DNA from: Fimbriimonadaceae bacterium | GTDB lineage: Bacteria > Armatimonadota > Fimbriimonadia > Fimbriimonadales > Fimbriimonadaceae | Direction: 5' to 3' | NCBI GenBank assembly: GCA_023957775.1 | Contig: JAMLGR010000017.1 | Coordinates: 1 to 64,000, forward strand | DNA: 64,000 bases | Shown here: positions 1 through 64,000 of the stretch, piece after piece | Position numbering within the stretch: the first letter of the stretch is position 1 | Layout: each line of letters opens with the position of its first letter | Notes under the pieces: model-generated | The model's database searches: none | Seen by the model: only the letters and a program-made list of their open reading frames with translations | What the model was told of the DNA's origin: nothing | Program-made: the position numbers and the translations under genes

Positions 1-905
1 TGAAGGCGAGCAAGGGGCTGCGCGCCTACCACATCGGCTACGTGCTGGGCCCGCGCCTCAACGCGGCGGGACGGATCGACGACGCGGCGATCTCGCTGAA
101 ACTGCTCCTTTCCAACGACGAGACGGAGGCCACCCAGCTTGCGCGCCAGATCGAGCAGATCAACGAGCAGCGCCGGGCCGAACAGATGCGGATCCTCGAC
201 GAGGCCTCGCAGATGGTGCTCGAGACCGGGGCCAACGAGCGCTTTGTGATCGTGGTCGCAAGCGAGGGCTGGCACGCGGGCGTGATCGGCATCGTCGCGG
301 GTCGGCTGGTGGAGCAGTTCCGGCGCCCCGCGTTCGTGGGTTCGATCGACCCGGAGACGGGCAAGGTGAAGGGCTCCGCGCGCACGATTCCGTCGTTCCA
401 CCTCTACCACGCCTTGCAGGCGCACACACACCTGATGGACGGCGGCGGCCACGCGATGGCGGCGGGCTTTTCCGCGGAGTCGGGCCGCATCGCCGAGATC
501 GCGGACGCGCTCGATGCCTACGCCCGCGGGATCCTCACGGAGGAGGATTTTGCGATCACGCGGCGCGTCGACGCCGCGGTGGACCCCGAGGAGATCACCC
601 CGGCGTTCGTCGCCGCGCTCAACGCGCTGGAGCCGTTCGGCGACTCGAATCCCGAACCCGTGTTCGTCGCCAGGGACATGTCCTTCGCCCAGATCACCCC
701 GACGCGCAAACCCGAGCACGTGCAGGTCACGCTGCGGCGCCAGGACGGGCCCGTGATCCAAGGCATGGGCTTCGGCATGGGCACCCGCTTGGCCGAAGTG
801 CAGGCCGGCGCCCGCGTGGACGTGATGTTCCAGCCCGAACTCGACGAGTTCCGGGGCGTGACGCGGCTCAAGTGGATCTTGAGGGATTACGAGCTTTTCG
901 CCTAG
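1..905 (+). CDS. recJ: RecJ single-stranded-DNA exonuclease, C-terminal part
   Basis: C-terminal part of RecJ, the cytoplasmic 5'-3' exonuclease that resects single-stranded DNA during recombination and repair. The catalytic DHH domain lies before the window; the frame is open from base 3 and reads as RecJ (GYVLGPRLNAAGRI) from the first codons. The DHHA1 motif DGGGHAMAAGF is encoded at 438-470, and the chain ends WILRDYELFA after an OB-like tail. The stop overlaps the stop of the convergent gene by four bases. The last 100 bases have a diverged copy at about 2476-2570. Family assignment is firm; only the true start is unseen. Confidence 0.95.
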   Translation, partial: KASKGLRAYHIGYVLGPRLNAAGRIDDAAISLKLLLSNDETEATQLARQIEQINEQRRAEQMRILDEASQMVLETGANERFVIVVASEGWHAGVIGIVAGRLVEQFRRPAFVGSIDPETGKVKGSARTIPSFHLYHALQAHTHLMDGGGHAMAAGFSAESGRIAEIADALDAYARGILTEEDFAITRRVDAAVDPEEITPAFVAALNALEPFGDSNPEPVFVARDMSFAQITPTRKPEHVQVTLRRQDGPVIQGMGFGMGTRLAEVQAGARVDVMFQPELDEFRGVTRLKWILRDYELFA

Positions 906-1450
906 TGGCGGAACCACCAGGCCGATTCCTTTGGCATCTCGGTGACGATCGCCCGCTTCACCAAGTCGAACGACCGGTTCTGGTCGTTCCAGTGATAGGT
1001 TCGCTCGACCCAAGCGTCGTGCCCGGTGCGAATCGACTCATCGATGCCTTCGTGGCGCGGAAACGCTCGGACCGTTCCCGTTCTTTCGAACCCTTCCAGG
1101 GTGCCGTTCTCGAACTTCCCCACCATCACGAGCCGCGGCGGGTCGCTTTCGATGAGCGCGAAGCGCCGTGCGTATCCGGTGCCCCAGCAAGACCAGAAGG
1201 TCAGGAACGCCCGGCCGTGGTGCCTCACGATCCGTGCGGGATCTTCGGTATCCACGTAAAGGTTGTCGAGTTCGACCCGCGCGAGCCGCCGACCATTGCG
1301 GGACCACTCGATATCGACGAGCAGGTCTCGGGAGGGCATCCTCGCCCACGAAAGAAGATCACCGGCGGACAAGACGCCCGCGACCGGTCCTCGGAGCAGC
1401 GTGCCGCCCAGATCCGGAAAGGCGAAGAGCCAGATCGCGATCGCAAGCAC
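902..1450 (-). CDS. hypothetical membrane-anchored protein
   Basis: 182-residue protein of unknown function. Residues 1-13 (MLAIAIWLFAFPD) form a hydrophobic N-terminal anchor; the rest is a soluble, Trp/Arg-rich domain with no motif I recognise. The GTG start is forced: an in-frame stop lies just upstream, and a TAGTAT -10 box ends six bases before the GTG, which suits a leaderless transcript. Its 3' end overlaps the stop of recJ convergently. A 74-bp remnant of this gene's start, still reading MLGIAIWLFAYPDL before a stop, sits at 3399-3477, so the gene once existed in two copies. Confidence 0.7.
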   Translation of the reverse strand: MLAIAIWLFAFPDLGGTLLRGPVAGVLSAGDLLSWARMPSRDLLVDIEWSRNGRRLARVELDNLYVDTEDPARIVRHHGRAFLTFWSCWGTGYARRFALIESDPPRLVMVGKFENGTLEGFERTGTVRAFPRHEGIDESIRTGHDAWVERTYHWNDQNRSFDLVKRAIVTEMPKESAWWFRH

Positions 1451-1456
1451 AGTCAG

Positions 1457-1462
1457 ATACTA
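1457..1462 (-). promoter_or_regulatory. -10 box TAGTAT for the gene starting at 1450
   Basis: TAGTAT followed by six bases and then the GTG start codon. This spacing predicts transcription beginning at or next to the start codon. No Shine-Dalgarno sequence is present. Confidence 0.5.
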
Positions 1463-1724
1463 CAGCGAAGGGGCATCATCGGCCGCACTCTTCCCTGCCA
1501 CTCGAAGCGCCAAGCTCCCATCACCCCACGAGCGCAACCGCAACAGCCGGGCCGCCAAAGCCGAGACGGTCCATCGCAACCATGACGGCGATCAAGCCCA
1601 GGAAAGCCCAGGCAACTCGCCAGGTCATACGCCGTCTCGTTTCGAACTAGCGGTTCATGGTGAAAGAAAGATTACTGATCTCGACCGACTTCAAGTGGTT
1701 CCGCATGAAAGAAGCATCCTGCAG

Positions 1725-1730
1725 TAAAGT
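1725..1730 (+). promoter_or_regulatory. -10 box TAAAGT for the prepilin-type gene at 1737
   Basis: TAAAGT, six bases, then GTG. There is no ribosome-binding site between them, so the transcript is probably leaderless. Confidence 0.45.
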
Positions 1731-1736
1731 ACGATC

Positions 1737-2447
1737 GTGGCTCGTCAGCGCCCTAAGACACCCTACCGACGAAGCAGGCGTGCGTTTACGCTGCTCGAGG
1801 TCCTCGTCGCAACGACGATCGTCGCGGTGCTTGCAGCCTTGCTTTTCAGCGTGTTCGGGTACGCCATGGAAAGCGCCAAGCGGACGACGTGCCTGTCCAA
1901 TCTGCACCAACTCGGGCTGGCCCTTGAGTCGTACCGCTCGGACTGGGACGATCGGAAGCCGGTCGATAGCATCGACATGAACGGCAGGCCGATCGAGCGG
2001 CAGGCATGGATCTCGCTCGAACCCTATGTGAAGTCTCGCGAACCGTTCCAATGCCCCGAGGATCCGCGACGAGTCTACGAGCGCGCCGGCTACATCTACC
2101 GGGCCTTCGTACCGGATGTCGCCCACCCCGCGTATCGCATTCCACTCGGAACCGCCCCCTCTTCGATGAGCGTCTGGTGCATGTACCATCTCACGCATGA
2201 GGTCGTGCATGCTCCCTACGGCGATTACGACGATCCTGTTCTGGGTTCCGACGGCCATTACGAGGGGACTTTCGTGTTTCTGCGCAACGACACCTCGGCG
2301 TCGAGGGTGAACGCCAAGGGCGTCGACACCTACGTTTCCGACGGAACCAACTGGTACGTCTTGGGCGCCGAGCCCTCCGGATTCAAGGGGACGATCCGAA
2401 CCCAGCGCTTCCCGGGCGAGCCTTGGCCTCCCGAATTCCAGCGGTAG
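1737..2447 (+). CDS. prepilin-type N-terminal cleavage/methylation domain protein
   Basis: 236-residue pseudopilin-like secreted protein. A basic leader (about 16 residues) precedes A|FTLLEVLVATTIVAVLAA, the type IV prepilin signal and hydrophobic helix; Glu is at mature position 5, but the residue before the cut is Ala instead of the usual Gly. The rest resembles the large DUF1559-like family of Armatimonadota and Planctomycetes (CLSNLHQLGLALESYRSDW). A clear C-terminal H-X9-DG motif is missing, unlike the proteins at 32278 and 60351. Starts with GTG. It could be a minor pilin or a surface protein processed by PilD; the role is unknown. Confidence 0.85.
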   Translation: MARQRPKTPYRRSRRAFTLLEVLVATTIVAVLAALLFSVFGYAMESAKRTTCLSNLHQLGLALESYRSDWDDRKPVDSIDMNGRPIERQAWISLEPYVKSREPFQCPEDPRRVYERAGYIYRAFVPDVAHPAYRIPLGTAPSSMSVWCMYHLTHEVVHAPYGDYDDPVLGSDGHYEGTFVFLRNDTSASRVNAKGVDTYVSDGTNWYVLGAEPSGFKGTIRTQRFPGEPWPPEFQR

Positions 2448-2475
2448 CCGCCGCACAACCGAGGTCGACTACCCT

Positions 2476-2570
2476 GGCCGAAGTGCAGGCCGGCGCCCGC
2501 GTCGACGTGATGTTCCAGCCCCGCTTCGACATGCTCGAGCCGTCCCGCGGCAGAACTGGATCTTCAGGAC
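2476..2570 (+). pseudogene. decayed copy of the recJ 3' end
   Basis: The first 46 bases match 791-836 of recJ with one mismatch by eye and still translate LAEVQAGARVDVMFQP; similarity then fades but persists to the ACTGGATCTT segment (recJ WIL). There is no recJ body next to it. Together with the remnant at 3399-3477 it marks an old duplication of the recJ end and the gene behind it. Confidence 0.8.
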
Positions 2571-2655
2571 TAATGGTGGACTAATGGTGCCTTGCGGAGA
2601 ATGCAACGAACGGTGGCGCTAATGGGCGACCACCCGTATACGGAGCGGAATTGAA

Positions 2656-3327
2656 ATGACACGAAAGGCACCCCTCATCCTTCTGATGCTTCCCTGCATC
2701 GCGACGGCCCAAACCCTGTACGGCCCGTCACACTACTACCAGTTCAGCGACAGTCCGTTCGCCGGAGGCAGCTACTCCTCCTTCTACCTTGAGGATTTCG
2801 AAGATGGCGTGCTGAACGTCCCGGACGTCGTGGCCACGGGCCTGGTTCCTCCCGCGGTCATTGGGCCGACCTCGGTAACCGACTCGGTTGACGGAGACGA
2901 CGGCACGATCGACGGCCTCGGGCGGGCGGGTTACTCGCTCTTCGCGGCATTCGGCGACTCGGGAATCACGTTCACTTTCAGTGATGCGACCCTTGGCTCG
3001 CTGCCAACCGTCGCCGGGATCGTCTGGACGGACGGCAACAATTCGATCAGTTTCGAGGCACGCGACCTGGGTGGGAACGTGATCGCGTCGAGCCTTAACA
3101 ACAGCCACGCGGACAACTCCATCTTCGGTGAGACGGACGAGGACCGATTCTACGGCGTGGCCTACTCAGGGGGGATCAAGTCGATCACGATCTGGAGCGG
3201 TCCGGGAGGCATCGAAGTCGACCACCTGCAGTATGGAATTGGGACTCCTAACCCCGTGCCGGAGCCCATGACGCTGCTTCTTGGCGGGGCGTCGCTCGCG
3301 GCCGCGTTTCGAAAACGCAGCCGTTAG
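2656..3327 (+). CDS. PEP-CTERM sorting domain protein
   Basis: 223-residue exported protein. Residues 1-18 (MTRKAPLILLMLPCIATA) are a signal peptide. The C-terminus has the PEP-CTERM tripartite signal: PVPEP, a hydrophobic helix (MTLLLGGASLAAA) and a basic tail (FRKRSR), the target of an exosortase-type sorting enzyme. The mature domain is Gly/Ser/Asp-rich and beta-like, with no recognised catalytic motif. No exosortase is in the window. The gene lies between two remnants of duplicated recJ-region DNA, where the body of the second copy of the 902-1450 gene would have been, so it may have arrived by insertion. Confidence 0.88.
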   Translation: MTRKAPLILLMLPCIATAQTLYGPSHYYQFSDSPFAGGSYSSFYLEDFEDGVLNVPDVVATGLVPPAVIGPTSVTDSVDGDDGTIDGLGRAGYSLFAAFGDSGITFTFSDATLGSLPTVAGIVWTDGNNSISFEARDLGGNVIASSLNNSHADNSIFGETDEDRFYGVAYSGGIKSITIWSGPGGIEVDHLQYGIGTPNPVPEPMTLLLGGASLAAAFRKRSR

Positions 3328-3398
3328 CAGGAACTGAAGAACGACCTCGCAGAGGTCGAATACAGTTGCCCGGGGTCGAGCGCAGGAAGACCCCGGGT

Positions 3399-3477
3399 TC
3401 AAAGGTCCGGATAGGCGAAGAGCCAGATCGCGATGCCAAGCACGGTTGAAAATAACCTGAGGTGCCATCATCGGCGA
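3399..3477 (-). pseudogene. remnant of the start of the 902-1450 gene
   Basis: Bases 3404-3477 align without gaps to 1411-1484. Read on the minus strand from the GTG at 3443 it gives MLGIAIWLFAYPDL and then TGA, matching MLAIAIWLFAFPDL of the intact gene. The -10 region has decayed from TAGTAT to TTATTT. Confidence 0.8.
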
Positions 3478-3574
3478 CCCGTACCCCCCTCCTCAAACGA
3501 GGTCGCCACATGTCGCGGAGGATGGCCCGGGCAAAGGCACCATGACCGCAGGAAGGAGTGCCCATGAGTCGGCC

Positions 3575-3580
3575 TACAAT
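3575..3580 (+). promoter_or_regulatory. -10 box TACAAT for the HEAT-repeat gene at 3586
   Basis: TACAAT, five bases, then the GTG start; leaderless spacing. Confidence 0.5.
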
Positions 3581-3585
3581 AGGCT

Positions 3586-4173
3586 GTGTCGACGCGCGCC
3601 GCGATTGTCTGTTTGGCCGCCTTTGCTGCGATCTACGGGTGGATGTTGCTCGCCTTCGGTCCAACGAGCGACCCAGGGGAGGTGAGGCTCTTAGCGATCA
3701 AGTCGCGCCAATACGGCCAGAACTGGATGCGCCCAGGATGCGGAAATGGTCGGGAGAGGGCTTCTGCCGCCAGGCGGGAGTTGGAGCGGTCGATTGTGTC
3801 GTACCCGGCCCTGATACCCGCGCTGATCCTAGACATAGACCCGCACGTTCGCTCGGCGGCCATCTTGGATGTCGGGTGGTTGCGACTTCGCGGCAACGAG
3901 TCGCTGATCGCCAATGCGCTCACTTCGGACAGCGATCCGACGATCCGCGCATACGCCGCGGGAACCTTGGGCAGGCTTGGCGGTCCCGAAGCGATCAGGG
4001 CCTTGCGACTAGCGCTTGCGGATGCGGACCTCGAGGTGCGGGTCCTCTCGACCGCCGCATTGCTGAGCCTCGGCCAGTCCGTTGACGAGAAGATCGGAAC
4101 ACAAGTGGACGCCGAGGCCAAGGCTCGGGGCATGCTGCCCGCTGTTCAGCGGTTGAGTTTGTTTCAAAGGTGA
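3586..4173 (+). CDS. HEAT-repeat protein with N-terminal anchor
   Basis: 195 residues. Residues 5-25 (AAIVCLAAFAAIYGWMLLAF) form a signal anchor. Residues about 75-165 carry HEAT/PBS-lyase-type helical repeats (DPHVRSAAILDVGWLRL, DPTIRAYAAGTLGRLGG, DLEVRVLSTAALLSLG), a protein-binding scaffold. Another HEAT protein with an N-terminal anchor is at 37654-38376, but the two are not close paralogues. GTG start is supported by the TACAAT box five bases upstream. Partner unknown. Confidence 0.75.
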   Translation: MSTRAAIVCLAAFAAIYGWMLLAFGPTSDPGEVRLLAIKSRQYGQNWMRPGCGNGRERASAARRELERSIVSYPALIPALILDIDPHVRSAAILDVGWLRLRGNESLIANALTSDSDPTIRAYAAGTLGRLGGPEAIRALRLALADADLEVRVLSTAALLSLGQSVDEKIGTQVDAEAKARGMLPAVQRLSLFQR

Positions 4174-4206
4174 GCATGTTCATGCTAAAGGTGATCCGTG
4201 GCAGCG

Positions 4207-4314
4207 ATGGATGAGCGCGCTTTCGCGGAGTTTGTTTCCGCGCTAAACCAAGCCCTTACCTCGTCCCCGCTCACGACGATCTCGATCAAGTTCGCGCTCA
4301 CCAGACCAAAGTAG
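4207..4314 (+). CDS. possible 35-residue small ORF
   Basis: ATG-started frame reading MDERAFAEFVSALNQALTSS then TTISIKFALTRPK, ending just before the AGGAGA ahead of the next gene. The N-terminal half could form an amphipathic helix. No homologue recognised and no clear ribosome-binding site; it may be non-coding. Confidence 0.25.
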   Translation: MDERAFAEFVSALNQALTSSPLTTISIKFALTRPK

Positions 4315-4327
4315 GAGACTGTTGGCG

Positions 4328-4783
4328 ATGTGCTTTTCCATCTACCTCTCCACCACCAGCACCGAGGATCTCGCGAAGCCCGAGTCTGAACTGATCCAGC
4401 TTGAGACGATCAAGGGTTGGGTTCCCGAGCCCCTGACCGACGAGGATGACTCAGTCCTTGACCGCCTCAACTACCCCAACAAGTGGTGTCTTGTTTCACG
4501 ATACGGCGGGTGCAGTTGCGGTTACCGGCATCTCTGCTCGGGAAGCGACTTCGACTTCGGCCCTCCCGAAGATTGGTGCCCTGAGGATGACGACGATATC
4601 GAGTCCACGCAGGCCGCGTACGATCTGTTCGCACGCCTTCTAGTCGAGGGACACCAAGTCGACGTTCTCGACGTGTGGACAGGCACCTCCGCCGAGGCGA
4701 TCACCACGATGGTGGTGCGCCTATGCGAAGTGCCAAGGGACCATTTTCGGTTCTTCGAAGGAGTCAGGTTCGAATTCTCGTAG
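4328..4783 (+). CDS. hypothetical acidic cysteine-containing protein
   Basis: 151 residues from the ATG at 4328 (MCFSIYLSTTSTEDL); a TTG at 4322 is an alternative start, and AGGAGA at 4313-4318 could serve either. The protein is acidic, with a CSCGYRHLC cluster at about residues 58-66 and WCPEDDDD just after it, which could bind a metal. No transmembrane segment. I do not recognise the family; its cytoplasmic location is inferred from the lack of a signal. Confidence 0.65.
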   Translation: MCFSIYLSTTSTEDLAKPESELIQLETIKGWVPEPLTDEDDSVLDRLNYPNKWCLVSRYGGCSCGYRHLCSGSDFDFGPPEDWCPEDDDDIESTQAAYDLFARLLVEGHQVDVLDVWTGTSAEAITTMVVRLCEVPRDHFRFFEGVRFEFS

Positions 4784-4846
4784 GGTGCAGTCGAAGGGCA
4801 TGGGGACCATGATTCGGGGGCGGCTCCAACGATCTTCGAGTCTAGG

Positions 4847-4852
4847 TATCGT
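4847..4852 (+). promoter_or_regulatory. -10 box TATCGT upstream of kynA
   Basis: TATCGT, nine bases, then the kynA ATG. Likely start of a kynA-kynU transcript with almost no leader. Confidence 0.35.
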
Positions 4853-4861
4853 CTAGCCACC

Positions 4862-5703
4862 ATGGCGGACACCCGATTTGAGGAGTCGATCCAGACCGAT
4901 TTCAGCTCGCGGCTGGATTACAAGGGCTACTTGCGGCTCGACCTTGTCCTCAACGCCAAGAGCCGCTCTCGGACCCGCCGCACCACGACGAGCTGCTCTT
5001 CATCATCCAGCACCAGACCTCGGAGCTGTGGATGAAGCTTGCGGTCCACGAGCTGCGTGCCGCCGTCGAACACGTCAAGCAGGACGAACTCGCCCCCTGC
5101 TTCAAGATCCTGGCCCGGGTCAAGCAGATCCAGAGGATGCTGTTCGAGCAGTGGGCGGTTCTGGAGACCCTCACTCCCAGCGAATATGCGGAGTTCCGAG
5201 GCGTTCTCGGCCAGGCGAGCGGGCTGCAGAGTTTCCAAAACCGGATGATCGAGTTCCTGCTCGGCAACAAGGACTCCAAGGTGATCGAGGTCTTCAAGCA
5301 CGCGCCGGCCGTGTACGGCGAGCTGCAGCAGGCCCTGAATTCGCCGAGTCTGTACGACGAGTTTCTGCGGCACCTGGCGCGTCGCCGCTTCGCCATCCCC
5401 GCGACGAGCGTCGACCGCGACTGGTCCAAGCCCTACGAGGAGAGCCCCGAGGTCATCCAGGTCTTCAAGAAGATCTACGAGGACCCCGAGCAGTACTGGG
5501 ACGCCTACGAGATGTGCGAGAAGCTGGTGGACGTCGAGGAGCAGTTCGCGCTCTGGCGGTTCCGGCACGTCAAGACCGTCGAGCGCATCATCGGATTCAA
5601 GAAGGGCACGGGCGGCAGCTCGGGCGTGCCGTTTCTCCAGCGCGGCCTGAGCGTCCGGCTCTTCCCCGAACTCTGGGACGTTCGCACGGAAATCGGGCGA
5701 TGA
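4862..5703 (+). CDS. kynA: tryptophan 2,3-dioxygenase with an early frameshift
   Basis: Heme enzyme that opens the indole ring of L-tryptophan to N-formylkynurenine. Codons 1-33 from the ATG at 4862 read as the family N-terminus ([16 protein letters not shown]); the frame must then shift at about 4960 to continue [20 protein letters not shown] from 4963 to the stop. AAGAG where family members suggest AAGGAG looks like one lost G. After the shift everything is intact: heme-side His in the HHDELLF region, [18 protein letters not shown], the proximal-His motif WRFRHVKTV, and the substrate loop GTGGSSG. The stop overlaps kynU (ATGA). Either a real disabling mutation or a sequencing error. Confidence 0.9.
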
Positions 5704-6908
5704 CGGTGGAATCCCAGGTCGCCAAACTTGGGGCCGGGCCACTGACCGAAGCGGGGCTTCGCGAGCACATCTGGCCGCTGTTCTCGCGGGTGATGGCGCG
5801 GGACGAGATCTACCTCGCCAACCACTCCCTGGGCCGACCGCTCGACCGGATGACCGAGGATGTGCGGGAGGCAACCGACGCGTGGTACGCGCAGATGGAC
5901 GACGCGTGGGAGCCGTGGCTCGCTGAGATCGAGCGCTTCCGGTCGTCGGTCGCACGGCTGGCGGGGGTTTCCGATCCGAAGCGGATCGTGCCGAAGACCT
6001 CGGCGGGCCAAGGGCTGCGGGCGGTGCTCAACGCCTTGATCGGCTCGCGCCCGATCCGGGTCGTGGCGACGCGCGGCGAGTTCGACAGCATCGACTTCAT
6101 TCTGAAGGTCTACCGGCAGCGGGGATTCGTCGAGGTGGATTGGGTGGAGCCCCGCCCCTCTCCCGAAGGTTTGGAGTTGTTTGATTCGAGGGACGTCCTT
6201 GCCGAGGTCGTCCCGGGCGTCGAGCTGGTGATCGTGTCGCACGTGTGCTTCAACACCGGGCAGATCCTCGGCGGGATCGAGGAACTGGTCGCGCGGTGCA
6301 GGGAGTGCGGTGCAAAGCTGCTGGTGGACGCCTACCACGCGGCGGGGGTGATTCCCGTGGAGTTCGACGCGCTGGGCGCGGACTTCATGATCGGCGGCTC
6401 CTACAAGTACACGCGTGGGGGCCCGGGAGCGTGCTGGCTGGCGATCCACGAGCGCCACCGCGAGCTGCGGACGCTGGACACGGGGTGGTTCGCCAAGAAG
6501 GAGCCCTTCGCCTACCACCGGACCGAGGTGCCCGAGTTTCTGGACTCGTGGCTGGAGTCCACACCGCCGGTGCTTCCCTTCTACCAGGCGCGGTCCGGGT
6601 TGGAGCTGACGCTCCCGATCGGGATCGCGCGGCTGCGGACCTACAACCTGGACCAGCAGGCGACCTTGCGCGAAGCATTCCGCAGGGCGGGGGTCCCGTG
6701 TTTCGAGCCGAACGACCCGACGGGGTTCGGCGCGTTTGCGATCGTGCTGCAAGAAGACGCGCGCGGATTCTGCCGCGCGTTGAAAGCGCGGGGCGTCAAC
6801 ACCGACTCGCGGGGCCGCGCCGTTCGGTTTGGCCCCGACGTGTTGAACTCGGGAGAAGAGTTGGTGCGAGCGGCCGAGATTGCGGCGGGCCTAACGAAGG
6901 ATGAGTAG
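5700..6908 (+). CDS. kynU: kynureninase
   Basis: 402-residue PLP-dependent class V aminotransferase-fold enzyme that cleaves kynurenine to anthranilate and alanine. The N-terminus ([12 protein letters not shown]) matches the kynureninase substrate loop; [15 protein letters not shown] supplies the PLP-ring Asp, and [16 protein letters not shown] carries the Schiff-base Lys. It overlaps kynA by four bases (ATGA), giving a two-gene tryptophan-degradation unit. The formylkynurenine formamidase that should act between them is not next to it. The frame is open far upstream through kynA, but homology begins at this ATG. Confidence 0.93.
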
Positions 6909-6920
6909 GTCACGCCCGAG

Positions 6921-6964
6921 ACGACAAACGTCCCCCACAAACCACAAACCACAAACCACAAACC
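6921..6964 (+). repeat. heptamer array (ACAAACC)4
   Basis: After GACAAACGTCCCCC the sequence runs through four head-to-tail ACAAACC units. The same TCCCCC-(ACAAACC)4 arrangement occurs at 60303-60336. It lies between kynU and the tRNA pair. Confidence 0.85.
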
Positions 6965-6973
6965 AAGCGAGAG

Positions 6974-7049
6974 TGGTGCCGCAGGCCGGATTTGAACCGG
7001 CGACCCATAGATTTTCAGTCTATTGCTCTACCAACTGAGCTACCGCGGC
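6974..7049 (-). tRNA. tRNA-Phe (GAA)
   Basis: 76 bases including an encoded CCA. The acceptor GCCGCGG pairs with CTGCGGC, the discriminator is A, the D-stem is GCTC/GAGC, the anticodon stem ATAGA/TCTAT holds loop CTGAAAA (anticodon GAA), and the T-arm GCCGG-TTCAAAT-CCGGC is perfect. It lies 13 bases downstream of tRNA-Asp, probably in one transcript. Confidence 0.97.
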
Positions 7050-7062
7050 ACGTAGGGTCTTA

Positions 7063-7139
<77 letters not shown>

Positions 7140-7184
7140 GCGCGAAGCCGGATTATGACACCCCGCCCGGTTGGGATGCAACGG

Positions 7185-7607
7185 CTATTCGTACGGCAGT
7201 TCGTTCAGAAGAAGCCAGTACATCCCGATCTGAAGCACCGCCTCGGCGTACTCCCCCGGATCGGTTGGCTTGATCAGGAACGAATTGGCACCGAGCTCGT
7301 ACGCGCGGACCCGCGAATCGCGATCCGCGTTCGCGGTCAACACGACCACGGGGACCAAGGCAGTCAAGGGCTCCTCCCGCAGGCGGCGGAGCAGATCCAA
7401 ACCCGTCAAGCCGGGAAGCCGAAGATCGAGGATGATGAGCGCGGGCACCGGGTCGGGCGGTTGTTCCCCGAACAAGAACTTCACCGCCTCCTCGCCGTCG
7501 GTCGCCACCACGACCTCGTTCATGATGTTGTTTCGCCTGAGGGCGCGAAGAGTGAGACGCTCGTCGTCCGGATTGTCCTCGATCAACAGTACGACTTTGT
7601 TCTCCAT
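7185..7607 (-). CDS. single-domain response regulator (Rcp1-like)
   Basis: 140-residue receiver domain with no output domain. MENKVVLLIEDNPDDERLTLRAL has the acidic pair; the phospho-acceptor Asp is in ALIILDLRLPGLTG, Thr in VVVLTANAD, and the conserved Lys in SFLIKPTD. The LLIEDNPDD start and the acidic loop resemble Rcp1-type regulators paired with phytochrome or hybrid kinases; no kinase is adjacent. The ATG at 7607 fits the domain start, and a TATAAT box lies 24 bases upstream. Likely passes phosphate to, or docks on, an unseen partner. Confidence 0.92.
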   Translation of the reverse strand: MENKVVLLIEDNPDDERLTLRALRRNNIMNEVVVATDGEEAVKFLFGEQPPDPVPALIILDLRLPGLTGLDLLRRLREEPLTALVPVVVLTANADRDSRVRAYELGANSFLIKPTDPGEYAEAVLQIGMYWLLLNELPYE

Positions 7608-7631
7608 GGCAACCCGCGTGGCGACGCTCCC

Positions 7632-7637
7632 ATTATA
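7632..7637 (-). promoter_or_regulatory. -10 box TATAAT for the response regulator gene
   Basis: Perfect TATAAT on the minus strand, 24 bases before the ATG at 7607, predicting a leader of about 17 bases. No convincing -35 was found. Confidence 0.5.
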
Positions 7638-7687
7638 TTCCCGCCGGCACCTTGCGGATTGCTTCACCTTGCGGACACACTGCGACC

Positions 7688-9043
7688 ATGAGCGATTCCC
7701 CCGACGGTCTTCCCGGCACGATGTCTCGCCGACTCAACGTCGCCATGATGGGAGCGGGCAGCTTCTTCACCGGCTCCATCCTTCGGGACGTGATGCTGAT
7801 CCCCGGAATCCCGGGCGGCGAACTGCGCCTGGTCGATGTCGATTCCGACCGCCTCGGACTCACCCACAAGTGGATCGTGAAGCTCGCGGAAACCCTCGGA
7901 GTGGCCGACCGATGGACCGTCCGCTCCTCGACCGACCGCAAGGAGCTTCTTCCGGGAACGGATTACATCGTGAACAGCATCGAGGTGAGCGGCCTCGAGT
8001 GTGTCCGGCACGACAACGACATTCCCCTCGAGTTCGGTGTGAGCCAGTGCATCGGCGACACGATCGGGCCGGGCGGCCTGTTCAAAGCCCTGCGTACGGT
8101 CCCGGTCTGGTTGGACATCCTCCGGGATGCGGAGCGACTGTGCCCGAACGCCCAGGTGCTGAACTACACGAACCCGATGAACATCCTTTGCCTCGCCGCG
8201 GCACGGGCGAGTTCGATGCGGGTCGTGGGGCTGTGCCACTCGGTCCAAGGCACGTCGAGAATGCTGGCCGGCTTCGCGGGGGTTCCCTATGAACAGGTGC
8301 GGTGGGAGTGCGCGGGCATCAACCACCTTGCGTGGTTCACGAGCTTCGACGGGCCCGAGGGCGACCTCTACCCCATGCTCCTCCGCGTTGCGGACGATCC
8401 CGAGTCCGAGTTCGCGCAGAAGGAGAAGGTCCGCATCGACATGATGCGTGCGTTCGGCGCGTTCATCACGGAAAGCAGCGGCCACCTCAGCGAGTACCTT
8501 CCCTACTACCGCAAGCGCAAGGAGATCCTCGAGACCTATGCCACGCCGTGCTACGGGGGCGAGGAAGGCTTCTACGCCGCGAACTGGCCGACTTGGCGCG
8601 AGGGCCAGGACACCAAGCGCGCGGCCCAGATCGAAGGTGCCGAACCGCTCGACGTGAAGCGCAGCCTGGAGTACGGAGCGTGGATCATCGAAGCGATCGA
8701 GAAGGACTCGCCCGTCGTGATCCACGGCAACGTGCCCAACGAAGGGTCCATCACGAACCTGCCTTCCGACGGGTGCGTCGAGGTCGCGTGCCTGGTGGAC
8801 AGAAACGGCGTGCAGCCCACGCGCTACGGGGCGCTTCCCAAGCCGATGGCGGGAATCTGCGATTCGAACATGCGCATGTTCGACGTGGCGGCCGAGGCGT
8901 GCATCCACCGCTCGAAGGAAGCGGCGTTCCACGCGTTGCTGCTGGATCCCCTCACGGCCGCGGTGTGCAGCCCGGTCGAGATCCGCGAGATGACCCGGCG
9001 CCTGTTCGAAGCCGAAGCCGAGTACCTACCGGGCTTCGCCTAG
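7688..9043 (+). CDS. glycoside hydrolase family 4 (alpha-galactosidase/alpha-glucosidase-like)
   Basis: 451-residue GH4 enzyme, which uses NAD+ and a divalent metal to cleave glycosides by an oxidation-elimination route. The Rossmann start is LNVAMMGAGSFFTGSILRD at about residues 16-34. Family motifs follow: VNSIEVSG, QCIGDTIGPGG, NYTNPMNILC, the metal-binding Cys in LCHSVQGT, and the His in GINHLAWF. The CHS metal motif suits the alpha-galactosidase/alpha-glucosidase branch; exact sugar unknown. ATG at 7688 is used; an internal ATG at 7721 would also keep the domain. No transporter or sugar regulator is adjacent. Confidence 0.92.
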   Translation: MSDSPDGLPGTMSRRLNVAMMGAGSFFTGSILRDVMLIPGIPGGELRLVDVDSDRLGLTHKWIVKLAETLGVADRWTVRSSTDRKELLPGTDYIVNSIEVSGLECVRHDNDIPLEFGVSQCIGDTIGPGGLFKALRTVPVWLDILRDAERLCPNAQVLNYTNPMNILCLAAARASSMRVVGLCHSVQGTSRMLAGFAGVPYEQVRWECAGINHLAWFTSFDGPEGDLYPMLLRVADDPESEFAQKEKVRIDMMRAFGAFITESSGHLSEYLPYYRKRKEILETYATPCYGGEEGFYAANWPTWREGQDTKRAAQIEGAEPLDVKRSLEYGAWIIEAIEKDSPVVIHGNVPNEGSITNLPSDGCVEVACLVDRNGVQPTRYGALPKPMAGICDSNMRMFDVAAEACIHRSKEAAFHALLLDPLTAAVCSPVEIREMTRRLFEAEAEYLPGFA

Positions 9044-9076
9044 CGCAGGGCGAGCGGGGGCAGTTCCCTCGACTTC

Positions 9077-9110
9077 GCTCGGGATGACCGGGGAGCTCGG
9101 GATGACCGGG
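9077..9110 (+). repeat. two-copy 18-bp direct repeat
   Basis: GCTCGGGATGACCGGGGA followed by a second copy. It fills the convergent gap between the GH4 gene and the PDZ-protein gene. No terminator hairpin is obvious. Confidence 0.7.
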
Positions 9111-9112
9111 CG

Positions 9113-10111
9113 CTACTCTTCCTCAAGGCGGCCGACGCGGACCATCATCAGGACCGTGCTGGCGCCGCGGCGGACGCGCATGGGGATGATCGAGCCGACT
9201 TCCTGCTCGAAAACGAGCTTCGCGAAGTCGATTTGGTTCTTGACGGGCGAACCGTTGAGTTGGAAGATGATGTCGCCGGGGCGCAGGCCGGCCATGTTCG
9301 CGCTGCTTCCCGCTTGGACCATCTCCACGACCGCACCGGCCCCGGGCGCATCGCGGCAGAACACGCCGAGCGAGGGGTGGATCACCTCGTGCGAGGGCGA
9401 GCGGAAGCCGTCGAGGACGCGGCGAAGCGCGACGGGCCCGACGGTGTAGGCGACGGTCATTGCCCCCGGACCGAAGCGGTTCTCCTGTTGGCGCGTCTTG
9501 GGCAGAAGATCGCGCGAGAGGCCCCCAAACCCAGCTTGCTGAGGCGACTCGTCGATCTGCTCGAGCGTCGCGTTCAGCGTGCCCAGCAGTTCGCCGTTCA
9601 GCGTGAAGATCAAGGCGCCGCCCACGCTGTCCGCAGGCGCCTCGAAACGGATTTCGTTGAGCTGCACGACCCGGCGCGAGGGATTGACCACACCCACCCG
9701 ATCGGCGGAGACGAACTCGGCGCGGATCGGGCCGCTGCCCAAGGCGGCCAACAAGCGCTCGCCCGGACGGGCATCGCGCCTTGAGGCGCTCACCGGGTTG
9801 GCGCCAGACTTCCAGCCCTCGGCTCCGAGCAGCACGAGCTGCGAGGGGTCGTCGCTGGAGAGCACTTTGAGCACGATCACGGCTCCCGTCGACGCGCGAC
9901 CTCGAACCTGGGTGCCCGCGACGGACTCCTTGTGCGCCACGAACAGTCCGCCGGAGTCGATCAGCGCGGCGGCGCCCCGCTCCTGATCGCCATCGAGCAA
10001 GACGACGATCGAAGGAGCGATGCGGCTCCAGGCCGACGCCTCCGTGGGGGAGAGCTGCGTGGAGAGGCCCGACAGGACCACCACGGCGAGACTAACTGCC
10101 GATGAGAACAT
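9113..10111 (-). CDS. degenerate trypsin-like/PDZ protein
   Basis: 332 residues. Residues 1-25 (MFSSAVSLAVVVLSGLSTQL) are a signal peptide or anchor. A HtrA-like trypsin fold follows (about 30-215), then a PDZ domain (about 245-325: GLRPGDIIFQLNGSPV). The catalytic elements look lost: where HtrA has TNNHVV this has AHKESV, and GNSGGP is replaced by ADSVGGAL with an extra residue. It is therefore probably a sensor or chaperone rather than a protease. It is the third gene after an ECF sigma factor and anti-sigma factor, with a 20-base overlap, which suggests a periplasmic sensor for that pathway. The ATG at 10111 is chosen for its signal peptide. Confidence 0.8.
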   Translation of the reverse strand: MFSSAVSLAVVVLSGLSTQLSPTEASAWSRIAPSIVVLLDGDQERGAAALIDSGGLFVAHKESVAGTQVRGRASTGAVIVLKVLSSDDPSQLVLLGAEGWKSGANPVSASRRDARPGERLLAALGSGPIRAEFVSADRVGVVNPSRRVVQLNEIRFEAPADSVGGALIFTLNGELLGTLNATLEQIDESPQQAGFGGLSRDLLPKTRQQENRFGPGAMTVAYTVGPVALRRVLDGFRSPSHEVIHPSLGVFCRDAPGAGAVVEMVQAGSSANMAGLRPGDIIFQLNGSPVKNQIDFAKLVFEQEVGSIIPMRVRRGASTVLMMVRVGRLEEE

Positions 10112-10907
10112 TGCTGGGTGAGGCGACCTCCGTCGCGCGGTAGGCGCCCGTCGCGGCGTCGCGTACGGGTTGGATGACGACAATGCCTTCCTCGGGTCGG
10201 GAGGACTCTATGGCTGCTGGTGCTGCGGCCTCGGACAACGCCGTCCCCGTGTCGAACGGCGAGGGCTTGTCCGCGCCGCCGCCGAATCCGCCGCCGCCTG
10301 CGGGTGCAGGAGCCATCGTGCTCGCCGCGAGGACGCGCGGCCCCTCGTCCTTCATCGCGATCTTCTCGGCTGTACGATCTGCGCGCACCACCGACTCCCT
10401 GACGGGGCGGGGAGCGGACTTCTTCTCGGCGACCAGCGTGGGAGAGGACGTCTTCTTGGGCTCGGGCGCCGACTCCACATGCATGCCCTCGGGGTTCGGC
10501 GCGGGAGCCGTCCAACGAGGAAGGTCGATCTCGGGTGTCGATTTCGACGCACCGGAGGTAGACGCGACGAGGACGGGAGCGGCCGGGGGAGCGGAACGCA
10601 GGGCCAAGGCCATGAACGCATAGGCCCCGAGCGCGGCCGCGGGCACGAAGAGCCAACGCCAATCGAACCGGCCCGACCTCTTCTCCAGACCCCGGCGAAG
10701 GATCTCTTCGCGCAGGCGATCGGAGGAGAGCTGGTGGTCCATCGCCGGGCTCATTTCGCGAAGCCCCGCACGCATGGCCCGGTACGTCTCCAACGAGGCG
10801 CGCACCTCGGGATCGGTCTGGGCAAGCCGTTCGATCCGGGTGGCAAGCTCGGCATCGACGTCGCCAAAGGCGACCTGGGCAATCTGGTCATCGAGTCGTT
10901 TGTTCAT
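10092..10907 (-). CDS. anti-sigma factor-like membrane protein
   Basis: 271 residues encoded immediately after the ECF sigma gene (ATGA overlap). Residues 1-75 are a helical cytoplasmic domain with no Cys, so it is not a zinc-binding ZAS type. A transmembrane helix follows at about 85-105 (WLFVPAAALGAYAFMALALR), then a long Pro/Ala/Ser-rich, low-complexity domain on the far side with GGGGFGGG. This layout matches single-pass anti-sigma factors that hold the sigma factor at the membrane. No specific family signature is visible, so the role is inferred from position and topology. Confidence 0.75.
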   Translation of the reverse strand: MNKRLDDQIAQVAFGDVDAELATRIERLAQTDPEVRASLETYRAMRAGLREMSPAMDHQLSSDRLREEILRRGLEKRSGRFDWRWLFVPAAALGAYAFMALALRSAPPAAPVLVASTSGASKSTPEIDLPRWTAPAPNPEGMHVESAPEPKKTSSPTLVAEKKSAPRPVRESVVRADRTAEKIAMKDEGPRVLAASTMAPAPAGGGGFGGGADKPSPFDTGTALSEAAAPAAIESSRPEEGIVVIQPVRDAATGAYRATEVASPSNVLIGS

Positions 10908-11524
10908 CGGGGGTCCTCCGCCAGAAGCGGGGCAATGCGGTCTTTCAAAGCGCGTCGGGCGCGGAGCACGCGGAGCTTGGCGCCGCCCACGGTGCATCCG
11001 AGGATTTGGGCAATCTCGGGATACTCGCGCTCCTCGATGTCGCGCAGGACGATCACGGAGCGATGATGCGCCGGGAGCGCCCCGAGCGCACGTCGGATGG
11101 CGTCGCGCATATCGTCGATTTCGAGGTTGTGGACGGGATCCTCGTTCTCGATCGTGGTCATCCACGTGAGGGAGCCGGCCGCCTCCTGCTGCTCGAGGGC
11201 GCCTCGGCGCTGGTGCATGCGGGCCTGATCGGTGCAAAGGTTCGTCACGATTCGAAGGAGCCACGTCGTGAACTTGGCTTCATCGCGGTATCGGCCGAGG
11301 TTCTGATAGGCGCGCACGAAGGCCTCCTGCACAATATCTTCGGCATCGTCGCGCCGTGGGACCATCTGGTAGGCGAATCGGTACACCAGCGTGCGATGTC
11401 GCTCGTAGAGCTTCTCGAACGCCGAGTAGTCGCCATCCCGCGCTCTACCAACGAGCGCCTCGTCGCTGTCCCGGTCCATTCCTTGCGCCAGGGATCTACC
11501 CGTTGCCGTGATCGTGAATTCCAT
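10904..11524 (-). CDS. ECF (RpoE-type) RNA polymerase sigma factor
   Basis: 206-residue extracytoplasmic-function sigma factor. Region 2 (about 40-105) has FEKLYERHRTLVYRFAYQMV, the DAEDIVQEAFVRAY core and TTWLLRIVTNLCTD. Region 4 (about 145-200) has LPAHHRSVIVLRDIEEREY and the helix-turn-helix YPEIAQILGCTVGGAKLRV. It heads an operon with the anti-sigma gene (ATGA overlap) and the PDZ gene. A GAAAC-N16-CGTC element 30-54 bases upstream suggests it activates itself. A second ATG at 11479 is an alternative start. Confidence 0.95.
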   Translation of the reverse strand: MEFTITATGRSLAQGMDRDSDEALVGRARDGDYSAFEKLYERHRTLVYRFAYQMVPRRDDAEDIVQEAFVRAYQNLGRYRDEAKFTTWLLRIVTNLCTDQARMHQRRGALEQQEAAGSLTWMTTIENEDPVHNLEIDDMRDAIRRALGALPAHHRSVIVLRDIEEREYPEIAQILGCTVGGAKLRVLRARRALKDRIAPLLAEDPR

Positions 11525-11553
11525 CGGTGATCGACTCCGTCGTCACTGGCTAT

Positions 11554-11578
11554 GACGGGGCATCCGGCTCACGGTTTC
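11554..11578 (-). promoter_or_regulatory. ECF-type promoter of the sigma operon (GAAAC-N16-CGTC)
   Basis: Minus-strand GAAAC at 11578-11574, a 16-base spacer and CGTC at 11557-11554, the classic form of promoters read by ECF sigma factors such as SigW. It would start transcription near 11546, about 22 bases before the sigma ATG. Suggests positive autoregulation; this is inference from the motif. Confidence 0.6.
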
Positions 11579-11627
11579 GGCGAATCCGCCCTTGCAGGTG
11601 ATAGGATAGCAGGAGAGACCCAGCCCC

Positions 11628-12689
11628 ATGATCGATCCCTACGGCCGCACCATCGACTATTTGCGCGTGTCGCTCACCGACCAGTGCAACCTTCGGTGTG
11701 TCTACTGCATGCCGGAAGAGGGCCTTCCCTTCCTTCCCAAAGAGCAGACCCTCACGGACGACGAGCTCGTTCGCATCGTGCGCGTGGCGGCCGCGAAGGG
11801 CGTTCGAAAGGTCCGCCTCACCGGAGGCGAACCTCTGATGCGGCGCGACCTGCCCGCGCTCGTCGCCCGAATCGCATCTCTTCCCGGTATCGAGGATCTG
11901 AGCGCCACGACCAACGGCTACTTGCTTGCCCGCGACGCCCAGGCCCTGGCGGCCTCCGGGCTGCACCGGGTGAACGTCAGCCTGGACACCCTCGATCCCG
12001 GTCGTTTCAAGGAGATCGCGCGGCGCGGCTCGCTGGACCGGGTCCTTGCCGGGATCCAGGCGGCCCTGGAAGCCGGGCTTGCGCCCCTCAAACTCAACTG
12101 CGTCGTAATGAGGGGACTCAACGACCACGAGGCAGAAGCGTTCGCCGAGTGGACCACTCGCGAGCCCGTCCACGTGCGTTTTATCGAACTCATGCCGATC
12201 CGGTGGAACTTGGACGACACGCCTGCACCCGTCGAGTCCCACATCCCCGCCGGCAGCTTGAATGTGCACCAAGCGGAGGGCGGGATGCTGTCGGACCTCC
12301 AGATGCGGAGGCTTTTCGTGCCGTGGGCCGAGACGCGGTCGCGGATCGAGGCGGCCCACGGCGCCCTCGACGAGGCCCAGATCCCGACGAACGGCCCTGC
12401 ACGGGCTTTTCGGATTCCCGGCGCGCCCGGGACGGTGGGGTTCATCAGCCAGATTTCCGACGACCTCTGCGTCCGCTGCAACCGGCTCCGGTTGACCTCG
12501 GACGGCTTCCTGCGCCCGTGTCTGATGGAAGATGGCGAGCTCGACCTGCGCACACCCCTTCGCGAGGGGTGTGACGATGCGTTTCTCGCGGGATTGTTCG
12601 AGCACGTCGTGGCCAACAAGCCCGCGCGCCATTACTTGGCCGAGGGGCAAAAGGTGCGCAACCGTGCGATGAGCCAAATCGGTGGGTGA
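11628..12689 (+). CDS. moaA: GTP 3',8-cyclase MoaA
   Basis: 353-residue radical SAM enzyme that makes the first intermediate of molybdenum cofactor from GTP, with MoaC. The N-terminal 4Fe-4S site is DQCNLRCVYCMP; SAM-binding LTGGEP follows. The C-terminal cluster is DLCVRCNRLRLTSDG with FLRPCL. The chain ends in the Gly-Gly tail (SQIGG) that must enter the active site. AGGAG lies 13 bases before the ATG and a TAGGAT-like -10 is close by. It is divergent from the ECF operon. No other moa gene is in the window. Confidence 0.96.
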   Translation: MIDPYGRTIDYLRVSLTDQCNLRCVYCMPEEGLPFLPKEQTLTDDELVRIVRVAAAKGVRKVRLTGGEPLMRRDLPALVARIASLPGIEDLSATTNGYLLARDAQALAASGLHRVNVSLDTLDPGRFKEIARRGSLDRVLAGIQAALEAGLAPLKLNCVVMRGLNDHEAEAFAEWTTREPVHVRFIELMPIRWNLDDTPAPVESHIPAGSLNVHQAEGGMLSDLQMRRLFVPWAETRSRIEAAHGALDEAQIPTNGPARAFRIPGAPGTVGFISQISDDLCVRCNRLRLTSDGFLRPCLMEDGELDLRTPLREGCDDAFLAGLFEHVVANKPARHYLAEGQKVRNRAMSQIGG

Positions 12690-12740
12690 CTCCAAAGGCC
12701 CACGCAATGTGCAAAACGTCGAAAAGTCCCCGCCACCTGC

Positions 12741-12872
12741 TATAATCGCGATGCAACGGCCTTGTCGATCGACTTCTCAGCACCATTCAAGCCACGGCGA
12801 GTTTTGGACTGAAACAGATTCCGCAAGCACGTTACGAAACTCGCGGGCGCAAGCCCGGAATGGAGGCCAAGA
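12741..12872 (+). promoter_or_regulatory. TATAAT promoter and long 5' leader of the RRM gene
   Basis: TATAAT at 12741-12746 implies a start near 12753 and a leader of about 120 bases before the TTG start at 12873. Just ahead of the GGAGG ribosome-binding site is a CGGGC-GCAA-GCCCG hairpin (12844-12857) with a GNRA tetraloop. Long structured leaders are usual for cold-responsive RNA-binding protein genes; the regulatory role here is inference. Confidence 0.5.
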
Positions 12873-13241
12873 TTGGCAAATAAGACACTCTACGTAGGAA
12901 ACATCTCCTACTCATCGAACGAGCAGACGCTCACCGACGCCTTTTCGGCGTACGGCGCGACCAACGTTCGCATCATCGAGGGACGCGGTTTCGCGTTCGT
13001 CGATATCAACGCGGATCAGCTTGAGGCGGCGATCGCCGACAAGCACGGCAAGGAACTCGACGGACGCACCCTGACCGTCAACGAGGCCCGACCTCGTGGC
13101 GAGGGTGGCGGCGGCGGCGGTGGTCGCGGCGGCGGCGGCGGCGGTTACGGCGGCGGTCGCAGCGGCGGCGGCGGTGGCGGCTACGGCGGCGGTCGCGGCG
13201 GCGGCGGCGGTCGCGGCGGCGGCGGCGGCGGTCGCTGGTAG
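12873..13241 (+). CDS. glycine-rich RRM RNA-binding protein
   Basis: 122 residues. One RRM at 1-76 with RNP2 (LYVGNIS) and RNP1 (RGFAFVDI), followed by a tail of Gly runs with Arg and Tyr (RGGGGGGYGGGR, repeated). This matches the bacterial cold-induced Rbp family seen in cyanobacteria, which act as RNA chaperones. The TTG start fits the domain (MANKTLYVG) and has GGAGG nine bases upstream. The GGC-rich 3' half reads as Ala runs in another frame, which is not coding. A strong terminator follows. Confidence 0.95.
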   Translation: MANKTLYVGNISYSSNEQTLTDAFSAYGATNVRIIEGRGFAFVDINADQLEAAIADKHGKELDGRTLTVNEARPRGEGGGGGGGRGGGGGGYGGGRSGGGGGGYGGGRGGGGGRGGGGGGRW

Positions 13242-13254
13242 GACCGGCGGCTCG

Positions 13255-13290
13255 AAAAGCCCCCCAGGTGAGAGCCTGGGGGGCTTTCTT
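13255..13290 (+). terminator. intrinsic terminator after the RRM gene
   Basis: Thirteen-base stem AAAGCCCCCCAGG/CCTGGGGGGCTTT with a six-base loop, ending in TTTCTT. The A-rich 5' side makes it usable for the opposite strand too, where dtd ends. Confidence 0.9.
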
Positions 13291-13362
13291 GGTTTGGGGT
13301 TTGCGGTTTGCGGTTTGGGGTTTGCGGTTTGGGGTTTGGGGTTTGGGGTTTGGGGTTTGTGG
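13291..13362 (+). repeat. heptamer array GGTTTGS, ten units
   Basis: Ten uninterrupted 7-base units: GGTTTGG or GGTTTGC, with a last GGTTTGT. It occupies the whole space between the terminator and the dtd stop codon. On the other strand it reads CCAAACC/GCAAACC, close to the ACAAACC arrays elsewhere. Confidence 0.95.
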
Positions 13363-13809
13363 TTACGTTTGCAGGGTGACGGTCACGGGGCCGTCGTTGA
13401 CCATCTCGACCTGCATGTCCGCGCCGAACTCGCCGGTCTCGACGTGCACCCCGCGTGCGCGGAGTTCCGCCACCATCGTCTCGAAGAGCGCGCGGCCTTC
13501 CTCGTAACCCGCCGCGCCGACGAACGAGGGACGACGGCTCTTGGCGGTGTCGCCGGCGACCGTGAAGTTCGAAATCGCGAGCACGGCGCCCGGACCGCCC
13601 GGCGCGTCGGCGAGCGCGAGGTTCATCTTCCCTTCGCAGTCCGAGAAGATCCGCAGCCCGGCGATGCGGTCCGCCATCTTCGCGGCGTTCGCCTGCGCGT
13701 CCGACCGCTCGGCCGCCACCAACGCGACCAGGCCCACGCCGCACGAGCCCACGACGCGCCCCCCGACGCGCACTTCGGCACGTGCGACCCGCTGCACGAC
13801 GGCCCTCAC
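13363..13809 (-). CDS. dtd: D-aminoacyl-tRNA deacylase
   Basis: 148-residue homodimeric enzyme that hydrolyses D-amino acids mischarged on tRNA. Starts RAVVQRVARAEVRVG; the two signature segments are SNFTVAGDTAKSRRPSF (SQ-type loop) and VNDGPVTVTLQT, whose Gly-Pro forms the cross-dimer proofreading motif. The SNFTVAG form differs slightly from the usual SQFTL. The GTG start overlaps the rel stop (GTGA), so the two are translationally coupled, a pairing common in bacteria. The final stop codon is set by the heptamer array. Confidence 0.95.
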   Translation of the reverse strand: MRAVVQRVARAEVRVGGRVVGSCGVGLVALVAAERSDAQANAAKMADRIAGLRIFSDCEGKMNLALADAPGGPGAVLAISNFTVAGDTAKSRRPSFVGAAGYEEGRALFETMVAELRARGVHVETGEFGADMQVEMVNDGPVTVTLQT

Positions 13810-16031
13810 TTGCCAGCCGTCCGCCCGAACATCCGCAACACGCTGATCACATCCGAATAGTTGCCGATCTTCGCCATGACCGAGGCGAGGTGGGCCGTGT
13901 CCGCCACGTCGATCGACACGTCGATCTCGGCGGTATGGTTCGGCAAGGTGCGGATCTTGGCCGCGGACACGTTTGTCTTCGATTCCCCGAAGATCGTGCT
14001 GATGTCCATCAGCAGACCCTGCCGGTTCACCGTGATGATCTTGAGCATCACCGCGTACTGCCCGCCGTCCGGCGGCCAATCCAGCTTCATCAGCCGCTCC
14101 GGCTCGTGGGTCACGTACCGCTGGGCGTTGGGACACACGGTGCGGTGGATCATGATCCCCCGTCCCCGCGTGACGTAGCCGATCACATCGTCGCCGGGAA
14201 CGGGATCGCAGCACTTCGCGCGGCGCAGCATGACGTTGTCGACACCGCCCGTCACCAGCGCAAGTTGGCCCTCGCGGGTGCGGGAGGTCTGGATGACGTC
14301 CGGCTTGCTCGATTCGGCGACCTCGCCGCGGATCTTCTGCACCAGGCTGTGCGCGGTGAGCAATCCGGCGCCGATCTTCGCCAGCACATCCTGACCGTTC
14401 TCGCACCCCTCGACCTGCGACGCAAGCTGGTCGAGCTTGTCCTCGCCCAGGTGTTCGCGCGTATCGAGCCCCGCCGCCCGCAGCTCCTTCTCCAACTGGT
14501 CCCGACCGCGCGCCGCGTCGGTGTCCCGATGCACCTTGCGGAAGTGCGCTCGGATTCGGTTTCGGGCGTGCGCGGACTTCACGAACTCCAGCCAATCGAG
14601 GCTGGGGGTCGCGTTCGAGCGGGTGATCAGTTCGCACACGTCTCCGTTCTGCAGCTTCGTGCTGAGCGGGACCATCACGCCGTTGATACGGGCCCCGACC
14701 ACGGTCAATCCCAGTTGGGTGTGGACGCGGAACGCGAAATCCACGGGCGTCGAGTCCTTGGGCAGGTCGAGCACGTCGCCCTTCGGGGTGAAGACGAACA
14801 CCTGTTCGGCAAAGAGATCGGTCGAGATGGAGCGCAGGAAATCGCTGCTCATCGTCGCGTCGCTCGACCAGTCGAAGAGCTGCCTGCGCAATCTGGCGAA
14901 CCGGTTGCGCTCGTCCTGCGACGACCCATCCTCCTTGTACGTCCAGTGCGCGGCCACGCCGTGTTCGGACACCTCGTGCATCTGCTGGGTGCGGATTTGA
15001 ACCTCGAGGGGTTCGCCCTGTGGCCCGACGACCTTGGTGTGGAGGCTCTGGTAGCCGTTGGGTTTGGGCTTGGCGATGTAGTCGTAGAAGAGCCCCGGGA
15101 TCGGCATCCAGAGTTCGTGGATCACGCCCAGCGCGAGGTAGCAATCCGATACCGAGTCGACGATCACCCGGATGGCCAGCAGGTCGTAGATCTCTTCGAA
15201 CGAGAGCCCTTGCTGCGCCATCTTCGTGAAGATGCTGAACAGGTGCTTGGGACGGCCTTGGACTTCGACGTGGCGCATGCCGCGCCTTTCGAAGCGCTCC
15301 TTGAGCGTCCGTATCGCCGCCGTCAGCTCTTCTTCCCGCTCGTTGCGCGTCTTGGCGACGAGCTCGGAGACCTCTTGAAACTCCTTGGGGTGGAGGTGCT
15401 TGAACGCCAGGTCTTCGAGTTGCCACTTCAGTTGCCAAATACCCAGGCGCGCGGCGAGGGGGGCGTAGACGGCGAGGGTCTCGTTGGCGATGCGCGTGCG
15501 CTTCTCGGGAGGCAGAGCGTCCAGGGTCTGCATGTTGTGCAAGCGATCCGCAAGCTTGATGACCATGACTCGGAAGTCCTTGGCCATGGCCAGGAGCATT
15601 TTGCGCATCGTCTCGCCGGCGCGGTTGGTCTCGGCGGCCGCGCGTTGGCGGGACGTTGCGTTGGCGATCGGGTTCAGCTTGAGCTTGGTCACGCCATCCA
15701 CGAGACCCGTGACCTCTTCCCCGAAGGTCGAACGAAGCGACTCGCCCAGCTCCTCCGGGCAATCCTCCAACACGTCGTGGAGCAACGCCGCGACGATGCT
15801 CGCCTCGTCCATATTGAGATCGGCGAGAATCCGGGCGACGGCGAGCGGATGGGTGACGTAGGGTTCGCCCGTCGACCGCTTCTGCCCCTTGTGGGCCTGC
15901 TCGGCGAAGTAGTACGCGTACCGGATGCGGGAGACGTCGACGTCGGGATGGCGTAGGCGCACATCCCCGATAAGGTCCAAAAGCCCGTCGGGTTCGGTCC
16001 AGTCGTCCCGGATCTCGAACGGTGCCGCCAT
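13806..16031 (-). CDS. rel: bifunctional (p)ppGpp synthetase/hydrolase (Rel/SpoT)
   Basis: 741-residue stringent-response enzyme. HD hydrolase at about 40-200 with ALLHDVLED and AHKGQKR; synthetase at about 240-360 with KHLFSIFTKM, AIRVIV and PKPNGYQSLHT; TGS domain near 400-460 (VFTPKGDVLDLPKDSTPVDF); ACT domain at the C-terminus. Both catalytic domains look intact. The motif normally RxKD in bifunctional enzymes reads LFYD (PGLFYDYIAKPK), which is unusual. First gene of a rel-dtd unit; a TATACT box lies about 60 bases upstream. Confidence 0.95.
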   Translation of the reverse strand: MAAPFEIRDDWTEPDGLLDLIGDVRLRHPDVDVSRIRYAYYFAEQAHKGQKRSTGEPYVTHPLAVARILADLNMDEASIVAALLHDVLEDCPEELGESLRSTFGEEVTGLVDGVTKLKLNPIANATSRQRAAAETNRAGETMRKMLLAMAKDFRVMVIKLADRLHNMQTLDALPPEKRTRIANETLAVYAPLAARLGIWQLKWQLEDLAFKHLHPKEFQEVSELVAKTRNEREEELTAAIRTLKERFERRGMRHVEVQGRPKHLFSIFTKMAQQGLSFEEIYDLLAIRVIVDSVSDCYLALGVIHELWMPIPGLFYDYIAKPKPNGYQSLHTKVVGPQGEPLEVQIRTQQMHEVSEHGVAAHWTYKEDGSSQDERNRFARLRRQLFDWSSDATMSSDFLRSISTDLFAEQVFVFTPKGDVLDLPKDSTPVDFAFRVHTQLGLTVVGARINGVMVPLSTKLQNGDVCELITRSNATPSLDWLEFVKSAHARNRIRAHFRKVHRDTDAARGRDQLEKELRAAGLDTREHLGEDKLDQLASQVEGCENGQDVLAKIGAGLLTAHSLVQKIRGEVAESSKPDVIQTSRTREGQLALVTGGVDNVMLRRAKCCDPVPGDDVIGYVTRGRGIMIHRTVCPNAQRYVTHEPERLMKLDWPPDGGQYAVMLKIITVNRQGLLMDISTIFGESKTNVSAAKIRTLPNHTAEIDVSIDVADTAHLASVMAKIGNYSDVISVLRMFGRTAGK

Positions 16032-16092
16032 GATTCACCTATGAGCCCGGGCCACGCTGCCCGACCACGCCGCGCGGTCGAGGGCCTGACTT

Positions 16093-16098
16093 AGTATA
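16093..16098 (-). promoter_or_regulatory. candidate -10 box TATACT upstream of rel
   Basis: TATACT on the minus strand, 61 bases before the rel ATG. It sits in the short space after kdsB, so rel may have its own promoter in addition to read-through. Confidence 0.35.
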
Positions 16099-16109
16099 TC
16101 TCTGGGGAC

Positions 16110-16151
16110 GGGAATCGGGAATCGGGAGTCGGGAATCGGGAGTCGGGAATC
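16110..16151 (+). repeat. heptamer array (GGGAATC/GGGAGTC)6
   Basis: Six 7-base units: GGGAATC twice, GGGAGTC, GGGAATC, GGGAGTC, GGGAATC. It lies directly after the kdsB stop codon (16156-16158, minus strand). G-runs every seven bases could form G-quadruplexes. Confidence 0.9.
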
Positions 16152-16155
16152 GGGG

Positions 16156-16881
16156 TTACTTGCGACTCTTGAGGATTTCTCTTACTCGTTCGGCTTGTTC
16201 GGGGGTGTCCACGGCCAATTCGGCGCTTGCGGCTTCGGACATCCGGATCCGCACGCCGTGGTGGAGAAAACGAAGCTGCTCGAGGGACTCCGCGCGCTCG
16301 AGCGGGCTCATGCGCCACGTCTCGAACTCGCGCAGCGGCTCTTTCCTGTACGCGTAGAGGCCGATGTGTTTCTTCACGGGGATCGTGCGCGGATTCCTCG
16401 CAAACGGCACGGCGTACCGGCTGAAGTAGAGCGCGTCGCCGAACGCGTCGGTCACAACCTTCACGACCGAGGGGTCCGCGTACTCGGCTTCTGGACAGGT
16501 GCAGTAGACGCTCGCCATCGGGATCGAGGGGTCCTCGAACATGGGCTGGACGCACGCGCGAATCGTCTCCGGTCGAATCAAGGGCTCGTCCCCCTGGACG
16601 TTCACGTAGATGGCGGCGTCCACGCTCTCGGCGACCTCCGCCAGGCGATCCGTTCCCGAGGGGTGGTTCGCATCGGTCAACATCGCTTGCGCGCCGAATT
16701 CGGCACAGGCGTCGACGATTTCGGGGTCGGGGGTGGCGACGATCACCGCCTCGGCGATGTCGGCTTCCCTCGCCGCCTCGACGACCCATTGCACCATGGG
16801 CTTGCCCATGAGGTCGCACAACGGCTTGCCCGGAAAACGGGTGCTCCCCATTCGCGCCGGTATCACGATGGCGCACCGCAT
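16156..16881 (-). CDS. kdsB: 3-deoxy-manno-octulosonate cytidylyltransferase
   Basis: 241-residue enzyme that activates Kdo as CMP-Kdo for lipopolysaccharide core synthesis. The nucleotide-binding N-terminus is IPARMGSTRFPGKPL; also present are ANHPSGTDR, VNVQGDEPLI and HIGLYAYRK, all family signatures. Length is normal. It indicates an LPS-bearing outer membrane. It follows a lipoprotein gene with one base between them. Confidence 0.95.
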   Translation of the reverse strand: MRCAIVIPARMGSTRFPGKPLCDLMGKPMVQWVVEAAREADIAEAVIVATPDPEIVDACAEFGAQAMLTDANHPSGTDRLAEVAESVDAAIYVNVQGDEPLIRPETIRACVQPMFEDPSIPMASVYCTCPEAEYADPSVVKVVTDAFGDALYFSRYAVPFARNPRTIPVKKHIGLYAYRKEPLREFETWRMSPLERAESLEQLRFLHHGVRIRMSEAASAELAVDTPEQAERVREILKSRK

Positions 16882-16882
16882 C

Positions 16883-17569
16883 TTAATGACCCGCCTGTCC
16901 GGCTTTGGCGGTCGCGGCCGCGTCGGCGATGGGAACGTCGTTCTTCGCCGCGTAGATGTTCGCTCGAATCGCGTTCATCGCAAACACGTCGCCCATCGCT
17001 TCGGTGAGCACGAACGTGCCGGAGGGGTTTCGCACCGCGACGATCATCAACCGTTGGTGCACGTCCGCCGCGGAGGAACCCGGCGCCGAACCCGGACGCA
17101 TGCGCGGCAACTCCCAAAACCAGTAACGGCTCACCTCGCCGGCGACGAGTTCCGGCACGGCCCGCAGCTCGTCCTGGTACGCGTTCACCAGTTCGGTGAC
17201 CTGATCCTCCGTGGCTTGGTTCAACGTGTGGACCGCGGCGGCCACCCGGTCCTCGAAGGTGATCACGCCGAACCCTTCGGCGTTGGCTTCCCACCCATCG
17301 GCCCGGTAGGGTTTGGTGAGCCGCGACGGCAGTTCGGAGAACTCGCGGGCGCGTTTGGGCGGCTGAAACAGGTCGAGCGCCCGCTCGAGCGAGTCCCCGA
17401 CCTTGAGCTTGCCTCGCTTGCGCAGCAACCCGATCCGGGTGGACGTTCCGAAGTCGGGCGCGACCATCGCGGGTGGAGTCTCCTTCACCACCGGGGCGGC
17501 CATTTCGGGAGTCGCGTCGCATCCTGCGAGCGCGACCGCCACGGCGAGAGCCACGATCCAACGAAGCAT
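16883..17569 (-). CDS. hypothetical lipoprotein
   Basis: 228 residues. Signal with lipobox VALAVAVALAGC (Cys at about 17), so probably lipid-anchored. The body has no motif I recognise; one segment (LPSRLTKPYRADGWEANAEG) looks like a variable-binding domain, and a Trp/Tyr-rich stretch (SRYWFWELPRM) follows. It sits between greA and kdsB on the same strand. A TACACT box ends six bases before the ATG, so the transcript is probably leaderless. Confidence 0.75.
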   Translation of the reverse strand: MLRWIVALAVAVALAGCDATPEMAAPVVKETPPAMVAPDFGTSTRIGLLRKRGKLKVGDSLERALDLFQPPKRAREFSELPSRLTKPYRADGWEANAEGFGVITFEDRVAAAVHTLNQATEDQVTELVNAYQDELRAVPELVAGEVSRYWFWELPRMRPGSAPGSSAADVHQRLMIVAVRNPSGTFVLTEAMGDVFAMNAIRANIYAAKNDVPIADAAATAKAGQAGH

Positions 17570-17575
17570 GGGGCG

Positions 17576-17581
17576 AGTGTA
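17576..17581 (-). promoter_or_regulatory. -10 box TACACT for the lipoprotein gene at 17569
   Basis: TACACT, six bases (CGCCCC), then ATG: the ideal leaderless spacing. Confidence 0.55.
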
Positions 17582-17585
17582 CCGG

Positions 17586-18053
17586 TCAGTCGACCCGGGT
17601 CACGCGGTAGCGCTGCACTCCGCCCGGTGTCTCGACCTCGACCTCGTCGCCCGGTCCCTTGCCGACGAGAGCCGCCCCCATCGGGGAGCTGATCGAAATG
17701 AGGTCGTTCGCCGGATCCGCCTCGTACGAGCTGACCAGCTTGATGTGGAGCTCGTCTCCAAACTCGAGGTCCTCAAGCAGCACCTTCACCCCCAACCTCG
17801 CGTGCTCCGCCTCGTGGTCGTGCTCGACGATCTTGGCGAGCTGCAGACTCTTCTCGAGGTCGGCGATGCGGCTTTCGAGGCGGGACTGGTTGAGTTTGGC
17901 CTCGTGATACGCCGCGTTCTCCTTCAGGTCCCCATGCGCCTTGGCCTCGCGAATCGCTTCGGCGATCCGCTGGCGTTCCTTGCCCTTGAGGTTCTCAAGC
18001 TCGCTCTTGAGCTTGGCGTGGGCTTCCGGCGTGAGCATGTAGTCGGTGCTCAT
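17586..18053 (-). CDS. greA: transcription elongation factor GreA
   Basis: 155 residues. GreA enters the secondary channel of RNA polymerase and rescues backtracked complexes by stimulating transcript cleavage. The N-terminal coiled coil carries the functional acidic tip (AKAHGDLKENAAYHEAK; DLKENA is diagnostic). The C-terminal FKBP-like domain has ISISSPMGAALVGKGPGDEV. Divergent from the glycosyltransferase gene with only 17 bases between the two start codons, so both promoters overlap. A TACACT box lies nine bases before the ATG. Confidence 0.97.
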   Translation of the reverse strand: MSTDYMLTPEAHAKLKSELENLKGKERQRIAEAIREAKAHGDLKENAAYHEAKLNQSRLESRIADLEKSLQLAKIVEHDHEAEHARLGVKVLLEDLEFGDELHIKLVSSYEADPANDLISISSPMGAALVGKGPGDEVEVETPGGVQRYRVTRVD

Positions 18054-18070
18054 GGAGCCAATAGTGTAGC
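18054..18070. promoter_or_regulatory. 17-bp divergent start region of greA and the glycosyltransferase
   Basis: Seventeen bases separate the two ATGs. On the minus strand TACACT overlaps the opposing gene's start and precedes greA by nine bases; on the plus strand AATAGT precedes the glycosyltransferase by five. There is no room for untranslated leaders of normal length. Confidence 0.4.
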
Positions 18071-19072
18071 ATGGCGGGCGTGTCGGCCCCGGTTCGCGTG
18101 AGCGTCGTCGTCGTGAGCTTCAACACCCGCGAGCACCTGCGGACGTGCCTTGGGCGCATCGAGCCCGAGCACGAGGTGATCGTGGTGGACAACGCGTCGG
18201 CCGACGGGTCCGCCGAGATGGTACGCACGGAGTTTCCGCACGTGCGGCTGATCGCCAACGCGGACAATCGCGGGTTTGGCGCGGCCATTAACCAGGGATT
18301 GGACGCCGCGTCGGGCGAGCTGATCCTGCTGCTCAACAGCGACTGCTTCGCCGATCCAGGCGCGATCGCCACCTTGGCGAAGGCGTTCGAGGACCCGGCC
18401 GTGGTCGCCGCAGGGGGAACGCTGCGCAACCCCGATGGTTCGCTCCAGGAGAGCGTGACGCGTCACCTGACGCTCCTTGCCGTGCTGGGAGAGCAAACCT
18501 ATCTGGAGCCGCTCCTGCGCCGAGTGGGGCTCGGATACTGGCAAACCAGCGTCGCCACCGCCTGGGCCAGCCAATCCCTCCGTTTCGAAGTTCCCGTTGC
18601 CCAGGTGACCGGCGCCTGTCTCATGATGCGGCCGCTGGAGCGGTTCGACGAGCGTTTCTTCCTCTACTGTGAGGACACCGAGTTGTGCCGGAGGTTGGAA
18701 CAGCACGGCCGCATCGTGTTCGTGCCGAGCGCCCAGTTCACGCATGTGCTGGGAGCGAGTTCCGCCGATACGCGCTGGACGTCCGTCGCGCGTTACAACC
18801 GGGGCAAGGAGCTGTACTTCGCGATCCACCGCGGTCCGGTGGACGCAGGCATCTGCTGGCTCCTGAACCGCCTCGGCGCGCTGTTGCGCCTTGCGGTGTG
18901 GAGTGTGGCCACCGTCCTCACGCTCGCCCTCTGGAGCCCCGCCAGACGACGGGTGGGGCTCTTCGCGCGCGTCCTGCTCGCGCCGGTGTTCGGGCCGGGC
19001 CAGGGGGCGCGAGGGGTGTCACGCAAGGAACGCGACGATCGCAAAGGACAAACGACAAACGACAAACGATAG
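18071..19072 (+). CDS. family 2 glycosyltransferase (rhamnosyltransferase-like)
   Basis: 333 residues. GT-A fold: VSVVVVSFNTREHLRTCL, donor-binding VVDNASADGS, NADNRGFGAAINQGL and the DxD-like LLLNSDC; acceptor loop MMRPLERFDERFFLYCEDTELC is typical of WbbL-type rhamnosyl- and related transferases. A hydrophobic C-terminal stretch (LRLAVWSVATVLTLALW) may associate with the membrane. Convergent with the Wzm/Wzt genes, so likely adds sugars to the exported polysaccharide. Its last residues (KGQTTNDKR) are encoded by a heptamer array. Confidence 0.9.
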   Translation: MAGVSAPVRVSVVVVSFNTREHLRTCLGRIEPEHEVIVVDNASADGSAEMVRTEFPHVRLIANADNRGFGAAINQGLDAASGELILLLNSDCFADPGAIATLAKAFEDPAVVAAGGTLRNPDGSLQESVTRHLTLLAVLGEQTYLEPLLRRVGLGYWQTSVATAWASQSLRFEVPVAQVTGACLMMRPLERFDERFFLYCEDTELCRRLEQHGRIVFVPSAQFTHVLGASSADTRWTSVARYNRGKELYFAIHRGPVDAGICWLLNRLGALLRLAVWSVATVLTLALWSPARRRVGLFARVLLAPVFGPGQGARGVSRKERDDRKGQTTNDKR

Positions 19073-19081
19073 ACGACAAAC
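19047..19081 (+). repeat. heptamer array (GACAAAC)5
   Basis: GACAAAC three times, then GATAGAC and GACAAAC. It spans the end of the glycosyltransferase gene and the gap before the convergent ATPase gene. Confidence 0.9.
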
Positions 19082-19083
19082 GA

Positions 19084-19809
19084 TCATCGGCCCTGGTACG
19101 CGGCGAGCACGGCCTCCGGCTCGCCTTCGGCCCCGATGAGGCCATCCTTGAGCCATAGGGCGCGGTCGGCGATGCGTTGCACGGCGTCCAACTGGTGCGA
19201 CACGAAGAGGATCGTGCCGCCTGCGGCGCGGAACTCCTCGATGCGGGCGTAGCACTTCTGCTCGAACTCGAAGTCGCCGACGGCCAGCACCTCGTCCACC
19301 AACAGCACGTCGGCGTCGACGTGCACGGCCACCGCGAACCCCAACCGCGCCAGCATCCCGCTCGAGTAGGTCCGCACCGGGGCGTCGATGTGGTCGCCCA
19401 ACTCGGCGAACGCCACGATCTCCGGCATGCGCTGGGCGACCTGTTTCCGCGTCAGTCCCAGGACGACCCCGTTGAAGAACACGTTCTCCTCACCGGTCAG
19501 GTCCGGATGGAATCCGGCGCCCAGTTCCAGCAGGGGGGCCACCCGACCATCGATCTCGACCGTTCCCGAAGTGGGCTTGTAGACGCGCGCCATCAGCGAG
19601 AGCAGCGTGCTCTTCCCCGCCCCGTTCCGGCCCACGACCGCCACACACTCGCCCCGACCCACGTCGAACGAGATGCCCTTGAGGACCTCGAGCCGCTCCA
19701 TGCGACGTCGCTGCCACCAAAGGAGCATGGTCTTGAGCGAGCCGATGCCGGAGTGGCTGAGCAGAAACTCCTTCCGCAGGTTCCGGACGCGCACCACAGG
19801 CTGGTTCAT
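19084..19809 (-). CDS. polysaccharide/O-antigen ABC exporter ATPase (Wzt-like)
   Basis: 241 residues. Walker A GRNGAGKS, Q-loop region, signature TYSSGM, Walker B VLLVDEVLAVGD and H-loop FVSHQ are all present; LKGISFDVGRGECVAVVG and ELGAGFHPDLTGEENV are typical of polysaccharide and teichoic acid exporters. It lacks the C-terminal carbohydrate-binding domain of long Wzt proteins. Start overlaps the permease stop (ATGA). Powers export of undecaprenyl-linked polysaccharide across the inner membrane. Confidence 0.93.
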   Translation of the reverse strand: MNQPVVRVRNLRKEFLLSHSGIGSLKTMLLWWQRRRMERLEVLKGISFDVGRGECVAVVGRNGAGKSTLLSLMARVYKPTSGTVEIDGRVAPLLELGAGFHPDLTGEENVFFNGVVLGLTRKQVAQRMPEIVAFAELGDHIDAPVRTYSSGMLARLGFAVAVHVDADVLLVDEVLAVGDFEFEQKCYARIEEFRAAGGTILFVSHQLDAVQRIADRALWLKDGLIGAEGEPEAVLAAYQGR

Positions 19810-20666
19810 GGCCGCTCCACGAACCTCCATTTCAGGCGGTTGAAGACCCAGTAGCCGAAGATCAGCAGCCCAAACGACGTGAGCGCCGTGATGCCGAGCA
19901 GCCCCCAATCCAAGGGCAACGGGTCCACCCAAACCTCGCCGATCTTGACGGGTTGGGGCGCCACGAGCACTTTGCGGTAAGCCGTGGAGAGCATGGCGAC
20001 GGGGTTGAGGTGGTACAGCGTGTAGAACACGTCGCCCCAGGGTCCCTTGTCGCGCGTGGAGTGCCATACGTTCTCGCTGAAGTACATGATCGGGCACAGG
20101 AAGAACATCAGGTACAGCACGACGCTGACGATGTACTTCACGTCCTCGTAGAACGTGTTCAGCGCCGAGGTCAGCAGCCCAAGCCCCGTCGCCAGCGCGA
20201 GGTTGATCACCAGCAGCACAGGCAGCCAGAGAATCGTCGCCTGGAACGGGGGCTGTCCCGGGTGGCGAATCCAGATCACCAGAAGGTACGCGAAGAACAC
20301 GACCAGGGCCAGCACCAGGTGCACGAAGTTGCTCGCGATCATCGCCAGGGGCAGCACCTCGCGCGGGAAGTAGATCTTCCGGACCAGGGGAAGGGCCGTG
20401 ATCACCGACTGCGCCGCATCCAGCACCGCGAGCTGAAAGAACATGAACGGCAGATAGGCCGCCAGGATGTACGCCGAGAAGTTCGGCGTCGGGTTCGCCA
20501 TGATGTACTTGAACACCACGGTCATGACCAGCACGGTCACGAGCGGATTGACCAGCGACCAGAAGAACCCGAGGAAGCTGTTCTTGTAGCGGATTTTGAG
20601 CTCGCGCTCGACCATGCTGGTGAGCAGCTCGCGGAACCGCCACAGTTCCTTGAGTTCACTCAGCAT
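19806..20666 (-). CDS. polysaccharide ABC exporter permease (Wzm-like)
   Basis: 286 residues, ABC2-type membrane protein with about six helices. The cytoplasmic N-terminus ERELKIRYKNSFLGFFWSL is the hallmark of Wzm/TagG/KpsM permeases; LVRKIYFPREVLPL and the re-entrant segment NTFYEDVKYI also fit. Pairs with the ATPase behind it. Its ATG lies inside the end of the FKBP gene (11-base overlap), making one minus-strand operon. Confidence 0.93.
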   Translation of the reverse strand: MLSELKELWRFRELLTSMVERELKIRYKNSFLGFFWSLVNPLVTVLVMTVVFKYIMANPTPNFSAYILAAYLPFMFFQLAVLDAAQSVITALPLVRKIYFPREVLPLAMIASNFVHLVLALVVFFAYLLVIWIRHPGQPPFQATILWLPVLLVINLALATGLGLLTSALNTFYEDVKYIVSVVLYLMFFLCPIMYFSENVWHSTRDKGPWGDVFYTLYHLNPVAMLSTAYRKVLVAPQPVKIGEVWVDPLPLDWGLLGITALTSFGLLIFGYWVFNRLKWRFVERP

Positions 20667-21033
20667 CGCGGGATTCTACCCCTGGAGGGGCAGGCCTCAC
20701 GAGTCGCAGCAGTTTGATCCGTACCTTCAGAGCCGCATGGGGAGGCACGATCGGAGGCACGCCCCCCGCGCCAAAGGCCTCCTCCTCCGCCACGTCGGAC
20801 ACTTTCTCCTCGCCCACGGCCATCCCACGCACGAGAAGGTCGAACGGCCGCACCAGCGGCTCGGTTCCCACCACGAACGTGTACGGCAGGCCCCGCCGCT
20901 CGCTGTCCGCGAGGTTTCGCCCGTCCGTCAGGGACGCGGTGAAGTGGATCGTGACCCGGTCTCCCAGGTTCACACGCGGCGCCTGAGGCGCTTGGGGCAA
21001 CCCGAGGGCGACGGCAACTAAGAGCGGGAGCAT
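20656..21033 (-). CDS. FKBP-type peptidyl-prolyl isomerase, exported
   Basis: 125 residues from the ATG at 21033. Residues 1-16 (MLPLLVAVALGLPQAP) are a short signal peptide. The FKBP core has GDRVTIHFTASLTDG, a moderately diverged TFVVG and the conserved end FGAGGVPPIVPPHAALKVRI, equivalent to GIPP.IPPNA. Probably a periplasmic proline isomerase or chaperone. A longer frame starts upstream, but the signal peptide supports this ATG. It overlaps the Wzm-like gene. Confidence 0.85.
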   Translation of the reverse strand: MLPLLVAVALGLPQAPQAPRVNLGDRVTIHFTASLTDGRNLADSERRGLPYTFVVGTEPLVRPFDLLVRGMAVGEEKVSDVAEEEAFGAGGVPPIVPPHAALKVRIKLLRLVRPAPPGVESRDAE

Positions 21034-21071
21034 CGATTCATCAAGACGATCCGGGGGCCCGGATGGGTGCA

Positions 21072-21887
21072 TCAGCCCCGGTCCCAAATCTCATCGATCG
21101 CGCGGCCCTCCCATTGGCCGTGAAGTTCGATTCCCAAGAGCGAGGCCACGGTCGGCGCCGTGTCGAACAGCCGCACCTGCCGCTCGATGATCCACCCCTT
21201 GCGGACGCCCTCGCCGTTGGCGATCCAGGGAACGGTCATATCCTCGTCGCTGTCGGTCCCGTGTGTGCGTTCGTGCCCGCCGTGGTCGCTCAAGACGATG
21301 GCGACGTGGGGGCCGGCGGCTTGGCACGCGTCGAGAACATGACGGACGCAACGGTCCGCGTGCGCGATCGCCTTCAGGTAGGGCTCGGACATCCACCCGT
21401 TGTCGTGCCCGCACTGGTCGGTGTGTCCGAGGTACACGAACATCAGATCGAAGGCGCCTTCCCTGGCGTGTCGCGCCGCGGCTTCGGCCACGACCCAATC
21501 GCCCTCCGGCACATCGGAGCGTGCGTGCAGGTACGCCACGTCAAGGCTGGACGGGTCGCACAAGTCGCGCAGCTCGCCCCAGTTGTAGAACATGCCGGTG
21601 CGCAGCCCTGCCGCGTGGGCGACGTCGATCACGCTGGGGACGGGGCGAGCCAGCGGGTGCCACACGTTGTCCGTGATTCCGTGCCGGGGCACATCGACGC
21701 CCCGAAAGATCGACGTATGGCACGGCAACGTCACAGAGGGGAGCACCGATCGCCCCGTCATCGTCGACGCCCCCTCGGCGGTGAGCCGGTCGAGCGTAGG
21801 CGTATCGGCCCGTTGCAGCGCATCGGGCCGCAGTCCGTCGATCGAGAAGATCGTCACCCTGGGCATCATTCGCTTCGTCGTCGCCAC
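21072..21887 (-). CDS. alkaline phosphatase superfamily phosphodiesterase
   Basis: 271 residues of the type I phosphodiesterase/nucleotide pyrophosphatase family. The metal site is IFSIDGLRPDAL; the nucleophile is the Thr in VLPSVTLPCHTSIF; further metal ligands are DLMFVYLGHTDQCGHD and LSDHGGHERTHG. No signal peptide is visible, so a cytosolic enzyme is likely. Substrate unknown. Lies 15 bases after phoU in the same direction. The second or third Met (MMPRV) may be the true start. Confidence 0.88.
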   Translation of the reverse strand: MATTKRMMPRVTIFSIDGLRPDALQRADTPTLDRLTAEGASTMTGRSVLPSVTLPCHTSIFRGVDVPRHGITDNVWHPLARPVPSVIDVAHAAGLRTGMFYNWGELRDLCDPSSLDVAYLHARSDVPEGDWVVAEAAARHAREGAFDLMFVYLGHTDQCGHDNGWMSEPYLKAIAHADRCVRHVLDACQAAGPHVAIVLSDHGGHERTHGTDSDEDMTVPWIANGEGVRKGWIIERQVRLFDTAPTVASLLGIELHGQWEGRAIDEIWDRG

Positions 21888-21902
21888 CCGGCGACCATAC
21901 CT

Positions 21903-22589
21903 CTACTCGCTCTTGTGCGAACTGGCGAGTTGCTCGAGCTTGCCGGTGACCATGAAGGACACGCGCTCGGCGATGTTGACGGCGTGGTCGGCGACGCGTT
22001 CGAGATGGTGGATCGAAAGCAGCAGCCACGACGCCGCCACGTCTTCGTCGGGATGCTCCCGCATGCGGTTGTGGATCTGGCCCCGCAGCGTGCGGTAGAG
22101 GTCGTCCACCTCGTCGTCCATCCGGCAAACCTGGGCGACGATCTCCAAGTCCCGCCGGACGAACGCGTCCAGAGACAGGCGAAGCATGTGGAGGGCGACG
22201 TCGGCCATCTTGCGCAGGTCGATGAAGTCGGTCGTCCCCAAATCGCCCTCGACTTTGCGCGCAGTCTTGGCGATGTCGACGGCGAGATCGCCGATGCGCT
22301 CAAGGTCCGTGATCATCTTCATCGAGGTCCCGATGACCCGCAGATCGCCCGCCATGGGCTGCTGCAGCGCCAGCAGACGCAAACACCGCCCCTCGATTTC
22401 GATGTCCAACCGATCGACGACGTCATCGGAGCGAACGACCTCGTTCGCGGCCTCGACGTCCAACGCGCAAAGGGCATCCACGGCCCGCACGACCATGGTG
22501 TCGGCCAAACTGCCCATTTCGAGCAGCGACCGTTCCAAGGCCTGAAGTTCTTCTTCAAGCACGTGTCGGGCGTGGGGGGAGGTGTCCAT
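21903..22589 (-). CDS. phoU: phosphate signalling regulator PhoU
   Basis: 228 residues forming two three-helix PhoU repeats, each with the metal-binding signature: DLRVIGTSMKMITDLERIGD in the first half and LLLSIHHLERVADHAVNIAE in the second. PhoU couples the Pst phosphate transporter to the PhoR kinase and restrains phosphate uptake. No pst or phoBR genes are in the window. It lies between an OppF-type ATPase and a phosphodiesterase. Confidence 0.95.
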   Translation of the reverse strand: MDTSPHARHVLEEELQALERSLLEMGSLADTMVVRAVDALCALDVEAANEVVRSDDVVDRLDIEIEGRCLRLLALQQPMAGDLRVIGTSMKMITDLERIGDLAVDIAKTARKVEGDLGTTDFIDLRKMADVALHMLRLSLDAFVRRDLEIVAQVCRMDDEVDDLYRTLRGQIHNRMREHPDEDVAASWLLLSIHHLERVADHAVNIAERVSFMVTGKLEQLASSHKSE

Positions 22590-22606
22590 CGTGATTCAGC
22601 GCACTG

Positions 22607-23548
22607 CTAAGGACGGTTGCCGACGGCCTCTGGATTCGTTTCGGGGTGGTGGCAACGGAATCGTCGATCCTCGATCACGGTTGGCTGGGGATCGATTTCG
22701 AGACAGTCGGCGGCCGCGCGCGGACAGCGGCCCGCGAATCGGCAACCGGGGAAACGCGTGCGGGGATCCGGCAACTCGCCCGGCAACGGGTCGGGGAGCG
22801 TGCGAAGCTTGTCCAGGGTCGGCGCGGACTCGAGGAGCGCCTTGGTGTACGGGTGCCGGGGACTGGTGAAGATCGCCTCGGTCGGCCCCTCCTCCACCAC
22901 CTTGCCCAAGTACATCACCGCGACGCGCGTGGCGAGAAACCGCACCGTCAGCAAGTCGTGCGAAATGTAGAGAAACGAGCATCCGCGACTCGCCTGGACG
23001 TCCCGCAGGAGATTGAGTATCTGCGCGCGAATGCTGAGGTCGAGAGCAGCCGTGGGCTCGTCGCAGATCACCAGAGGCGGTTTGAGGGCGAGCGCACGGC
23101 CGATCGCGACGCGCTGGCGCTGTCCGCCGCTCAACTGGTGGGGATACCGCCCGACGTAGGCGGGATCGAGGCCCACCTCTTGGAAGATCTCCTCGGCAGA
23201 GCCCGATTTGCCCATCACGGAAAGCGGTTCGAGCACGGAGCGGCCCACGCTCCAGCGCGGATCGAGGCTTGCGTAGGGATCCTGCCACACGATTCCCACC
23301 TTTTCGGCGATGCGGCGCGGCGTACCGAGGATGCGCTTCCCGTCCATTTCGAGCCAGCCCGCCGTCAGCGGCTGCAACCCGAGGATCACGCGGGCAAGCG
23401 TCGTCTTCCCACAGCCCGATTCGCCGACCACCGCAAGGGTCTCGCCTCGGTCCACTCGGAGCGAGACGCCGTCGAGGGCCCGAATCACCCCGCCGGGGGC
23501 GGTGAACTCGACGACCGCATCCTCGACCTCGACGAGAGGTGCGCTCAA
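22607..23548 (-). CDS. oligopeptide/dipeptide ABC transporter ATPase (OppF-like), orphan
   Basis: 313 residues. Walker A GESGCGKT, signature HQLSGGQRQR, Walker B LVICDEPTAALD, H-loop ISHD, then the oligo_HPY extension (PYTKALLESAP, PGCRFAGRCPRAAADC). Energises peptide import together with OppA/B/C/D-type partners, none of which is in the window. The TTG start overlaps the nadK stop (TTGA); no other start fits the N-terminus LVEVEDAVVEF. The Cys pattern in the extension is typical of OppD/DppF proteins. Confidence 0.92.
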   Translation of the reverse strand: MSAPLVEVEDAVVEFTAPGGVIRALDGVSLRVDRGETLAVVGESGCGKTTLARVILGLQPLTAGWLEMDGKRILGTPRRIAEKVGIVWQDPYASLDPRWSVGRSVLEPLSVMGKSGSAEEIFQEVGLDPAYVGRYPHQLSGGQRQRVAIGRALALKPPLVICDEPTAALDLSIRAQILNLLRDVQASRGCSFLYISHDLLTVRFLATRVAVMYLGKVVEEGPTEAIFTSPRHPYTKALLESAPTLDKLRTLPDPLPGELPDPRTRFPGCRFAGRCPRAAADCLEIDPQPTVIEDRRFRCHHPETNPEAVGNRP

Positions 23549-24414
23549 GCCTCGCCCCCCCAACCGTCCGGAAGGCGCCTTCCCCACAAGAGGCGCTCTC
23601 GCAGCTTGATGAGGAAGTCGTCCTTTTCCAGCCGGATCAATCGGGTGACCCGGGTCGAGCGACGGACCTTCACGAGGTCCCCGCTCAGCAGGTGCAGCCG
23701 CGTCTGCCCATCTCCGGACAAAATCGCATCGCCCTCGGTTTCGATCGCCAGTTCGACGACGGAGTCCGGACCCAAAACCAAGGGGCGAACGCTCAGGGTG
23801 TGGGGCGCGATCGCCGTCACGAGGATGGCGCGCACGACCGGATCGACGATGGGGCCGCCCGCCGACAGGCTGTATCCGGTCGACCCCGTCGGCGTCGAGA
23901 CCATGACCCCGTCCGCCGGATAGTGCGAGATGTTGCGTCCGTCGACCGTGACCCGGAACGTCATCATGCGGGCCGTCACGTCTCGTTGCAAACTGATCTC
24001 GTTGAGGGAATGGAGGCTGGCGATGACCGAACCCGCGCGCAGGAGTTCGGTGTGGAGCATCATGCGCTCCTCCAGCAGCGCCCGCCCATCGAAGAAGTCG
24101 CTCAGGCAGGCGCCGATCTCCGATCCGGAACACTGGGTCACAAACCCGAAGCGGCCGTAGTAGACGCCCAGAATCGGGGTGCCGCGCTCCGAGCATGCGT
24201 TCGCGGCCCGAATCAGGGTCCCGTCGCCCCCGAAGGTGATCACGAGGTCGGCTTCGGAAAACGCCTCCAAAGCCACGGCATCGACCCCCAGAAGGGAGGC
24301 CGACTCGTGGTCGGCCCCGACGCCGACGCCGCGCGAGATGAGCATCGCGACGGTTTCACGCGCCGCGTCCAGCGCGTCCGACCGCTGATTGTTGACGAGC
24401 AGGTGGATTTGCAA
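23545..24414 (-). CDS. nadK: NAD kinase
   Basis: 289 residues. Phosphorylates NAD+ to NADP+. Motifs in order: LVITFGGDGTLIRAA (GGDGT, catalytic Asp), LHSLNEISL (NE), PTGSTGYSLSAGGPIVDP and ILSGDGQ. Starts with TTG (MQIHLLVNNQRSD), ten bases after the TPR gene's stop. Ends in the TTGA overlap with the OppF-like gene. Confidence 0.95.
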   Translation of the reverse strand: MQIHLLVNNQRSDALDAARETVAMLISRGVGVGADHESASLLGVDAVALEAFSEADLVITFGGDGTLIRAANACSERGTPILGVYYGRFGFVTQCSGSEIGACLSDFFDGRALLEERMMLHTELLRAGSVIASLHSLNEISLQRDVTARMMTFRVTVDGRNISHYPADGVMVSTPTGSTGYSLSAGGPIVDPVVRAILVTAIAPHTLSVRPLVLGPDSVVELAIETEGDAILSGDGQTRLHLLSGDLVKVRRSTRVTRLIRLEKDDFLIKLRERLLWGRRLPDGWGGEA

Positions 24415-24424
24415 TCTGCTGCTC

Positions 24425-25888
24425 TCAGCCCGCCTTCATGCGCGCCAGGTTCTTCCGAATCTCTTCGTTCTCAGGATCGACTTTCGCCCCCTGCTCGAGA
24501 ACCTTGATCGCTTCGGGGCGCTTGTTCGCCTTCTCCAAAACGAGCGCTAGGTTGTTGTACGCGGGACCGAACTTCGAGTCGAGCTGGATGCTGGAGCGGA
24601 ACTCCCCCTCGGCCTCGTCGAGCTTCAACGCCCGCAGTTGGTAGAGGCCCAATCCGTTGTGCGCTTCGGCCTGCGCGGACTTGTCGTACTTCTCCATCAT
24701 CAGCACCTGGCTGTAGTGGTAGCGGGCCCCGTCGTAGTCCTGCCGCTGCCAAAGCGCGTTGGCGAGATTCAACCGAACCCGCGTGTGGGAAGGAACCACG
24801 TGAAGGATCTCCTTCCACTCGTCCACCGCGCGATCGATTTGGCCGGCCTTGGCGCGCGCGGCGGCGAGGCTGATCTTGTAGTTGATCTGATCCGGTGCCA
24901 GCCCGGCGAGTTTCTCGAAGTGGGTCACGGCCTGCTCGTAATCTTCGTTTTGATAGACCAGAAGCCCGAGGTTGTTCAGGGTGTCCAGATCGGTGGGGTT
25001 CAGTTCGAGGGCCTTGTGGTAGGCCTCGTACGCGCCGCGCGGATCGCCCGCCTCGGACCTGAGGACGCCGAGGTTGTACCAAAACGACGCGTCGTTCTGC
25101 ATGGGCTCGCCCAGGGTCTCGTACAAGGCGAGCGCCTCGAGCTTTCGGTTCGAGGCGGTATAGGCGTTGGCCAGCGCCATGGTGAGCGCGGCGTCCTTCT
25201 TGTTCAGGTCGTGCGCACGCTCGAGATAGGGGAGCGCCGTGGCGGTATTGCGAACGCGCAGGTATGCGAACCCCGCGTTGCGGGCGAACGTCGCGTTGTC
25301 CTTCACCAGGTTCGACGCCTTGGCGAACTCGAGTGCCGATTGATCGGCCATCTGCTTGCCTTCGTAGGCCACCCCGAGGTTGTTGTGCACGTAGGGGTCG
25401 TTCGGGCTGAGTTGGGTGGCCCTCGTGTAGGCGCGGATCGCCTCGTCCCAGCTCTTTCGCCGAAGGTGGATGTTGCCGATGTTGTACCAAGGCTCGAACA
25501 TCGACGGCTTCATCTCCGTGATCTGGGTGTACCGGCCGAGCGCCTTGTCGAGCTGGTCCGTGGCGAGGTAGGCGTTCCCAAGATTGTTGATGACCTCGAG
25601 GTCGTCGGGGCGCATGGCGGCCGCCTTTTCGAGGAGGGGGACGGACTCCTTCGCGCGATCGCCGCGGAGGTAGAGGAATCCGAGCCAGGCGAGCACGTCT
25701 TTGTGGTCGGGGTGCTTGGCGTAGAGCTGCTCGAACGCTTCCGTGGCCGCCTGCACGTTGTTGCTTTTGTAGAGGTTGACCGCGTCCACTACCTGGAGCT
25801 GGATCTGGCGCGCGTCCTCCTGCGCAGAGGCCGGCGAACCGGCAAGCGCCAGCGCGCCGACGACGAGGGAAAGCAGGAAGTTCTTCAT
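24425..25888 (-). CDS. tetratricopeptide-repeat protein, exported
   Basis: 487 residues. Residues 1-22 (MKNFLLSLVVGALALAGSPA) are a signal peptide ending SASAQ. The rest is about eleven TPR units of 34 residues (for example NNLGNAYLATDQLDKALGRY, NNLGLLVYQNEDYEQAVTHF and NNLALVLEKANKRPEAIKVL), forming a superhelical binding surface. Likely periplasmic scaffold; partners unknown. An in-frame open stretch continues upstream through purL, but the signal peptide and family fix the start at 25888. Same strand as purL, 23 bases behind it. Confidence 0.93.
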   Translation of the reverse strand: MKNFLLSLVVGALALAGSPASAQEDARQIQLQVVDAVNLYKSNNVQAATEAFEQLYAKHPDHKDVLAWLGFLYLRGDRAKESVPLLEKAAAMRPDDLEVINNLGNAYLATDQLDKALGRYTQITEMKPSMFEPWYNIGNIHLRRKSWDEAIRAYTRATQLSPNDPYVHNNLGVAYEGKQMADQSALEFAKASNLVKDNATFARNAGFAYLRVRNTATALPYLERAHDLNKKDAALTMALANAYTASNRKLEALALYETLGEPMQNDASFWYNLGVLRSEAGDPRGAYEAYHKALELNPTDLDTLNNLGLLVYQNEDYEQAVTHFEKLAGLAPDQINYKISLAAARAKAGQIDRAVDEWKEILHVVPSHTRVRLNLANALWQRQDYDGARYHYSQVLMMEKYDKSAQAEAHNGLGLYQLRALKLDEAEGEFRSSIQLDSKFGPAYNNLALVLEKANKRPEAIKVLEQGAKVDPENEEIRKNLARMKAG

Positions 25889-25911
25889 GACCAATTTCCA
25901 ACCAGCATGAC

Positions 25912-28206
25912 TCATTTTACATAGCCCCCGGATTCGACGACCGGCCCCGACGCCATGAGCGAGGGGATCGCTCCCTGGTACGCGGCGCGCATTCGAACGC
26001 CATCGATCGCGATCGATTGGCCCCGTGCGGCGAGGGCAAGCCCATCTCCCGGAGCGTAGGTGCCGAGGAGTTGCATGGAGAGCCCGTGCCCGGCGCAGAG
26101 CTCCTCCACCTCCTTCAGACGCGCCGGATCGAGCGCCACCAGCGCCCGCCCCGGGATTTCTCCAAAAAAGGCCTCGGTGGCCGATTCGGCGTAGGCGAAG
26201 GCGGGCCCTTCCAGGTTCGCCTCCACGTAGTGTCCGGCCATCGCGATTTCCGCGGCGGCGAACGCTGCGCCGCCTTCCGAAACGTCGTGCGCCGACGCGA
26301 CGAGTCCCCGGGTCGCGAGCGCCTCGAGGAACCGGTGGAGACGCACCTCCCCTTCCAGGAAGGGTGGTACCGGCAGTCCATCCTCCTGCCCGCAGACCAG
26401 GGCGGCAAATGCGCTGGCGCCAAGACCACCCTGCCGCACCTCGACTTCGGGAACGGAGAGCAGCGCCAGCGCGCCCTGGCCCACGGGGGGCGCCAGGCGC
26501 AGCGCCTGATCGACGTCCTCGATCACACCCAACATCCCTATGAGCGGTGTCGGCGGAATCTCGCCGCGGTCGCTCTGGTTGTAGAAGCTGACGTTGCCGC
26601 TGATCACGGGCGTCCCCAGCGCTTCTGCCGCCTTGGCGATGCCTTGGACCGACTCCCGGAACTGCCAGAACACTTCTGGATTCTGCGGATTTCCGTAGTT
26701 GAGGCCGTCGGTGACGGCCCTGGGCCGCGCGCCGGTGCACGCGACGTTCCGCGCCGCCTCGCACACGACCAGCTGCCCCCCCACGAAGGGATCGAGGCGC
26801 ACGACGCGCTCGTTCCCGTCGAGGGTCAGTGCCAGCCCGCGCTGCGTTCCACGCGGGGCAAGCACGGCGGCGTCGGCGGAGCCGGGGCCGGCGGCCGTTT
26901 GCGTCTGCACGTCTTGGTCGTACTGCTCGTACACCCATCGCTTGCTCGCAAGGCTCGGATGCGCGAGCAGCTCCACCAGGGCTTCCGCGGGATCCCGGTT
27001 GGGGAGCGTCCGCGGATCGAACCGCTGGGCGTCGCGGTGGCTTTGGGGTTCTGTCGCCTCGGCCTCGTAGGTCGGACATCGATCGGCCAGCAGCTCCGCG
27101 GACACGCTGGCTTCGACGTGGCCGTGGCGGGTGACGACCGTGAGCGGCTCGGCGGTCACGTGCCCGATCACCACTGCGGGAACGCCCCACTTCTCGAAGA
27201 TCGCGATGACCTCGCCCTCGCGGCCACGGCTGGCGACCGCGAGCATCCGCTCCTGGCTTTCCGAGAGCATGAGTTCGTAGCCGCTCATGTCGCTCTCGCG
27301 CATGGGCACCAGGTCCAGATCGACCTTCATCCCCACGCCGCCTTTGGCGGACATCTCGATCGTGGAGCACGTCAGCCCCGCGGCGCCCATGTCTTGGATA
27401 GCGACGATGGCTCCGGTCGCGAGCGCCTCCAGCGTGGCCTCGATGAGCTGCTTCTCGGCGAAGGGGTCTCCGATCTGGACGTTCGGGCGCTTGGACTCGC
27501 CTTCCTCGTCCAAGGTATCGCTGGCGAACGTCGCGCCGTGGATCCCGTCGCGGCCCGTCGCAGACCCGAGATAGAGCACCGGGTTGCCCTCGCCGGCCGC
27601 TCCGGACGTGGTGAGCTCCTCGTGGCGCAGCAGCCCGACGCACATCGCGTTGACCAGCGGGTTGCCGCTGTAATCGCGATGGAAGGCGACTTCGCCGCCC
27701 ACGGTGGGAACGCCCACGCAGTTGCCGTAACCCGCGATGCCAGCGACGACGTGATCGAAAAGGTACCGGTTGCGGCGCACGACGTCGGGGGGCGCTTCCC
27801 CGTCGCGGATGGGCCCGAAGCGAAGCGAGTTCAGCGACGCGATCGGGCGGGCTCCCATCGTCAGGATGTCGCGGATGATCCCGCCGACCCCGGTCGCAGC
27901 TCCCTGGTAGGGTTCGACCGCCGACGGATGGTTGTGGGATTCGACCTTCATGGTGACGGCCAGGCCGTCGCCGATGTCCACGACCCCGGCGTTCTCAAAG
28001 CCCTGGCCCTCGAGCGCTTCCTTGTACTTGGCGAACGCCGCGAGCACGGGGCGCGAATACTTGTAGCCGCAGTGTTCGCTCCACATCACGGCGAACATGC
28101 CCAATTCGGTGTAGGAGGGCTCGCGGCCCAGCAGTTCGAGGATCAGCGAGTACTCGCCGGTCGTGAGTCCCATCGACGTGTACACTTCGGGAGTGATGGC
28201 GGGCAT
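25912..28206 (-). CDS. purL: phosphoribosylformylglycinamidine synthase subunit PurL
   Basis: 764-residue small-type PurL that converts FGAR to FGAM in purine synthesis, working with PurS and PurQ (not in the window). Signatures: [58 protein letters not shown] and the C-terminal ATP-binding half ([20 protein letters not shown]). Family length is about 740. The ATG at 28206 is chosen because a perfect TATAAT ends seven bases before it. Confidence 0.95.
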
Positions 28207-28213
28207 CGGACCG

Positions 28214-28219
28214 ATTATA
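28214..28219 (-). promoter_or_regulatory. -10 box TATAAT for purL
   Basis: Perfect TATAAT, seven bases, then the purL ATG. It also lies inside the 5' end of the longest form of the divergent lipoprotein gene, so the two start regions interleave. Confidence 0.6.
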
Positions 28220-28234
28220 TCCGCCGGCAGGGTC

Positions 28235-28663
28235 GTGTTCCTCGGGGGCGTGTTGGCGCTGGTCTTGCTCGCCTGCTCGCGCTCGGGCCCGACGTTCCAG
28301 TGGGAGGGAACGTGGCGCGGCCAGCGCCCGATTCCCAACGCGGGGGACAACCCGACGGTCGCCGCCACCTTGGGGCGCGTCGAGGTGACGCTTCACCCCA
28401 ACGGCACCTTCGACCTCTTCGAGGCGGGACTCCCCAAGTCCGGATCGTTCCACGTCCACGAAGGCATCGCCCTGCTCAAGGTCGACCGCTTCCTCGATCG
28501 ACCGATCGCCGACCAGGGGTCCGCGGCAGAGGCGATGAACGAGGAACTTCGATTGACGCCCCTCGAAGACGGGGCGCTCCTCTACTCGGATCCGCGCGGT
28601 TTCGACCGCGAACCGATCCGCCTCGAGAGGCTCTCTGCAACCCCTCCCGACACGAAGTCGTAA
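28235..28663 (+). CDS. hypothetical lipoprotein
   Basis: 142 residues from the GTG at 28235; ATG at 28196 is possible but would overlap purL's promoter and start. The N-terminus [14 protein letters not shown] is a lipoprotein signal with Cys at about 14. The body resembles small secreted beta domains: [28 protein letters not shown] and [16 protein letters not shown], reminiscent of lipocalin-like domains that score how a value differs from a model. No firm family. Divergent from purL; lemA follows 39 bases on. Confidence 0.7.
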
Positions 28664-28702
28664 CCCATTCCAGCCCTTGCAGGGCAGGAGTAACCGCACA
28701 CT

Positions 28703-29251
28703 ATGATTTGGGTCTTGATCGCGATCCTCGCCGTCGTGCTCTTCGCGAGCATCGGCATCTACAACGGCCTCGTCTCCCTCCGCCAGCAGACCTCGAACGC
28801 CTGGGGCCAGATCGACGTGCAGCTCAAACGCCGCTACGACCTGATTCCAAACCTGGTCGAGACGGTGAAAGGCTACATGAAGCACGAGCAGGACACCCTG
28901 GAGAAGGTCATCCAGGCCCGCAACACGGCGCTCAGCGCGACCGGTGTCAAGGAGAAGGCGGCCGCGGAGAACCAGGTGGCCATGGCGCTCGGCGGCGTCT
29001 TCGCGTTGGCGGAGGCCTACCCCGATCTGAAGGCCAACCAGAACATGCTCACCCTGCAGGAAGAGCTTCGCAGCACCGAAAATAAGATCTCGTTCGCACG
29101 GCAGTACTACAACGACATCGTCACGGCGTACAACACCAAGACCGAGCAGTTTCCGTCGAGCATCTTCGCCGCCGCGGGAGGATTCAAGCCGAAGGAGCTG
29201 TTCGAGATCGAGGACGCGACGCAGCGAGAACCGGTACAGGTGAAGTTCTAG
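28703..29251 (+). CDS. lemA: LemA family protein
   Basis: 182 residues. One N-terminal transmembrane helix (MIWVLIAILAVVLFASIGIY) and then the LemA helical domain: VSLRQQTSNAWGQIDVQLKR, RYDLIPNLVETVKGYMKHE, EELRSTENKISFARQYYND and VTAYNT. LemA proteins are of unknown biochemical role, often in operons with TPM-domain or membrane proteins. A 57-codon membrane gene follows 30 bases downstream. Ribosome-binding AGGAG lies 13 bases before the ATG. Confidence 0.95.
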   Translation: MIWVLIAILAVVLFASIGIYNGLVSLRQQTSNAWGQIDVQLKRRYDLIPNLVETVKGYMKHEQDTLEKVIQARNTALSATGVKEKAAAENQVAMALGGVFALAEAYPDLKANQNMLTLQEELRSTENKISFARQYYNDIVTAYNTKTEQFPSSIFAAAGGFKPKELFEIEDATQREPVQVKF

Positions 29252-29281
29252 ATTCGGCCGTCGATCGGGAATAACTCCGAC

Positions 29282-29455
29282 ATGGCCTTGTTGATCGTGC
29301 TCTACACCTTGTGCGCCGTGGTCTTCTACAAGTGGCTGACGGCCACGGCCGGCGAAGCCGAAACGGGTTGGGACGAAGCGACCCATCCCGCGGCGCCCAG
29401 CGCCGAGGTGTACGAGCTGTTCCCCGCCGAGCAGACCGGCCGCAAAGCCGCCTGA
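29282..29455 (+). CDS. 57-residue small membrane protein after lemA
   Basis: ATG-started ORF: an N-terminal helix MALLIVLYTLCAVVFYKWLT, then an acidic tail with TGWDEATHPAAPSAEVYELF and ending GRKAA. Codon use is like its neighbours, with GC-rich third positions. It probably follows lemA in the same transcript. No homologue recognised. It ends where a duplicated hairpin repeat begins. Confidence 0.5.
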   Translation: MALLIVLYTLCAVVFYKWLTATAGEAETGWDEATHPAAPSAEVYELFPAEQTGRKAA

Positions 29456-29462
29456 CGTCAGG

Positions 29463-29715
29463 CTGCCCCTGGGAGTGCGCGAGCTTGCTCGTCGCCCTGT
29501 CCACGAGCGGCTTGCCGCGAGTTCCGTCTGCCGAGCAAGCTCGGCTGGGAAGGGCGGCGCGCGAGCGCGCGCACTCCCACACGCTTTGCGCCGGGGGCTG
29601 CCCCTGGGAGTGCGCGAGCTTGCTCGTCGCCCTGTCCACGAGCGGCTTGCCGCGAGTTCCGTCGGCCGAGCAAGCTCGGCTGGGAAGGGCGGCGCGCGAG
29701 CGCGCGCACTCCCAG
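29463..29715. repeat. two copies of a 118-bp hairpin-forming element
   Basis: Copies at 29463-29580 and 29598-29715, 135 bases apart, differ at one position by eye. Each begins CCCCTGGGAGTGCGCG and ends with the near inverse CGCGCACTCCCA(G); inside are GAGCTTGCTCG and its inverse CGAGCAAGCTC. Each copy can fold into a long branched hairpin. No ORF of its own; it fills the convergent gap between the lemA unit and the 29730 gene. Confidence 0.9.
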
Positions 29716-29729
29716 GGGGACCCTGGGCG

Positions 29730-30794
29730 TCAACAGGCGTTGGCGGCTTGCTTGCGCGCGTTCCGCGCGCGCTGGATCGCCTCTTCGTCCACCGCGCGCT
29801 CGAACGACCGAAATCCCGCCAGCGCGAATCCGTGCTTGGCCGCGAGCCGCAGCGTCTCTTCCACCTGCTCGACCGATACGTCCTTCCCGAGCGTGAAGCT
29901 CTCGGGCCGATCGTCCAGCGCGAGCATCATCGTTTCGCTCATGCACGCGTAAGCCGTCTTGGGCGGGAAGCCGAAGTCGAAACCGAACTCCACGTCCCCC
30001 GGCACGCTTACCACGCCGCCTTCGATGACCAGCACGTCCGGACGCTCCCTGCCGACGCGCACCGAGACGTCTCGGGGGCGGGCCACGTCGCAGACGATGC
30101 ACCCCGGCTTCAGATGCTCCGGAAGAATGACCGCCGCGTCGCTCGAAGTCACGGTGATGATGGCGTCCGCCTCACGGATGCGGGCGATGTCCGTGGTCGC
30201 CTCGGCACCCTCCACCTGCTCGGCGGCGGCGCGGGTACGATCCAAGTCGCGGCCGATGAGAATCGTGCGGGCAAACCGCCGCCCGAGGACGATCGCGCAC
30301 GTCTTGCCGATCGATCCCGTGGCGCCGACGACCGCCAGAACGCTCGCGCCAGGGTCGATTCCGAGCAGTTCGCACGCGTGGAGCGTGCCCTCGATCGCGG
30401 TGGCCGTCGTGTAGCTGTTGCCGGTCGTGACGGCGAGGGGCGTGCGCTGCGCGATCGTGATGCCTCCGTCGCCCACGACGCTGGTGAAGGCGCCGAGGCC
30501 GATGATCTGCGCGCCCAGCCCTTCCGCCAACTTGCAGCACTCTCCGATGCGCTTGTAGACGAACTCGAGAGGCAGCGTCGTCATCTGCTTGGGGGTCAGC
30601 GGACACCCGATGAACCAGCCGACCGTCTCCGCACCGGTGATGGACCGAACGCCCCGTATCTCGCTGACCACGATGGGATGCTTGCGTTTGAGGATCGCCT
30701 CGATCAGGCGCTCCGGCAGGTAGCGGAAGATCGGGTATTTCCGCGCGGCGGACCGCGGGGTCAGCGGGTGCACGATGAAGGCGAATTTGGTCAA
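29730..30794 (-). CDS. COG5322-type NAD(P)-dependent dehydrogenase/acyl reductase-like protein
   Basis: 354 residues. An N-terminal region (KFAFIVHPLTPRSAARKYP) is followed by a helical domain with LGAQIIGLGAFTSVVGDGG and LAVTTGNSYTTATAIEG, then a Rossmann fold starting LAVVGATGSIGKTCAIVLG. These match the predicted amino-acid dehydrogenase family that includes cyanobacterial acyl-ACP reductase (GGFSSI, TTGNxxTA, GATGxIG). Function here is unproven. TTG start with GGAGA eight bases upstream. Lies 21 bases after the quinate-dehydrogenase-like gene; the two probably share a transcript. Confidence 0.8.
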   Translation of the reverse strand: MTKFAFIVHPLTPRSAARKYPIFRYLPERLIEAILKRKHPIVVSEIRGVRSITGAETVGWFIGCPLTPKQMTTLPLEFVYKRIGECCKLAEGLGAQIIGLGAFTSVVGDGGITIAQRTPLAVTTGNSYTTATAIEGTLHACELLGIDPGASVLAVVGATGSIGKTCAIVLGRRFARTILIGRDLDRTRAAAEQVEGAEATTDIARIREADAIITVTSSDAAVILPEHLKPGCIVCDVARPRDVSVRVGRERPDVLVIEGGVVSVPGDVEFGFDFGFPPKTAYACMSETMMLALDDRPESFTLGKDVSVEQVEETLRLAAKHGFALAGFRSFERAVDEEAIQRARNARKQAANAC

Positions 30795-30815
30795 ATCGCG
30801 GGCTCTCCGGTGAAC

Positions 30816-31745
30816 CTAAAAGGTTCCCGACTGTACCTCAGGCTTTGCCAACTCCAGCACGTTCGGCTTCCATCCGAGAAGCTCCAGGGCCTCGAGGTAG
30901 TCCGACTCCGACAACGCTTCCGGGCGCTTTCCAAGCGCGGCGACGAGCACCCCTTCCATGACGTTGGTGGCGAACGTCTCGCCCCCCATCACGGGCGTCG
31001 TCGTGATCACCCGGCTCACTCCCGCCCCGGCCAGCCACTCGAGGTCCGCCTTCCGCAGCGTCTGAGTCAAGATGGTCTTTCCCGTCAAGTCGTCGGGCGC
31101 GTACCGCTTGATGAAGTGCCAGTCCCCGCAAATCAGCTCTGCTTCCCGGAAGGCCCACTCGAACTTGGGCGTGCGGGAGTCCTGCTTCTCGCCCGTCGGA
31201 TAGAACCACTTGAAGGGCAACCGGGTGATCAGAGGCAGCGACAAGGCGCCGATCCACTTCACCGTGCGGTAGCTGCGCACCCGGATCGGCACGCCGATCG
31301 CGAACATCAGATCGCCGAAGACCGTGTCCGCACCGGCCTCCACCAAGGCCTGAGCCATGCCGAATCGGTCGACCGCCGACACGAGCAGGACCTTCAGGCC
31401 TTGAAACGCGACCGTCCCTTCGCGTCGGAGCGTCCGGATCGTTTCGCGCTCCAGCGTGTGCTTCAGGCCCGATCCATCGACGACGGGGGTGGTCTTGGCC
31501 CCCGCCACCAGCTTCGCGATCTGGCGAAACGTGTAGCGCTTCTCTCCCACGACGACGTAAAGATCGGCTCCGCCGATTCCCAACGCGTCGACCTTGCCGT
31601 CCAGTTCGGTGAACAACGCGGCGAACTTGTCGAGATCGCCGTCGGTGCCGCGGCGTTCGATGCGGAAAGCGTGGCCCAACACCTCGACCTCGTGGACTTT
31701 GTCGCGCTTGCTCGAACCGAGACTCACAGAGACGACGTGCTTCAC
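30816..31745 (-). CDS. quinate 5-dehydrogenase-like protein
   Basis: 309 residues. The N-terminus KHVVSVSLGSSKRDKVHEVE and segments TPVVDGSGLKHTLER, VSAVDRFGMAQALVEAGAD, FGDLMFAIGVP and TNVMEGVLVAA match proteins often labelled quinate 5-dehydrogenase in Firmicutes and Chloroflexi; the label rests on weak evidence. I see no classic Rossmann GxGxxG, so the enzymatic name should be treated with caution. GTG start, nine bases after ridA. Precedes the acyl-reductase-like gene. Confidence 0.7.
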   Translation of the reverse strand: MKHVVSVSLGSSKRDKVHEVEVLGHAFRIERRGTDGDLDKFAALFTELDGKVDALGIGGADLYVVVGEKRYTFRQIAKLVAGAKTTPVVDGSGLKHTLERETIRTLRREGTVAFQGLKVLLVSAVDRFGMAQALVEAGADTVFGDLMFAIGVPIRVRSYRTVKWIGALSLPLITRLPFKWFYPTGEKQDSRTPKFEWAFREAELICGDWHFIKRYAPDDLTGKTILTQTLRKADLEWLAGAGVSRVITTTPVMGGETFATNVMEGVLVAALGKRPEALSESDYLEALELLGWKPNVLELAKPEVQSGTF

Positions 31746-31754
31746 GGCTTCACC

Positions 31755-32135
31755 TCAGAAGACGGCGATGCCGTCGATTTCAACGTCCACACCCTTGGGA
31801 AGGCCGGCAACGGCAACGGTGGCCCGCGCCGGCGGTTCGGCATCGAACATCGCCCCATAAACCTCGTTCACGACGCCGAAGTGGTCCATGGAGCTGAGAT
31901 AGATCGTCGTCTTCACCAAGTTCTGGGGTCCCAAGCCGGCCTGCTGGAGCACGGCCTTGAGGTTCTGTACGACCTGATGCGCCTGGTCGCGCACCTCGCC
32001 CTCGACCAGCGACCCGTCCGCGCGCAACGGGATCTGGCCGCTGAGAAACAGGAACCTGCCTTCGGCGGCGACCGCCTGGCTGTAAGGCCCAATCGCCGCC
32101 GGGGCGTTGGGGGTGGAGACGGTCGAGCGCTGCAT
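31755..32135 (-). CDS. ridA: RidA family enamine/imine deaminase
   Basis: 126 residues, normal length. Trimeric enzyme that hydrolyses reactive 2-aminoacrylate and related enamines from PLP enzymes. Signature segments: [39 protein letters not shown] and the C-terminal [20 protein letters not shown], which contains the substrate-binding Arg and the Glu near the end. First gene of a minus-strand set with the two putative dehydrogenases. Confidence 0.95.
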
Positions 32136-32277
32136 GCGCGAAGGTTACCACCAGGTCGAAATGCCTGGGCTGCGCCATCGAACCTCCGCCAGGTGTTCGT
32201 TGGCGCCGGATTCGTGTTATCCTGTAAGGGATCCTCGACGGGTCAAACCGCAATCATCCTGTTTTGAGGGGGTTTTG

Positions 32278-33084
32278 ATGAAAAAAAGAGTTGCATTCAC
32301 GCTCATTGAGTTGTTGGTGGTGATCGCGATCATCGCGATCCTCGCTGCGATCCTGTTCCCTGTGTTCGCGCAGGCGAAAGCCGCCGCGAAGAAGATCACG
32401 TGCGTTTCGAACCACAAGCAAATCTTGCTGGCGACGCAGATGTACCTGACCGACTTCGATGACAAGTTCCATCGAATTCGCAACGGCGCGTTTAATTCGG
32501 CCTGTTCGAACGACATCACGTGCGACCAGGTGATCGGCGCCGAAGACATGCTGATGCCGTACATAAAGAACCAGGGCATTTGGAAGTGCCCGAGCGATCC
32601 GGTCGTCCGCGACGACTGCACGGGTCCTGGCGGCACGTGGTTCGATATCAGCTACTCGTTTACGCACCACCAGGGTGGAACCTACGAGGACACCGATACG
32701 TTCGGCACGTGCGCGTACTACGAGACCGAGGATTCGGTCAACGGTTCGCAGATGGGCGCCCCTGCGGGGACGATCATCATGTACGAGCTGTGGACTTCGA
32801 TCTCCTACGGTCGGTACCAATCCTATTGGCGCTGGAACAACCGAGACATCGCCAACCCGGCATGGCCCGACTATCCGCAGTACATCACCATCAACTGGTG
32901 TGGACAGAGCAACGAGAAGATCACGATGGGGATCCACCAAAGCCAGATGAACTTTGGTTTTGCGGACGGCCACGTGAAGTCCCTCAAGCGCACGAGCATC
33001 ATGCAGTGGCCGTGGGATGCCGCCGCCATCGCTGCGGGCGCGAAGAACCTCATCCACTTCAGCGACCGGTTCCAGAAGAGCTAG
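32278..33084 (+). CDS. prepilin-type protein with H-X9-DG C-terminal motif
   Basis: 268 residues. [25 protein letters not shown] is the prepilin leader with Ala before the cut. The C-terminal motif [17 protein letters not shown] is the H-X9-DG form of the DUF1559-like family. Many Cys ([23 protein letters not shown]) suggest disulphides outside the cell. GAGGGGGT eight bases upstream is a strong ribosome-binding site, unlike most lone genes here. A small anchored-protein gene follows it. Confidence 0.92.
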
Positions 33085-33094
33085 GCAGGTTCAA

Positions 33095-33364
33095 TTGAAC
33101 GACGACAGCAAGAAGCTCACCTGGACCATCATCGCCGCGATCGCCGTTCTCGTCGCGGGGTTCTCGATCTACCGATCGTTTGCCCCTCCGGCTGAGGAGA
33201 GCATTGGCACGCTGGACATCCAAAAGGAGGGTGCGCCGAGAGGCGCGACCCGCGGACCCACCGATTTGCCGAAGGAGCCTGCGAAGCAGGCCCAGACGAC
33301 AAATCCCGACGCCGGGGATATCCTCAGCGGAGCTCCACCGGACGCCATTCCCCCCGGGGGATAG
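33095..33364 (+). CDS. small anchored Pro-rich protein
   Basis: 89 residues from TTG at 33095 (MNDDSKKLTWTIIAAIAVLV), with CAGG at a suitable distance. One transmembrane helix at about 8-27; the outer part is Pro/Ala/Gly-rich and disordered (PPAEESIGTLDIQKEG, ILSGAPPDAIPPGG). It begins ten bases after the prepilin gene and ends at a terminator, so the two form a unit. It may help the prepilin, but nothing proves this. Confidence 0.7.
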   Translation: MNDDSKKLTWTIIAAIAVLVAGFSIYRSFAPPAEESIGTLDIQKEGAPRGATRGPTDLPKEPAKQAQTTNPDAGDILSGAPPDAIPPGG

Positions 33365-33375
33365 GCTTTCGAGGG

Positions 33376-33408
33376 AAGGCGGCGCCTCTTCGGGCGCCGC
33401 CTTTTTTG
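33376..33408 (+). terminator. intrinsic terminator after the prepilin unit
   Basis: Eleven-base stem AAGGCGGCGCC/GGCGCCGCCTT with a short loop (TCTTC) and a TTTTTT tail. Confidence 0.92.
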
Positions 33409-33451
33409 TTGCTTTCGCACCCGCCGTCCAAGCGGGTAACTTCAGCACGCG

Positions 33452-34627
33452 ATGGCATTCCACAAACTCTCCGTCTCCGACATGGATGTCACCGGCAAGC
33501 GAGTGCTGGTGCGGTGTGATTTCAACGTTCCGCTCCAAGACGGTGCGATTACCGACGATCGTCGGATCGTCGAAGCGCTCCCCACCATCCGCTATCTGCT
33601 GGGGCGTGACGCGTCCGTGATCCTGTGCAGTCATCTGGGCCGCCCGAAGGGCGTGACACCCGCCCTCTCGCTGGCCCCCGTCGCCGAACGCCTCGGCGAG
33701 CTGTTAGGGCAGCCCGTCCCGCTGCTTCCCGACTGCGTCGGTCCCGATGTGGAAGAGGCTTGTCTCGAACTGCATCCCCGCCAGATCGTGCTTCTTGAGA
33801 ATCTTCGCTTCCATCCCGAGGAGGAACAGAACGACCCCGCCTTCGCGGCCCAACTTGCCAAGCCGGCCCAGGCGTATGTGAACGACGCGTTCGGAACCGC
33901 CCATCGGGCCCATGCATCGACCGAAGGCGTCGCCCACCTGCTGCCAGGCGCCGCGGGCTTTCTCGTCCAGAAGGAGATCGACTTCCTTGGCACCGCCCTC
34001 GAGTCGCCGGGGCACCCGTTCGTCGCCGTTCTGGGGGGAGCCAAGGTCAAGGACAAGATCGCGGTCATCGATGCCCTTCTCCCCAAGGTGGATCGACTGA
34101 TCATCGGGGGCGGGATGGCCTTCACCTTCCTCAAAGCCCAGGGCTTCGAAATCGGCAAGTCCCTGCTGGACGAATCGCATCTGGAGTACGCCGCGGCGAC
34201 GCTCAAGGCCCATGGCGACAAGCTGATGCTGCCCACCGATGTCGTCGCCACCGGGGAGTTGGCTCCCGATGCGCCCCACCACGTGGTCGCGGCGGACTCG
34301 ATCCCGGCCGACGAACTGGGCGCCGACATCGGACCAGCGAGCACCGAAGCGTTCGCGGAGGTCATCCGCTCGGCACAGACCGTGGTGTGGAACGGTCCGA
34401 TGGGAGTGTTCGAAATGGCGGCCTTTGCCCATGGGACGCGCGGCGTGGCCAAGGCGATGGCGGAGTGCTCCGGCACCACGATCGTGGGAGGCGGAGATTC
34501 GGCGGCTGCGATCGAGCAGTTCGGATTCGCCGACCGCGTCAGCCACGTGAGCACCGGAGGCGGCGCGAGTCTGGAGTTTCTCGAGGGCAAGGTCCTTCCG
34601 GGCATCGCGGCCCTTCAAGACGCCTGA
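33452..34627 (+). CDS. pgk: phosphoglycerate kinase
   Basis: 391 residues, normal length. Glycolytic enzyme making ATP from 1,3-bisphosphoglycerate. Motifs: VLVRCDFNVPL, SHLGRPKG, LLENLRFHPEE, FGTAHRAHAS, VLGGAKVKDKI and the nucleotide loop GGGDSAAAIEQFG. The substrate Arg/His/Asp set appears intact. Family GRAHAST loop reads FGTAHRAHAST, typical. A lone gene between a terminator and an unrelated gene; its own promoter is unclear (TAACTT nine bases upstream). Confidence 0.97.
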   Translation: MAFHKLSVSDMDVTGKRVLVRCDFNVPLQDGAITDDRRIVEALPTIRYLLGRDASVILCSHLGRPKGVTPALSLAPVAERLGELLGQPVPLLPDCVGPDVEEACLELHPRQIVLLENLRFHPEEEQNDPAFAAQLAKPAQAYVNDAFGTAHRAHASTEGVAHLLPGAAGFLVQKEIDFLGTALESPGHPFVAVLGGAKVKDKIAVIDALLPKVDRLIIGGGMAFTFLKAQGFEIGKSLLDESHLEYAAATLKAHGDKLMLPTDVVATGELAPDAPHHVVAADSIPADELGADIGPASTEAFAEVIRSAQTVVWNGPMGVFEMAAFAHGTRGVAKAMAECSGTTIVGGGDSAAAIEQFGFADRVSHVSTGGGASLEFLEGKVLPGIAALQDA

Positions 34628-34634
34628 AGGACCT

Positions 34635-34640
34635 CATAAT
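34635..34640 (+). promoter_or_regulatory. -10 box CATAAT for the gene at 34647
   Basis: CATAAT, six bases (GGGGTC), then ATG. It starts eight bases after the pgk stop. Confidence 0.5.
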
Positions 34641-34646
34641 GGGGTC

Positions 34647-35138
34647 ATGAGAACCTACGCAGCGCCGTGGGGTTGGCCGCTGATCGTCATCTCGGCGCTC
34701 AGCACGCTGGTGTTCCTTGGCGGGACGGTGCTCGTCTCGGTCGCGCCGCTCCATGGCGGGCAGTACGTGATTGCCGCATGCCTTCTGGCGACGCTCTTCG
34801 GGTCGCTTCTGTTCACCATTCGAGGCTACAGCTTGGAGTCGGGTCGGCTGTTCATCCACCGGCTCCTGTGGCGGACGGAAATCGGCCTTCAGGGCCTGAA
34901 GGAGGTGGTCGCCGATCCCAACGCCATGCGCGGAAGCATCCGCTCGTTCGGCAACGGAGGGCTCTTCTCGATCTCGGGCTACTTCTGGAGTCGGTCCCAG
35001 GGATCCTTCCGAGCTTGGGTCACCGACATGCACAAGACCGTGATCCTGCGGTTCGAGGATCGGACGCTCGTGCTTTCGCCCGCCGAGCCCGAACGATTTG
35101 CGGAGGATCTCCGCAAGGCGCGCCACCTCGACGGGTAG
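34647..35138 (+). CDS. membrane protein with bacterial PH-like domain
   Basis: 163 residues. Two transmembrane helices at about 10-30 and 38-58 (LIVISALSTLVFLGGTVLVS; YVIAACLLATLFGSLLF), then a cytoplasmic domain with GYSLESGRLFIHRLLWRTEI, GSIRSFGNGGLFSISGYFWS and HKTVILRFEDRTLVLSPAEP, which resembles the bacterial PH-domain family PF10882. Role unknown. Probably leaderless from the CATAAT box. Confidence 0.75.
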   Translation: MRTYAAPWGWPLIVISALSTLVFLGGTVLVSVAPLHGGQYVIAACLLATLFGSLLFTIRGYSLESGRLFIHRLLWRTEIGLQGLKEVVADPNAMRGSIRSFGNGGLFSISGYFWSRSQGSFRAWVTDMHKTVILRFEDRTLVLSPAEPERFAEDLRKARHLDG

Positions 35139-35141
35139 CTC

Positions 35142-35600
35142 CTACTTCTCCCCCAGCTTCAGGACGATCTGCCACTCCTTCTCGGTCACCGGCAGAACGC
35201 TCAGACGCTGGCCCTTGCGGATCACCAGCATCTCCTCGAGTCCGGGCGTCTCACGGAGCTCCGCAAGCGAAACCACGCGGTTGAGTTTGGAGAGGAATTT
35301 CACGTCCCGCACCAACCAACGGGGGTTGTCTTTCGGGCTCTTGGGGTCGAAGTAGTGGCTGGACTCATCGAACTGTGTGGGATCGGGGTACGCCTCGCTC
35401 ACTATCTCCATGGTGCCAACCACGCCGCTTGGATTCGAGTTCGAGTGGTAGAAGAACGCCTTGTCTCCGATCTTCATGGCGTCCCTGAAGTAGTTGCGAA
35501 CGGTGTAGTTGCGGCAACCCTCCCACATGTTCACGCCCTCCTTCTCGAGGTCGTCGATGCCGTACGTCTCCGGCTCGGACTTCATCAGCCAATAGCCCAT
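35142..35600 (-). CDS. EVE domain protein
   Basis: 152 residues. The EVE/PUA-like fold begins MGYWLMKSEPETYGIDDLEK; NMWEGCRNYTVRNYF, GDKAFFYHSNSNPSGVVG and PRWLVRDVKFLSKLNR are signature segments with the aromatic cage for modified bases. EVE proteins are thought to bind modified DNA or RNA; some sit near restriction systems, but none is here. A TATCCT box ends six bases before the ATG. Convergent with the PH-domain gene by three bases. Confidence 0.95.
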   Translation of the reverse strand: MGYWLMKSEPETYGIDDLEKEGVNMWEGCRNYTVRNYFRDAMKIGDKAFFYHSNSNPSGVVGTMEIVSEAYPDPTQFDESSHYFDPKSPKDNPRWLVRDVKFLSKLNRVVSLAELRETPGLEEMLVIRKGQRLSVLPVTEKEWQIVLKLGEK

Positions 35601-35606
35601 GGGGGA

Positions 35607-35612
35607 AGGATA
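35607..35612 (-). promoter_or_regulatory. -10 box TATCCT for the EVE gene
   Basis: TATCCT, six C/T-rich bases, then the ATG at 35600; leaderless spacing. Confidence 0.45.
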
Positions 35613-35665
35613 CCGTCGGAGAGTCGGCGGGTGGCCGAAGCCACCCCGCCGTTCACCAAAGCCTG

Positions 35666-35845
35666 GTGCCACGCCCGCTGGACGGGCGTGCCCAAGCTAC
35701 ACGCAGACCCGGGTGCCACGCCCGCTGGACGAGCGTGCCCAAGCTACACGCAGACCCGGGTGCCACGCCCGCTGGACGGGCGTGCCCAAACTACACGCAG
35801 ACACGGGTGCCACGCCCGCTGGACGGGCGTGCCCAAGCTACACGC
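35666..35845 (+). repeat. four tandem 47-bp units with a palindromic core
   Basis: Units begin at 35666, 35713, 35760 and 35807 (last one partial). Each has GTGCCACGCCCG, a five-base loop, CGGGCGTG, then CCCAAGCTACACGCAGACCC. Only a few single-base differences separate the units. The last unit contains the stop codon of the gene at 35838-37055. The same core is found at 43884-43904 and 52431-52508. Confidence 0.95.
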
Positions 35846-37055
35846 CGTTCGGGCCGGAGTCGCGCAGCTTCAGCGAAATGTCGCCGCTGACCGCGCTTGC
35901 GTCGAGCGTGCCGCCCCCCTCGCCGAGATGGCCGGTGATCCGACCTTCGGACCGGGCCTCGTCCTCAAGCTCCAGCTCGCAGGTCACCGCTCCGCGCAGG
36001 GTGGACAGGGCGACGCGGCAGTCCGAGCCGTCCATCACGCTCAGGTCGACCGACCCGTTCACCGTCCGCACGTTGAGGCTGCCTGTGATGGCCTCCGGCA
36101 TATCGGCGCGCACGTCTCCCGAGACCGTCTCGACGGAGATCGTCTTGCCCGAGCAGTTCTCGAGCAGGACGTCGCCGCTCGCGGTGCGGGCATTCAGGTT
36201 GCCTTTCAGTCCGCGCAGTTTCAGATCGCCCGACTTGTTCTCGACCACGAGGCCGCTGGTGGTGGACTCCTCGATGAGCAGGTCGCCGCTCTGAGAGGTC
36301 ACCTCGATGGTCCCATTCAGCCCTCGCAGATGGATGTCGCCCGACCGGTTGATCACGCGGCAGCCCGCACTCGTGTCCAGAATGCTCACATCACCGGCTT
36401 CGGCGTGTACCGAGAGTGCCACTCCGTTGGGAAGTTGGACCTCCAGGTCCACGCTCAGGCCGGACACGTCGGGCTGGCGAATGAGGATCTGGCTGTCGCT
36501 CTCCTCGAGGATGAGGGTGTACTCCTCGGCCTTGACGCGCGCCTCGTCGGGATCGTTGCCCCGGACGTGCGCCTTGGCCGTGACCGAGCCCGCGTCGAAT
36601 CCCCCGACGACCTTGATGTCGCCGCGCGCGTTCTCGATGCGCAACGACTTGCCCTCCGATACCTGAAGGGGCATCGTGAGCTCCTTGGTCTCGACGGCAC
36701 TGAACCATGGCCAGCCGAACTGGCCCTTCTTGATCTGTTCGACGCCGATCCGGAGCCCTTCGAGGCCCTTCTTGGCCGAACTGCGAACCTGCTTGGACAC
36801 CTCGTTCCAGTTCACGGAGTCGGTGGCTTCGCGGCCGAGCTTGTCGATCGCGTCGACGAGGTTCTTGAACGGATCCTTCATGCCTGCCGTCGCCTCGGGC
36901 GGCGGCGGTGGGGGCGTGGCGCCCGCGGCCTCCTCGGCCTCGGCACCCTCCGAGCTCTCGGCGCTTAGGAAAGCGTCGATCAACTCGGCGCCATCTTCTG
37001 CGCTCAACTTCCCTTCTTGGACCAACTTCATGATCCTGCGGACTTCTTCCTTCAC
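35838..37055 (-). CDS. DUF4097 beta-helix protein with YvlB-like N-terminal segment
   Basis: 405 residues. An N-terminal helical segment (EEVRRIMKLVQEGKLSAEDG) of the kind found in YvlB/SHOCT proteins is followed by a Pro-rich linker and then repeating beta strands, each about 20 residues, built on SGDI/SGDV motifs (NRSGDIHLRGLNG, SQSGDLLIEES, NKSGDLKLRGLKG, VSGDVRADMPE), forming a DUF4097 beta solenoid. No signal peptide. GTG start overlaps the DUF2089 stop (GTGA), a linked pair. Its TAG stop lies in the 47-bp repeat array. Confidence 0.9.
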   Translation of the reverse strand: MKEEVRRIMKLVQEGKLSAEDGAELIDAFLSAESSEGAEAEEAAGATPPPPPPEATAGMKDPFKNLVDAIDKLGREATDSVNWNEVSKQVRSSAKKGLEGLRIGVEQIKKGQFGWPWFSAVETKELTMPLQVSEGKSLRIENARGDIKVVGGFDAGSVTAKAHVRGNDPDEARVKAEEYTLILEESDSQILIRQPDVSGLSVDLEVQLPNGVALSVHAEAGDVSILDTSAGCRVINRSGDIHLRGLNGTIEVTSQSGDLLIEESTTSGLVVENKSGDLKLRGLKGNLNARTASGDVLLENCSGKTISVETVSGDVRADMPEAITGSLNVRTVNGSVDLSVMDGSDCRVALSTLRGAVTCELELEDEARSEGRITGHLGEGGGTLDASAVSGDISLKLRDSGPNGV

Positions 37056-37456
37056 TTCGCGTTGCCTCCCTTGAGCTTGCTCTTGGCCTCCGCGGCGCTG
37101 ATTTCGCCGCGTTCCAACTGGTCGAGAATCTTCTGACGATCGCTGCTTTTGGTCTTCCGGGCGGCGGTCTCTTTCACCGGAGCCAGGTCGAGCGCTTCAA
37201 GCAAGGCGTCGAGCCGGCTTCGCAGCGTGGGATAGCTCATCCCAAGCTCCCCCTCCATGGTGCTCAGCACGCCTCGGCACCGCAGGAACGTCTCGAGAAA
37301 GTGCGCCTGCTCGGCATCGAGCCTCGCATAGCGCGGAATGTCGAACGTGCCCCGGATCGTCACGCCGCTTTCCGGCGCGGTGAGCTCGCTGATGACCAGC
37401 GGTCCGCCCGAAACGGGATCGCACGCGGGAATCGCATGGTGTTTTTCTTTGCTCAT
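37052..37456 (-). CDS. DUF2089 family protein, probable regulator
   Basis: 134 residues. An N-terminal segment ACDPVSGGPLVISELTAP has one Cys where family members have a CPxC zinc ribbon, so the zinc site is reduced. A helix-turn-helix-like core (FLRCRGVLSTMEGELGMSYP, TLRSRLDALLEAL) follows, and a C-terminal tail (ILDQLERGEISAAEAKSKLK). DUF2089 proteins are usually encoded next to DUF4097/YvlB genes, as here. A TAGTAT box lies eight bases before this ATG; TTG at 37465 is less likely. Confidence 0.85.
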   Translation of the reverse strand: MSKEKHHAIPACDPVSGGPLVISELTAPESGVTIRGTFDIPRYARLDAEQAHFLETFLRCRGVLSTMEGELGMSYPTLRSRLDALLEALDLAPVKETAARKTKSSDRQKILDQLERGEISAAEAKSKLKGGNAK

Positions 37457-37464
37457 ACTGCCCA

Positions 37465-37470
37465 ATACTA
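37465..37470 (-). promoter_or_regulatory. -10 box TAGTAT for the DUF2089-DUF4097 operon
   Basis: TAGTAT, eight bases, then the ATG at 37456. Supports that start over the TTG overlapping the box. Confidence 0.5.
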
Positions 37471-37653
37471 CCGAATTGTTGAATGCTTAGTTGCAAATAT
37501 TGCCATTTTGCCCATGGACGGCTTAGAATTCTTGCGAACGGTTGCCCGGGACCAACACATTGGTAGGGAGATCCTGGCGATGTTGACCCTTGCGCTGAAA
37601 TGTATGCGCGGAGTTCGTTCAGGCAACTGGGTTTGCGAGGTAAGGTGCCTGAC
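37466..37653. other. intergenic region upstream of DUF2089
   Basis: 188 bases with lower GC than the flanks (TTGCAAATATTGCCATTTTG). It holds the DUF2089 promoter at one end; no RNA, repeat or ORF was recognised in the rest. Confidence 0.4.
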
Positions 37654-38376
37654 TCACGTCCGGTTGGTTGAGGTCCCCGACTGCGCCCGCATGAGATCAA
37701 GCGCGTATCGAGCATTTGCTCTGACGCGGGCGTCCTTAGATTTCAGCGAAGCCTGCAGCGTCGGCAGAGCAGAGTCGCCGATCTTGACGAGGGACTTAGC
37801 CGCCTGTTGGCCGACCGACTCGATGATCGCAGGCACGGAAAACTCCTCTCCCGATCCCTTCGAGAGAAGGTTCGCCAGCGCAGTGATTGATCGCGGGTCG
37901 TCGAACTCACCCAGGGCCGAAACAAACCAGCCTTTCGCACCCACTTCCGTTCGAACGGCCTCGCACAACGGCTCGATGGCTCGTTTGTCGCCGATCTCAC
38001 CCAACAAGTCGGCACAGTGGGCTCGGCGGTAGATGTTCTCATCCTTGAGGCCAGCGATCAAATGGGGAACGGCTCTTCGACCATATGCCCGAAGTTGGGG
38101 ATACGCGTCGTCGGCCGAGGATTTCGGAAATGGCATGCAGTAAGGGGCATGGAGTCCGCCCACAGGGACGCCGAGATCGGCTATCAACGCTGCAATCTCC
38201 TGACTCTCATCGCGCTCCGCCAAGGGTGGCGGCCCTTCATGCGTTCGTTCAATGGCCGCTTGAGGATGGTCTTCAAACAAGATGAAGAGTGCAAGGACGC
38301 CGACTGGTATCCACCAGAATCTGACGGCCCCGCGCGTCCTCACCCCGACTCCCGTCGGCCTCCAATCCACATCCAA
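37654..38376 (-). CDS. HEAT-repeat protein with N-terminal anchor
   Basis: 240 residues. One transmembrane helix at about 19-34 (RFWWIPVGVLALFILF), then a linker and HEAT/PBS-type repeats from about residue 95: GRRAVPHLIAGLKDENIYRR, AHCADLLGEIGDKRAIEPL, DDPRSITALANLLSKG and SALPTLQASLKSKDARVRAN. Repeats of this kind bind proteins or act as scaffolds. Two Cys lie in the linker region. Function unknown; stands alone between DUF2089 and the MFS gene. Confidence 0.8.
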   Translation of the reverse strand: MDVDWRPTGVGVRTRGAVRFWWIPVGVLALFILFEDHPQAAIERTHEGPPPLAERDESQEIAALIADLGVPVGGLHAPYCMPFPKSSADDAYPQLRAYGRRAVPHLIAGLKDENIYRRAHCADLLGEIGDKRAIEPLCEAVRTEVGAKGWFVSALGEFDDPRSITALANLLSKGSGEEFSVPAIIESVGQQAAKSLVKIGDSALPTLQASLKSKDARVRANARYALDLMRAQSGTSTNRT

Positions 38377-38405
38377 TCAGACGCTCTTTCTTCGCGCGGA
38401 GTTGC

Positions 38406-39647
38406 TCAGGAGGGCACAACCTCATGCGGCCCTTCTGGCATCGCCAGCGAGACGGCGAGGCCCGGCACGTAGAGGAATCCCAGCCACCAGATGGCCATTC
38501 CGGGGCCGCCCGCCTTGGCTGTGATCCAGCCGCCCAGGAGCGTGCCGGCGGCGGCGGCGAGCCTGCCGAAGTTGTACGAGAAGCCTGATCCGGTGGTGCG
38601 AAGCAACGTTGGAAAGAGGGGTGGAATGTAGAGGGGGAAGATCGCGAACAACCCGGCGCTGAAGAACATGGCGGCATTGAAGATCCACTTCGTGGTCTCC
38701 AGGTCGTGCGCTTCCCTGAATCCGAGGAGGAACATCGCCCCCGAGGCAAGCATCAGGGCTGCGAAGGCTCTTCGGTTGCCCACGGCCCGGGCCAGGTACG
38801 TAGCGAGGAAGTTCCCCACGATGTTCCACAGGGAGTAGACCACCACCACGTTGCGCACCAGCGCGGCCTTGTCGGGCGGGGCGAGGGCCGCCACTTCGGG
38901 AAGCCCGATCAGGAGCTGGACGCTGAAGAAGATGAATCCCCACACCGTGGTGAGGGCGATGCTGGTGAGCGCCAGGGTCTTCAGGGTTGTGGCCCGCACT
39001 TCGGGTCCGAACAGCTCTCCGATCCGGGGCATCGTCCGCGTGTGCCGCTCCCTCTCCCACTCCTCTGGTTCCGGGACGGCCTTGCGGATCCAAACGGTCA
39101 TGAGGGCTGGCACGATACCCACGAGGAAGACGAATTTGGGCGGCAGCGAGCCCAGGGCTCCGACGGTGATGGCGGCGAGGATGATGCCGACCATGTAGCC
39201 GCTCTGAAGCGTGGCGCTCGCCCACGAGCGGTGCTTGACGCCCAGCGTCTCGCTCACCAGAGCCGAGCCCGCCGCCCACTCGCCCCCGATGCCCAGGGCC
39301 GCGACAAATCGGAAGATCAGCAGGTGCCACCACGTCTGCGCGAAGAACGAAAGCCCGGTGAACACCGCGTAGGTGAGAATCGTGAGCGTGAGGGTTCGCG
39401 TCCGCCCGATCTTGTCCCCCATCCGCCCAAAGAACGCCCCTCCGAGGGCCCACCCCACCAGGAACGCTCCTTGGATCCACGCCGCGTGCTGCTGGACGTC
39501 TCCCGCCGCCGCCCCCGGCATGAGGGTGGTGACGAAGGAGATGGCCACCAGGGCGTAGAGGTAGCCATCGAGTCCATCGAAGCACCAGCCCAACCAAGCG
39601 GCCACAAACGCCCGCCACTGGCTAGCCGTCATGCGGTCCGAAGCCAT
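38406..39647 (-). CDS. MFS transporter (aromatic acid/sialate:H+ symporter-like)
   Basis: 413 residues, twelve predicted helices. WCFDGLDGYLYALVAI in helix 1 is the Asp-containing signature of aromatic-acid and sialate symporters; loop 2-3 has GRMGDKIGRTRTL; helix 4 RFVAALGIGGEWAAGSALVS is also typical. Likely imports an organic acid with a proton; substrate not predictable. The ATG at 39647 lies inside the end of the upstream gene (19-base overlap); a second ATG (MTASQWR) is 15 bases further in. Confidence 0.9.
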   Translation of the reverse strand: MASDRMTASQWRAFVAAWLGWCFDGLDGYLYALVAISFVTTLMPGAAAGDVQQHAAWIQGAFLVGWALGGAFFGRMGDKIGRTRTLTLTILTYAVFTGLSFFAQTWWHLLIFRFVAALGIGGEWAAGSALVSETLGVKHRSWASATLQSGYMVGIILAAITVGALGSLPPKFVFLVGIVPALMTVWIRKAVPEPEEWERERHTRTMPRIGELFGPEVRATTLKTLALTSIALTTVWGFIFFSVQLLIGLPEVAALAPPDKAALVRNVVVVYSLWNIVGNFLATYLARAVGNRRAFAALMLASGAMFLLGFREAHDLETTKWIFNAAMFFSAGLFAIFPLYIPPLFPTLLRTTGSGFSYNFGRLAAAAGTLLGGWITAKAGGPGMAIWWLGFLYVPGLAVSLAMPEGPHEVVPS

Positions 39648-40957
39648 GGGATAAGGGTTCGCAAGCGGGACCCCTCATTCCTGCGGTTTGTGGTTTGCTG
39701 GGGAGGCGGCGGACCGCCCGTCCCCTGCCCCCGCACGTACTTGATGTCGATCTCACCGGTGGCGGGCACGCCCTTGCTGAACACGCGGAACCGATCGCCC
39801 ATCGGCGTGTACTGGAACTTGTCTCCGCTCAGCGGGTCGTCGAGCTCTGCGGCGGGCGCGGCGTCCTCCAGACGCGTGGGCAGCCGCTCGTGCTCCCACT
39901 TGAACGCGATCACCCGCGCCGCCAGGCCGAGCAGCCGGAGCTGGGTCCGCATCCGAGCCGCGCTGGTGCCCATCAAGCTTGGCCTCACCTCAACTGTCGC
40001 GATAATCGCGTCCCCGATCTCCTCGACTGTCCGCGGTTGCGCTGAGACCATGACTTCGGGATCCGCGGCCACCCAACCTGACTCGGGGCCCGAGAAGCGG
40101 TTAGCGATTGCGGAAAAGCTCTCCGAGTGGTGTCGCGACAAGTAGGCCGAAAGGCGCGCCCTCTCCTCAGGCCCAAGCTGCGAGACGAGCCGAAGCAAGG
40201 CGTCGCCGCGCTCCTCTCCGGGCAAGGAAATCGGCTTGGTGAGCAGGTCGCGCCAACGTCTGTCTTGATCGTGAATATGGGCCTCCAGACAGCGCTGCAC
40301 GGACGGTGGCCTTTGAAGAATCCGATCGACAAACTCGATCGTTGCAAGGGCGTCTCCAAGGCTCAGTTGATGCAGCCTCTGTCCCATCGCGGCGGCGCCG
40401 AAGGTTTGCATCAGGACACCGCTTAGGAACGCCACGCCCACCGATCCGCCGATCCGATCGCCCATGTCGATTGCGTCCAGAAGAGCATCGGTTCCGGGGC
40501 CGGTCTTCCCCTCCGAGTCCCGAACGTAGGCGGTGACGACGGCCAGCTCCGCCAGTTCCCGAAAGTGTTTCATCTCTGGAAACTTCTGACGGTCTCCTAC
40601 GGGAACCAGGACCGGCTTCCCATTCCCCTGTCGAACCCAGTCGAGAGCCGCGCCGAATCGGGCAACGGCCTCGCGCCGGACCTCGAGCACGCTCATGGTT
40701 CCGAGCCTTCTTGCCTGCGGCAAACGACGCAAGGCCTCGACGTTCCCGCCTCGGGCTTCGGACTCGAGCCGTTCAAGGTCGCCCTCTTGCCAATCCAGGT
40801 AGAGAGCCGCGTCTCCTTCAAGGACGAGATCCGCCGCCTTCAAGTACTCCTCGTAGGCATTCCGCCCGGTCGGGTGCGGCACGATCTGGTGCAAGAGGGA
40901 CTTCTCTTGGATGCCCGGTGACCCGGCAAGACAGAGCGCGGCAAGAATGCCGATCAT
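39629..40957 (-). CDS. hypothetical exported protein, paralogue A
   Basis: 442 residues. A signal-like start (MIGILAALCLAGSPG) is followed by an alpha-helical domain with no recognised motif. Paralogue of the next gene upstream (40954-42273): they share SLLHQ.VP.PTG.N.YEEY and the GSLD-like layout, but only about 40% by eye over the first 325 residues. The last domain (TSAARMRTQLRLLGL to GGPPPP) is almost identical in DNA. The tail after it (QQTTNRRNEGSRLRT) is encoded through a GGTTTGT heptamer remnant and overlaps the MFS start. Its start overlaps the partner's stop (ATGA). Confidence 0.8.
   Translation of the reverse strand: MIGILAALCLAGSPGIQEKSLLHQIVPHPTGRNAYEEYLKAADLVLEGDAALYLDWQEGDLERLESEARGGNVEALRRLPQARRLGTMSVLEVRREAVARFGAALDWVRQGNGKPVLVPVGDRQKFPEMKHFRELAELAVVTAYVRDSEGKTGPGTDALLDAIDMGDRIGGSVGVAFLSGVLMQTFGAAAMGQRLHQLSLGDALATIEFVDRILQRPPSVQRCLEAHIHDQDRRWRDLLTKPISLPGEERGDALLRLVSQLGPEERARLSAYLSRHHSESFSAIANRFSGPESGWVAADPEVMVSAQPRTVEEIGDAIIATVEVRPSLMGTSAARMRTQLRLLGLAARVIAFKWEHERLPTRLEDAAPAAELDDPLSGDKFQYTPMGDRFRVFSKGVPATGEIDIKYVRGQGTGGPPPPQQTTNRRNEGSRLRTLIPWLRTA
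39701..39974 (+). repeat. 274-bp segment near-identical to 40987-41260
   Basis: Aligns without gaps to 40987-41260, with about six mismatches by eye, while flanking regions of the two genes are far more divergent. It codes for the C-terminal domain of both paralogues. Best explained by gene conversion. Confidence 0.9.
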
Positions 40958-42273
40958 CGGGCCACTTGCTTAGCCGCGGTCGGGCCGGGAGGCGGCGGAC
41001 CGCCCGTCCCCTGCCCCCTCACGTACTTGATGTCGATCTCTCCCGTGGCGGGCACGCCCTTGCTGAACACGCGGAACCGATCGCCCATCGGCGTGTACTG
41101 GAACTTGTCTCCGCTCAGCGGGTCGTCGAGCTCTGCGGCGGGCGCGGCGTCCTCCAGACGCGTGGGCAGCCGCTCGTGCTCCCACTTGAACGCGATCACC
41201 CGCGCCCCCAGGCCGAGCAGCCGGAGCTGGGTCCGCATCCGCGCCGCGCTGGTGCCAATCTGACCGGTCACGGGAACAAGCCACGTCAGCAGCACGTCGG
41301 CGAGATCTTCGACGGACTGGGCGCCCGTTGGAGGGTCCGGCGGATCCGGCTCCATGAACACCCAACCCGACTCCGGTCCGGCAAGTCGATCAAGGATTGG
41401 CGCGTACGTCTGGTCAAGCCGTTTGCGGACGAGGGCGGCAAGGCGCGCGCGGTCCTGGGCACTCAACGTGTTCAGCTTGCCGAGGACCGCATCCTCGTCG
41501 CCGGTGAACTCCTCCGGCTTGGCCAAAAGCTCTTCCAGCGAAGCGCTGATGAATCGCACCTCGCCCCGCATCGCCTCGAGAACGACGGGCGGGCGGGCCA
41601 GCAGGCGGGCAACCAAAGCGGAGACGGTGCTCGCCTCGGGCTGGCTCAGCCGATCGAGGCGTGACTGCATGGCGGACAGGGCGATCGACTGCTCCGACAC
41701 GCCGACCAGCATGGAGATGAGGGTGAACCCGCCGATGCGGTCGCCCATATCGAGGATCTGCAGCAGCGCGTCCGTCCCTTCGGCCGAGCGGCCCTCGGCA
41801 TCGTGCACATAGGCGGCGGCGACGGCCAGCTTGGCGAGCATTCGAAACTTCGCAAGTTCGGGAAACAAGGTCGTGGCCGAGATCGTGGGTCTTGGGTTGA
41901 ACACCGGCTTCTGGTTGCCTTGTTTCACCCAATCCAGGGCCACGCCGAACTTCCGCACGATCTCCGTCCGGATCTCGAGGGTGCTCATCGCCTCGAGCCG
42001 CCGCGCCAAGGGAAGCAGGCGCGCGGCCTCGGGATCGGCGGGAACGGGAATCCCGTCTTCCACGCTTGCCTTCGCCTCCTGTTCGAGGCGCTTGCTCGTG
42101 CCGGGCTGCCAGGACAGGTAGAACCCAGCGTCGCCCACGTCGAGAATCTCGGCGGCCTTGACGTACTCCTCGTACCCGTTCTTGCCCGTTGGGCGCGGCA
42201 CCACCTGGTGCAGAAGAGACTCTCCCTGGAGTCCCGGAGCAGCCAGAAACAGAGCGGCAAGGAACGCGACCAT
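40954..42273 (-). CDS. hypothetical exported protein, paralogue B
   Basis: 439 residues. Signal-like start MVAFLAALFLAAPGLQG; mostly helical body; C-terminal domain with RVIAFKWEHERLPTRLEDAA, DDPLSGDKFQYTPMGDRFRV and FSKGVPATGEIDIKYVRG, which resembles the pseudopilin-type C-terminal beta domain seen in Planctomycetes and Armatimonadota proteins. Function unknown. CATAAT five bases before the ATG makes it the probable promoter-proximal gene of B-A-MFS, joined by overlaps. Confidence 0.8.
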   Translation of the reverse strand: MVAFLAALFLAAPGLQGESLLHQVVPRPTGKNGYEEYVKAAEILDVGDAGFYLSWQPGTSKRLEQEAKASVEDGIPVPADPEAARLLPLARRLEAMSTLEIRTEIVRKFGVALDWVKQGNQKPVFNPRPTISATTLFPELAKFRMLAKLAVAAAYVHDAEGRSAEGTDALLQILDMGDRIGGFTLISMLVGVSEQSIALSAMQSRLDRLSQPEASTVSALVARLLARPPVVLEAMRGEVRFISASLEELLAKPEEFTGDEDAVLGKLNTLSAQDRARLAALVRKRLDQTYAPILDRLAGPESGWVFMEPDPPDPPTGAQSVEDLADVLLTWLVPVTGQIGTSAARMRTQLRLLGLGARVIAFKWEHERLPTRLEDAAPAAELDDPLSGDKFQYTPMGDRFRVFSKGVPATGEIDIKYVRGQGTGGPPPPGPTAAKQVAR

Positions 42274-42278
42274 AACGC

Positions 42279-42284
42279 ATTATG
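42279..42284 (-). promoter_or_regulatory. -10 box CATAAT for the 42273 gene
   Basis: CATAAT, five bases (GCGTT), then ATG; probably drives the two paralogues and the MFS gene. Confidence 0.5.
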
Positions 42285-42318
42285 GGAGCGTTTATCGAAC
42301 GACCAACGACAAACGACT

Positions 42319-42993
42319 CTAGAGGTTTTCGTCGAAGAAGAGGAGCGTGCGCTCCCAGGCGTCCTTGGCTGCTTCTTCGTTGTAGACCTCCTGCCGGTCG
42401 TCGTTGAAGAACGCGTGATGGGCCCCGGTGTACAGATGGAACTCGTGCGGCTTGCCCAGCTCGTCCAACTGTTTTGACAGCGCCGCCATCGACTCGGGAG
42501 ACGCGTACGCGTCGTGCTCGGCGAAGAAGCCCAGCACCGGTGCATCCAGCTTTTCGAGCGGGGGGTGCACGTTTGGATGGATGCCGTAGAAGTCCACGCA
42601 CGCCCCGATCTTCGGGTTTGTGGCCGCGGCGTAGAGCGAGAGCTGTCCGCCCATGCAGAACCCGACCACGCCTACCTTTCGGCTCGTGCACTTGGGCTCC
42701 TCGAGGAGCGCGTCCACTGCGCCTCGAAGCGCCTTCTCCGTTTCCGCGATGTTCAGGGCCATCATCAGCGAGCCAGCCTCGTCGGGATCGCTTGTGCTCT
42801 CGCCCTGGTAGAGGTCGGGCGCCAGCGCGGTGATCCCCTCTTCGGCAAACCGATCCACCACGGACTTGATGTGGCCCACCAGCCCCCACCACTCCTGAAG
42901 CACAATCACGCCCGGACCGCCGCCCGCCGCCCGAGCCAGATACCCCTCGTACGTCGTCCCGTTGCCAGTGAAAGAGATCATCTCGCCGCCCAT
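42319..42993 (-). CDS. dienelactone hydrolase family protein
   Basis: 224 residues. Alpha/beta hydrolase with the DLH catalytic triad: Cys in VVGFCMGGQLS, Asp in FFAEHDAYAS and His in TGAHHAFFND. N-terminus MISFTGNGTTYEGYLARAAG and VIVLQEWWGL match the carboxymethylenebutenolidase family; the substrate here is unknown because no aromatic-degradation genes are near. The ATG at 42993 is picked because TATTCT ends six bases before it. Confidence 0.93.
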   Translation of the reverse strand: MGGEMISFTGNGTTYEGYLARAAGGGPGVIVLQEWWGLVGHIKSVVDRFAEEGITALAPDLYQGESTSDPDEAGSLMMALNIAETEKALRGAVDALLEEPKCTSRKVGVVGFCMGGQLSLYAAATNPKIGACVDFYGIHPNVHPPLEKLDAPVLGFFAEHDAYASPESMAALSKQLDELGKPHEFHLYTGAHHAFFNDDRQEVYNEEAAKDAWERTLLFFDENL

Positions 42994-42999
42994 GCCTAG

Positions 43000-43005
43000 A
43001 GAATA
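43000..43005 (-). promoter_or_regulatory. -10 box TATTCT for the dienelactone hydrolase gene
   Basis: TATTCT, six bases (CTAGGC), then the ATG at 42993; leaderless spacing. Confidence 0.45.
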
Positions 43006-43049
43006 GCCCAGCATGGAACTTCGCGGCCCCTTGTGCGGTTGACCGTACC

Positions 43050-43862
43050 GTGCGCGCCCTTCCGAAGAAACTGTCCCGGCGAACGCTTCTCATGTGGGGC
43101 GCCGCGGGTGCGTTGACCACCGCTGGGGTCGGCGCCTATGCCAGTTCCCTCGCCGTGACCGACCGCACACTCACCCTGCCCAACTGGGACGCCGACGGTT
43201 TTCGCGTCGCCCATCTCTCGGACGTCCACCTCAACAACGACGGGCTCCTCGCGGTGGCTCGTCGCGCCGTGGACCTCGTGGTTCGTGCCAAGCCGGACCT
43301 CGTGGTCTTCACCGGCGACTTTCTCAACTTCGACCAGGACGATTGCTACCTTCGGATCGGCAAGGCCTTTGAACGCCTCCACGACCTCGCGTGTCCCTGT
43401 CTGGCCGTGTTTGGGAACCACGACTATGGAAGCGCCGCGCCGGGACGGGTCGCCGAGGCTTTGGCCAGCACCAAGTTCCGCCTGCTGGTCAACGAGGAAT
43501 CGACGGTCGACGGGGTGCGGGTCATCGGGTTGGACGACGCCCTGGCAGGTTCGCCGGATTTCGGGCTCGTCTCCAAGCACGAGGGCCGCTCCACGCTTGT
43601 GCTCCTTCACGAACCCGACTACGCGGCGGAACTGGGCGGAACGGCTGGTCTGGTTCTCAGCGGCCACAGCCATGGCGGCGAGGTCTGTCTGCCCACGGGT
43701 CGTCCGCTTTACACCCCGCGCGGCGCGCGCACCTATCGCAGTGGCTTCTATGCCGATGCGCCCAGCCCCGTTTATGTGAACCGGGGCACCGCCACCTTGG
43801 GACCGATTCGACTCTTCTGCCCGCCCGAGGTCGCAATCCTTACGCTTCGCGGCAACGGGTAA
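43050..43862 (+). CDS. metallophosphoesterase with Tat-type signal
   Basis: 270 residues. N-terminus LSRRTLLMWGAAGALTTAGV has the twin-Arg motif and a hydrophobic stretch, so it is probably exported folded. Calcineurin-like metal motifs in order: AHLSDVHLNND, VVFTGDFLN, VFGNHDYG, VLLHEPD, GLVLSGHSHGGEV. Close to the YkuE/UshA-like branch, hydrolysing a phosphoester or UDP-diacylglucosamine-type substrate. GTG start. Divergent from the dienelactone hydrolase. Confidence 0.93.
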   Translation: MRALPKKLSRRTLLMWGAAGALTTAGVGAYASSLAVTDRTLTLPNWDADGFRVAHLSDVHLNNDGLLAVARRAVDLVVRAKPDLVVFTGDFLNFDQDDCYLRIGKAFERLHDLACPCLAVFGNHDYGSAAPGRVAEALASTKFRLLVNEESTVDGVRVIGLDDALAGSPDFGLVSKHEGRSTLVLLHEPDYAAELGGTAGLVLSGHSHGGEVCLPTGRPLYTPRGARTYRSGFYADAPSPVYVNRGTATLGPIRLFCPPEVAILTLRGNG

Positions 43863-43883
43863 GAGATTCGCAGTGGCTTGCTG

Positions 43884-43904
43884 CACGCCCGTCGAGCGGG
43901 CGTG
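43884..43904. repeat. solo CACGCCCG palindrome
   Basis: CACGCCCG, five bases, CGGGCGTG. Same core as the 47-bp array at 35666. It lies between the convergent phosphoesterase and pseudouridine synthase genes, where the hairpin could serve as a terminator-like structure. Confidence 0.8.
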
Positions 43905-43919
43905 GCATCCGATTGCGGG

Positions 43920-44825
43920 TTAGAACGGGTCGATCTGGGTCCGCTCCACATGCCCGTATCCGAGGAAGTCCTCCGGGGGATCCGTGTAGAACGACACCCG
44001 CTCGCCCGTCTCGGGATGGTCGAACTCCAGGTAGGCGGCATGGAGCTGCAGGGGGCCCGCGGCGATTTCGGCGGGCGCGTACACCTCGTCCCCCAACACG
44101 GCGTAACCCACCGCTTGCAGGTGGACGCGAATCTGGTGCGTGCGGCCCGTTTCCAGACGAATGGCCAACAGGGTCCCGTGATCCAAGCGTTCCAAACGCT
44201 TGGCGTGGGTAATCGCGGGTTTGCCCATGAAGTCCACCGTCATCTTCTTGCGGTCCTTCACGCTTCGGGCAAGGGGCGCCTCCACGGTGAACCGCTCCTG
44301 CTCCACGAAGCCGGCCACGACCGCGAAGTAACGCCGTTCGGCGGTCTTCGCTTCGATCTGGCGCGCCAATCGGCGGTGGGCGGCGTCCGTTTTCGCCACC
44401 ACCAAGAGCCCGGTCGTGGCCTTGTCGAGTCGATGCACGATGCCCGGGCGATACTGCTCGCCGCCGGAGCTAAGCTGCTTGTTCCGTCCAAGCAACGCAT
44501 TGACCAGGGTCGGCTCCTTGAGCGAGGCTGCGGGGTGCGTGGCGAGCCCACGAGGCTTGTCCACGACGATCATGGAAGCGTCCTCGAAAACGATCGGGAC
44601 GTCGATGTCGGCCGGCTCAAGATCGTGGGCGGGGCGCGAGGCCTTGAAGTCCTCCACGTCCACCTGCATGCCGGGCTCGAGCCGGAAGGCGGGCTTCTGC
44701 TTTTTCCCGCCCACCTTCACCTTGCCGCCTTGGATCTCCTTCACGAGCCGCGATCGGCTGTGCTCTGGCATGATACGGGCGAGGAACTGGTCGAGCCTCT
44801 CTTCCTGATCGGCTTCGATACGCAT
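43920..44825 (-). CDS. rluD: RluA-family pseudouridine synthase (RluD-like)
   Basis: 301 residues. An S4 RNA-binding domain at about 10-70 (RLDQFLARIMPEHSRSRLVK) precedes the synthase core with the catalytic Asp in GIVHRLDKATTGLLVVAKT and the motif ETGRTHQIRVHLQAVG. Isomerises uridines in large-subunit rRNA (RluD sites in helix 69 are the likely target). The ATG at 44825 starts at the S4 domain; a longer frame upstream is opposite another gene and is rejected. Confidence 0.93.
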   Translation of the reverse strand: MRIEADQEERLDQFLARIMPEHSRSRLVKEIQGGKVKVGGKKQKPAFRLEPGMQVDVEDFKASRPAHDLEPADIDVPIVFEDASMIVVDKPRGLATHPAASLKEPTLVNALLGRNKQLSSGGEQYRPGIVHRLDKATTGLLVVAKTDAAHRRLARQIEAKTAERRYFAVVAGFVEQERFTVEAPLARSVKDRKKMTVDFMGKPAITHAKRLERLDHGTLLAIRLETGRTHQIRVHLQAVGYAVLGDEVYAPAEIAAGPLQLHAAYLEFDHPETGERVSFYTDPPEDFLGYGHVERTQIDPF

Positions 44826-44860
44826 AGGTGCATTGTAGCTGGCGCCGCGTTCGACTGCCG

Positions 44861-44866
44861 CATAAT
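44861..44866 (+). promoter_or_regulatory. -10 box CATAAT for the lipoprotein at 44875
   Basis: CATAAT, eight bases, then ATG. No ribosome-binding site. Confidence 0.5.
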
Positions 44867-44874
44867 GGGTCCTG

Positions 44875-45375
44875 ATGCGCGGACCCCTCGTTCTCCTGGC
44901 CACTCTCTTACTTCTCGTCGGCTGCGCCAAACCGAAGGAGGTCGTCCCAGCTCCCGAACCCGCGCAGCCTGCGGTCGGGCAATCCCTGTCCTCCGAGCCC
45001 GTCCCGGACCCAGCGAGCCTCACCCCGGAAGCCCGGGAGGCGAACGCGACGCTCGAGAAGGTGCTCGCCCCCTCCTCGCCCGCCGCGGACACGGCACCCG
45101 AGCACTACCCGGGCTCCGAGCCCGTCGGAACGTACGCGTACCAGCGCACGAACGGCAGCAAAGCGGTGATCGACACGTGGACGCGCACGACGCCGGCTTC
45201 GCTGGACGAAGTTGCAGCCTTCTACACGCAGCGGCTCGGTGTTCGAGAGACCAGCCACCTCGAGGACCAGCGCATCCTCACGGGCTCCCGGTTGGACGGC
45301 ACCCTGCTCGCCGTGACGCTCCAACGAAAGGACGAGGCCACGGAGATCACCCTCGTAGTCTCTGTGCCGAAGTAG
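44875..45375 (+). CDS. hypothetical lipoprotein
   Basis: 166 residues. Signal LVLLATLLLLVGC with lipobox Cys at 17, then a Pro/Ala/Glu-rich linker and a C-terminal globular part from about residue 80 (YPGSEPVGTYAYQRTNGSKA, DEVAAFYTQRLGVRETSHLE, TLLAVTLQRKDEATEITLVV). This looks like the small alpha-beta domain seen in many bacterial lipoproteins of unknown role. Convergent with rplE, 38 bases apart. Divergent from rluD. Confidence 0.75.
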   Translation: MRGPLVLLATLLLLVGCAKPKEVVPAPEPAQPAVGQSLSSEPVPDPASLTPEAREANATLEKVLAPSSPAADTAPEHYPGSEPVGTYAYQRTNGSKAVIDTWTRTTPASLDEVAAFYTQRLGVRETSHLEDQRILTGSRLDGTLLAVTLQRKDEATEITLVVSVPK

Positions 45376-45413
45376 AAAGACACCAGCACCAGCAACCGAT
45401 GAAGATGCTCGGT

Positions 45414-45998
45414 CTACTTCTCGCGGAGGGGCAGGCCCATGGCCTTGAGGAACACGCGCGCTTCCTCGTCCGTCTTTGCCGTGGTGCAGATGATGATGTC
45501 CATCCCGCGGATCCGATCGAACGTGTCGTACGGGATCTCGGGGAACACCAACTGCTCCTTCAGGCCCAAGGCGTAGTTGCCTCGGCCGTCGAACGACTTG
45601 GGCGAGAGGCCCTGGAAGTCGCGAATACGGGGCAACACGACCGTGGAGAGCTTGTCGAAGAAGTGCTGCATCCGCTTGCCGCGGAGGGTCACCTTGCAGC
45701 CGATCTTCATGCCTTCGCGGAGTTTGAAGTTCGAGATCGCTTTGCGGGCGACCGTCGTGACCGGCTTCTGGCCGGAGATCAGCGTCATGTCGCGCAGGCT
45801 GTTCTCGAGGTGCTTGGGGTCTTTCTCCGCGCTGCCCGTGCCCATGTTGATGACGATCTTCTCCAGACGCGGGATCTGCATCGTGGAGGTGTAGCCGAAC
45901 TGCTCGCGCAGTTGGGGCGCGACCTTCTCCTGGTACGTCTTGACCAGGCGCGGCTCGGGAAGCGAGCCGACTTGCATCTCTTTCTCTTTTCTTGCCAT
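45414..45998 (-). CDS. rplE: 50S ribosomal protein L5
   Basis: 194 residues. Binds 5S rRNA and the central protuberance. Recognised by [48 protein letters not shown] and the C-terminal [21 protein letters not shown] short N-terminal extension ([17 protein letters not shown]) precedes the usual start. Last gene of the block: rpsN, rpsH, rplF and later spc genes do not follow, and the next gene is a convergent lipoprotein. Confidence 0.97.
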
Positions 45999-46047
45999 GG
46001 CGTTCCTTTGCCTGATTTCCGACCAGGCGTGGCGGGCTCGACGAGCC

Positions 46048-46458
46048 CTAATCCTTCGTGCTGATCTCCGTGTCCTTCACGGTCTCGCCGCTCTTCTTCG
46101 CGTAGCGGACGATCTTGCCGTCCTCTTTGCGTCGGCCGACCCGCGTGGGCTTGTCGTCCTTGGGGTCGAGCATCATCACATTGCTGACGTGGATGGGGAC
46201 GGGAATCTTGAGCCTTGCGGACTTTTCGCCCTGCATGCGCGCCTTGCGATGCTTGATCGCGGCGTTGAGCGGCAGCGGCTGATCCGCGTTGTCCGGGTTG
46301 TCCTGCAGGACAATGACTTTGTCCTCGCGCGGCGCCACGGCGGCGACGAATCCGATCTGACCCTTGTCCTTGCCCGAGATGATCATGACGCGGTCGCCCG
46401 TGCGCAGTTTGAGCTTGCGCTTGTGGCCAGCCTTCTTGAGTTCGGCTTTGGTCGGCAT
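46048..46458 (-). CDS. rplX: 50S ribosomal protein L24
   Basis: 136 residues, longer than the usual about 105. KOW motif at about 20-50 ([20 protein letters not shown]), then the L24 body ([40 protein letters not shown]). Assembly-initiating protein of the large subunit. The ATG at 46458 is two bases after the rplN stop. The extra length is at the C-terminus ([15 protein letters not shown]) and N-terminus. Confidence 0.95.
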
Positions 46459-46460
46459 GG

Positions 46461-46832
46461 TTAGAGCACCTCCGGTGCGAGCGACACGATCTTCATGAAG
46501 TTGTGGTCGCGCAGTTCGCGCGCCACGGGCCCGAAGATGCGGGTGCCGCGGGGCTCGAGCGTTTGCGGGTTGATCACCACGCACGCGTTTTCGTCGAAGC
46601 GGAGGGTCGATCCGTCGCGTCGCCGCACCGCGTCGCGGGTGCGGACGATGACGGCCTTGATCACGTCGCCTTTCTTGACGGGCATGTTGGGCGTCGCGAC
46701 CTTGACGGAGCCGACGAAGATGTCGCCCACCCCTCCGTAGCGCGGTTGGGAACCCTTGAGCACGCGGATGCACATCACCACGCGCGCGCCGGAGTTATCC
46801 GCGACCTTGAGCCTGCTGAACTGTTGAATCAT
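46461..46832 (-). CDS. rplN: 50S ribosomal protein L14
   Basis: 123 residues, full length. [20 protein letters not shown], the basic [20 protein letters not shown] and [20 protein letters not shown] are diagnostic. Sits at the subunit interface contacting 16S rRNA. Confidence 0.98.
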
Positions 46833-46851
46833 CTCTTCTTCCTGAAAACGG

Positions 46852-47142
46852 CTACTTCACCTTCTCGAGGATCCGCGTGACCCGCCAGCGCTTTTCCTTG
46901 CTGATGGGGCGCGTTTCCATGATCTCGACGCGGTCGCCGACATCGCACGACAAAAGGTCGTGGGCTTTGAATCGGTTGGAGCGACGCACGGTCTTGCCGT
47001 AGAGCGCGTGCTGGACACGCCGCTCGATCTCGACGACCACGGTCTTCTCCATCTTGTTGCTGACGACGAGACCCTGTCGGACCTTGCGCGTTCCGCGCGA
47101 ATCCGGCGTCTCGACAGGCGGGGTTGCCTTCTTGGGACTCAC
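46852..47142 (-). CDS. rpsQ: 30S ribosomal protein S17
   Basis: 96 residues. OB-fold protein binding 16S r[43 protein letters not shown] and [19 protein letters not shown] are typical. A 15-residue extension ([16 protein letters not shown]) precedes the core. GTG start overlaps the rpmC stop (GTGA). Confidence 0.96.
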
Positions 47143-47348
47143 TGGCTGCCTCCGCTCTTCTTCTCGGTGATCGCGGTGAGAATGCGCGCGATGTTGTGGC
47201 GCCGCACTTTCAGGCTCGTGGTGTCCGTGATCTGGCGGAACACGAGGTCGCGTCGCGCCTTGTACAGGGCGGCGCGCTCGGCCTTGAGCATCTCCTCCAT
47301 TTCGGGAACGCTCTTCTCACGCAATTCGGCTTGTTTTAGGTCCTTCAT
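47139..47348 (-). CDS. rpmC: 50S ribosomal protein L29
   Basis: 69 residues, two-helix protein at the exit tunnel. [20 protein letters not shown] and the ending [15 protein letters not shown] identify it. Ends in a GTGA overlap with rpsQ. Confidence 0.95.
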
Positions 47349-47365
47349 TCTCGGGTTCTCTTTCC

Positions 47366-47821
47366 TTACTCCCCGCCGTGCGCCGAATCCGAGGCGCTCC
47401 CGACGAGCTCAAAATCACTGCGGGTCATGAACTTGCACTTGATGGGCATCTTGTGCATGGCCAGCCGCATCGCCTCTTTGGCGACGTCCTCGGCGACTCC
47501 GTTCATCTCGAACATCACGCGGCCCGGCTTGACCACGGCCACCCACCCCTCGACGGGGCCCTTTCCTTTGCCCATGCGGGTCTCCAAAGGCTTCTTGGTG
47601 ATGGGTTTGTCCGGGAAGACCCGAATCCACACTTTGCCGCCGCGCTTGATGTGGCGCGTCATGGCTATACGGGCGGATTCGATCTGCCGGCTGCTGATCC
47701 AGCCGCACTCGAGGCCGACCAGCGCGAAATCGCCGAACGAAATCTCGTTGCCGCGCATCGCGCGACCGGCTCGCCGTCCGCGGTGCTGCTTCCGAAACTT
47801 GACTCGCTTAGGCATCAACAT
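47366..47821 (-). CDS. rplP: 50S ribosomal protein L16
   Basis: 151 residues. [59 protein letters not shown] and [20 protein letters not shown] are the full L16 signature. Organises the tRNA A-site side of the large subunit. The first ATG overlaps rpsC by 14 bases; ATG at 47815 is an alternative. Confidence 0.97.
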
Positions 47822-48620
47822 GGGGTTCGGCCTCCTTGGTTTCGACTTCGACCTCGACTTCGGGCATGGTTTCGAGTTCCGCCTCGAGCTCGGCGGGCGC
47901 GGGCACGCCGTCCTCGACTTCCACGCCGACGGGCTGGCGGCGGCGCGGCATCGCGATCTCCTGCACGAGCTTCCGCTCGGGGAGCACTTCGCCCTTGTAG
48001 ATCCAAACCTTCACACCGATCGAGCCGTACATGGTCCGGGCGGTGGCAAAGCCGTAGTCGATGTCCGCGCGAAGGGTGTGCAGCGGGATCTTCCCGGTCT
48101 TGTCGCTCTCACGACGGGCGATTTCGGAGCCGTTGAGGCGACCCGAAACCTGCACCTTCATGCCGCGCCCGTTCATGCGGAGCATGCGGGTCATGGCCTG
48201 GCGCATCGCGCGCCGGTGCGAGATGCGGCGCTCCAACTGGATGCAGATGTTCTCCGCAACGAGTTGGGCGTCCAGTTCGGGCTGTCGGACTTCGGTGACG
48301 TTCACCTGGACCACCGACGTGGGGTCGTCGCGGCGCACGAGGCGGTTGAGAACCTCCGTGAGTTCGTCGATGCCCTTGCCGCCACGGCCGATGATTGCGC
48401 CGGGACGCGCGGTGAAGATCGTGACCTTCACGCGGTTCGCCGCACGCTCGATCTCGACGCGGGACACGTTGCCGAGTCCCACGCGGTCCTTGATGAAATT
48501 GCGGATGCGCTCGTCGAGCACGAGGGCGGGACCGTAGCCCTTCTTGCCGAAGAACCAGTGGCTGTCCCAGCCTCGGATCACGCCGACCCGAAAACCTACC
48601 GGATGAATCTTTTGGCCCAA
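47808..48620 (-). CDS. rpsC: 30S ribosomal protein S3
   Basis: 270 residues. [20 protein letters not shown], the KH-type loop [18 protein letters not shown] and [13 protein letters not shown] identify S3. The C-terminus carries an extra acidic tail ([20 protein letters not shown]) beyond the usual about 210 residues. Lines the mRNA entry channel. Starts two bases after the rplV stop. Confidence 0.97.
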
Positions 48621-48622
48621 AT

Positions 48623-49330
48623 CTACTCTGCTCCCTTCTTGTCGTCTTCCGCCTTCGCCTCGCCTTCGGCTTCGGCTTCGGCGGACGGGTCCGCCTTGGT
48701 CTCTGCTTGCGCCTCGGCTTCGGCTTCGGCTTCGGCTTCGGCGGACGGGTCCGCCTCGTTGTGTGTCTTCGCCTCTTCGCCAGGCTCGGCTTCCACCGGC
48801 GCCTCAGCGGGAGTCTTCTCAACCGGAGCTTCCACAGGGGCCTCGGCCACGGCCTCAACAGGCATCTCCTCCACTTGAGGGGATTCATCCGCCGTAGCTT
48901 TAGCGGAGGCGGAGGCGGGCTTCTTGGGGCGCTTGCCGTCGGCGAGCTTCGGCCGCGGCTTGGCTTGCGTGCCGTGCGCTTTGACCCTCGCCTGCGGTTC
49001 CGCTTCTTCAACCACCACGGTGATGTGGCTGGTCTTCTTCACGATGCGGTTGCCGCGACCCATGGCGCGCGCCTGCAGGCGCTTGAGCCGCGGGCCCTCG
49101 TCCACCATGATCGTCGAAATCTTGAGCGCTTCGAGCGAGAGCCCGTGGTTCTCCTGGGCGTTGGCCATCGCGCTGATCAGCACCTTGCGCAGGGCCTTCG
49201 CACCCTTGCTGGGGTGGTACCGAAGCAACGCGGCGGTGTAGCCCGCGTCCTTTCCGCGCACCTTGTCGGCGATGATCCGCACCTTTCGGGGCTGGACCCT
49301 CACATATTTCGCTACTGCTTTAACTTCCAT
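48623..49330 (-). CDS. rplV: 50S ribosomal protein L22 with a long acidic C-terminal tail
   Basis: 235 residues; the L22 core is residues 1-110 ([59 protein letters not shown]). The extra 120 residues are Ala/Glu/Pro-rich and repetitive: [20 protein letters not shown], then two [12 protein letters not shown]-type blocks. [12 protein letters not shown] segment is encoded by a short palindromic sequence. The core loop should still reach the exit tunnel. The ATG at 49330 gives the normal N-terminus ([13 protein letters not shown]). Confidence 0.96.
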
Positions 49331-49403
49331 TGCACACAGCCATTCCCTTCGCCGCGCCAAACCCTGGGGAAAAGCGCTCTATTGTACCTGCCGGCACCCC
49401 GGA

Positions 49404-49691
49404 TCAGCGGATACGCGTCCCCCTGTCCGGAATCGAGCCGCCATGCCCGCGGTACGTGCGGGTCGGGGCGAATTCGCCCAGCTTGTGGCCGATCATGTTC
49501 TCGGTGACGAACACCGGAACGTGCTTGCGCCCATCGTGCACCGCGAACGTGTGGCCGATCATGTCCGGCACCACCGTCGATCGGCGCGACCAGGTCTTGA
49601 TCAGCCGCTTCTCGTTCTTTTCGTTGAGCGCGTTCACCTTCTTCATCAGGTGATCGTCCACGAAGAATCCTTTTTTGAGACTTCTCGCCAT
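49404..49691 (-). CDS. rpsS: 30S ribosomal protein S19
   Basis: 95 residues, full length. [40 protein letters not shown] and [20 protein letters not shown]. Binds the head of 16S rRNA. A 73-base space separates it from rplV, the longest within this operon part. Confidence 0.98.
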
Positions 49692-49721
49692 ACGCTTGTT
49701 TCGGTTCGCCGCCCTACGCGG

Positions 49722-50552
49722 TTACTTCGTCCTCCGGCGCACGATGAACTTGTCCGTGCGCTTGTTGCTGCGGGTCTTGGCGCCGAGCGCCTTGTTGCCC
49801 CAGCGATCGACCGGGCCCTTCTTGCGTCCCACGGGGGACTTCGCTTCGCCGCCACCGTGCGGGTGGTCGCGCGGGCTCTTCACGACGCCGCGAACGTGCG
49901 GCTTGCGGCCGAGGCCGCGGTTTTTGCCCGCCTTGCCGATCGATTCGTTCTCGTGCTCGGCGTTGCCGACTTCGCCGACGGTCGCGCGGCACGTGTGGTG
50001 CACCATGCGCATCTCGCCGCTGGGAAGGCGAAGGGTCACGTACGTGCCCTCCTTGGCCATCACCTGCGCCGAGCCGCCTGCGGCCCGCACCAGCTGCCCG
50101 CCCTTGTTGGGCTGCAGCTCGATGTTGTGGACCAGCATGCCGAGCGGGATGTTCTTGAGCGGAAGAGCGTTGCCCGGCAGAATGTCCGCCGTCGGTCCGC
50201 TCTGCACCATCGTGCCCACCTCGAGCCCCTTGGGCGCGAGGATGTACCGCTTCTCGCCGTCCAAGTAGTGGAGCAGCGCGATGCGGCACGTGCGGTTCGG
50301 GTCGTACTCGATCGCGGCGACCTTCGCCGCGAAGTTGTCCTTGTCCCGCTTGAAATCCACGATCCGGTAGCGCGTCTTGTTGCCGCCGCCCCGGTTGAAC
50401 GAGGTCGTCCGGCCCGTGGAGTTGCGGCCGCCGGATTTGGGCTTGGGCGCGACCAGCTTCTTCTCGGGCTTGCCTTTGGTCAGCTCCGAGTAGGTAGAGG
50501 ACGCCATGAAGCGTCGCCCGGGCGATGTCGGTTTGTGCTGTTTGATCGGCAT
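49722..50552 (-). CDS. rplB: 50S ribosomal protein L2
   Basis: 276 residues, full length. [38 protein letters not shown], the peptidyl-transferase-side motif [20 protein letters not shown] and [20 protein letters not shown]. The conserved His of HPHGGG is present. One base after rplW. Confidence 0.98.
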
Positions 50553-50553
50553 C

Positions 50554-50907
50554 TTAGACTCCGTAATCCTCGAGCATCTGGCCCTTGGCGAGCGTCACGA
50601 TCGCCTTCTTGCGGTCGGACCGGCGCCCCGTGGCGCTCACGCGGGAGCGCACGCGCTTGGTCTTGCCGTGCATCGTGATCGTGCGGACGCTCGTGACCTC
50701 GATCAGCTCGTCCTTCTTCTTCTTGCCGGCGTTGTAGATCGCCTCGATGGCCGCCTTGATCTCGAGTTTGTTCGCGTGCTTGTTCACGAGGAACGTGTAC
50801 TTGCGCACGAGGTCCGCCTCGTCCCGAATCCTCGGATCTCCGTAGGACTGGGCGGCCGACCGCTCGGTGATGTACGGCTGCAGAATGATTTCGTAAGGGC
50901 TCTTCAC
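50554..50907 (-). CDS. rplW: 50S ribosomal protein L23
   Basis: 117 residues. [40 protein letters not shown] and [19 protein letters not shown] identify L23, the docking site for trigger factor and SRP at the tunnel exit. GTG start overlaps rplD stop (GTGA). About twenty residues longer than the typical 95-100. Confidence 0.96.
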
Positions 50908-51566
50908 TTTGCCCAAACCTCCTCGATCTTGGCGAGCGCGTCTTTGGCGATCACCACGTGGTGCGCCACCATCACGTCCCGCGTGGAGAACACGGCCGAC
51001 TTCGTCTCGTCGCCCTTGCCCGACGGCGCGGTCCGCACCACCACGTTCGGCAGGTTGCGGAAACACTTGTGGGTGACCTCGTCGTACTCGGGAAGCACGA
51101 TCAGTACGCGGCGCGTGCTCGCCAAGTCGAACGCCTTGAGCATGTCGGTCCCGTGCTTGGTCCGCGGCTCGGTGAACAGAATCTTGTCCGCGATCGTCAC
51201 GGTGCCTTCGTTGAGCTTGGCGGCCAGCGCGCCCAGCAGCGCTGCCCGGCGCTCCTTGCGGTTGACCTTCTTGTCGTAGTCGCGCGGCTTGACGGCCAGC
51301 GCCATTCCGCCATGGGCGTAGTGCGGGGCGCGGATCGTTCCCTGGCGGGCGTTGCCGGTCTTCTTCTGCTTGTACGGCTTGCGGCCGCCGCCTCGGACTT
51401 CCGATCGCGTCTTCGCAGACTGGGTGCCTTGGCGCTTGTTGGACTCTTCGGCGACGAACGCGCGGTGGATCACCGCGGAGATCGCTTCGGCTTCGGCAAT
51501 CGCGGGACTGAGATCGTGCGTGCCGACCTTCTTCCCGTCCTTTCCTTTGACATCGATTTTGGCCAT
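50904..51566 (-). CDS. rplD: 50S ribosomal protein L4
   Basis: 220 residues. IHRAFVAEESNKRQGTQSAK, RSEVRGGGRKPYKQKKTGNA with the tunnel loop, and GTIRAPHYAHGGMALAVKPR. In many bacteria L4 also represses its own operon; a target structure was not identified here. Six bases after rplC. Confidence 0.97.
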   Translation of the reverse strand: MAKIDVKGKDGKKVGTHDLSPAIAEAEAISAVIHRAFVAEESNKRQGTQSAKTRSEVRGGGRKPYKQKKTGNARQGTIRAPHYAHGGMALAVKPRDYDKKVNRKERRAALLGALAAKLNEGTVTIADKILFTEPRTKHGTDMLKAFDLASTRRVLIVLPEYDEVTHKCFRNLPNVVVRTAPSGKGDETKSAVFSTRDVMVAHHVVIAKDALAKIEEVWAK

Positions 51567-51572
51567 GATTGC

Positions 51573-52202
51573 TTACCTGCCCTCAACCTTCTTGATGGTC
51601 ACCAGGGTGCCGTTCGCGCCGGGCACGCTGCCGTCGATGAGGAGGAGGTTGCGCTCGGTGTCCACCTTCACGATCTTGAGGCTCTTCTGGGTGACGGTCT
51701 CGCCACCCATGCGCCCTGGTCGGCGCGAGCCCTTGAACACGCGCTGCGGCCCCGTGGCTCCGTTGGAGAGCGGCCGGCGGTGGGTCATGTAGCCGTGGGT
51801 CATCTGCTGGCCCTTGAAGTGGTACCGCTTGACGCCTCCGGCGAACCCCTTGCCCTTGCTCGTGCTCGTCACGGTGACCGGCTGGCCCTCTTCAAAGATG
51901 CCGACGCCGATCTCCTGCCCCAGCTCGAGGCCGTCCGTGGCGTCCGTGCGGAACTCGCGCAGGGTGCGCACGTTCTGCGTGACGCCCGCCTTCTTCAGGT
52001 GGCCGTGTTTGGGGAAGGTGAGGTGCTTGTCGCTGATCGGGTCGAACCCGACTTGCACCGCGGCATAGCCGTCCGTGTCCTGGGTCTTGATCTGCGTGAC
52101 GACGACCGGGCCGGCCTGAATGACCGTCACGGGCACCATCTTGCCCTCCTCCGTAAAGAGGTGGGTCATGCCTATCTTCTTGCCTAAAATTCCTGGCAGC
52201 AT
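51573..52202 (-). CDS. rplC: 50S ribosomal protein L3
   Basis: 209 residues from the ATG at 52202, which has AGGAG eight bases upstream. MLPGILGKKIGMTHLFTEEG, KGKGFAGGVKRYHFKGQQMT and GSRRPGRMGGETVTQKSLKI with the methylated-Gln region. It begins a second transcription segment: a terminator and repeat-filled 400-base gap separate it from rpsJ. Confidence 0.97.
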   Translation of the reverse strand: MLPGILGKKIGMTHLFTEEGKMVPVTVIQAGPVVVTQIKTQDTDGYAAVQVGFDPISDKHLTFPKHGHLKKAGVTQNVRTLREFRTDATDGLELGQEIGVGIFEEGQPVTVTSTSKGKGFAGGVKRYHFKGQQMTHGYMTHRRPLSNGATGPQRVFKGSRRPGRMGGETVTQKSLKIVKVDTERNLLLIDGSVPGANGTLVTIKKVEGR

Positions 52203-52430
52203 CCAACGCTCCTGGGGCACGCGCGAGCGCGCCTCGTGATAATGTGTTCCGCGCCTCAGCTTCACCGTCCATGCCCGCCTGTTGGCGCCGTTGCCCCCGC
52301 GGGGGTCGGCGGCGGACCGACTCTCGAAGCCGTTGCCCTGAACAAGGGGCGAACCCCTTGCGAACTTGGAAGTTATACCCGGGTTCGCGGCAGGTCGTCA
52401 ATGGTCCGCATGGCCTAGCTTCACCTCTAC

Positions 52431-52508
52431 GTGCCACGCCCGCCAGACGGGCGTGCTTGGACTCCCTGCTCGAACGCGGGACTCACGCCCGACAAGCGGG
52501 CGTGGCAC
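52431..52508. repeat. paired CACGCCCG palindromes with outer inverted repeat
   Basis: Two hairpins (52435-52455 and 52484-52504) with the same CACGCCCG/CGGGCGTG arms as the 47-bp array. The outer ends GTGCCACGCCCG and CGGGCGTGGCAC are perfect inverse copies, so the whole may form one long stem. Confidence 0.85.
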
Positions 52509-52546
52509 CCTCCCTGCACCCTCCCTGGAATCGCACGCTCCCAAAT

Positions 52547-52571
52547 GAAAAAGCCCTCCATTCGGAGGGCC
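52547..52571 (-). terminator. intrinsic terminator after rpsJ
   Basis: Minus strand: GCCCTCC-GAAT-GGAGGGC followed by TTTTTCATTT, 36 bases after the rpsJ stop. Strong terminator shape. Confidence 0.9.
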
Positions 52572-52606
52572 ACCAAATCCAAGGACGAAGGCCCAAGGCC
52601 CAAGGC

Positions 52607-52915
52607 CTACAGCTTGATTTCGATGTCGACGCCGCTGGGCAGGTCGAGGCGCATGAGGGCGTCGATCGTCTTGTTCGTCGGCTCGAGGATGTCGATGAGA
52701 CGGTTGTGCGTGCGAAGCTCGAAGTGCTCCATCGACTCCTTGTCGATGTGCGGACCGCGGATCACGCAGAACTTCCGGATGTTGGTGGGCAGCGGGATGG
52801 GCCCGCTGATCCGCGCACCCGTGCGCTTCGCGGTATCCGAGATCTTCTCGGCCGACTGGTCGATGACGCGGTGGTCGTAGGCCCGCAGCCGAATTCTAAC
52901 TTTGCTCGTTCGCAT
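52607..52915 (-). CDS. rpsJ: 30S ribosomal protein S10
   Basis: 102 residues, full length. [40 protein letters not shown] and [20 protein letters not shown] are the full signature. Also partners NusB in antitermination. It ends the str-type segment here; in most bacteria rplC follows at once, but here a terminator and repeats intervene. Confidence 0.98.
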
Positions 52916-52937
52916 ATTTCGTTCTCTTCAAAGCAAA

Positions 52938-52972
52938 ACCCCCGGGGACCGGGTCCTCGGGGGTCTGTTGCG
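52938..52972 (-). terminator. terminator-like hairpin between tuf and rpsJ
   Basis: Minus strand: ACCCCCGAGGAC-CCG-GTCCCCGGGGGT followed by TTTGCTTTG. Twelve-base stem with one mismatch; the T-run is interrupted, so it may attenuate rather than stop transcription before rpsJ. Confidence 0.65.
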
Positions 52973-52975
52973 TTC

Positions 52976-54187
<1,212 letters not shown>

Positions 54188-54209
54188 GCTGTTGTTTTCT
54201 CCTCCTGCC

Positions 54210-56339
54210 TTACCGCCCGCTCTGGGCCTTTGCGATGATTTCGTTTCCGATGTTCTGAGGAACTTCCTCGTAGTGCGACGGGGTCACGTTCGGGGTCGCG
54301 CGCCCCTGGGTCAAAGACCGCAGGGTCGTCACGTAGCCGAACATCTCCGCCAAGGGAACGTGCGCGTTGACGATGGTGACACCGCCGAGCGCCGGCTCCA
54401 TGCCTTCGATGCGACCCCGGCGACTGTTGATGTCCCCCACCACGTCGCCGACGTTGATCTCCGGAGTGGTGACCTCGACGTGCATGATGGGCTCTTTCAG
54501 CACCGGGCTGGCCTTCTTCATCGCTTCGCGAAAAGCGATGAGTCCCGCCTGCTTGAACGCGTTCTCGTTCGAGTCCACCTCGTGGTAGCTGCCCTCCATG
54601 AGGGACACCTTGACGTCCACGACGGGATAGCCCGCGAGGACGCCCGCGAGCAACCCTTCCCGAATGCCCTTTTCGCAGGCGGGAATGTACTCCTTGGGGA
54701 TCGAACCTCCGACCACCTTGTTCTCGAACACGAATCCCGAGCCCGCGGCCAACGGCTCCATCTCGATCCAGCAGTGGCCGTACTGGCCCGAACCGCCGGT
54801 CTGACGGATGAAGCGCCCCTCGGCACGGCTGTGGACGCGCACGGTCTCCCGATACGCGACCTGCGGCTTGCCTTGGTTGGCTTGGACTCCAAACTCTCGG
54901 TTGAGGCGGTCCACGATGATCTCGAGGTGCAGTTCGCCCATGCCCGAGATGATCGTCTGGCCGCTCTCCTGGTCCGTGTGGACGCGGAACGTGGGATCTT
55001 CCTGCGCCAGCCGGTGCAACGACGAACCCAGTTTCTCCTGGTCCGCCTTGCTCTTCGGCTCGACGGCGATCTGGATGACCGGCTCGGGGAACTTGATGCT
55101 CTCGAGCGCGATCGGGTGCTCCGGATCGCAGATCGTGTGGCCCGTGTTCACGTCGCTCACGCCGATCACGCCGATGATGTCGCCCGAGTACGCCACGTCC
55201 AAGTCCTCGCGGCTGTTCGCGTGCATCTGCAGGATGCGGCCGACGCGCTCCGTGCGGGTGCGGAAATCGTTGGTCAGCGGATCGCGGTAGCAGACCATGA
55301 CCTGGCTTCCCTTTTTGAGGGTGCCGCTGTAGAGGCGCAGGTACGTGAGCCGGCCCACATACTTGTCGCTCATGATCTTGAACGCCAGCGCCGCGTACGG
55401 CTGGTCGTCGCCCGGCTTGCGCTCCTCGGATTGATCGGTGCTCGGGTTCACACCCGTGACCGAGCCGACGTCGAGCGGCGACGGGAGGTAATCCACGACC
55501 GAGTCGAGCATGGCCTGCACGCCCTTGTTCTTGAACGACGAGCCCGAGAGGATCGGCACCAGCTTGTTGGTGATCGTGCCCTTTCGGATCGCGGCGCGGA
55601 TTTCCGCCTCGCTGATCTCCTGCCCCTCGAGGAACCGCTCCATGATCGAATCGTCGAAGTCCGAAATGGCCTCGATCATCTTCTCGCGCCACTCGGCGGC
55701 GAGGCCGACGAGATCCGCGGGAACGTCGCCGTCCTGGAACTCCTTGCCGTCGTCCGACGTGTAGATGCGGGCCTTCATCGTGATGAGGTCCACGTAGCCC
55801 TTGTACTGGCTCTCGGCGCCGATGGGAATCTGCACGGGCGAGCAGTTGGGACCCAAACGATTCTTGATGCGCTCGACCACGCTGAAGAAGTCCGCCCCGA
55901 GGCGGTCCATCTTGTTCACGTAGATCACGCGAGGGACCTTGTACTTGTTCGCCTGGCGCCACACGGTCTCGGACTGGGGCTGCACCCCTCCGACCGCGCA
56001 GAACACGGCGACCACGCCGTCGAGCACACGCAGCGAACGCTCGACTTCGACGGTGAAGTCCACGTGGCCCGGCGTGTCGATGATGTTGATCTTGTGCTCG
56101 TCCCGATCGCCGTCCGACCCCTTCCAGAAACAGGTGGTGGCCGCAGACGTGATCGTGATGCCCCGCTCCTGCTCCTGCTCCATCCAGTCCATCGTCGCAG
56201 CGCCGTCGTGGACCTCGCCCATCTTGTGCTGCTTGCCGGTGTAGTACAGGATCCGCTCGGTCGTCGTCGTCTTGCCCGCGTCAATATGCGCGGCAATGCC
56301 GATGTTCCGAACTCGATCGAGAGGGTGGGTACGTGCCAT
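54210..56339 (-). CDS. fusA: elongation factor G
   Basis: 709 residues, normal length. Translocase GTPase: G1 [12 protein letters not shown], switch [15 protein letters not shown]3 [10 protein letters not shown]4 NKMDRLGAD, then domains II to V ending with [20 protein letters not shown] and [16 protein letters not shown]. Domain IV tip and catalytic His (DTPGH) present. Six bases after rpsG. Confidence 0.98.
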
Positions 56340-56345
56340 GGAAAA

Positions 56346-56816
56346 CTAAAAACGGTAGTGGGCGAACGCCTTGTTGGCGTCCGCCATGCGGTGCGTGTCC
56401 TCACGCTTCTTGATCGCGGTGCCGGTGCCGTTGTAGGCGTCCAGCAACTCCCCGGAGAGACGCTCGACCATCGTCTTGCCGGAGCGGCGCCGAGCGGCGC
56501 CGATCAGCCAGCGCAGGGCCAACGTCCGGCGGCGGTCAGGCCGCACGTCCATCGGGACCTGATATGTCTGGCCGCCCACGCGGCGCGGGCGCACTTCGAC
56601 GCCGGGCATCACGTTGGCGAGCGCCTTGTCGAAAACCTCGTTCGCGGGAACGCCGGCCTTCTCCTCGCAGATGCGAAGCGCCTCGTAGAAGATGCCTTCG
56701 GCCAACGACTTCTTGCCGTCGAGCATCATGCGGTTGATGAACCGCTGCATCATCTCCGATCCGTAGACGGGATCCGGAAGAATCACTCGCTTGGGTGCAG
56801 GTCCTTTTCTTGGCAT
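56346..56816 (-). CDS. rpsG: 30S ribosomal protein S7
   Basis: 156 residues. [60 protein letters not shown] and [17 protein letters not shown]. Nucleates assembly of the 30S head. In many bacteria it represses the str operon. Twelve bases after rpsL. Confidence 0.98.
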
Positions 56817-56828
56817 GCTAAATCCTCG

Positions 56829-57209
56829 TTAACCCGTGGCCTTCGGCCGCTTCGTGCCGTACTTGCTTCGACCCTGCTTGCGGTTCGACGTGCCCGCCGT
56901 CTGCTGGGTGCCCCGCACGATGTGGTACCGCACGCCGGGAAGGTCCTTCACACGGCCGCCGCGCACCAGCACCACCGAGTGCTCCTGCAGGTTGTGTCCC
57001 ACGCCCGGGATATAGGCCGTGACCTCGACTCCATTGGTCAGGCGCACACGCGCAACCTTCCGAAGCGCCGAGTTGGGCTTCTTCGGGGTCACGGTGCGCA
57101 CCACGGTGCACACACCCCTCTTCTGGGGGTTCTCCTTCAACGCCGGCGATTTCGATTTCACCTTCGGCGTCGATCGGCCTTTCCGCACGAGCTGGTTGAC
57201 TGTCGGCAT
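56829..57209 (-). CDS. rpsL: 30S ribosomal protein S12
   Basis: 126 residues. [40 protein letters not shown] and [20 protein letters not shown]. Decoding-centre protein; PKKPNS and GRVKDLPG keep the two Lys that determine streptomycin sensitivity. First gene of the block; start ATG at 57209. Confidence 0.98.
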
Positions 57210-57400
57210 ACTTTGTTCGTTTCCTTCAAGGCTCCCTTTTCGCTCGGGGAAGGTCCCCTTAGCGAACAAAAAGCCCCTTCGTTTCAACGCGAGAGGGGCG
57301 CAAGGCGTCCAAAACTTCGGTCTGCGATTGTCGCGTTCCCTTCGGTAAGTCCGGCCGCGGCCTCCTCGTCGTTATTAGCCTCGGACGCACAAGGCACCCG
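57210..57400 (-). promoter_or_regulatory. leader region upstream of rpsL
   Basis: 190 bases between rpsL and the divergent glycosyltransferase gene. Minus strand holds a possible attenuator: GCCCCT, 18-base loop, AGGGGC followed by TTTTTG (about 57266-57300), then about 60 bases before rpsL including a weak AAGGAA. This suggests transcription control of the ribosomal block, but a -10/-35 pair was not clear. Confidence 0.4.
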
Positions 57401-58435
57401 ATGCCACGTGAAAGTATGATGAGCCGGGGTGCCCAAAGTCAAGCGTCCCGCGCAATTCCACCCTTCCCCGTGAAGCCAACCGTCTCCATCCTCGTCCCCA
57501 GCTACAACCATGCCGCCTACATCGGCGCCTGCCTGGCGTCCGTGCAAGCCCAAACGATGGACTCCTGGGAGCTGGACCTTGTGGACGATGGTAGCGCGGA
57601 CGAGACCCTCGCCAGGGCGCGCGAGGCCGCCGAAGGCGACCCGCGCATCCGCCTGGCCCAAAACCCATCCAATCTCGGCACTTACGGAACGCTCCAGCGG
57701 GCCCTGAGCCTGGGTTCGGCCCCCTACGTCGCCGTGCTGAACTCGGACGACCTCTGGGAACCCGAAAAGCTCGAACGGCAGGTGCGCGCGCTGGAGGCCG
57801 AGACGCCCGCCGGGCTCTGCTACACCTTGGGCGTTCGGTTCGGAGACGAGGGGGAGAGCGACGTCCACGGCGACTGGCCGGTCGGCGAACTGCAGGACCC
57901 CCTGCCGCTGTTGCTCGCCGAGAACCGGATACTCGCCTCCTCGGTTCTGTTTCGGCGCGATCGCCTGCGGTTCGAGACCACCTGCCGCTACTCCGGCGAT
58001 TGGGTGGCTCTCCTCGAACAGACGTGGGACCGTTTCGCGGCCTGCATTCCCGAACCTCTCACCCGGTGGCGCGTCCACGGGGCGAACACCTTCACGCAGA
58101 GCCCGGGGCAGGTGCGCGAGGAGATCCGGGTGCGCCAGGCGATCGCGACGGTCGGATGGGGTTGGATCACACCGACGAGGCCCGCCCAAGCCGTTCGCCG
58201 GGGCCTCGCGCAAAACGCGTTGCACCTGGCCGCGGCACACGTGTTCTTCGGCGAACGCCTACCCGCGCTGCAATCCGCCGCCGCCTCCATTCGGCTCGCC
58301 GGAACCGCAACGGCCTGGAAACGACTCGCCGCCGCCGCCCTGCCCATCCGCGTCGCACGAAGAAGGCTGTGGGGCAACGCCCCCAAGCCCGACCCCCTGC
58401 CACCCGCTCCCCCGCTCGAGCTGAGGCGCCCCTGA
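57401..58435 (+). CDS. family 2 glycosyltransferase
   Basis: 344 residues with the first possible ATG; ATGs at 57416 and 57419 and GTG at 57470 (VKPTVSILVPSYNHAAYIG) are alternatives, the last being right at the domain. GT-A fold: SILVPSYNHAAYIGACLASV, LDLVDDGSADETLA, PYVAVLNSDDLWEPEKLERQ (DxD). The C-terminal part is basic and likely peripheral. Acts on cell-envelope sugars by inference. Divergent from rpsL. Confidence 0.85.
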   Translation: MPRESMMSRGAQSQASRAIPPFPVKPTVSILVPSYNHAAYIGACLASVQAQTMDSWELDLVDDGSADETLARAREAAEGDPRIRLAQNPSNLGTYGTLQRALSLGSAPYVAVLNSDDLWEPEKLERQVRALEAETPAGLCYTLGVRFGDEGESDVHGDWPVGELQDPLPLLLAENRILASSVLFRRDRLRFETTCRYSGDWVALLEQTWDRFAACIPEPLTRWRVHGANTFTQSPGQVREEIRVRQAIATVGWGWITPTRPAQAVRRGLAQNALHLAAAHVFFGERLPALQSAAASIRLAGTATAWKRLAAAALPIRVARRRLWGNAPKPDPLPPAPPLELRRP

Positions 58436-58495
58436 GCGCCCTCGAAGTCTCACGCAAAGAACGCAAAGAACGCGGAGGGGAACTCGCCTCCCCAC

Positions 58496-58530
58496 GACAA
58501 ACGACAAACGAAGAACGACAAGCGACGAAG
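58496..58530 (+). repeat. heptamer array (GACAAAC)2 with decayed units
   Basis: GACAAAC, GACAAAC, GAAGAAC, GACAAGC, GACGAAG: five 7-base units. Preceded at 58453-58471 by a short ACGCAAAGA direct repeat. It lies in the 112-base gap between the glycosyltransferase gene and lysS. Confidence 0.8.
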
Positions 58531-58547
58531 TAAACTCCCCCTCCCCT

Positions 58548-60284
58548 ATGAGCGAAGAGAAATCGATCCGTGAGATCCGTCTGGAGAAGCTCGAGCGCAT
58601 GCGCGCGCTCGGATGCGATCCGTACCGCGTCGAGCGGTTCGACCGCACCGGGAGCGCCGAGGAGTTGCTCGGCCTCTTCCCCGCCGAGGGCGACCTCCCC
58701 GAGGGGCAGGCCCCGGAGGTTCGGTTCGCAGGACGCGTCGTCTCGTACCGGCTCATGGGCAAGGCGGGCTTCGCCCACCTTTCGGACGGCGACGCGAAGA
58801 TTCAGGGCTACTTCAAGAAGGACGAGCTGGGCGAGACGGGTTGGGAGCTGTACAACCTGCTCGATATCGGCGACCACGTGGGTGTGGTCGGGCACCTCTT
58901 CCTGACCCGCACCGGGGAGCGGTCGATCCACGTCAAGGAGCTGGTTCCGCTCAGCAAGTCGCTGCACGTGCTCCCGCTCGGCAAGGAGAAGGAGGGGCAG
59001 CAGTGGTACGGACTCTCCGACGTCGAGCAGCGCTACCGCCACCGCCATCTCGACCTGATCTGCAACCCCGACGCGCGGGACATGCTGATCAAGCGCATGA
59101 AGATCACGTCGGCCGTGCGGCGGTACATGGACGCGCTGGGCTACCTGGAAGCCGAAACTCCCATGCTCCAGGTCGTCGCTGGCGGCGCGGCGGCCCGCCC
59201 GTTCCTCACGCACTACAACGCGTACGAGATGGACGTGAAGCTGCGCATCTCGCTCGAGCTGTATCTCAAGCGGCTGATCTGCGGCGACCTCCCGAAGGTT
59301 TATGAGGTCGGGCGCGTGTTCCGCAACGAGGGCGTCTCGAACCGGCATAGCCCCGAGTTCACGATGCTCGAGTTCTACGAGGCCTACACCGATCTCGAAG
59401 GGATGATGGAGCGAGTGGAAGGACTCTTCCAACACGTCGCGCAAGAGGTGTTCGGCCAAACGCGCTTCGTCAAACGCGTCGCCCGCATGCATGTGGGTCC
59501 GGTGACCGTGCCCGACGGAACTTCGGAGGCTGAAGCACTCGCCATGGAGCGAGACCGCCGCGGACGGGACGCCGAACTCGACTTCGCCCAACCCTGGAAG
59601 CGCATCGACCTTCTGACGGCCATTGAGGAAGCCCTCCACCTCGAACCAGGATCCCTCGCGGGCTGCCTCAAACTTGAAACGGAAGGGGAACGCATGGCCG
59701 CCTTCCAAGCGCAGGTCCTCCGCGGATTCGAGTCTCTGCCCGATGCGGGCGACAAGGACCAGCTCGACTTCGACGCGCATCCACATTTCAAACAACAGGT
59801 CGAGGGCGGTGGCTACCGCGTCTTCACGTTCTCGGGCCTCTCCTACCTGAATCCAAAGGAGGAGACCAACCTGGGCGGCCTGATCGAGAAGCTCCTCGAG
59901 GCGCTCGTCGAGGACATGCTCCAAGAGCCCACGTTCGTCGTCGGCTACCCGATCGAAACCAGCCCACTGGCCAAGAAGGACCCGGACAACCCACGACTGA
60001 CCCGACGGTTCGAAGGGTATGTCCTGGGCCGCGAGATGTGCAACGCCTTTTCCGAGCTGAACGACCCGGTCGACCAGACCGAGCGCTTTCAACAGCAGCT
60101 CGACGAACGCGCCAAGGGCGATGACGAGGCCCACCCGATGGACGAGGAGTATGTGTACGCGCTCGAGTCCGGCATGCCCCCGACCGGTGGGTGCGGCATC
60201 GGCATCGACCGCATGGCGATGGCCTTGCTCGGTGCCGACGTCATCCGCGAGGTCGTCCTGTTCCCCACGATGAAGCCGGAATAG
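58548..60284 (+). CDS. lysS: lysyl-tRNA synthetase, class II
   Basis: 578 residues, against about 500 in most bacteria. An N-terminal OB anticodon-binding domain (about 60-165, VRFAGRVVSYRLMGKAGFAH) is followed by the class II core: QRYRHRHLDLICNP, FLTHYNAYEMDVKLRISLEL, motif 2 RVFRNEGVSNRHSPEFTMLE and motif 3 GCGIGIDRMAMALLG. The extra length lies in the region between motifs 2 and 3 (residues about 310-445), where some spans (QPWKRIDLLTAIEEALHLEP, DKDQLDFDAHPHFKQQ) do not match the usual insert. Charging should be intact. TAAACT is 11 bases upstream. Confidence 0.95.
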   Translation: MSEEKSIREIRLEKLERMRALGCDPYRVERFDRTGSAEELLGLFPAEGDLPEGQAPEVRFAGRVVSYRLMGKAGFAHLSDGDAKIQGYFKKDELGETGWELYNLLDIGDHVGVVGHLFLTRTGERSIHVKELVPLSKSLHVLPLGKEKEGQQWYGLSDVEQRYRHRHLDLICNPDARDMLIKRMKITSAVRRYMDALGYLEAETPMLQVVAGGAAARPFLTHYNAYEMDVKLRISLELYLKRLICGDLPKVYEVGRVFRNEGVSNRHSPEFTMLEFYEAYTDLEGMMERVEGLFQHVAQEVFGQTRFVKRVARMHVGPVTVPDGTSEAEALAMERDRRGRDAELDFAQPWKRIDLLTAIEEALHLEPGSLAGCLKLETEGERMAAFQAQVLRGFESLPDAGDKDQLDFDAHPHFKQQVEGGGYRVFTFSGLSYLNPKEETNLGGLIEKLLEALVEDMLQEPTFVVGYPIETSPLAKKDPDNPRLTRRFEGYVLGREMCNAFSELNDPVDQTERFQQQLDERAKGDDEAHPMDEEYVYALESGMPPTGGCGIGIDRMAMALLGADVIREVVLFPTMKPE

Positions 60285-60336
60285 GTTTGTGGTTTGATGT
60301 CTCCCCCACAAACCACAAACCACAAACCACAAACCT
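60285..60336 (+). repeat. facing GGTTTGT and ACAAACC heptamer arrays
   Basis: GGTTTGTGGTTTG, a 12-base loop, then (ACAAACC)4 in inverse orientation, giving a 13-base stem. Directly after the lysS stop. Shares TCCCCC-(ACAAACC)4 with 6926-6964. Confidence 0.9.
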
Positions 60337-60339
60337 ACG

Positions 60340-60345
60340 TATAGT
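60340..60345 (+). promoter_or_regulatory. -10 box TATAGT for the prepilin-type gene at 60351
   Basis: TATAGT, five bases (GAATC), then ATG; no ribosome-binding site. Confidence 0.5.
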
Positions 60346-60350
60346 GAATC

Positions 60351-61154
60351 ATGGGTGTTCGGCGCGCGTTCACGCTGATCGAACTGCTCGTGGTCGTCAC
60401 GATCATCGCGATTCTCGCCGCGATCCTCTTCCCCGTCTTCGCGGCGGCGAAGGAGAGCGCCAAAGGCACGGTGTGCCTGAGCAACATGCGCCAGATGGGA
60501 ATGGCCATGCAGCTCTACCTCGGCGACTACGACGACGTGTGGTTCCCCTCGCTCAGCCCGAGCGACCTCGGCCCGCAATTCGCGCCCGTCCAACCGTGGT
60601 TTGGCTACGACAACCACAACCACGCCCTCTCGGGCGGCTTCGACGGGCGGATCTACGAGCCGGCGACCGGCCCCGCGCGGCCAGGGGCGCTTGATCCTTA
60701 CATCAAAGGCCCAGGCATCATCCGCTGCCCCAGCATGCCGGGCGCGTGGCAGAGCGCTTACGCATCCAACTACTTCAATCCCGGCTTCAACTCGCCCTAC
60801 TACATCACGAATCCGCTCGCGGCGGGCAGGGAGTTTGGGCCGAGCAGCAAGACCTTCTCGATCTGGAACGGACGGGTCGTGACCACGGGAGCGCCCGCCT
60901 CGGAAGTGGAGGAGCCAGCCTTCACGCTCGTGGTCTGGGAGCATCTGGCCCAGGTGCCCGTGTGCAACTTCCTCCAGCAGGCCGACTGGTACGACTCGCC
61001 GCCCGACGACCCTTACCTCCGCAATCACTTCCACTTCCTGCATCGGGACGCCGCGAACGCGCTGTGGGCGGACGGCCACGCCAAACGCATGACCTACTTC
61101 GGGCTGAAACGGCCGATGTTCAGCAGCCTCAAGAGCATCTACCCCGGGTATTAG
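60351..61154 (+). CDS. prepilin-type protein with H-X9-DG C-terminal motif
   Basis: 267 residues. [26 protein letters not shown] leader with Ala before the cut. SAKGTVCLSNMRQMGMAMQL and the C-terminal HRDAANALWADGHAKRMT (H-X9-DG) place it in the DUF1559-like family. Four Cys are conserved with the 32278 protein in part. It is a single gene with its own leaderless promoter. Role unknown; could be a surface or pilus-like subunit. Confidence 0.92.
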   Translation: MGVRRAFTLIELLVVVTIIAILAAILFPVFAAAKESAKGTVCLSNMRQMGMAMQLYLGDYDDVWFPSLSPSDLGPQFAPVQPWFGYDNHNHALSGGFDGRIYEPATGPARPGALDPYIKGPGIIRCPSMPGAWQSAYASNYFNPGFNSPYYITNPLAAGREFGPSSKTFSIWNGRVVTTGAPASEVEEPAFTLVVWEHLAQVPVCNFLQQADWYDSPPDDPYLRNHFHFLHRDAANALWADGHAKRMTYFGLKRPMFSSLKSIYPGY

Positions 61155-61495
61155 CGGCGCCAGAGTCCGCGAAGAAAGCCGAAGAACGAGAGGTTCGGTT
61201 CGAGCCCGAGCTCTTTGGCTCTAGCCTCGATGGCCTCCTTGGAGTCCTTGAGGTCGGTGTGGGTCATCTGGCGGTGCAGCTTGATCGCCTCGATGAACTT
61301 CCCCTGGTGGAGGAGGGCGTCGACCTGACCGTGCAGTTCGGGCGAAGGCAACACGCCCTCCATCTCGTGCTGGATCTGCTCCACGGCGTCCTTCGCCTCG
61401 CGGAGCGATGAACCGAACCGCTCCCGGTGCCAGGCCACGGCCCGGACCTTCTTGCCCTGGCGCACCAGATCGAGGAGTTCGCGGTCTTCGGTCAT
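61151..61495 (-). CDS. protein with two ribosomal L7/L12 C-terminal-like repeats
   Basis: 114 residues from ATG at 61495 (MTEDRELLDLVRQGKKVRAV); ATG at 61519 is an alternative. Two repeats resemble the L7/L12 C-terminal domain: KKVRAVAWHRERFGSSLREA followed by KDAVEQI, and KFIEAIKLHRQMTHTDLKDS followed by KEAIEA. Small stand-alone proteins with this motif occur in many bacteria with no known function. Convergent with the prepilin gene (4-base overlap). Divergent from the DUF4349 lipoprotein. Confidence 0.8.
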   Translation of the reverse strand: MTEDRELLDLVRQGKKVRAVAWHRERFGSSLREAKDAVEQIQHEMEGVLPSPELHGQVDALLHQGKFIEAIKLHRQMTHTDLKDSKEAIEARAKELGLEPNLSFFGFLRGLWRR

Positions 61496-61569
61496 CCCAT
61501 CACTCTTACGGCCCGGCATTGTGCGAGGTTGCCGAGACCGGCTGAACGACCCGGGAACCTCGAGACACC

Positions 61570-61575
61570 TACGAT
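61570..61575 (+). promoter_or_regulatory. -10 box TACGAT for the DUF4349 gene
   Basis: TACGAT, four bases to the first ATG (61580) or seven to the second (61583). Second start fits leaderless spacing better. Confidence 0.4.
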
Positions 61576-61579
61576 CACC

Positions 61580-62458
61580 ATGATGAAGTTCAGCACAGGC
61601 ACCACGGTCGCGCTCTTGGCGACGCTCGCCCTTGCAGGATGCGGTTCGGCCGGCTACAGCGACCAGACCGCCGCGTCCAGCCCCGCCGCCAGCGTGGAAT
61701 CGCGGGCCAGAGAGTCTACGGGCGACTCCGCCAAGGCCGAGGCGGGATTCGTCCCGGCTTCCAACCAAACCGTAGACGCGCCCAAGCGTGCGGTCATCCG
61801 CCAGGGCTCGCTGGCCGTCCGAGTCGGCGATCTCGAGAAGTCCGAGCGCGCCGCGGGCACCATCATCGCCGGTCTCGGCGGCTATGTGGACTCCGCGTCC
61901 AGCTCCGATTTGGCCGGTCAGAAACCGATTCTCACCCTGTCGGCGCGCATTCCCGAGTCTGCGTTCGATCAGGCTCTGCGCGAGTTCGAGGCCCTGGGCA
62001 CCCGCCTGAGCAAGCACGTCTCGTCGCAGGACGTCACCGGCGATCTCGCCGACTACGCGGCGCGCCTCACCACGATGCGCGCCAATGAGGAGTCACTGCG
62101 CAACATGCTCCGCAAGGCCAGCGATTCCACGACGATCATGGAAGCCCAACGCCGACTCGCGGAAGCGCGGGGCGAGATCGAGGGTCTCCAAGCCCGTCTT
62201 GCATCCCTGAAGGGGCAGGCCGCCCTCTCGACGATCGAGCTGCGCCTCGAGCAGAGCGCGGAAACCGCCGGCACGAAGGACCCGCGATGGGGCGCCGAAG
62301 CCTGGGCGGCGGCCAGCGCTTCGGCCATGGACACGTTCCGGATCGTGCTGGGAGCGTTTCTCTGGTTCGTCGCGTACTCCCCGCTTTGGATCGTCGGCTA
62401 CCTCGTCGTTCGGTTCCTTCGCGGTCGCAAGCGGCCAACGTCCAACGCGGCGGTGTGA
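61580..62458 (+). CDS. DUF4349 family lipoprotein
   Basis: 292 residues. Lipoprotein signal MKFSTGTTVALLATLALAGC with Cys at about 21; a Ser/Ala-rich linker; then the DUF4349 domain (VIRQGSLAVRVGDLEKSERA, PILTLSARIPESAFDQALRE, SSQDVTGDLADYAARLTTMR) with a coiled coil at about 165-220 (AQRRLAEARGEIEGLQARLA), and a C-terminal transmembrane helix (FRIVLGAFLWFVAYSPLWIV). Membrane-associated; function unknown. Confidence 0.92.
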   Translation: MMKFSTGTTVALLATLALAGCGSAGYSDQTAASSPAASVESRARESTGDSAKAEAGFVPASNQTVDAPKRAVIRQGSLAVRVGDLEKSERAAGTIIAGLGGYVDSASSSDLAGQKPILTLSARIPESAFDQALREFEALGTRLSKHVSSQDVTGDLADYAARLTTMRANEESLRNMLRKASDSTTIMEAQRRLAEARGEIEGLQARLASLKGQAALSTIELRLEQSAETAGTKDPRWGAEAWAAASASAMDTFRIVLGAFLWFVAYSPLWIVGYLVVRFLRGRKRPTSNAAV

Positions 62459-62466
62459 AGAGGGGT

Positions 62467-64000
62467 CTAGGGGACGAGCGTGAACAACACCTCGTCCACG
62501 AAGACCCTCCAGGGCGCGGTCGTCTCGGAGGCGACCTCGTTCCAGCCCAGCCGCGCCTTAACGCGCCGCGTTCCAGGCTGGATGAACCGCGCGATCGGCG
62601 CGGGTGCCGTCGCCAAGACTTGGGAGTCCGACGTGGAGGCGACCGACCCCGTCAACCGGACCCACGCTGCCGCCGAGTAGTCGTACAGGTCCACGTAGCG
62701 GAAGATGCCCGAGGCGTTCACTCGGGACTCCACGCGGACCGTCAAGGCCGTGCCGCCCGTTACCGGGGCGACGCCCTCCGCGTTGAGCTGCACCATGTAG
62801 CCCACCTCTTCCGCCGCCAGGTTGCGGCGGCCGACCACGCAGCGATCGTCGCTGAGAAAGAGCTGCTGAAGGCGCCCCGACTCGTGGATACCCGGGACCA
62901 CCGAGAAGCTCCTCGGCGAAAACGGCTCGACGTCCGCCACGGTGGCAAGCCAGACGCCGCGGCCGTGCGTTACCGCCATCAACGTCGCGTCGTCCTTCCA
63001 GATCAGCTCGTCGATCGGCACGGTTCCAGGGCCGTCGCTGAGGTTCGTCCAGGTGGCGCCGTCGTCGCTCGAAGTGAAGATCCCCAGGTCCGTTCCCGCG
63101 TACCAGAAGTTCGGTTTGGTGCGGTGCTGGGCGAGGGCGCTGACCGGCAGGCTCGGCAAGGCGAAGGCCCCCGATCCGGCGACGGGAGCCCACGATGCCC
63201 CGCCGTCGGTCGTCCGCCAAATGTTGTCGGCCTCCCATCCCATGAAGCTCACGGTCACGCGGTTCACGTCGCTGCGATCGATCACGATGCGGGAGATCCA
63301 GCGCTGGGGCAGGCCCACGCCGTTACGGTCCACACGCACCCAGGTCGGGGTCGTGGCCGTGCCGTTGGACGTCTTGTAAAGGTGCCCGTCGTTGTGCCCG
63401 GCCCAGATCACGTTCTCGTCGCCCTCCGCCACGGAGGCGGTGGAGAGGTTCCACGGGTTGTTGTCTGCGAAGTGGGCGCGGTCGATTTTTCCACCTTCGG
63501 CGACGTTGCTCGGACGGATGGAAGGTTTGATGCTCGTCCACGTGTTGGAGGTGCGGACGGCGTTGTTGCGCCACAGCTCTTCGCCGCACGCCAGCATTCG
63601 GTTGCCGTTGTTCGGGTCGATGAGGAAGAACGGGATGAAGTTGTAGTTGTTCGCCGAACCGGCACCCGGTGGGGCCACGTTGCCGCTGAACGATCCGCCT
63701 CCGTTGTTGCTGCGCCGTAGGTTCATGTACTGGCTTCCGCCGTAGAGGTAGTTCGCATTGAAGGGATCGGCCGCGCAGAACCCGCCGTCGCCCCCGATCA
63801 CATTCGAGTTCCAATTCATCGGATCGCCCGTGTAGCGGTTGGTGCCGTTGTCCTGCGCCCCCGCGAGCACCACGCCGTTCGCATTCACGGCCGCGCCGTA
63901 GAACTGAGTCACTCCAAGATTGTTGTTGAGGTTCACCACCGGGTTGGAGTAGGCGTTGTCGGCCCGGTAGATCCCTCCGTCGCAACCGAAGAACAGCTTG
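62467..64000 (-). CDS. BNR/sialidase-like beta-propeller protein, 3' part
   Basis: More than 510 residues, open to the end of the window. Contains repeated BNR Asp-box-like elements: SSDDGATWTNLS, RTTDGGASWAPV, DGGFCAADPF and a start FGCDGGIYRADNAY. They build a beta-propeller of the sialidase/WD40-like secreted-glucosidase family. A C-terminal beta-sandwich follows (about the last 130 residues, with GTALTVRVESRVNASGIFRY). Probably secreted; no sugar-active residues were recognised. Start and signal lie beyond 64000. Confidence 0.85.
   Translation of the reverse strand, partial: KLFFGCDGGIYRADNAYSNPVVNLNNNLGVTQFYGAAVNANGVVLAGAQDNGTNRYTGDPMNWNSNVIGGDGGFCAADPFNANYLYGGSQYMNLRRSNNGGGSFSGNVAPPGAGSANNYNFIPFFLIDPNNGNRMLACGEELWRNNAVRTSNTWTSIKPSIRPSNVAEGGKIDRAHFADNNPWNLSTASVAEGDENVIWAGHNDGHLYKTSNGTATTPTWVRVDRNGVGLPQRWISRIVIDRSDVNRVTVSFMGWEADNIWRTTDGGASWAPVAGSGAFALPSLPVSALAQHRTKPNFWYAGTDLGIFTSSDDGATWTNLSDGPGTVPIDELIWKDDATLMAVTHGRGVWLATVADVEPFSPRSFSVVPGIHESGRLQQLFLSDDRCVVGRRNLAAEEVGYMVQLNAEGVAPVTGGTALTVRVESRVNASGIFRYVDLYDYSAAAWVRLTGSVASTSDSQVLATAPAPIARFIQPGTRRVKARLGWNEVASETTAPWRVFVDEVLFTLVP

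Follow-up and report, generated by a model that had tools for sequence, protein, structure and literature searches.

We report a three-gene operon from the Armatimonadota in which the genes of an ECF sigma factor and a single-pass anti-sigma factor are followed by one encoding a protein that has the fold of the HtrA serine proteases and lacks their catalytic triad. We read this arrangement as an old envelope-stress switch of the Armatimonadota in which the pseudoprotease would act as a non-catalytic co-regulator of the anti-sigma factor, and we give that reading a probability of roughly 0.6; the dead protease would probably work as a sensor or clamp on the anti-sigma factor, not as a protease. 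The operon lies in a 64,000-nucleotide stretch of DNA (the window; positions 1 to 64,000 of contig JAMLGR010000017.1) from the 3.5 Mb draft genome of a Fimbriimonadaceae bacterium, and comprises the following features:

11554..11578, minus strand: predicted ECF promoter, autoregulatory, GAAAC-N16-CGTC; 29 bases separate it from the sigma ATG
10904..11524, minus strand: ECF sigma factor, 206 aa, regions 2 and 4, start at 11524
10092..10907, minus strand: single-pass anti-sigma factor, 271 aa, with a zinc-less class I-like anti-sigma domain
10092..10111, minus strand: overlap of the anti-sigma gene end and the pseudoprotease gene start, 20 bases (exactly 20 in 61 of 81 loci)
9113..10111, minus strand: pseudoprotease of 332 aa with HtrA fold and a single PDZ domain at the C-terminus, predicted to be exported, ATG at 10111 and stop at 9113

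The three ORFs, their common strand, and the overlaps of 4 bases (ATGA, between the sigma and anti-sigma genes) and 20 bases, all proposed by the first-pass annotation, were confirmed from the sequence. The sigma factor has regions 2 and 4 only, as defines the ECF group, with Pfam matches to Sigma70_r2 (E 1.1e-21) and Sigma70_r4_2 (E 3.4e-13) and an NCBIfam match to the sigma70-ECF superfamily, all over cut-off. Past the operon, the intergenic stretch at 9078-9107 of the window holds two close copies of GGTCATCCCGAG, and is followed by a convergent gene that ends at 9043.

In Pfam the third protein is matched by PDZ models only, with no match to the trypsin model or to MucB_RseB; its predicted fold is instead that of HtrA. 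The AlphaFold2 model (pLDDT 90.2) matches HtrA1, PepD, DegS, MucD and DegP over residues 21-332 with VIA Z of about 20-25 (24.7 to PepD Rv0983, about 23 to DegS and MucD), HtrA1 of M. tuberculosis (Rv1223) being among the closest solved structures, and a profile built from 71 relatives aligns with DegS at E 2e-24 across residues 22-327. The protein has the HtrA arrangement of a trypsin-like domain followed by a PDZ domain, and is without the His-Asp-Ser triad and GNSGG(P/A) loop that define S1C. The domain and the residues found at the catalytic positions are:

9140..9376, minus strand: PDZ domain, residues 246-324 (Pfam PDZ_2, 3.5e-8, over cut-off)
9926..9928, minus strand: E62, at the catalytic His position by alignment with intact HtrAs of the same class
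9839..9841, minus strand: Q91, at the catalytic Asp position by alignment (Q in 50 of 84 sequences; D in 9, mostly of family f2)
9623..9625, minus strand: V163, at the catalytic Ser position by alignment, DSVGGA replacing GNSGGP

None of the 84 aligned third-protein sequences has His in the His column, neither GxSGG nor TNxHV occurs in any of the 71 aligned relatives, and the Ser position is occupied in the relatives mostly by V, I, L, M or F. The loss of the catalytic His and of the GNSGGP loop, first suspected from the letters of the window, was confirmed by alignment both there and throughout the family; structure prediction, a check suggested by the first-pass annotation, did not refute its reading, since model and alignment together give an HtrA fold with the triad absent at the expected positions. 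By alignment and predicted fold, the third protein is an HtrA-fold pseudoprotease. Read from the ATG at 10111, its N-terminus is hydrophobic and without a basic n-region, so that its export and anchoring are uncertain. A scan of the contig collection with this protein returned one match, through PDZ only, in an unrelated organism.

Class-wide, a search with the third protein matched 109 of 113 genomes, some through PDZ alone. The sigma gene, the anti-sigma region and the pseudoprotease gene follow one another in order in all 79 readable loci of families f1, f2 and f4, out of 82 that were read (the other three are interrupted by contig ends or unread sequence; at L075 the automatically chosen anti-sigma frame is doubtful). 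A wider search added 16 loci in which a degenerate HtrA gene is preceded, at a distance of under 1 kb, by an ECF sigma gene, namely 11 of 12 in the sister family f3 (the twelfth being cut at a contig start), four in f19 and one in f13, the last two being families outside the class. In total the three-gene set is intact in all of the approximately 95 readable loci; the search for the set in related genomes, suggested by the first-pass annotation, found the third gene linked at every complete homologous locus that was read. Three true HtrAs recovered by the wider search have no adjoining sigma gene. The pseudoproteases of f3, f19 and f13 have Glu or Asp in place of His and Gly or Asn in place of Asp, while Ser is lost in most f3 members and retained in f19 and f13; because His is missing in every sigma-linked member, its loss is old. 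In a FastTree phylogeny with weakly supported deep branches, the active HtrAs form a single clade (support 1.0) apart from the sigma-linked proteins.

The anti-sigma factor contains no Cys and has no Pfam match. Its AlphaFold2 model has N-terminal helices and a transmembrane helix at residues 84-104; Foldseek matches of this model are mostly to MucA, ChrR, RslA and RsiW, consistent but weak (E about 1 or worse), a profile matches RslA (3hug) and DdvA weakly (E 0.5-0.7), and NCBIfam assigns a putative anti-sigmaE at E 0.0066. In the class I anti-sigma domain (ASDI) an N-terminal helical domain is often followed by a transmembrane helix, and the zinc motif is optional (PMC7406223). Homologues of the window protein sit likewise between the sigma gene and the third gene. 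HxxxCxxC occurs in four f2 members and in outgroup anti-sigma factors of the same operon place, and the f13 protein in that place matches zf-HC2 over cut-off; the motif in the outgroup suggests that the window protein descends from such zinc-binding forms and has lost their zinc motif, so that its earlier description as lacking zinc Cys stands, though as a derived state.

In the anti-sigma factor the helices on the cytoplasmic side, the transmembrane helix and the C-terminal 30 residues are conserved, and the linker of 130 residues is variable and predicted to be disordered. Conservation and the model together delimit one further feature:

10095..10187, minus strand: C-terminal beta-hairpin and tail, residues 241-271, candidate docking peptide

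Majority-residue frequency is 0.46-0.52 in the tail versus 0.22 in the preceding linker, and the hairpin (residues 242-261) is predicted at a pLDDT of about 80-90. The tail consensus is V.I....D..TGA..A.EV.....VV.GG; the protein ends in GG in 56 of 69 sequences and in GS in the window, and by clade the C-terminus is V..GG in f1/f2, ..SF in f3 and ..VE in f19. An explanation of the conserved tail as a mere side effect of the overlapping genes was for the most part set aside, since the hairpin lies outside the overlap and ..GG is retained where the start codon has moved. A conserved C-terminus that is specific to each clade and stands beside a PDZ partner is likely, judged from alignment and model, to be a docking tail for the pseudoprotease; against docking, a carboxy-terminal -GG is atypical as a PDZ ligand. 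The ..SF ends of the f3 anti-sigma factors (L191-L202) resemble the Phe-ending C-termini of outer-membrane proteins that are read by DegS-type PDZ domains.

The form GAAAC-N16-CGTC, noticed upstream of the sigma gene by the first-pass annotation, is present at 11578-11554. Upstream of the sigma genes, G[A/T]AAC-N16-CGTC is the top dyad (GAAAC in 33 and GTAAC in 32 of 74 loci) and, with slight leniency, is found at 70 of the 74, versus 4 to 6 loci for the best dyad in shuffled sequence; it also lies near the sigma start in 9 of 11 f3 loci. Among the 23 sigma-70 genes of the same genome, only that of the window has the motif upstream. Self-activation of the operon is well supported by this conserved promoter, from which the sigma factor would transcribe its own genes. 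A genome scan with GAAAC-N16-CGTC had been suggested as a way to define the regulon: the motif does recur at the homologous sigma genes, but the scan alone cannot define a regulon, as the own genome has 48 matches versus 32 for the reversed control, and the GTAAC form falls below its control.

In 22 of 30 genomes the motif also stands 27-90 bases upstream of the start of genes for a family of secreted, Pro/Gly-rich proteins (background 0.5% per interval scanned). These proteins occur in 77 of the 85 family genomes and belong to no Pfam family, and we infer that their promoter motif is read by the sigma factor of the window rather than by another. The member in the own genome (L178:1561-2739; G000 contig 10:90985-92163) has a low-complexity Pro/Gly-rich half and a conserved Tyr/Trp-rich half. 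The motif was also seen upstream of a second secreted family (L229:1911-2519; G000 contig 19:80310-80918) in 6 of 17 relatives; at L229 only about 8 bases separate its end from the ATG, which makes a leaderless transcript possible. Separately, GAAAC-N16-CGTC lies just upstream of the start of a porin (L219:1067-1999; G000 contig 12, near 114206; Porin_O_P over cut-off). A motif at the active HtrA gene on contig 20 was rejected as a target, being inside coding sequence; comparison showed that the -35 variant of targets (GAAAC or GTAAC) does not track that of the sigma gene; and a recurrent GTAAC match with nearly unchanged spacer in four genomes is presumably a conserved stretch of 16S rRNA.

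Elsewhere in the same genome, on the minus strand of L335 (432-4128; G000 contig 20:52500-58500), there is a separate operon-like set of an ECF sigma factor, a MucB_RseB-domain protein (Pfam 26 bits against a cut-off of 22.3) and an HtrA that has two PDZ domains and an intact triad. A short gap after this sigma gene may hold an anti-sigma gene, and the set resembles algU-mucA-mucB-mucD. With an operon of RseB type and active HtrA on contig 20, the operon of the window is a second system in which the HtrA slot holds a dead protein. Another active HtrA is encoded at L336, and L338 encodes an RseP-type M50 protease that carries a PDZ domain, so that candidate proteases for cleavage of the anti-sigma factor exist outside the operon.

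These observations can be assembled into a working model. The ECF sigma factor would transcribe the operon it belongs to along with a few secreted-protein genes, as the strongly conserved promoter indicates, and the anti-sigma factor, to judge from its fold and gene order, would hold it at the inner membrane. If exported, the pseudoprotease would act outside the cytoplasm, non-catalytically, taking the role that RseB/MucB has in other systems. PDZ domains bind their partners by the 3-4 residues at the C-terminus, and RseB and MucB shield RseA and MucA (PMC8103513, PMC7400510). By such means the PDZ domain or the dead substrate groove of the pseudoprotease might hold the hairpin and free C-terminus of the anti-sigma factor and shield it until an envelope signal competes for the tail site, upon which an active HtrA and the RseP-type site-2 protease encoded elsewhere could cut it. 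The co-regulator reading draws on the HtrA fold with its dead triad, the strict linkage, the conserved promoter and the shared target family; on an anti-sigma end conserved upon a long variable linker, as expected of a bait; on a C-terminus specific to each clade, as expected for a PDZ partner; and on the presence in the genome of active HtrAs (L335, L336) and an RseP homologue with a PDZ domain. The linkage and the conserved tail are what suggest, in particular, that the dead protease is a sensor. It is conceivable, though we propose it only tentatively, that the pseudo-HtrA replaces sensors of both DegS and RseB type, its PDZ domain reading the anti-sigma C-terminus as a built-in ligand and envelope signals, for example exposed C-termini of unassembled outer-membrane proteins, activating the sigma factor by competition; if so, the F-ending f3 tails would mimic the ends of outer-membrane proteins.

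The pseudoprotease might instead be an output of the pathway and no sensor: a chaperone or holdase of the periplasm, induced by the sigma factor and linked to the other two genes through co-transcription alone. Proteins of the HtrA fold can act as chaperones, envelope quality-control proteins are encoded in other sigma operons, and the promoter makes this operon self-induced; we nonetheless consider an output role unlikely, given the place of the gene right after that of the anti-sigma factor, usually with the 20-base overlap and kept in nearly all genomes, and given a conserved anti-sigma tail that needs a partner. Neither MucD nor mycobacterial HtrA, both co-transcribed proteases, is known to act as a sensor, which counts against a sensor role here. 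Quite improbable, in our judgement, is a role like that of MamO, in which the pseudoprotease would activate an active HtrA, or recruit one, so that it serves as the site-1 protease of the anti-sigma factor: MamO, a degenerate HtrA, is required for MamE-dependent proteolysis (PMC4794232) and active HtrAs are encoded in the same genome, but the operon contains no active HtrA gene and mixed oligomers are hypothetical in this setting. That the protein is an active protease whose active site is displaced or unusual we regard as very improbable indeed. Some f19 and f13 members do retain Ser at its position and S162 adjoins that position in the window protein; S162 is, however, not conserved, the Ser position is aliphatic in most f1/f2 members, and all sigma-linked members lack His and most lack Asp.

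A co-regulator of this kind would depart from the systems it most resembles. Like E. coli rpoE-rseA-rseB with DegS and P. aeruginosa algU-mucA-mucB with AlgW/MucD, the operon encodes an ECF sigma factor, a single-pass anti-sigma factor and a protein that is periplasmic there and predicted to be so here, and those pathways also involve the HtrA/PDZ fold and the reading of C-terminal peptides (PMC8103513, PMC7400510); in both, however, the HtrAs are proteolytically active and shielding without catalysis falls to RseB/MucB, whose fold is unrelated, whereas the sole third gene of the window operon encodes an HtrA fold that has itself lost catalysis. In the sigE / rseA-htrA-tatB region of M. tuberculosis an HtrA gene likewise directly follows the anti-sigma gene, but the product of that htrA is a serine protease that is essential, and sigE and rseA are not transcribed together (PMC10027907). 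MamO of magnetotactic bacteria, likewise a pseudoprotease of the HtrA family, has a degenerate triad and acts without catalysis (PMC4794232); it differs in serving magnetite formation, binding metal (a surface di-histidine site marks the MamO type) and working with MamE, outside any sigma-factor operon. The first-pass annotation had contrasted this locus with known pathways, which place active DegS- or HtrA-like proteases or RseB-like sensors in this slot, and the contrast is borne out by the dead HtrA of the window. Our search of an open-access library found no HtrA pseudoprotease described in a sigma pathway, and this speaks, if weakly, for novelty.

Textbook accounts of regulated proteolysis draw on envelope-stress sigma pathways, in which the HtrA sensors are active. 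A pseudo-HtrA that holds the sensor slot in several families, inside and outside a single class of the phylum, and next to a separate operon of RseB type with active HtrA in the same genome, would mean that this fold is able to sense and gate without cutting, and the operon supplies a short testable peptide and a defined promoter.
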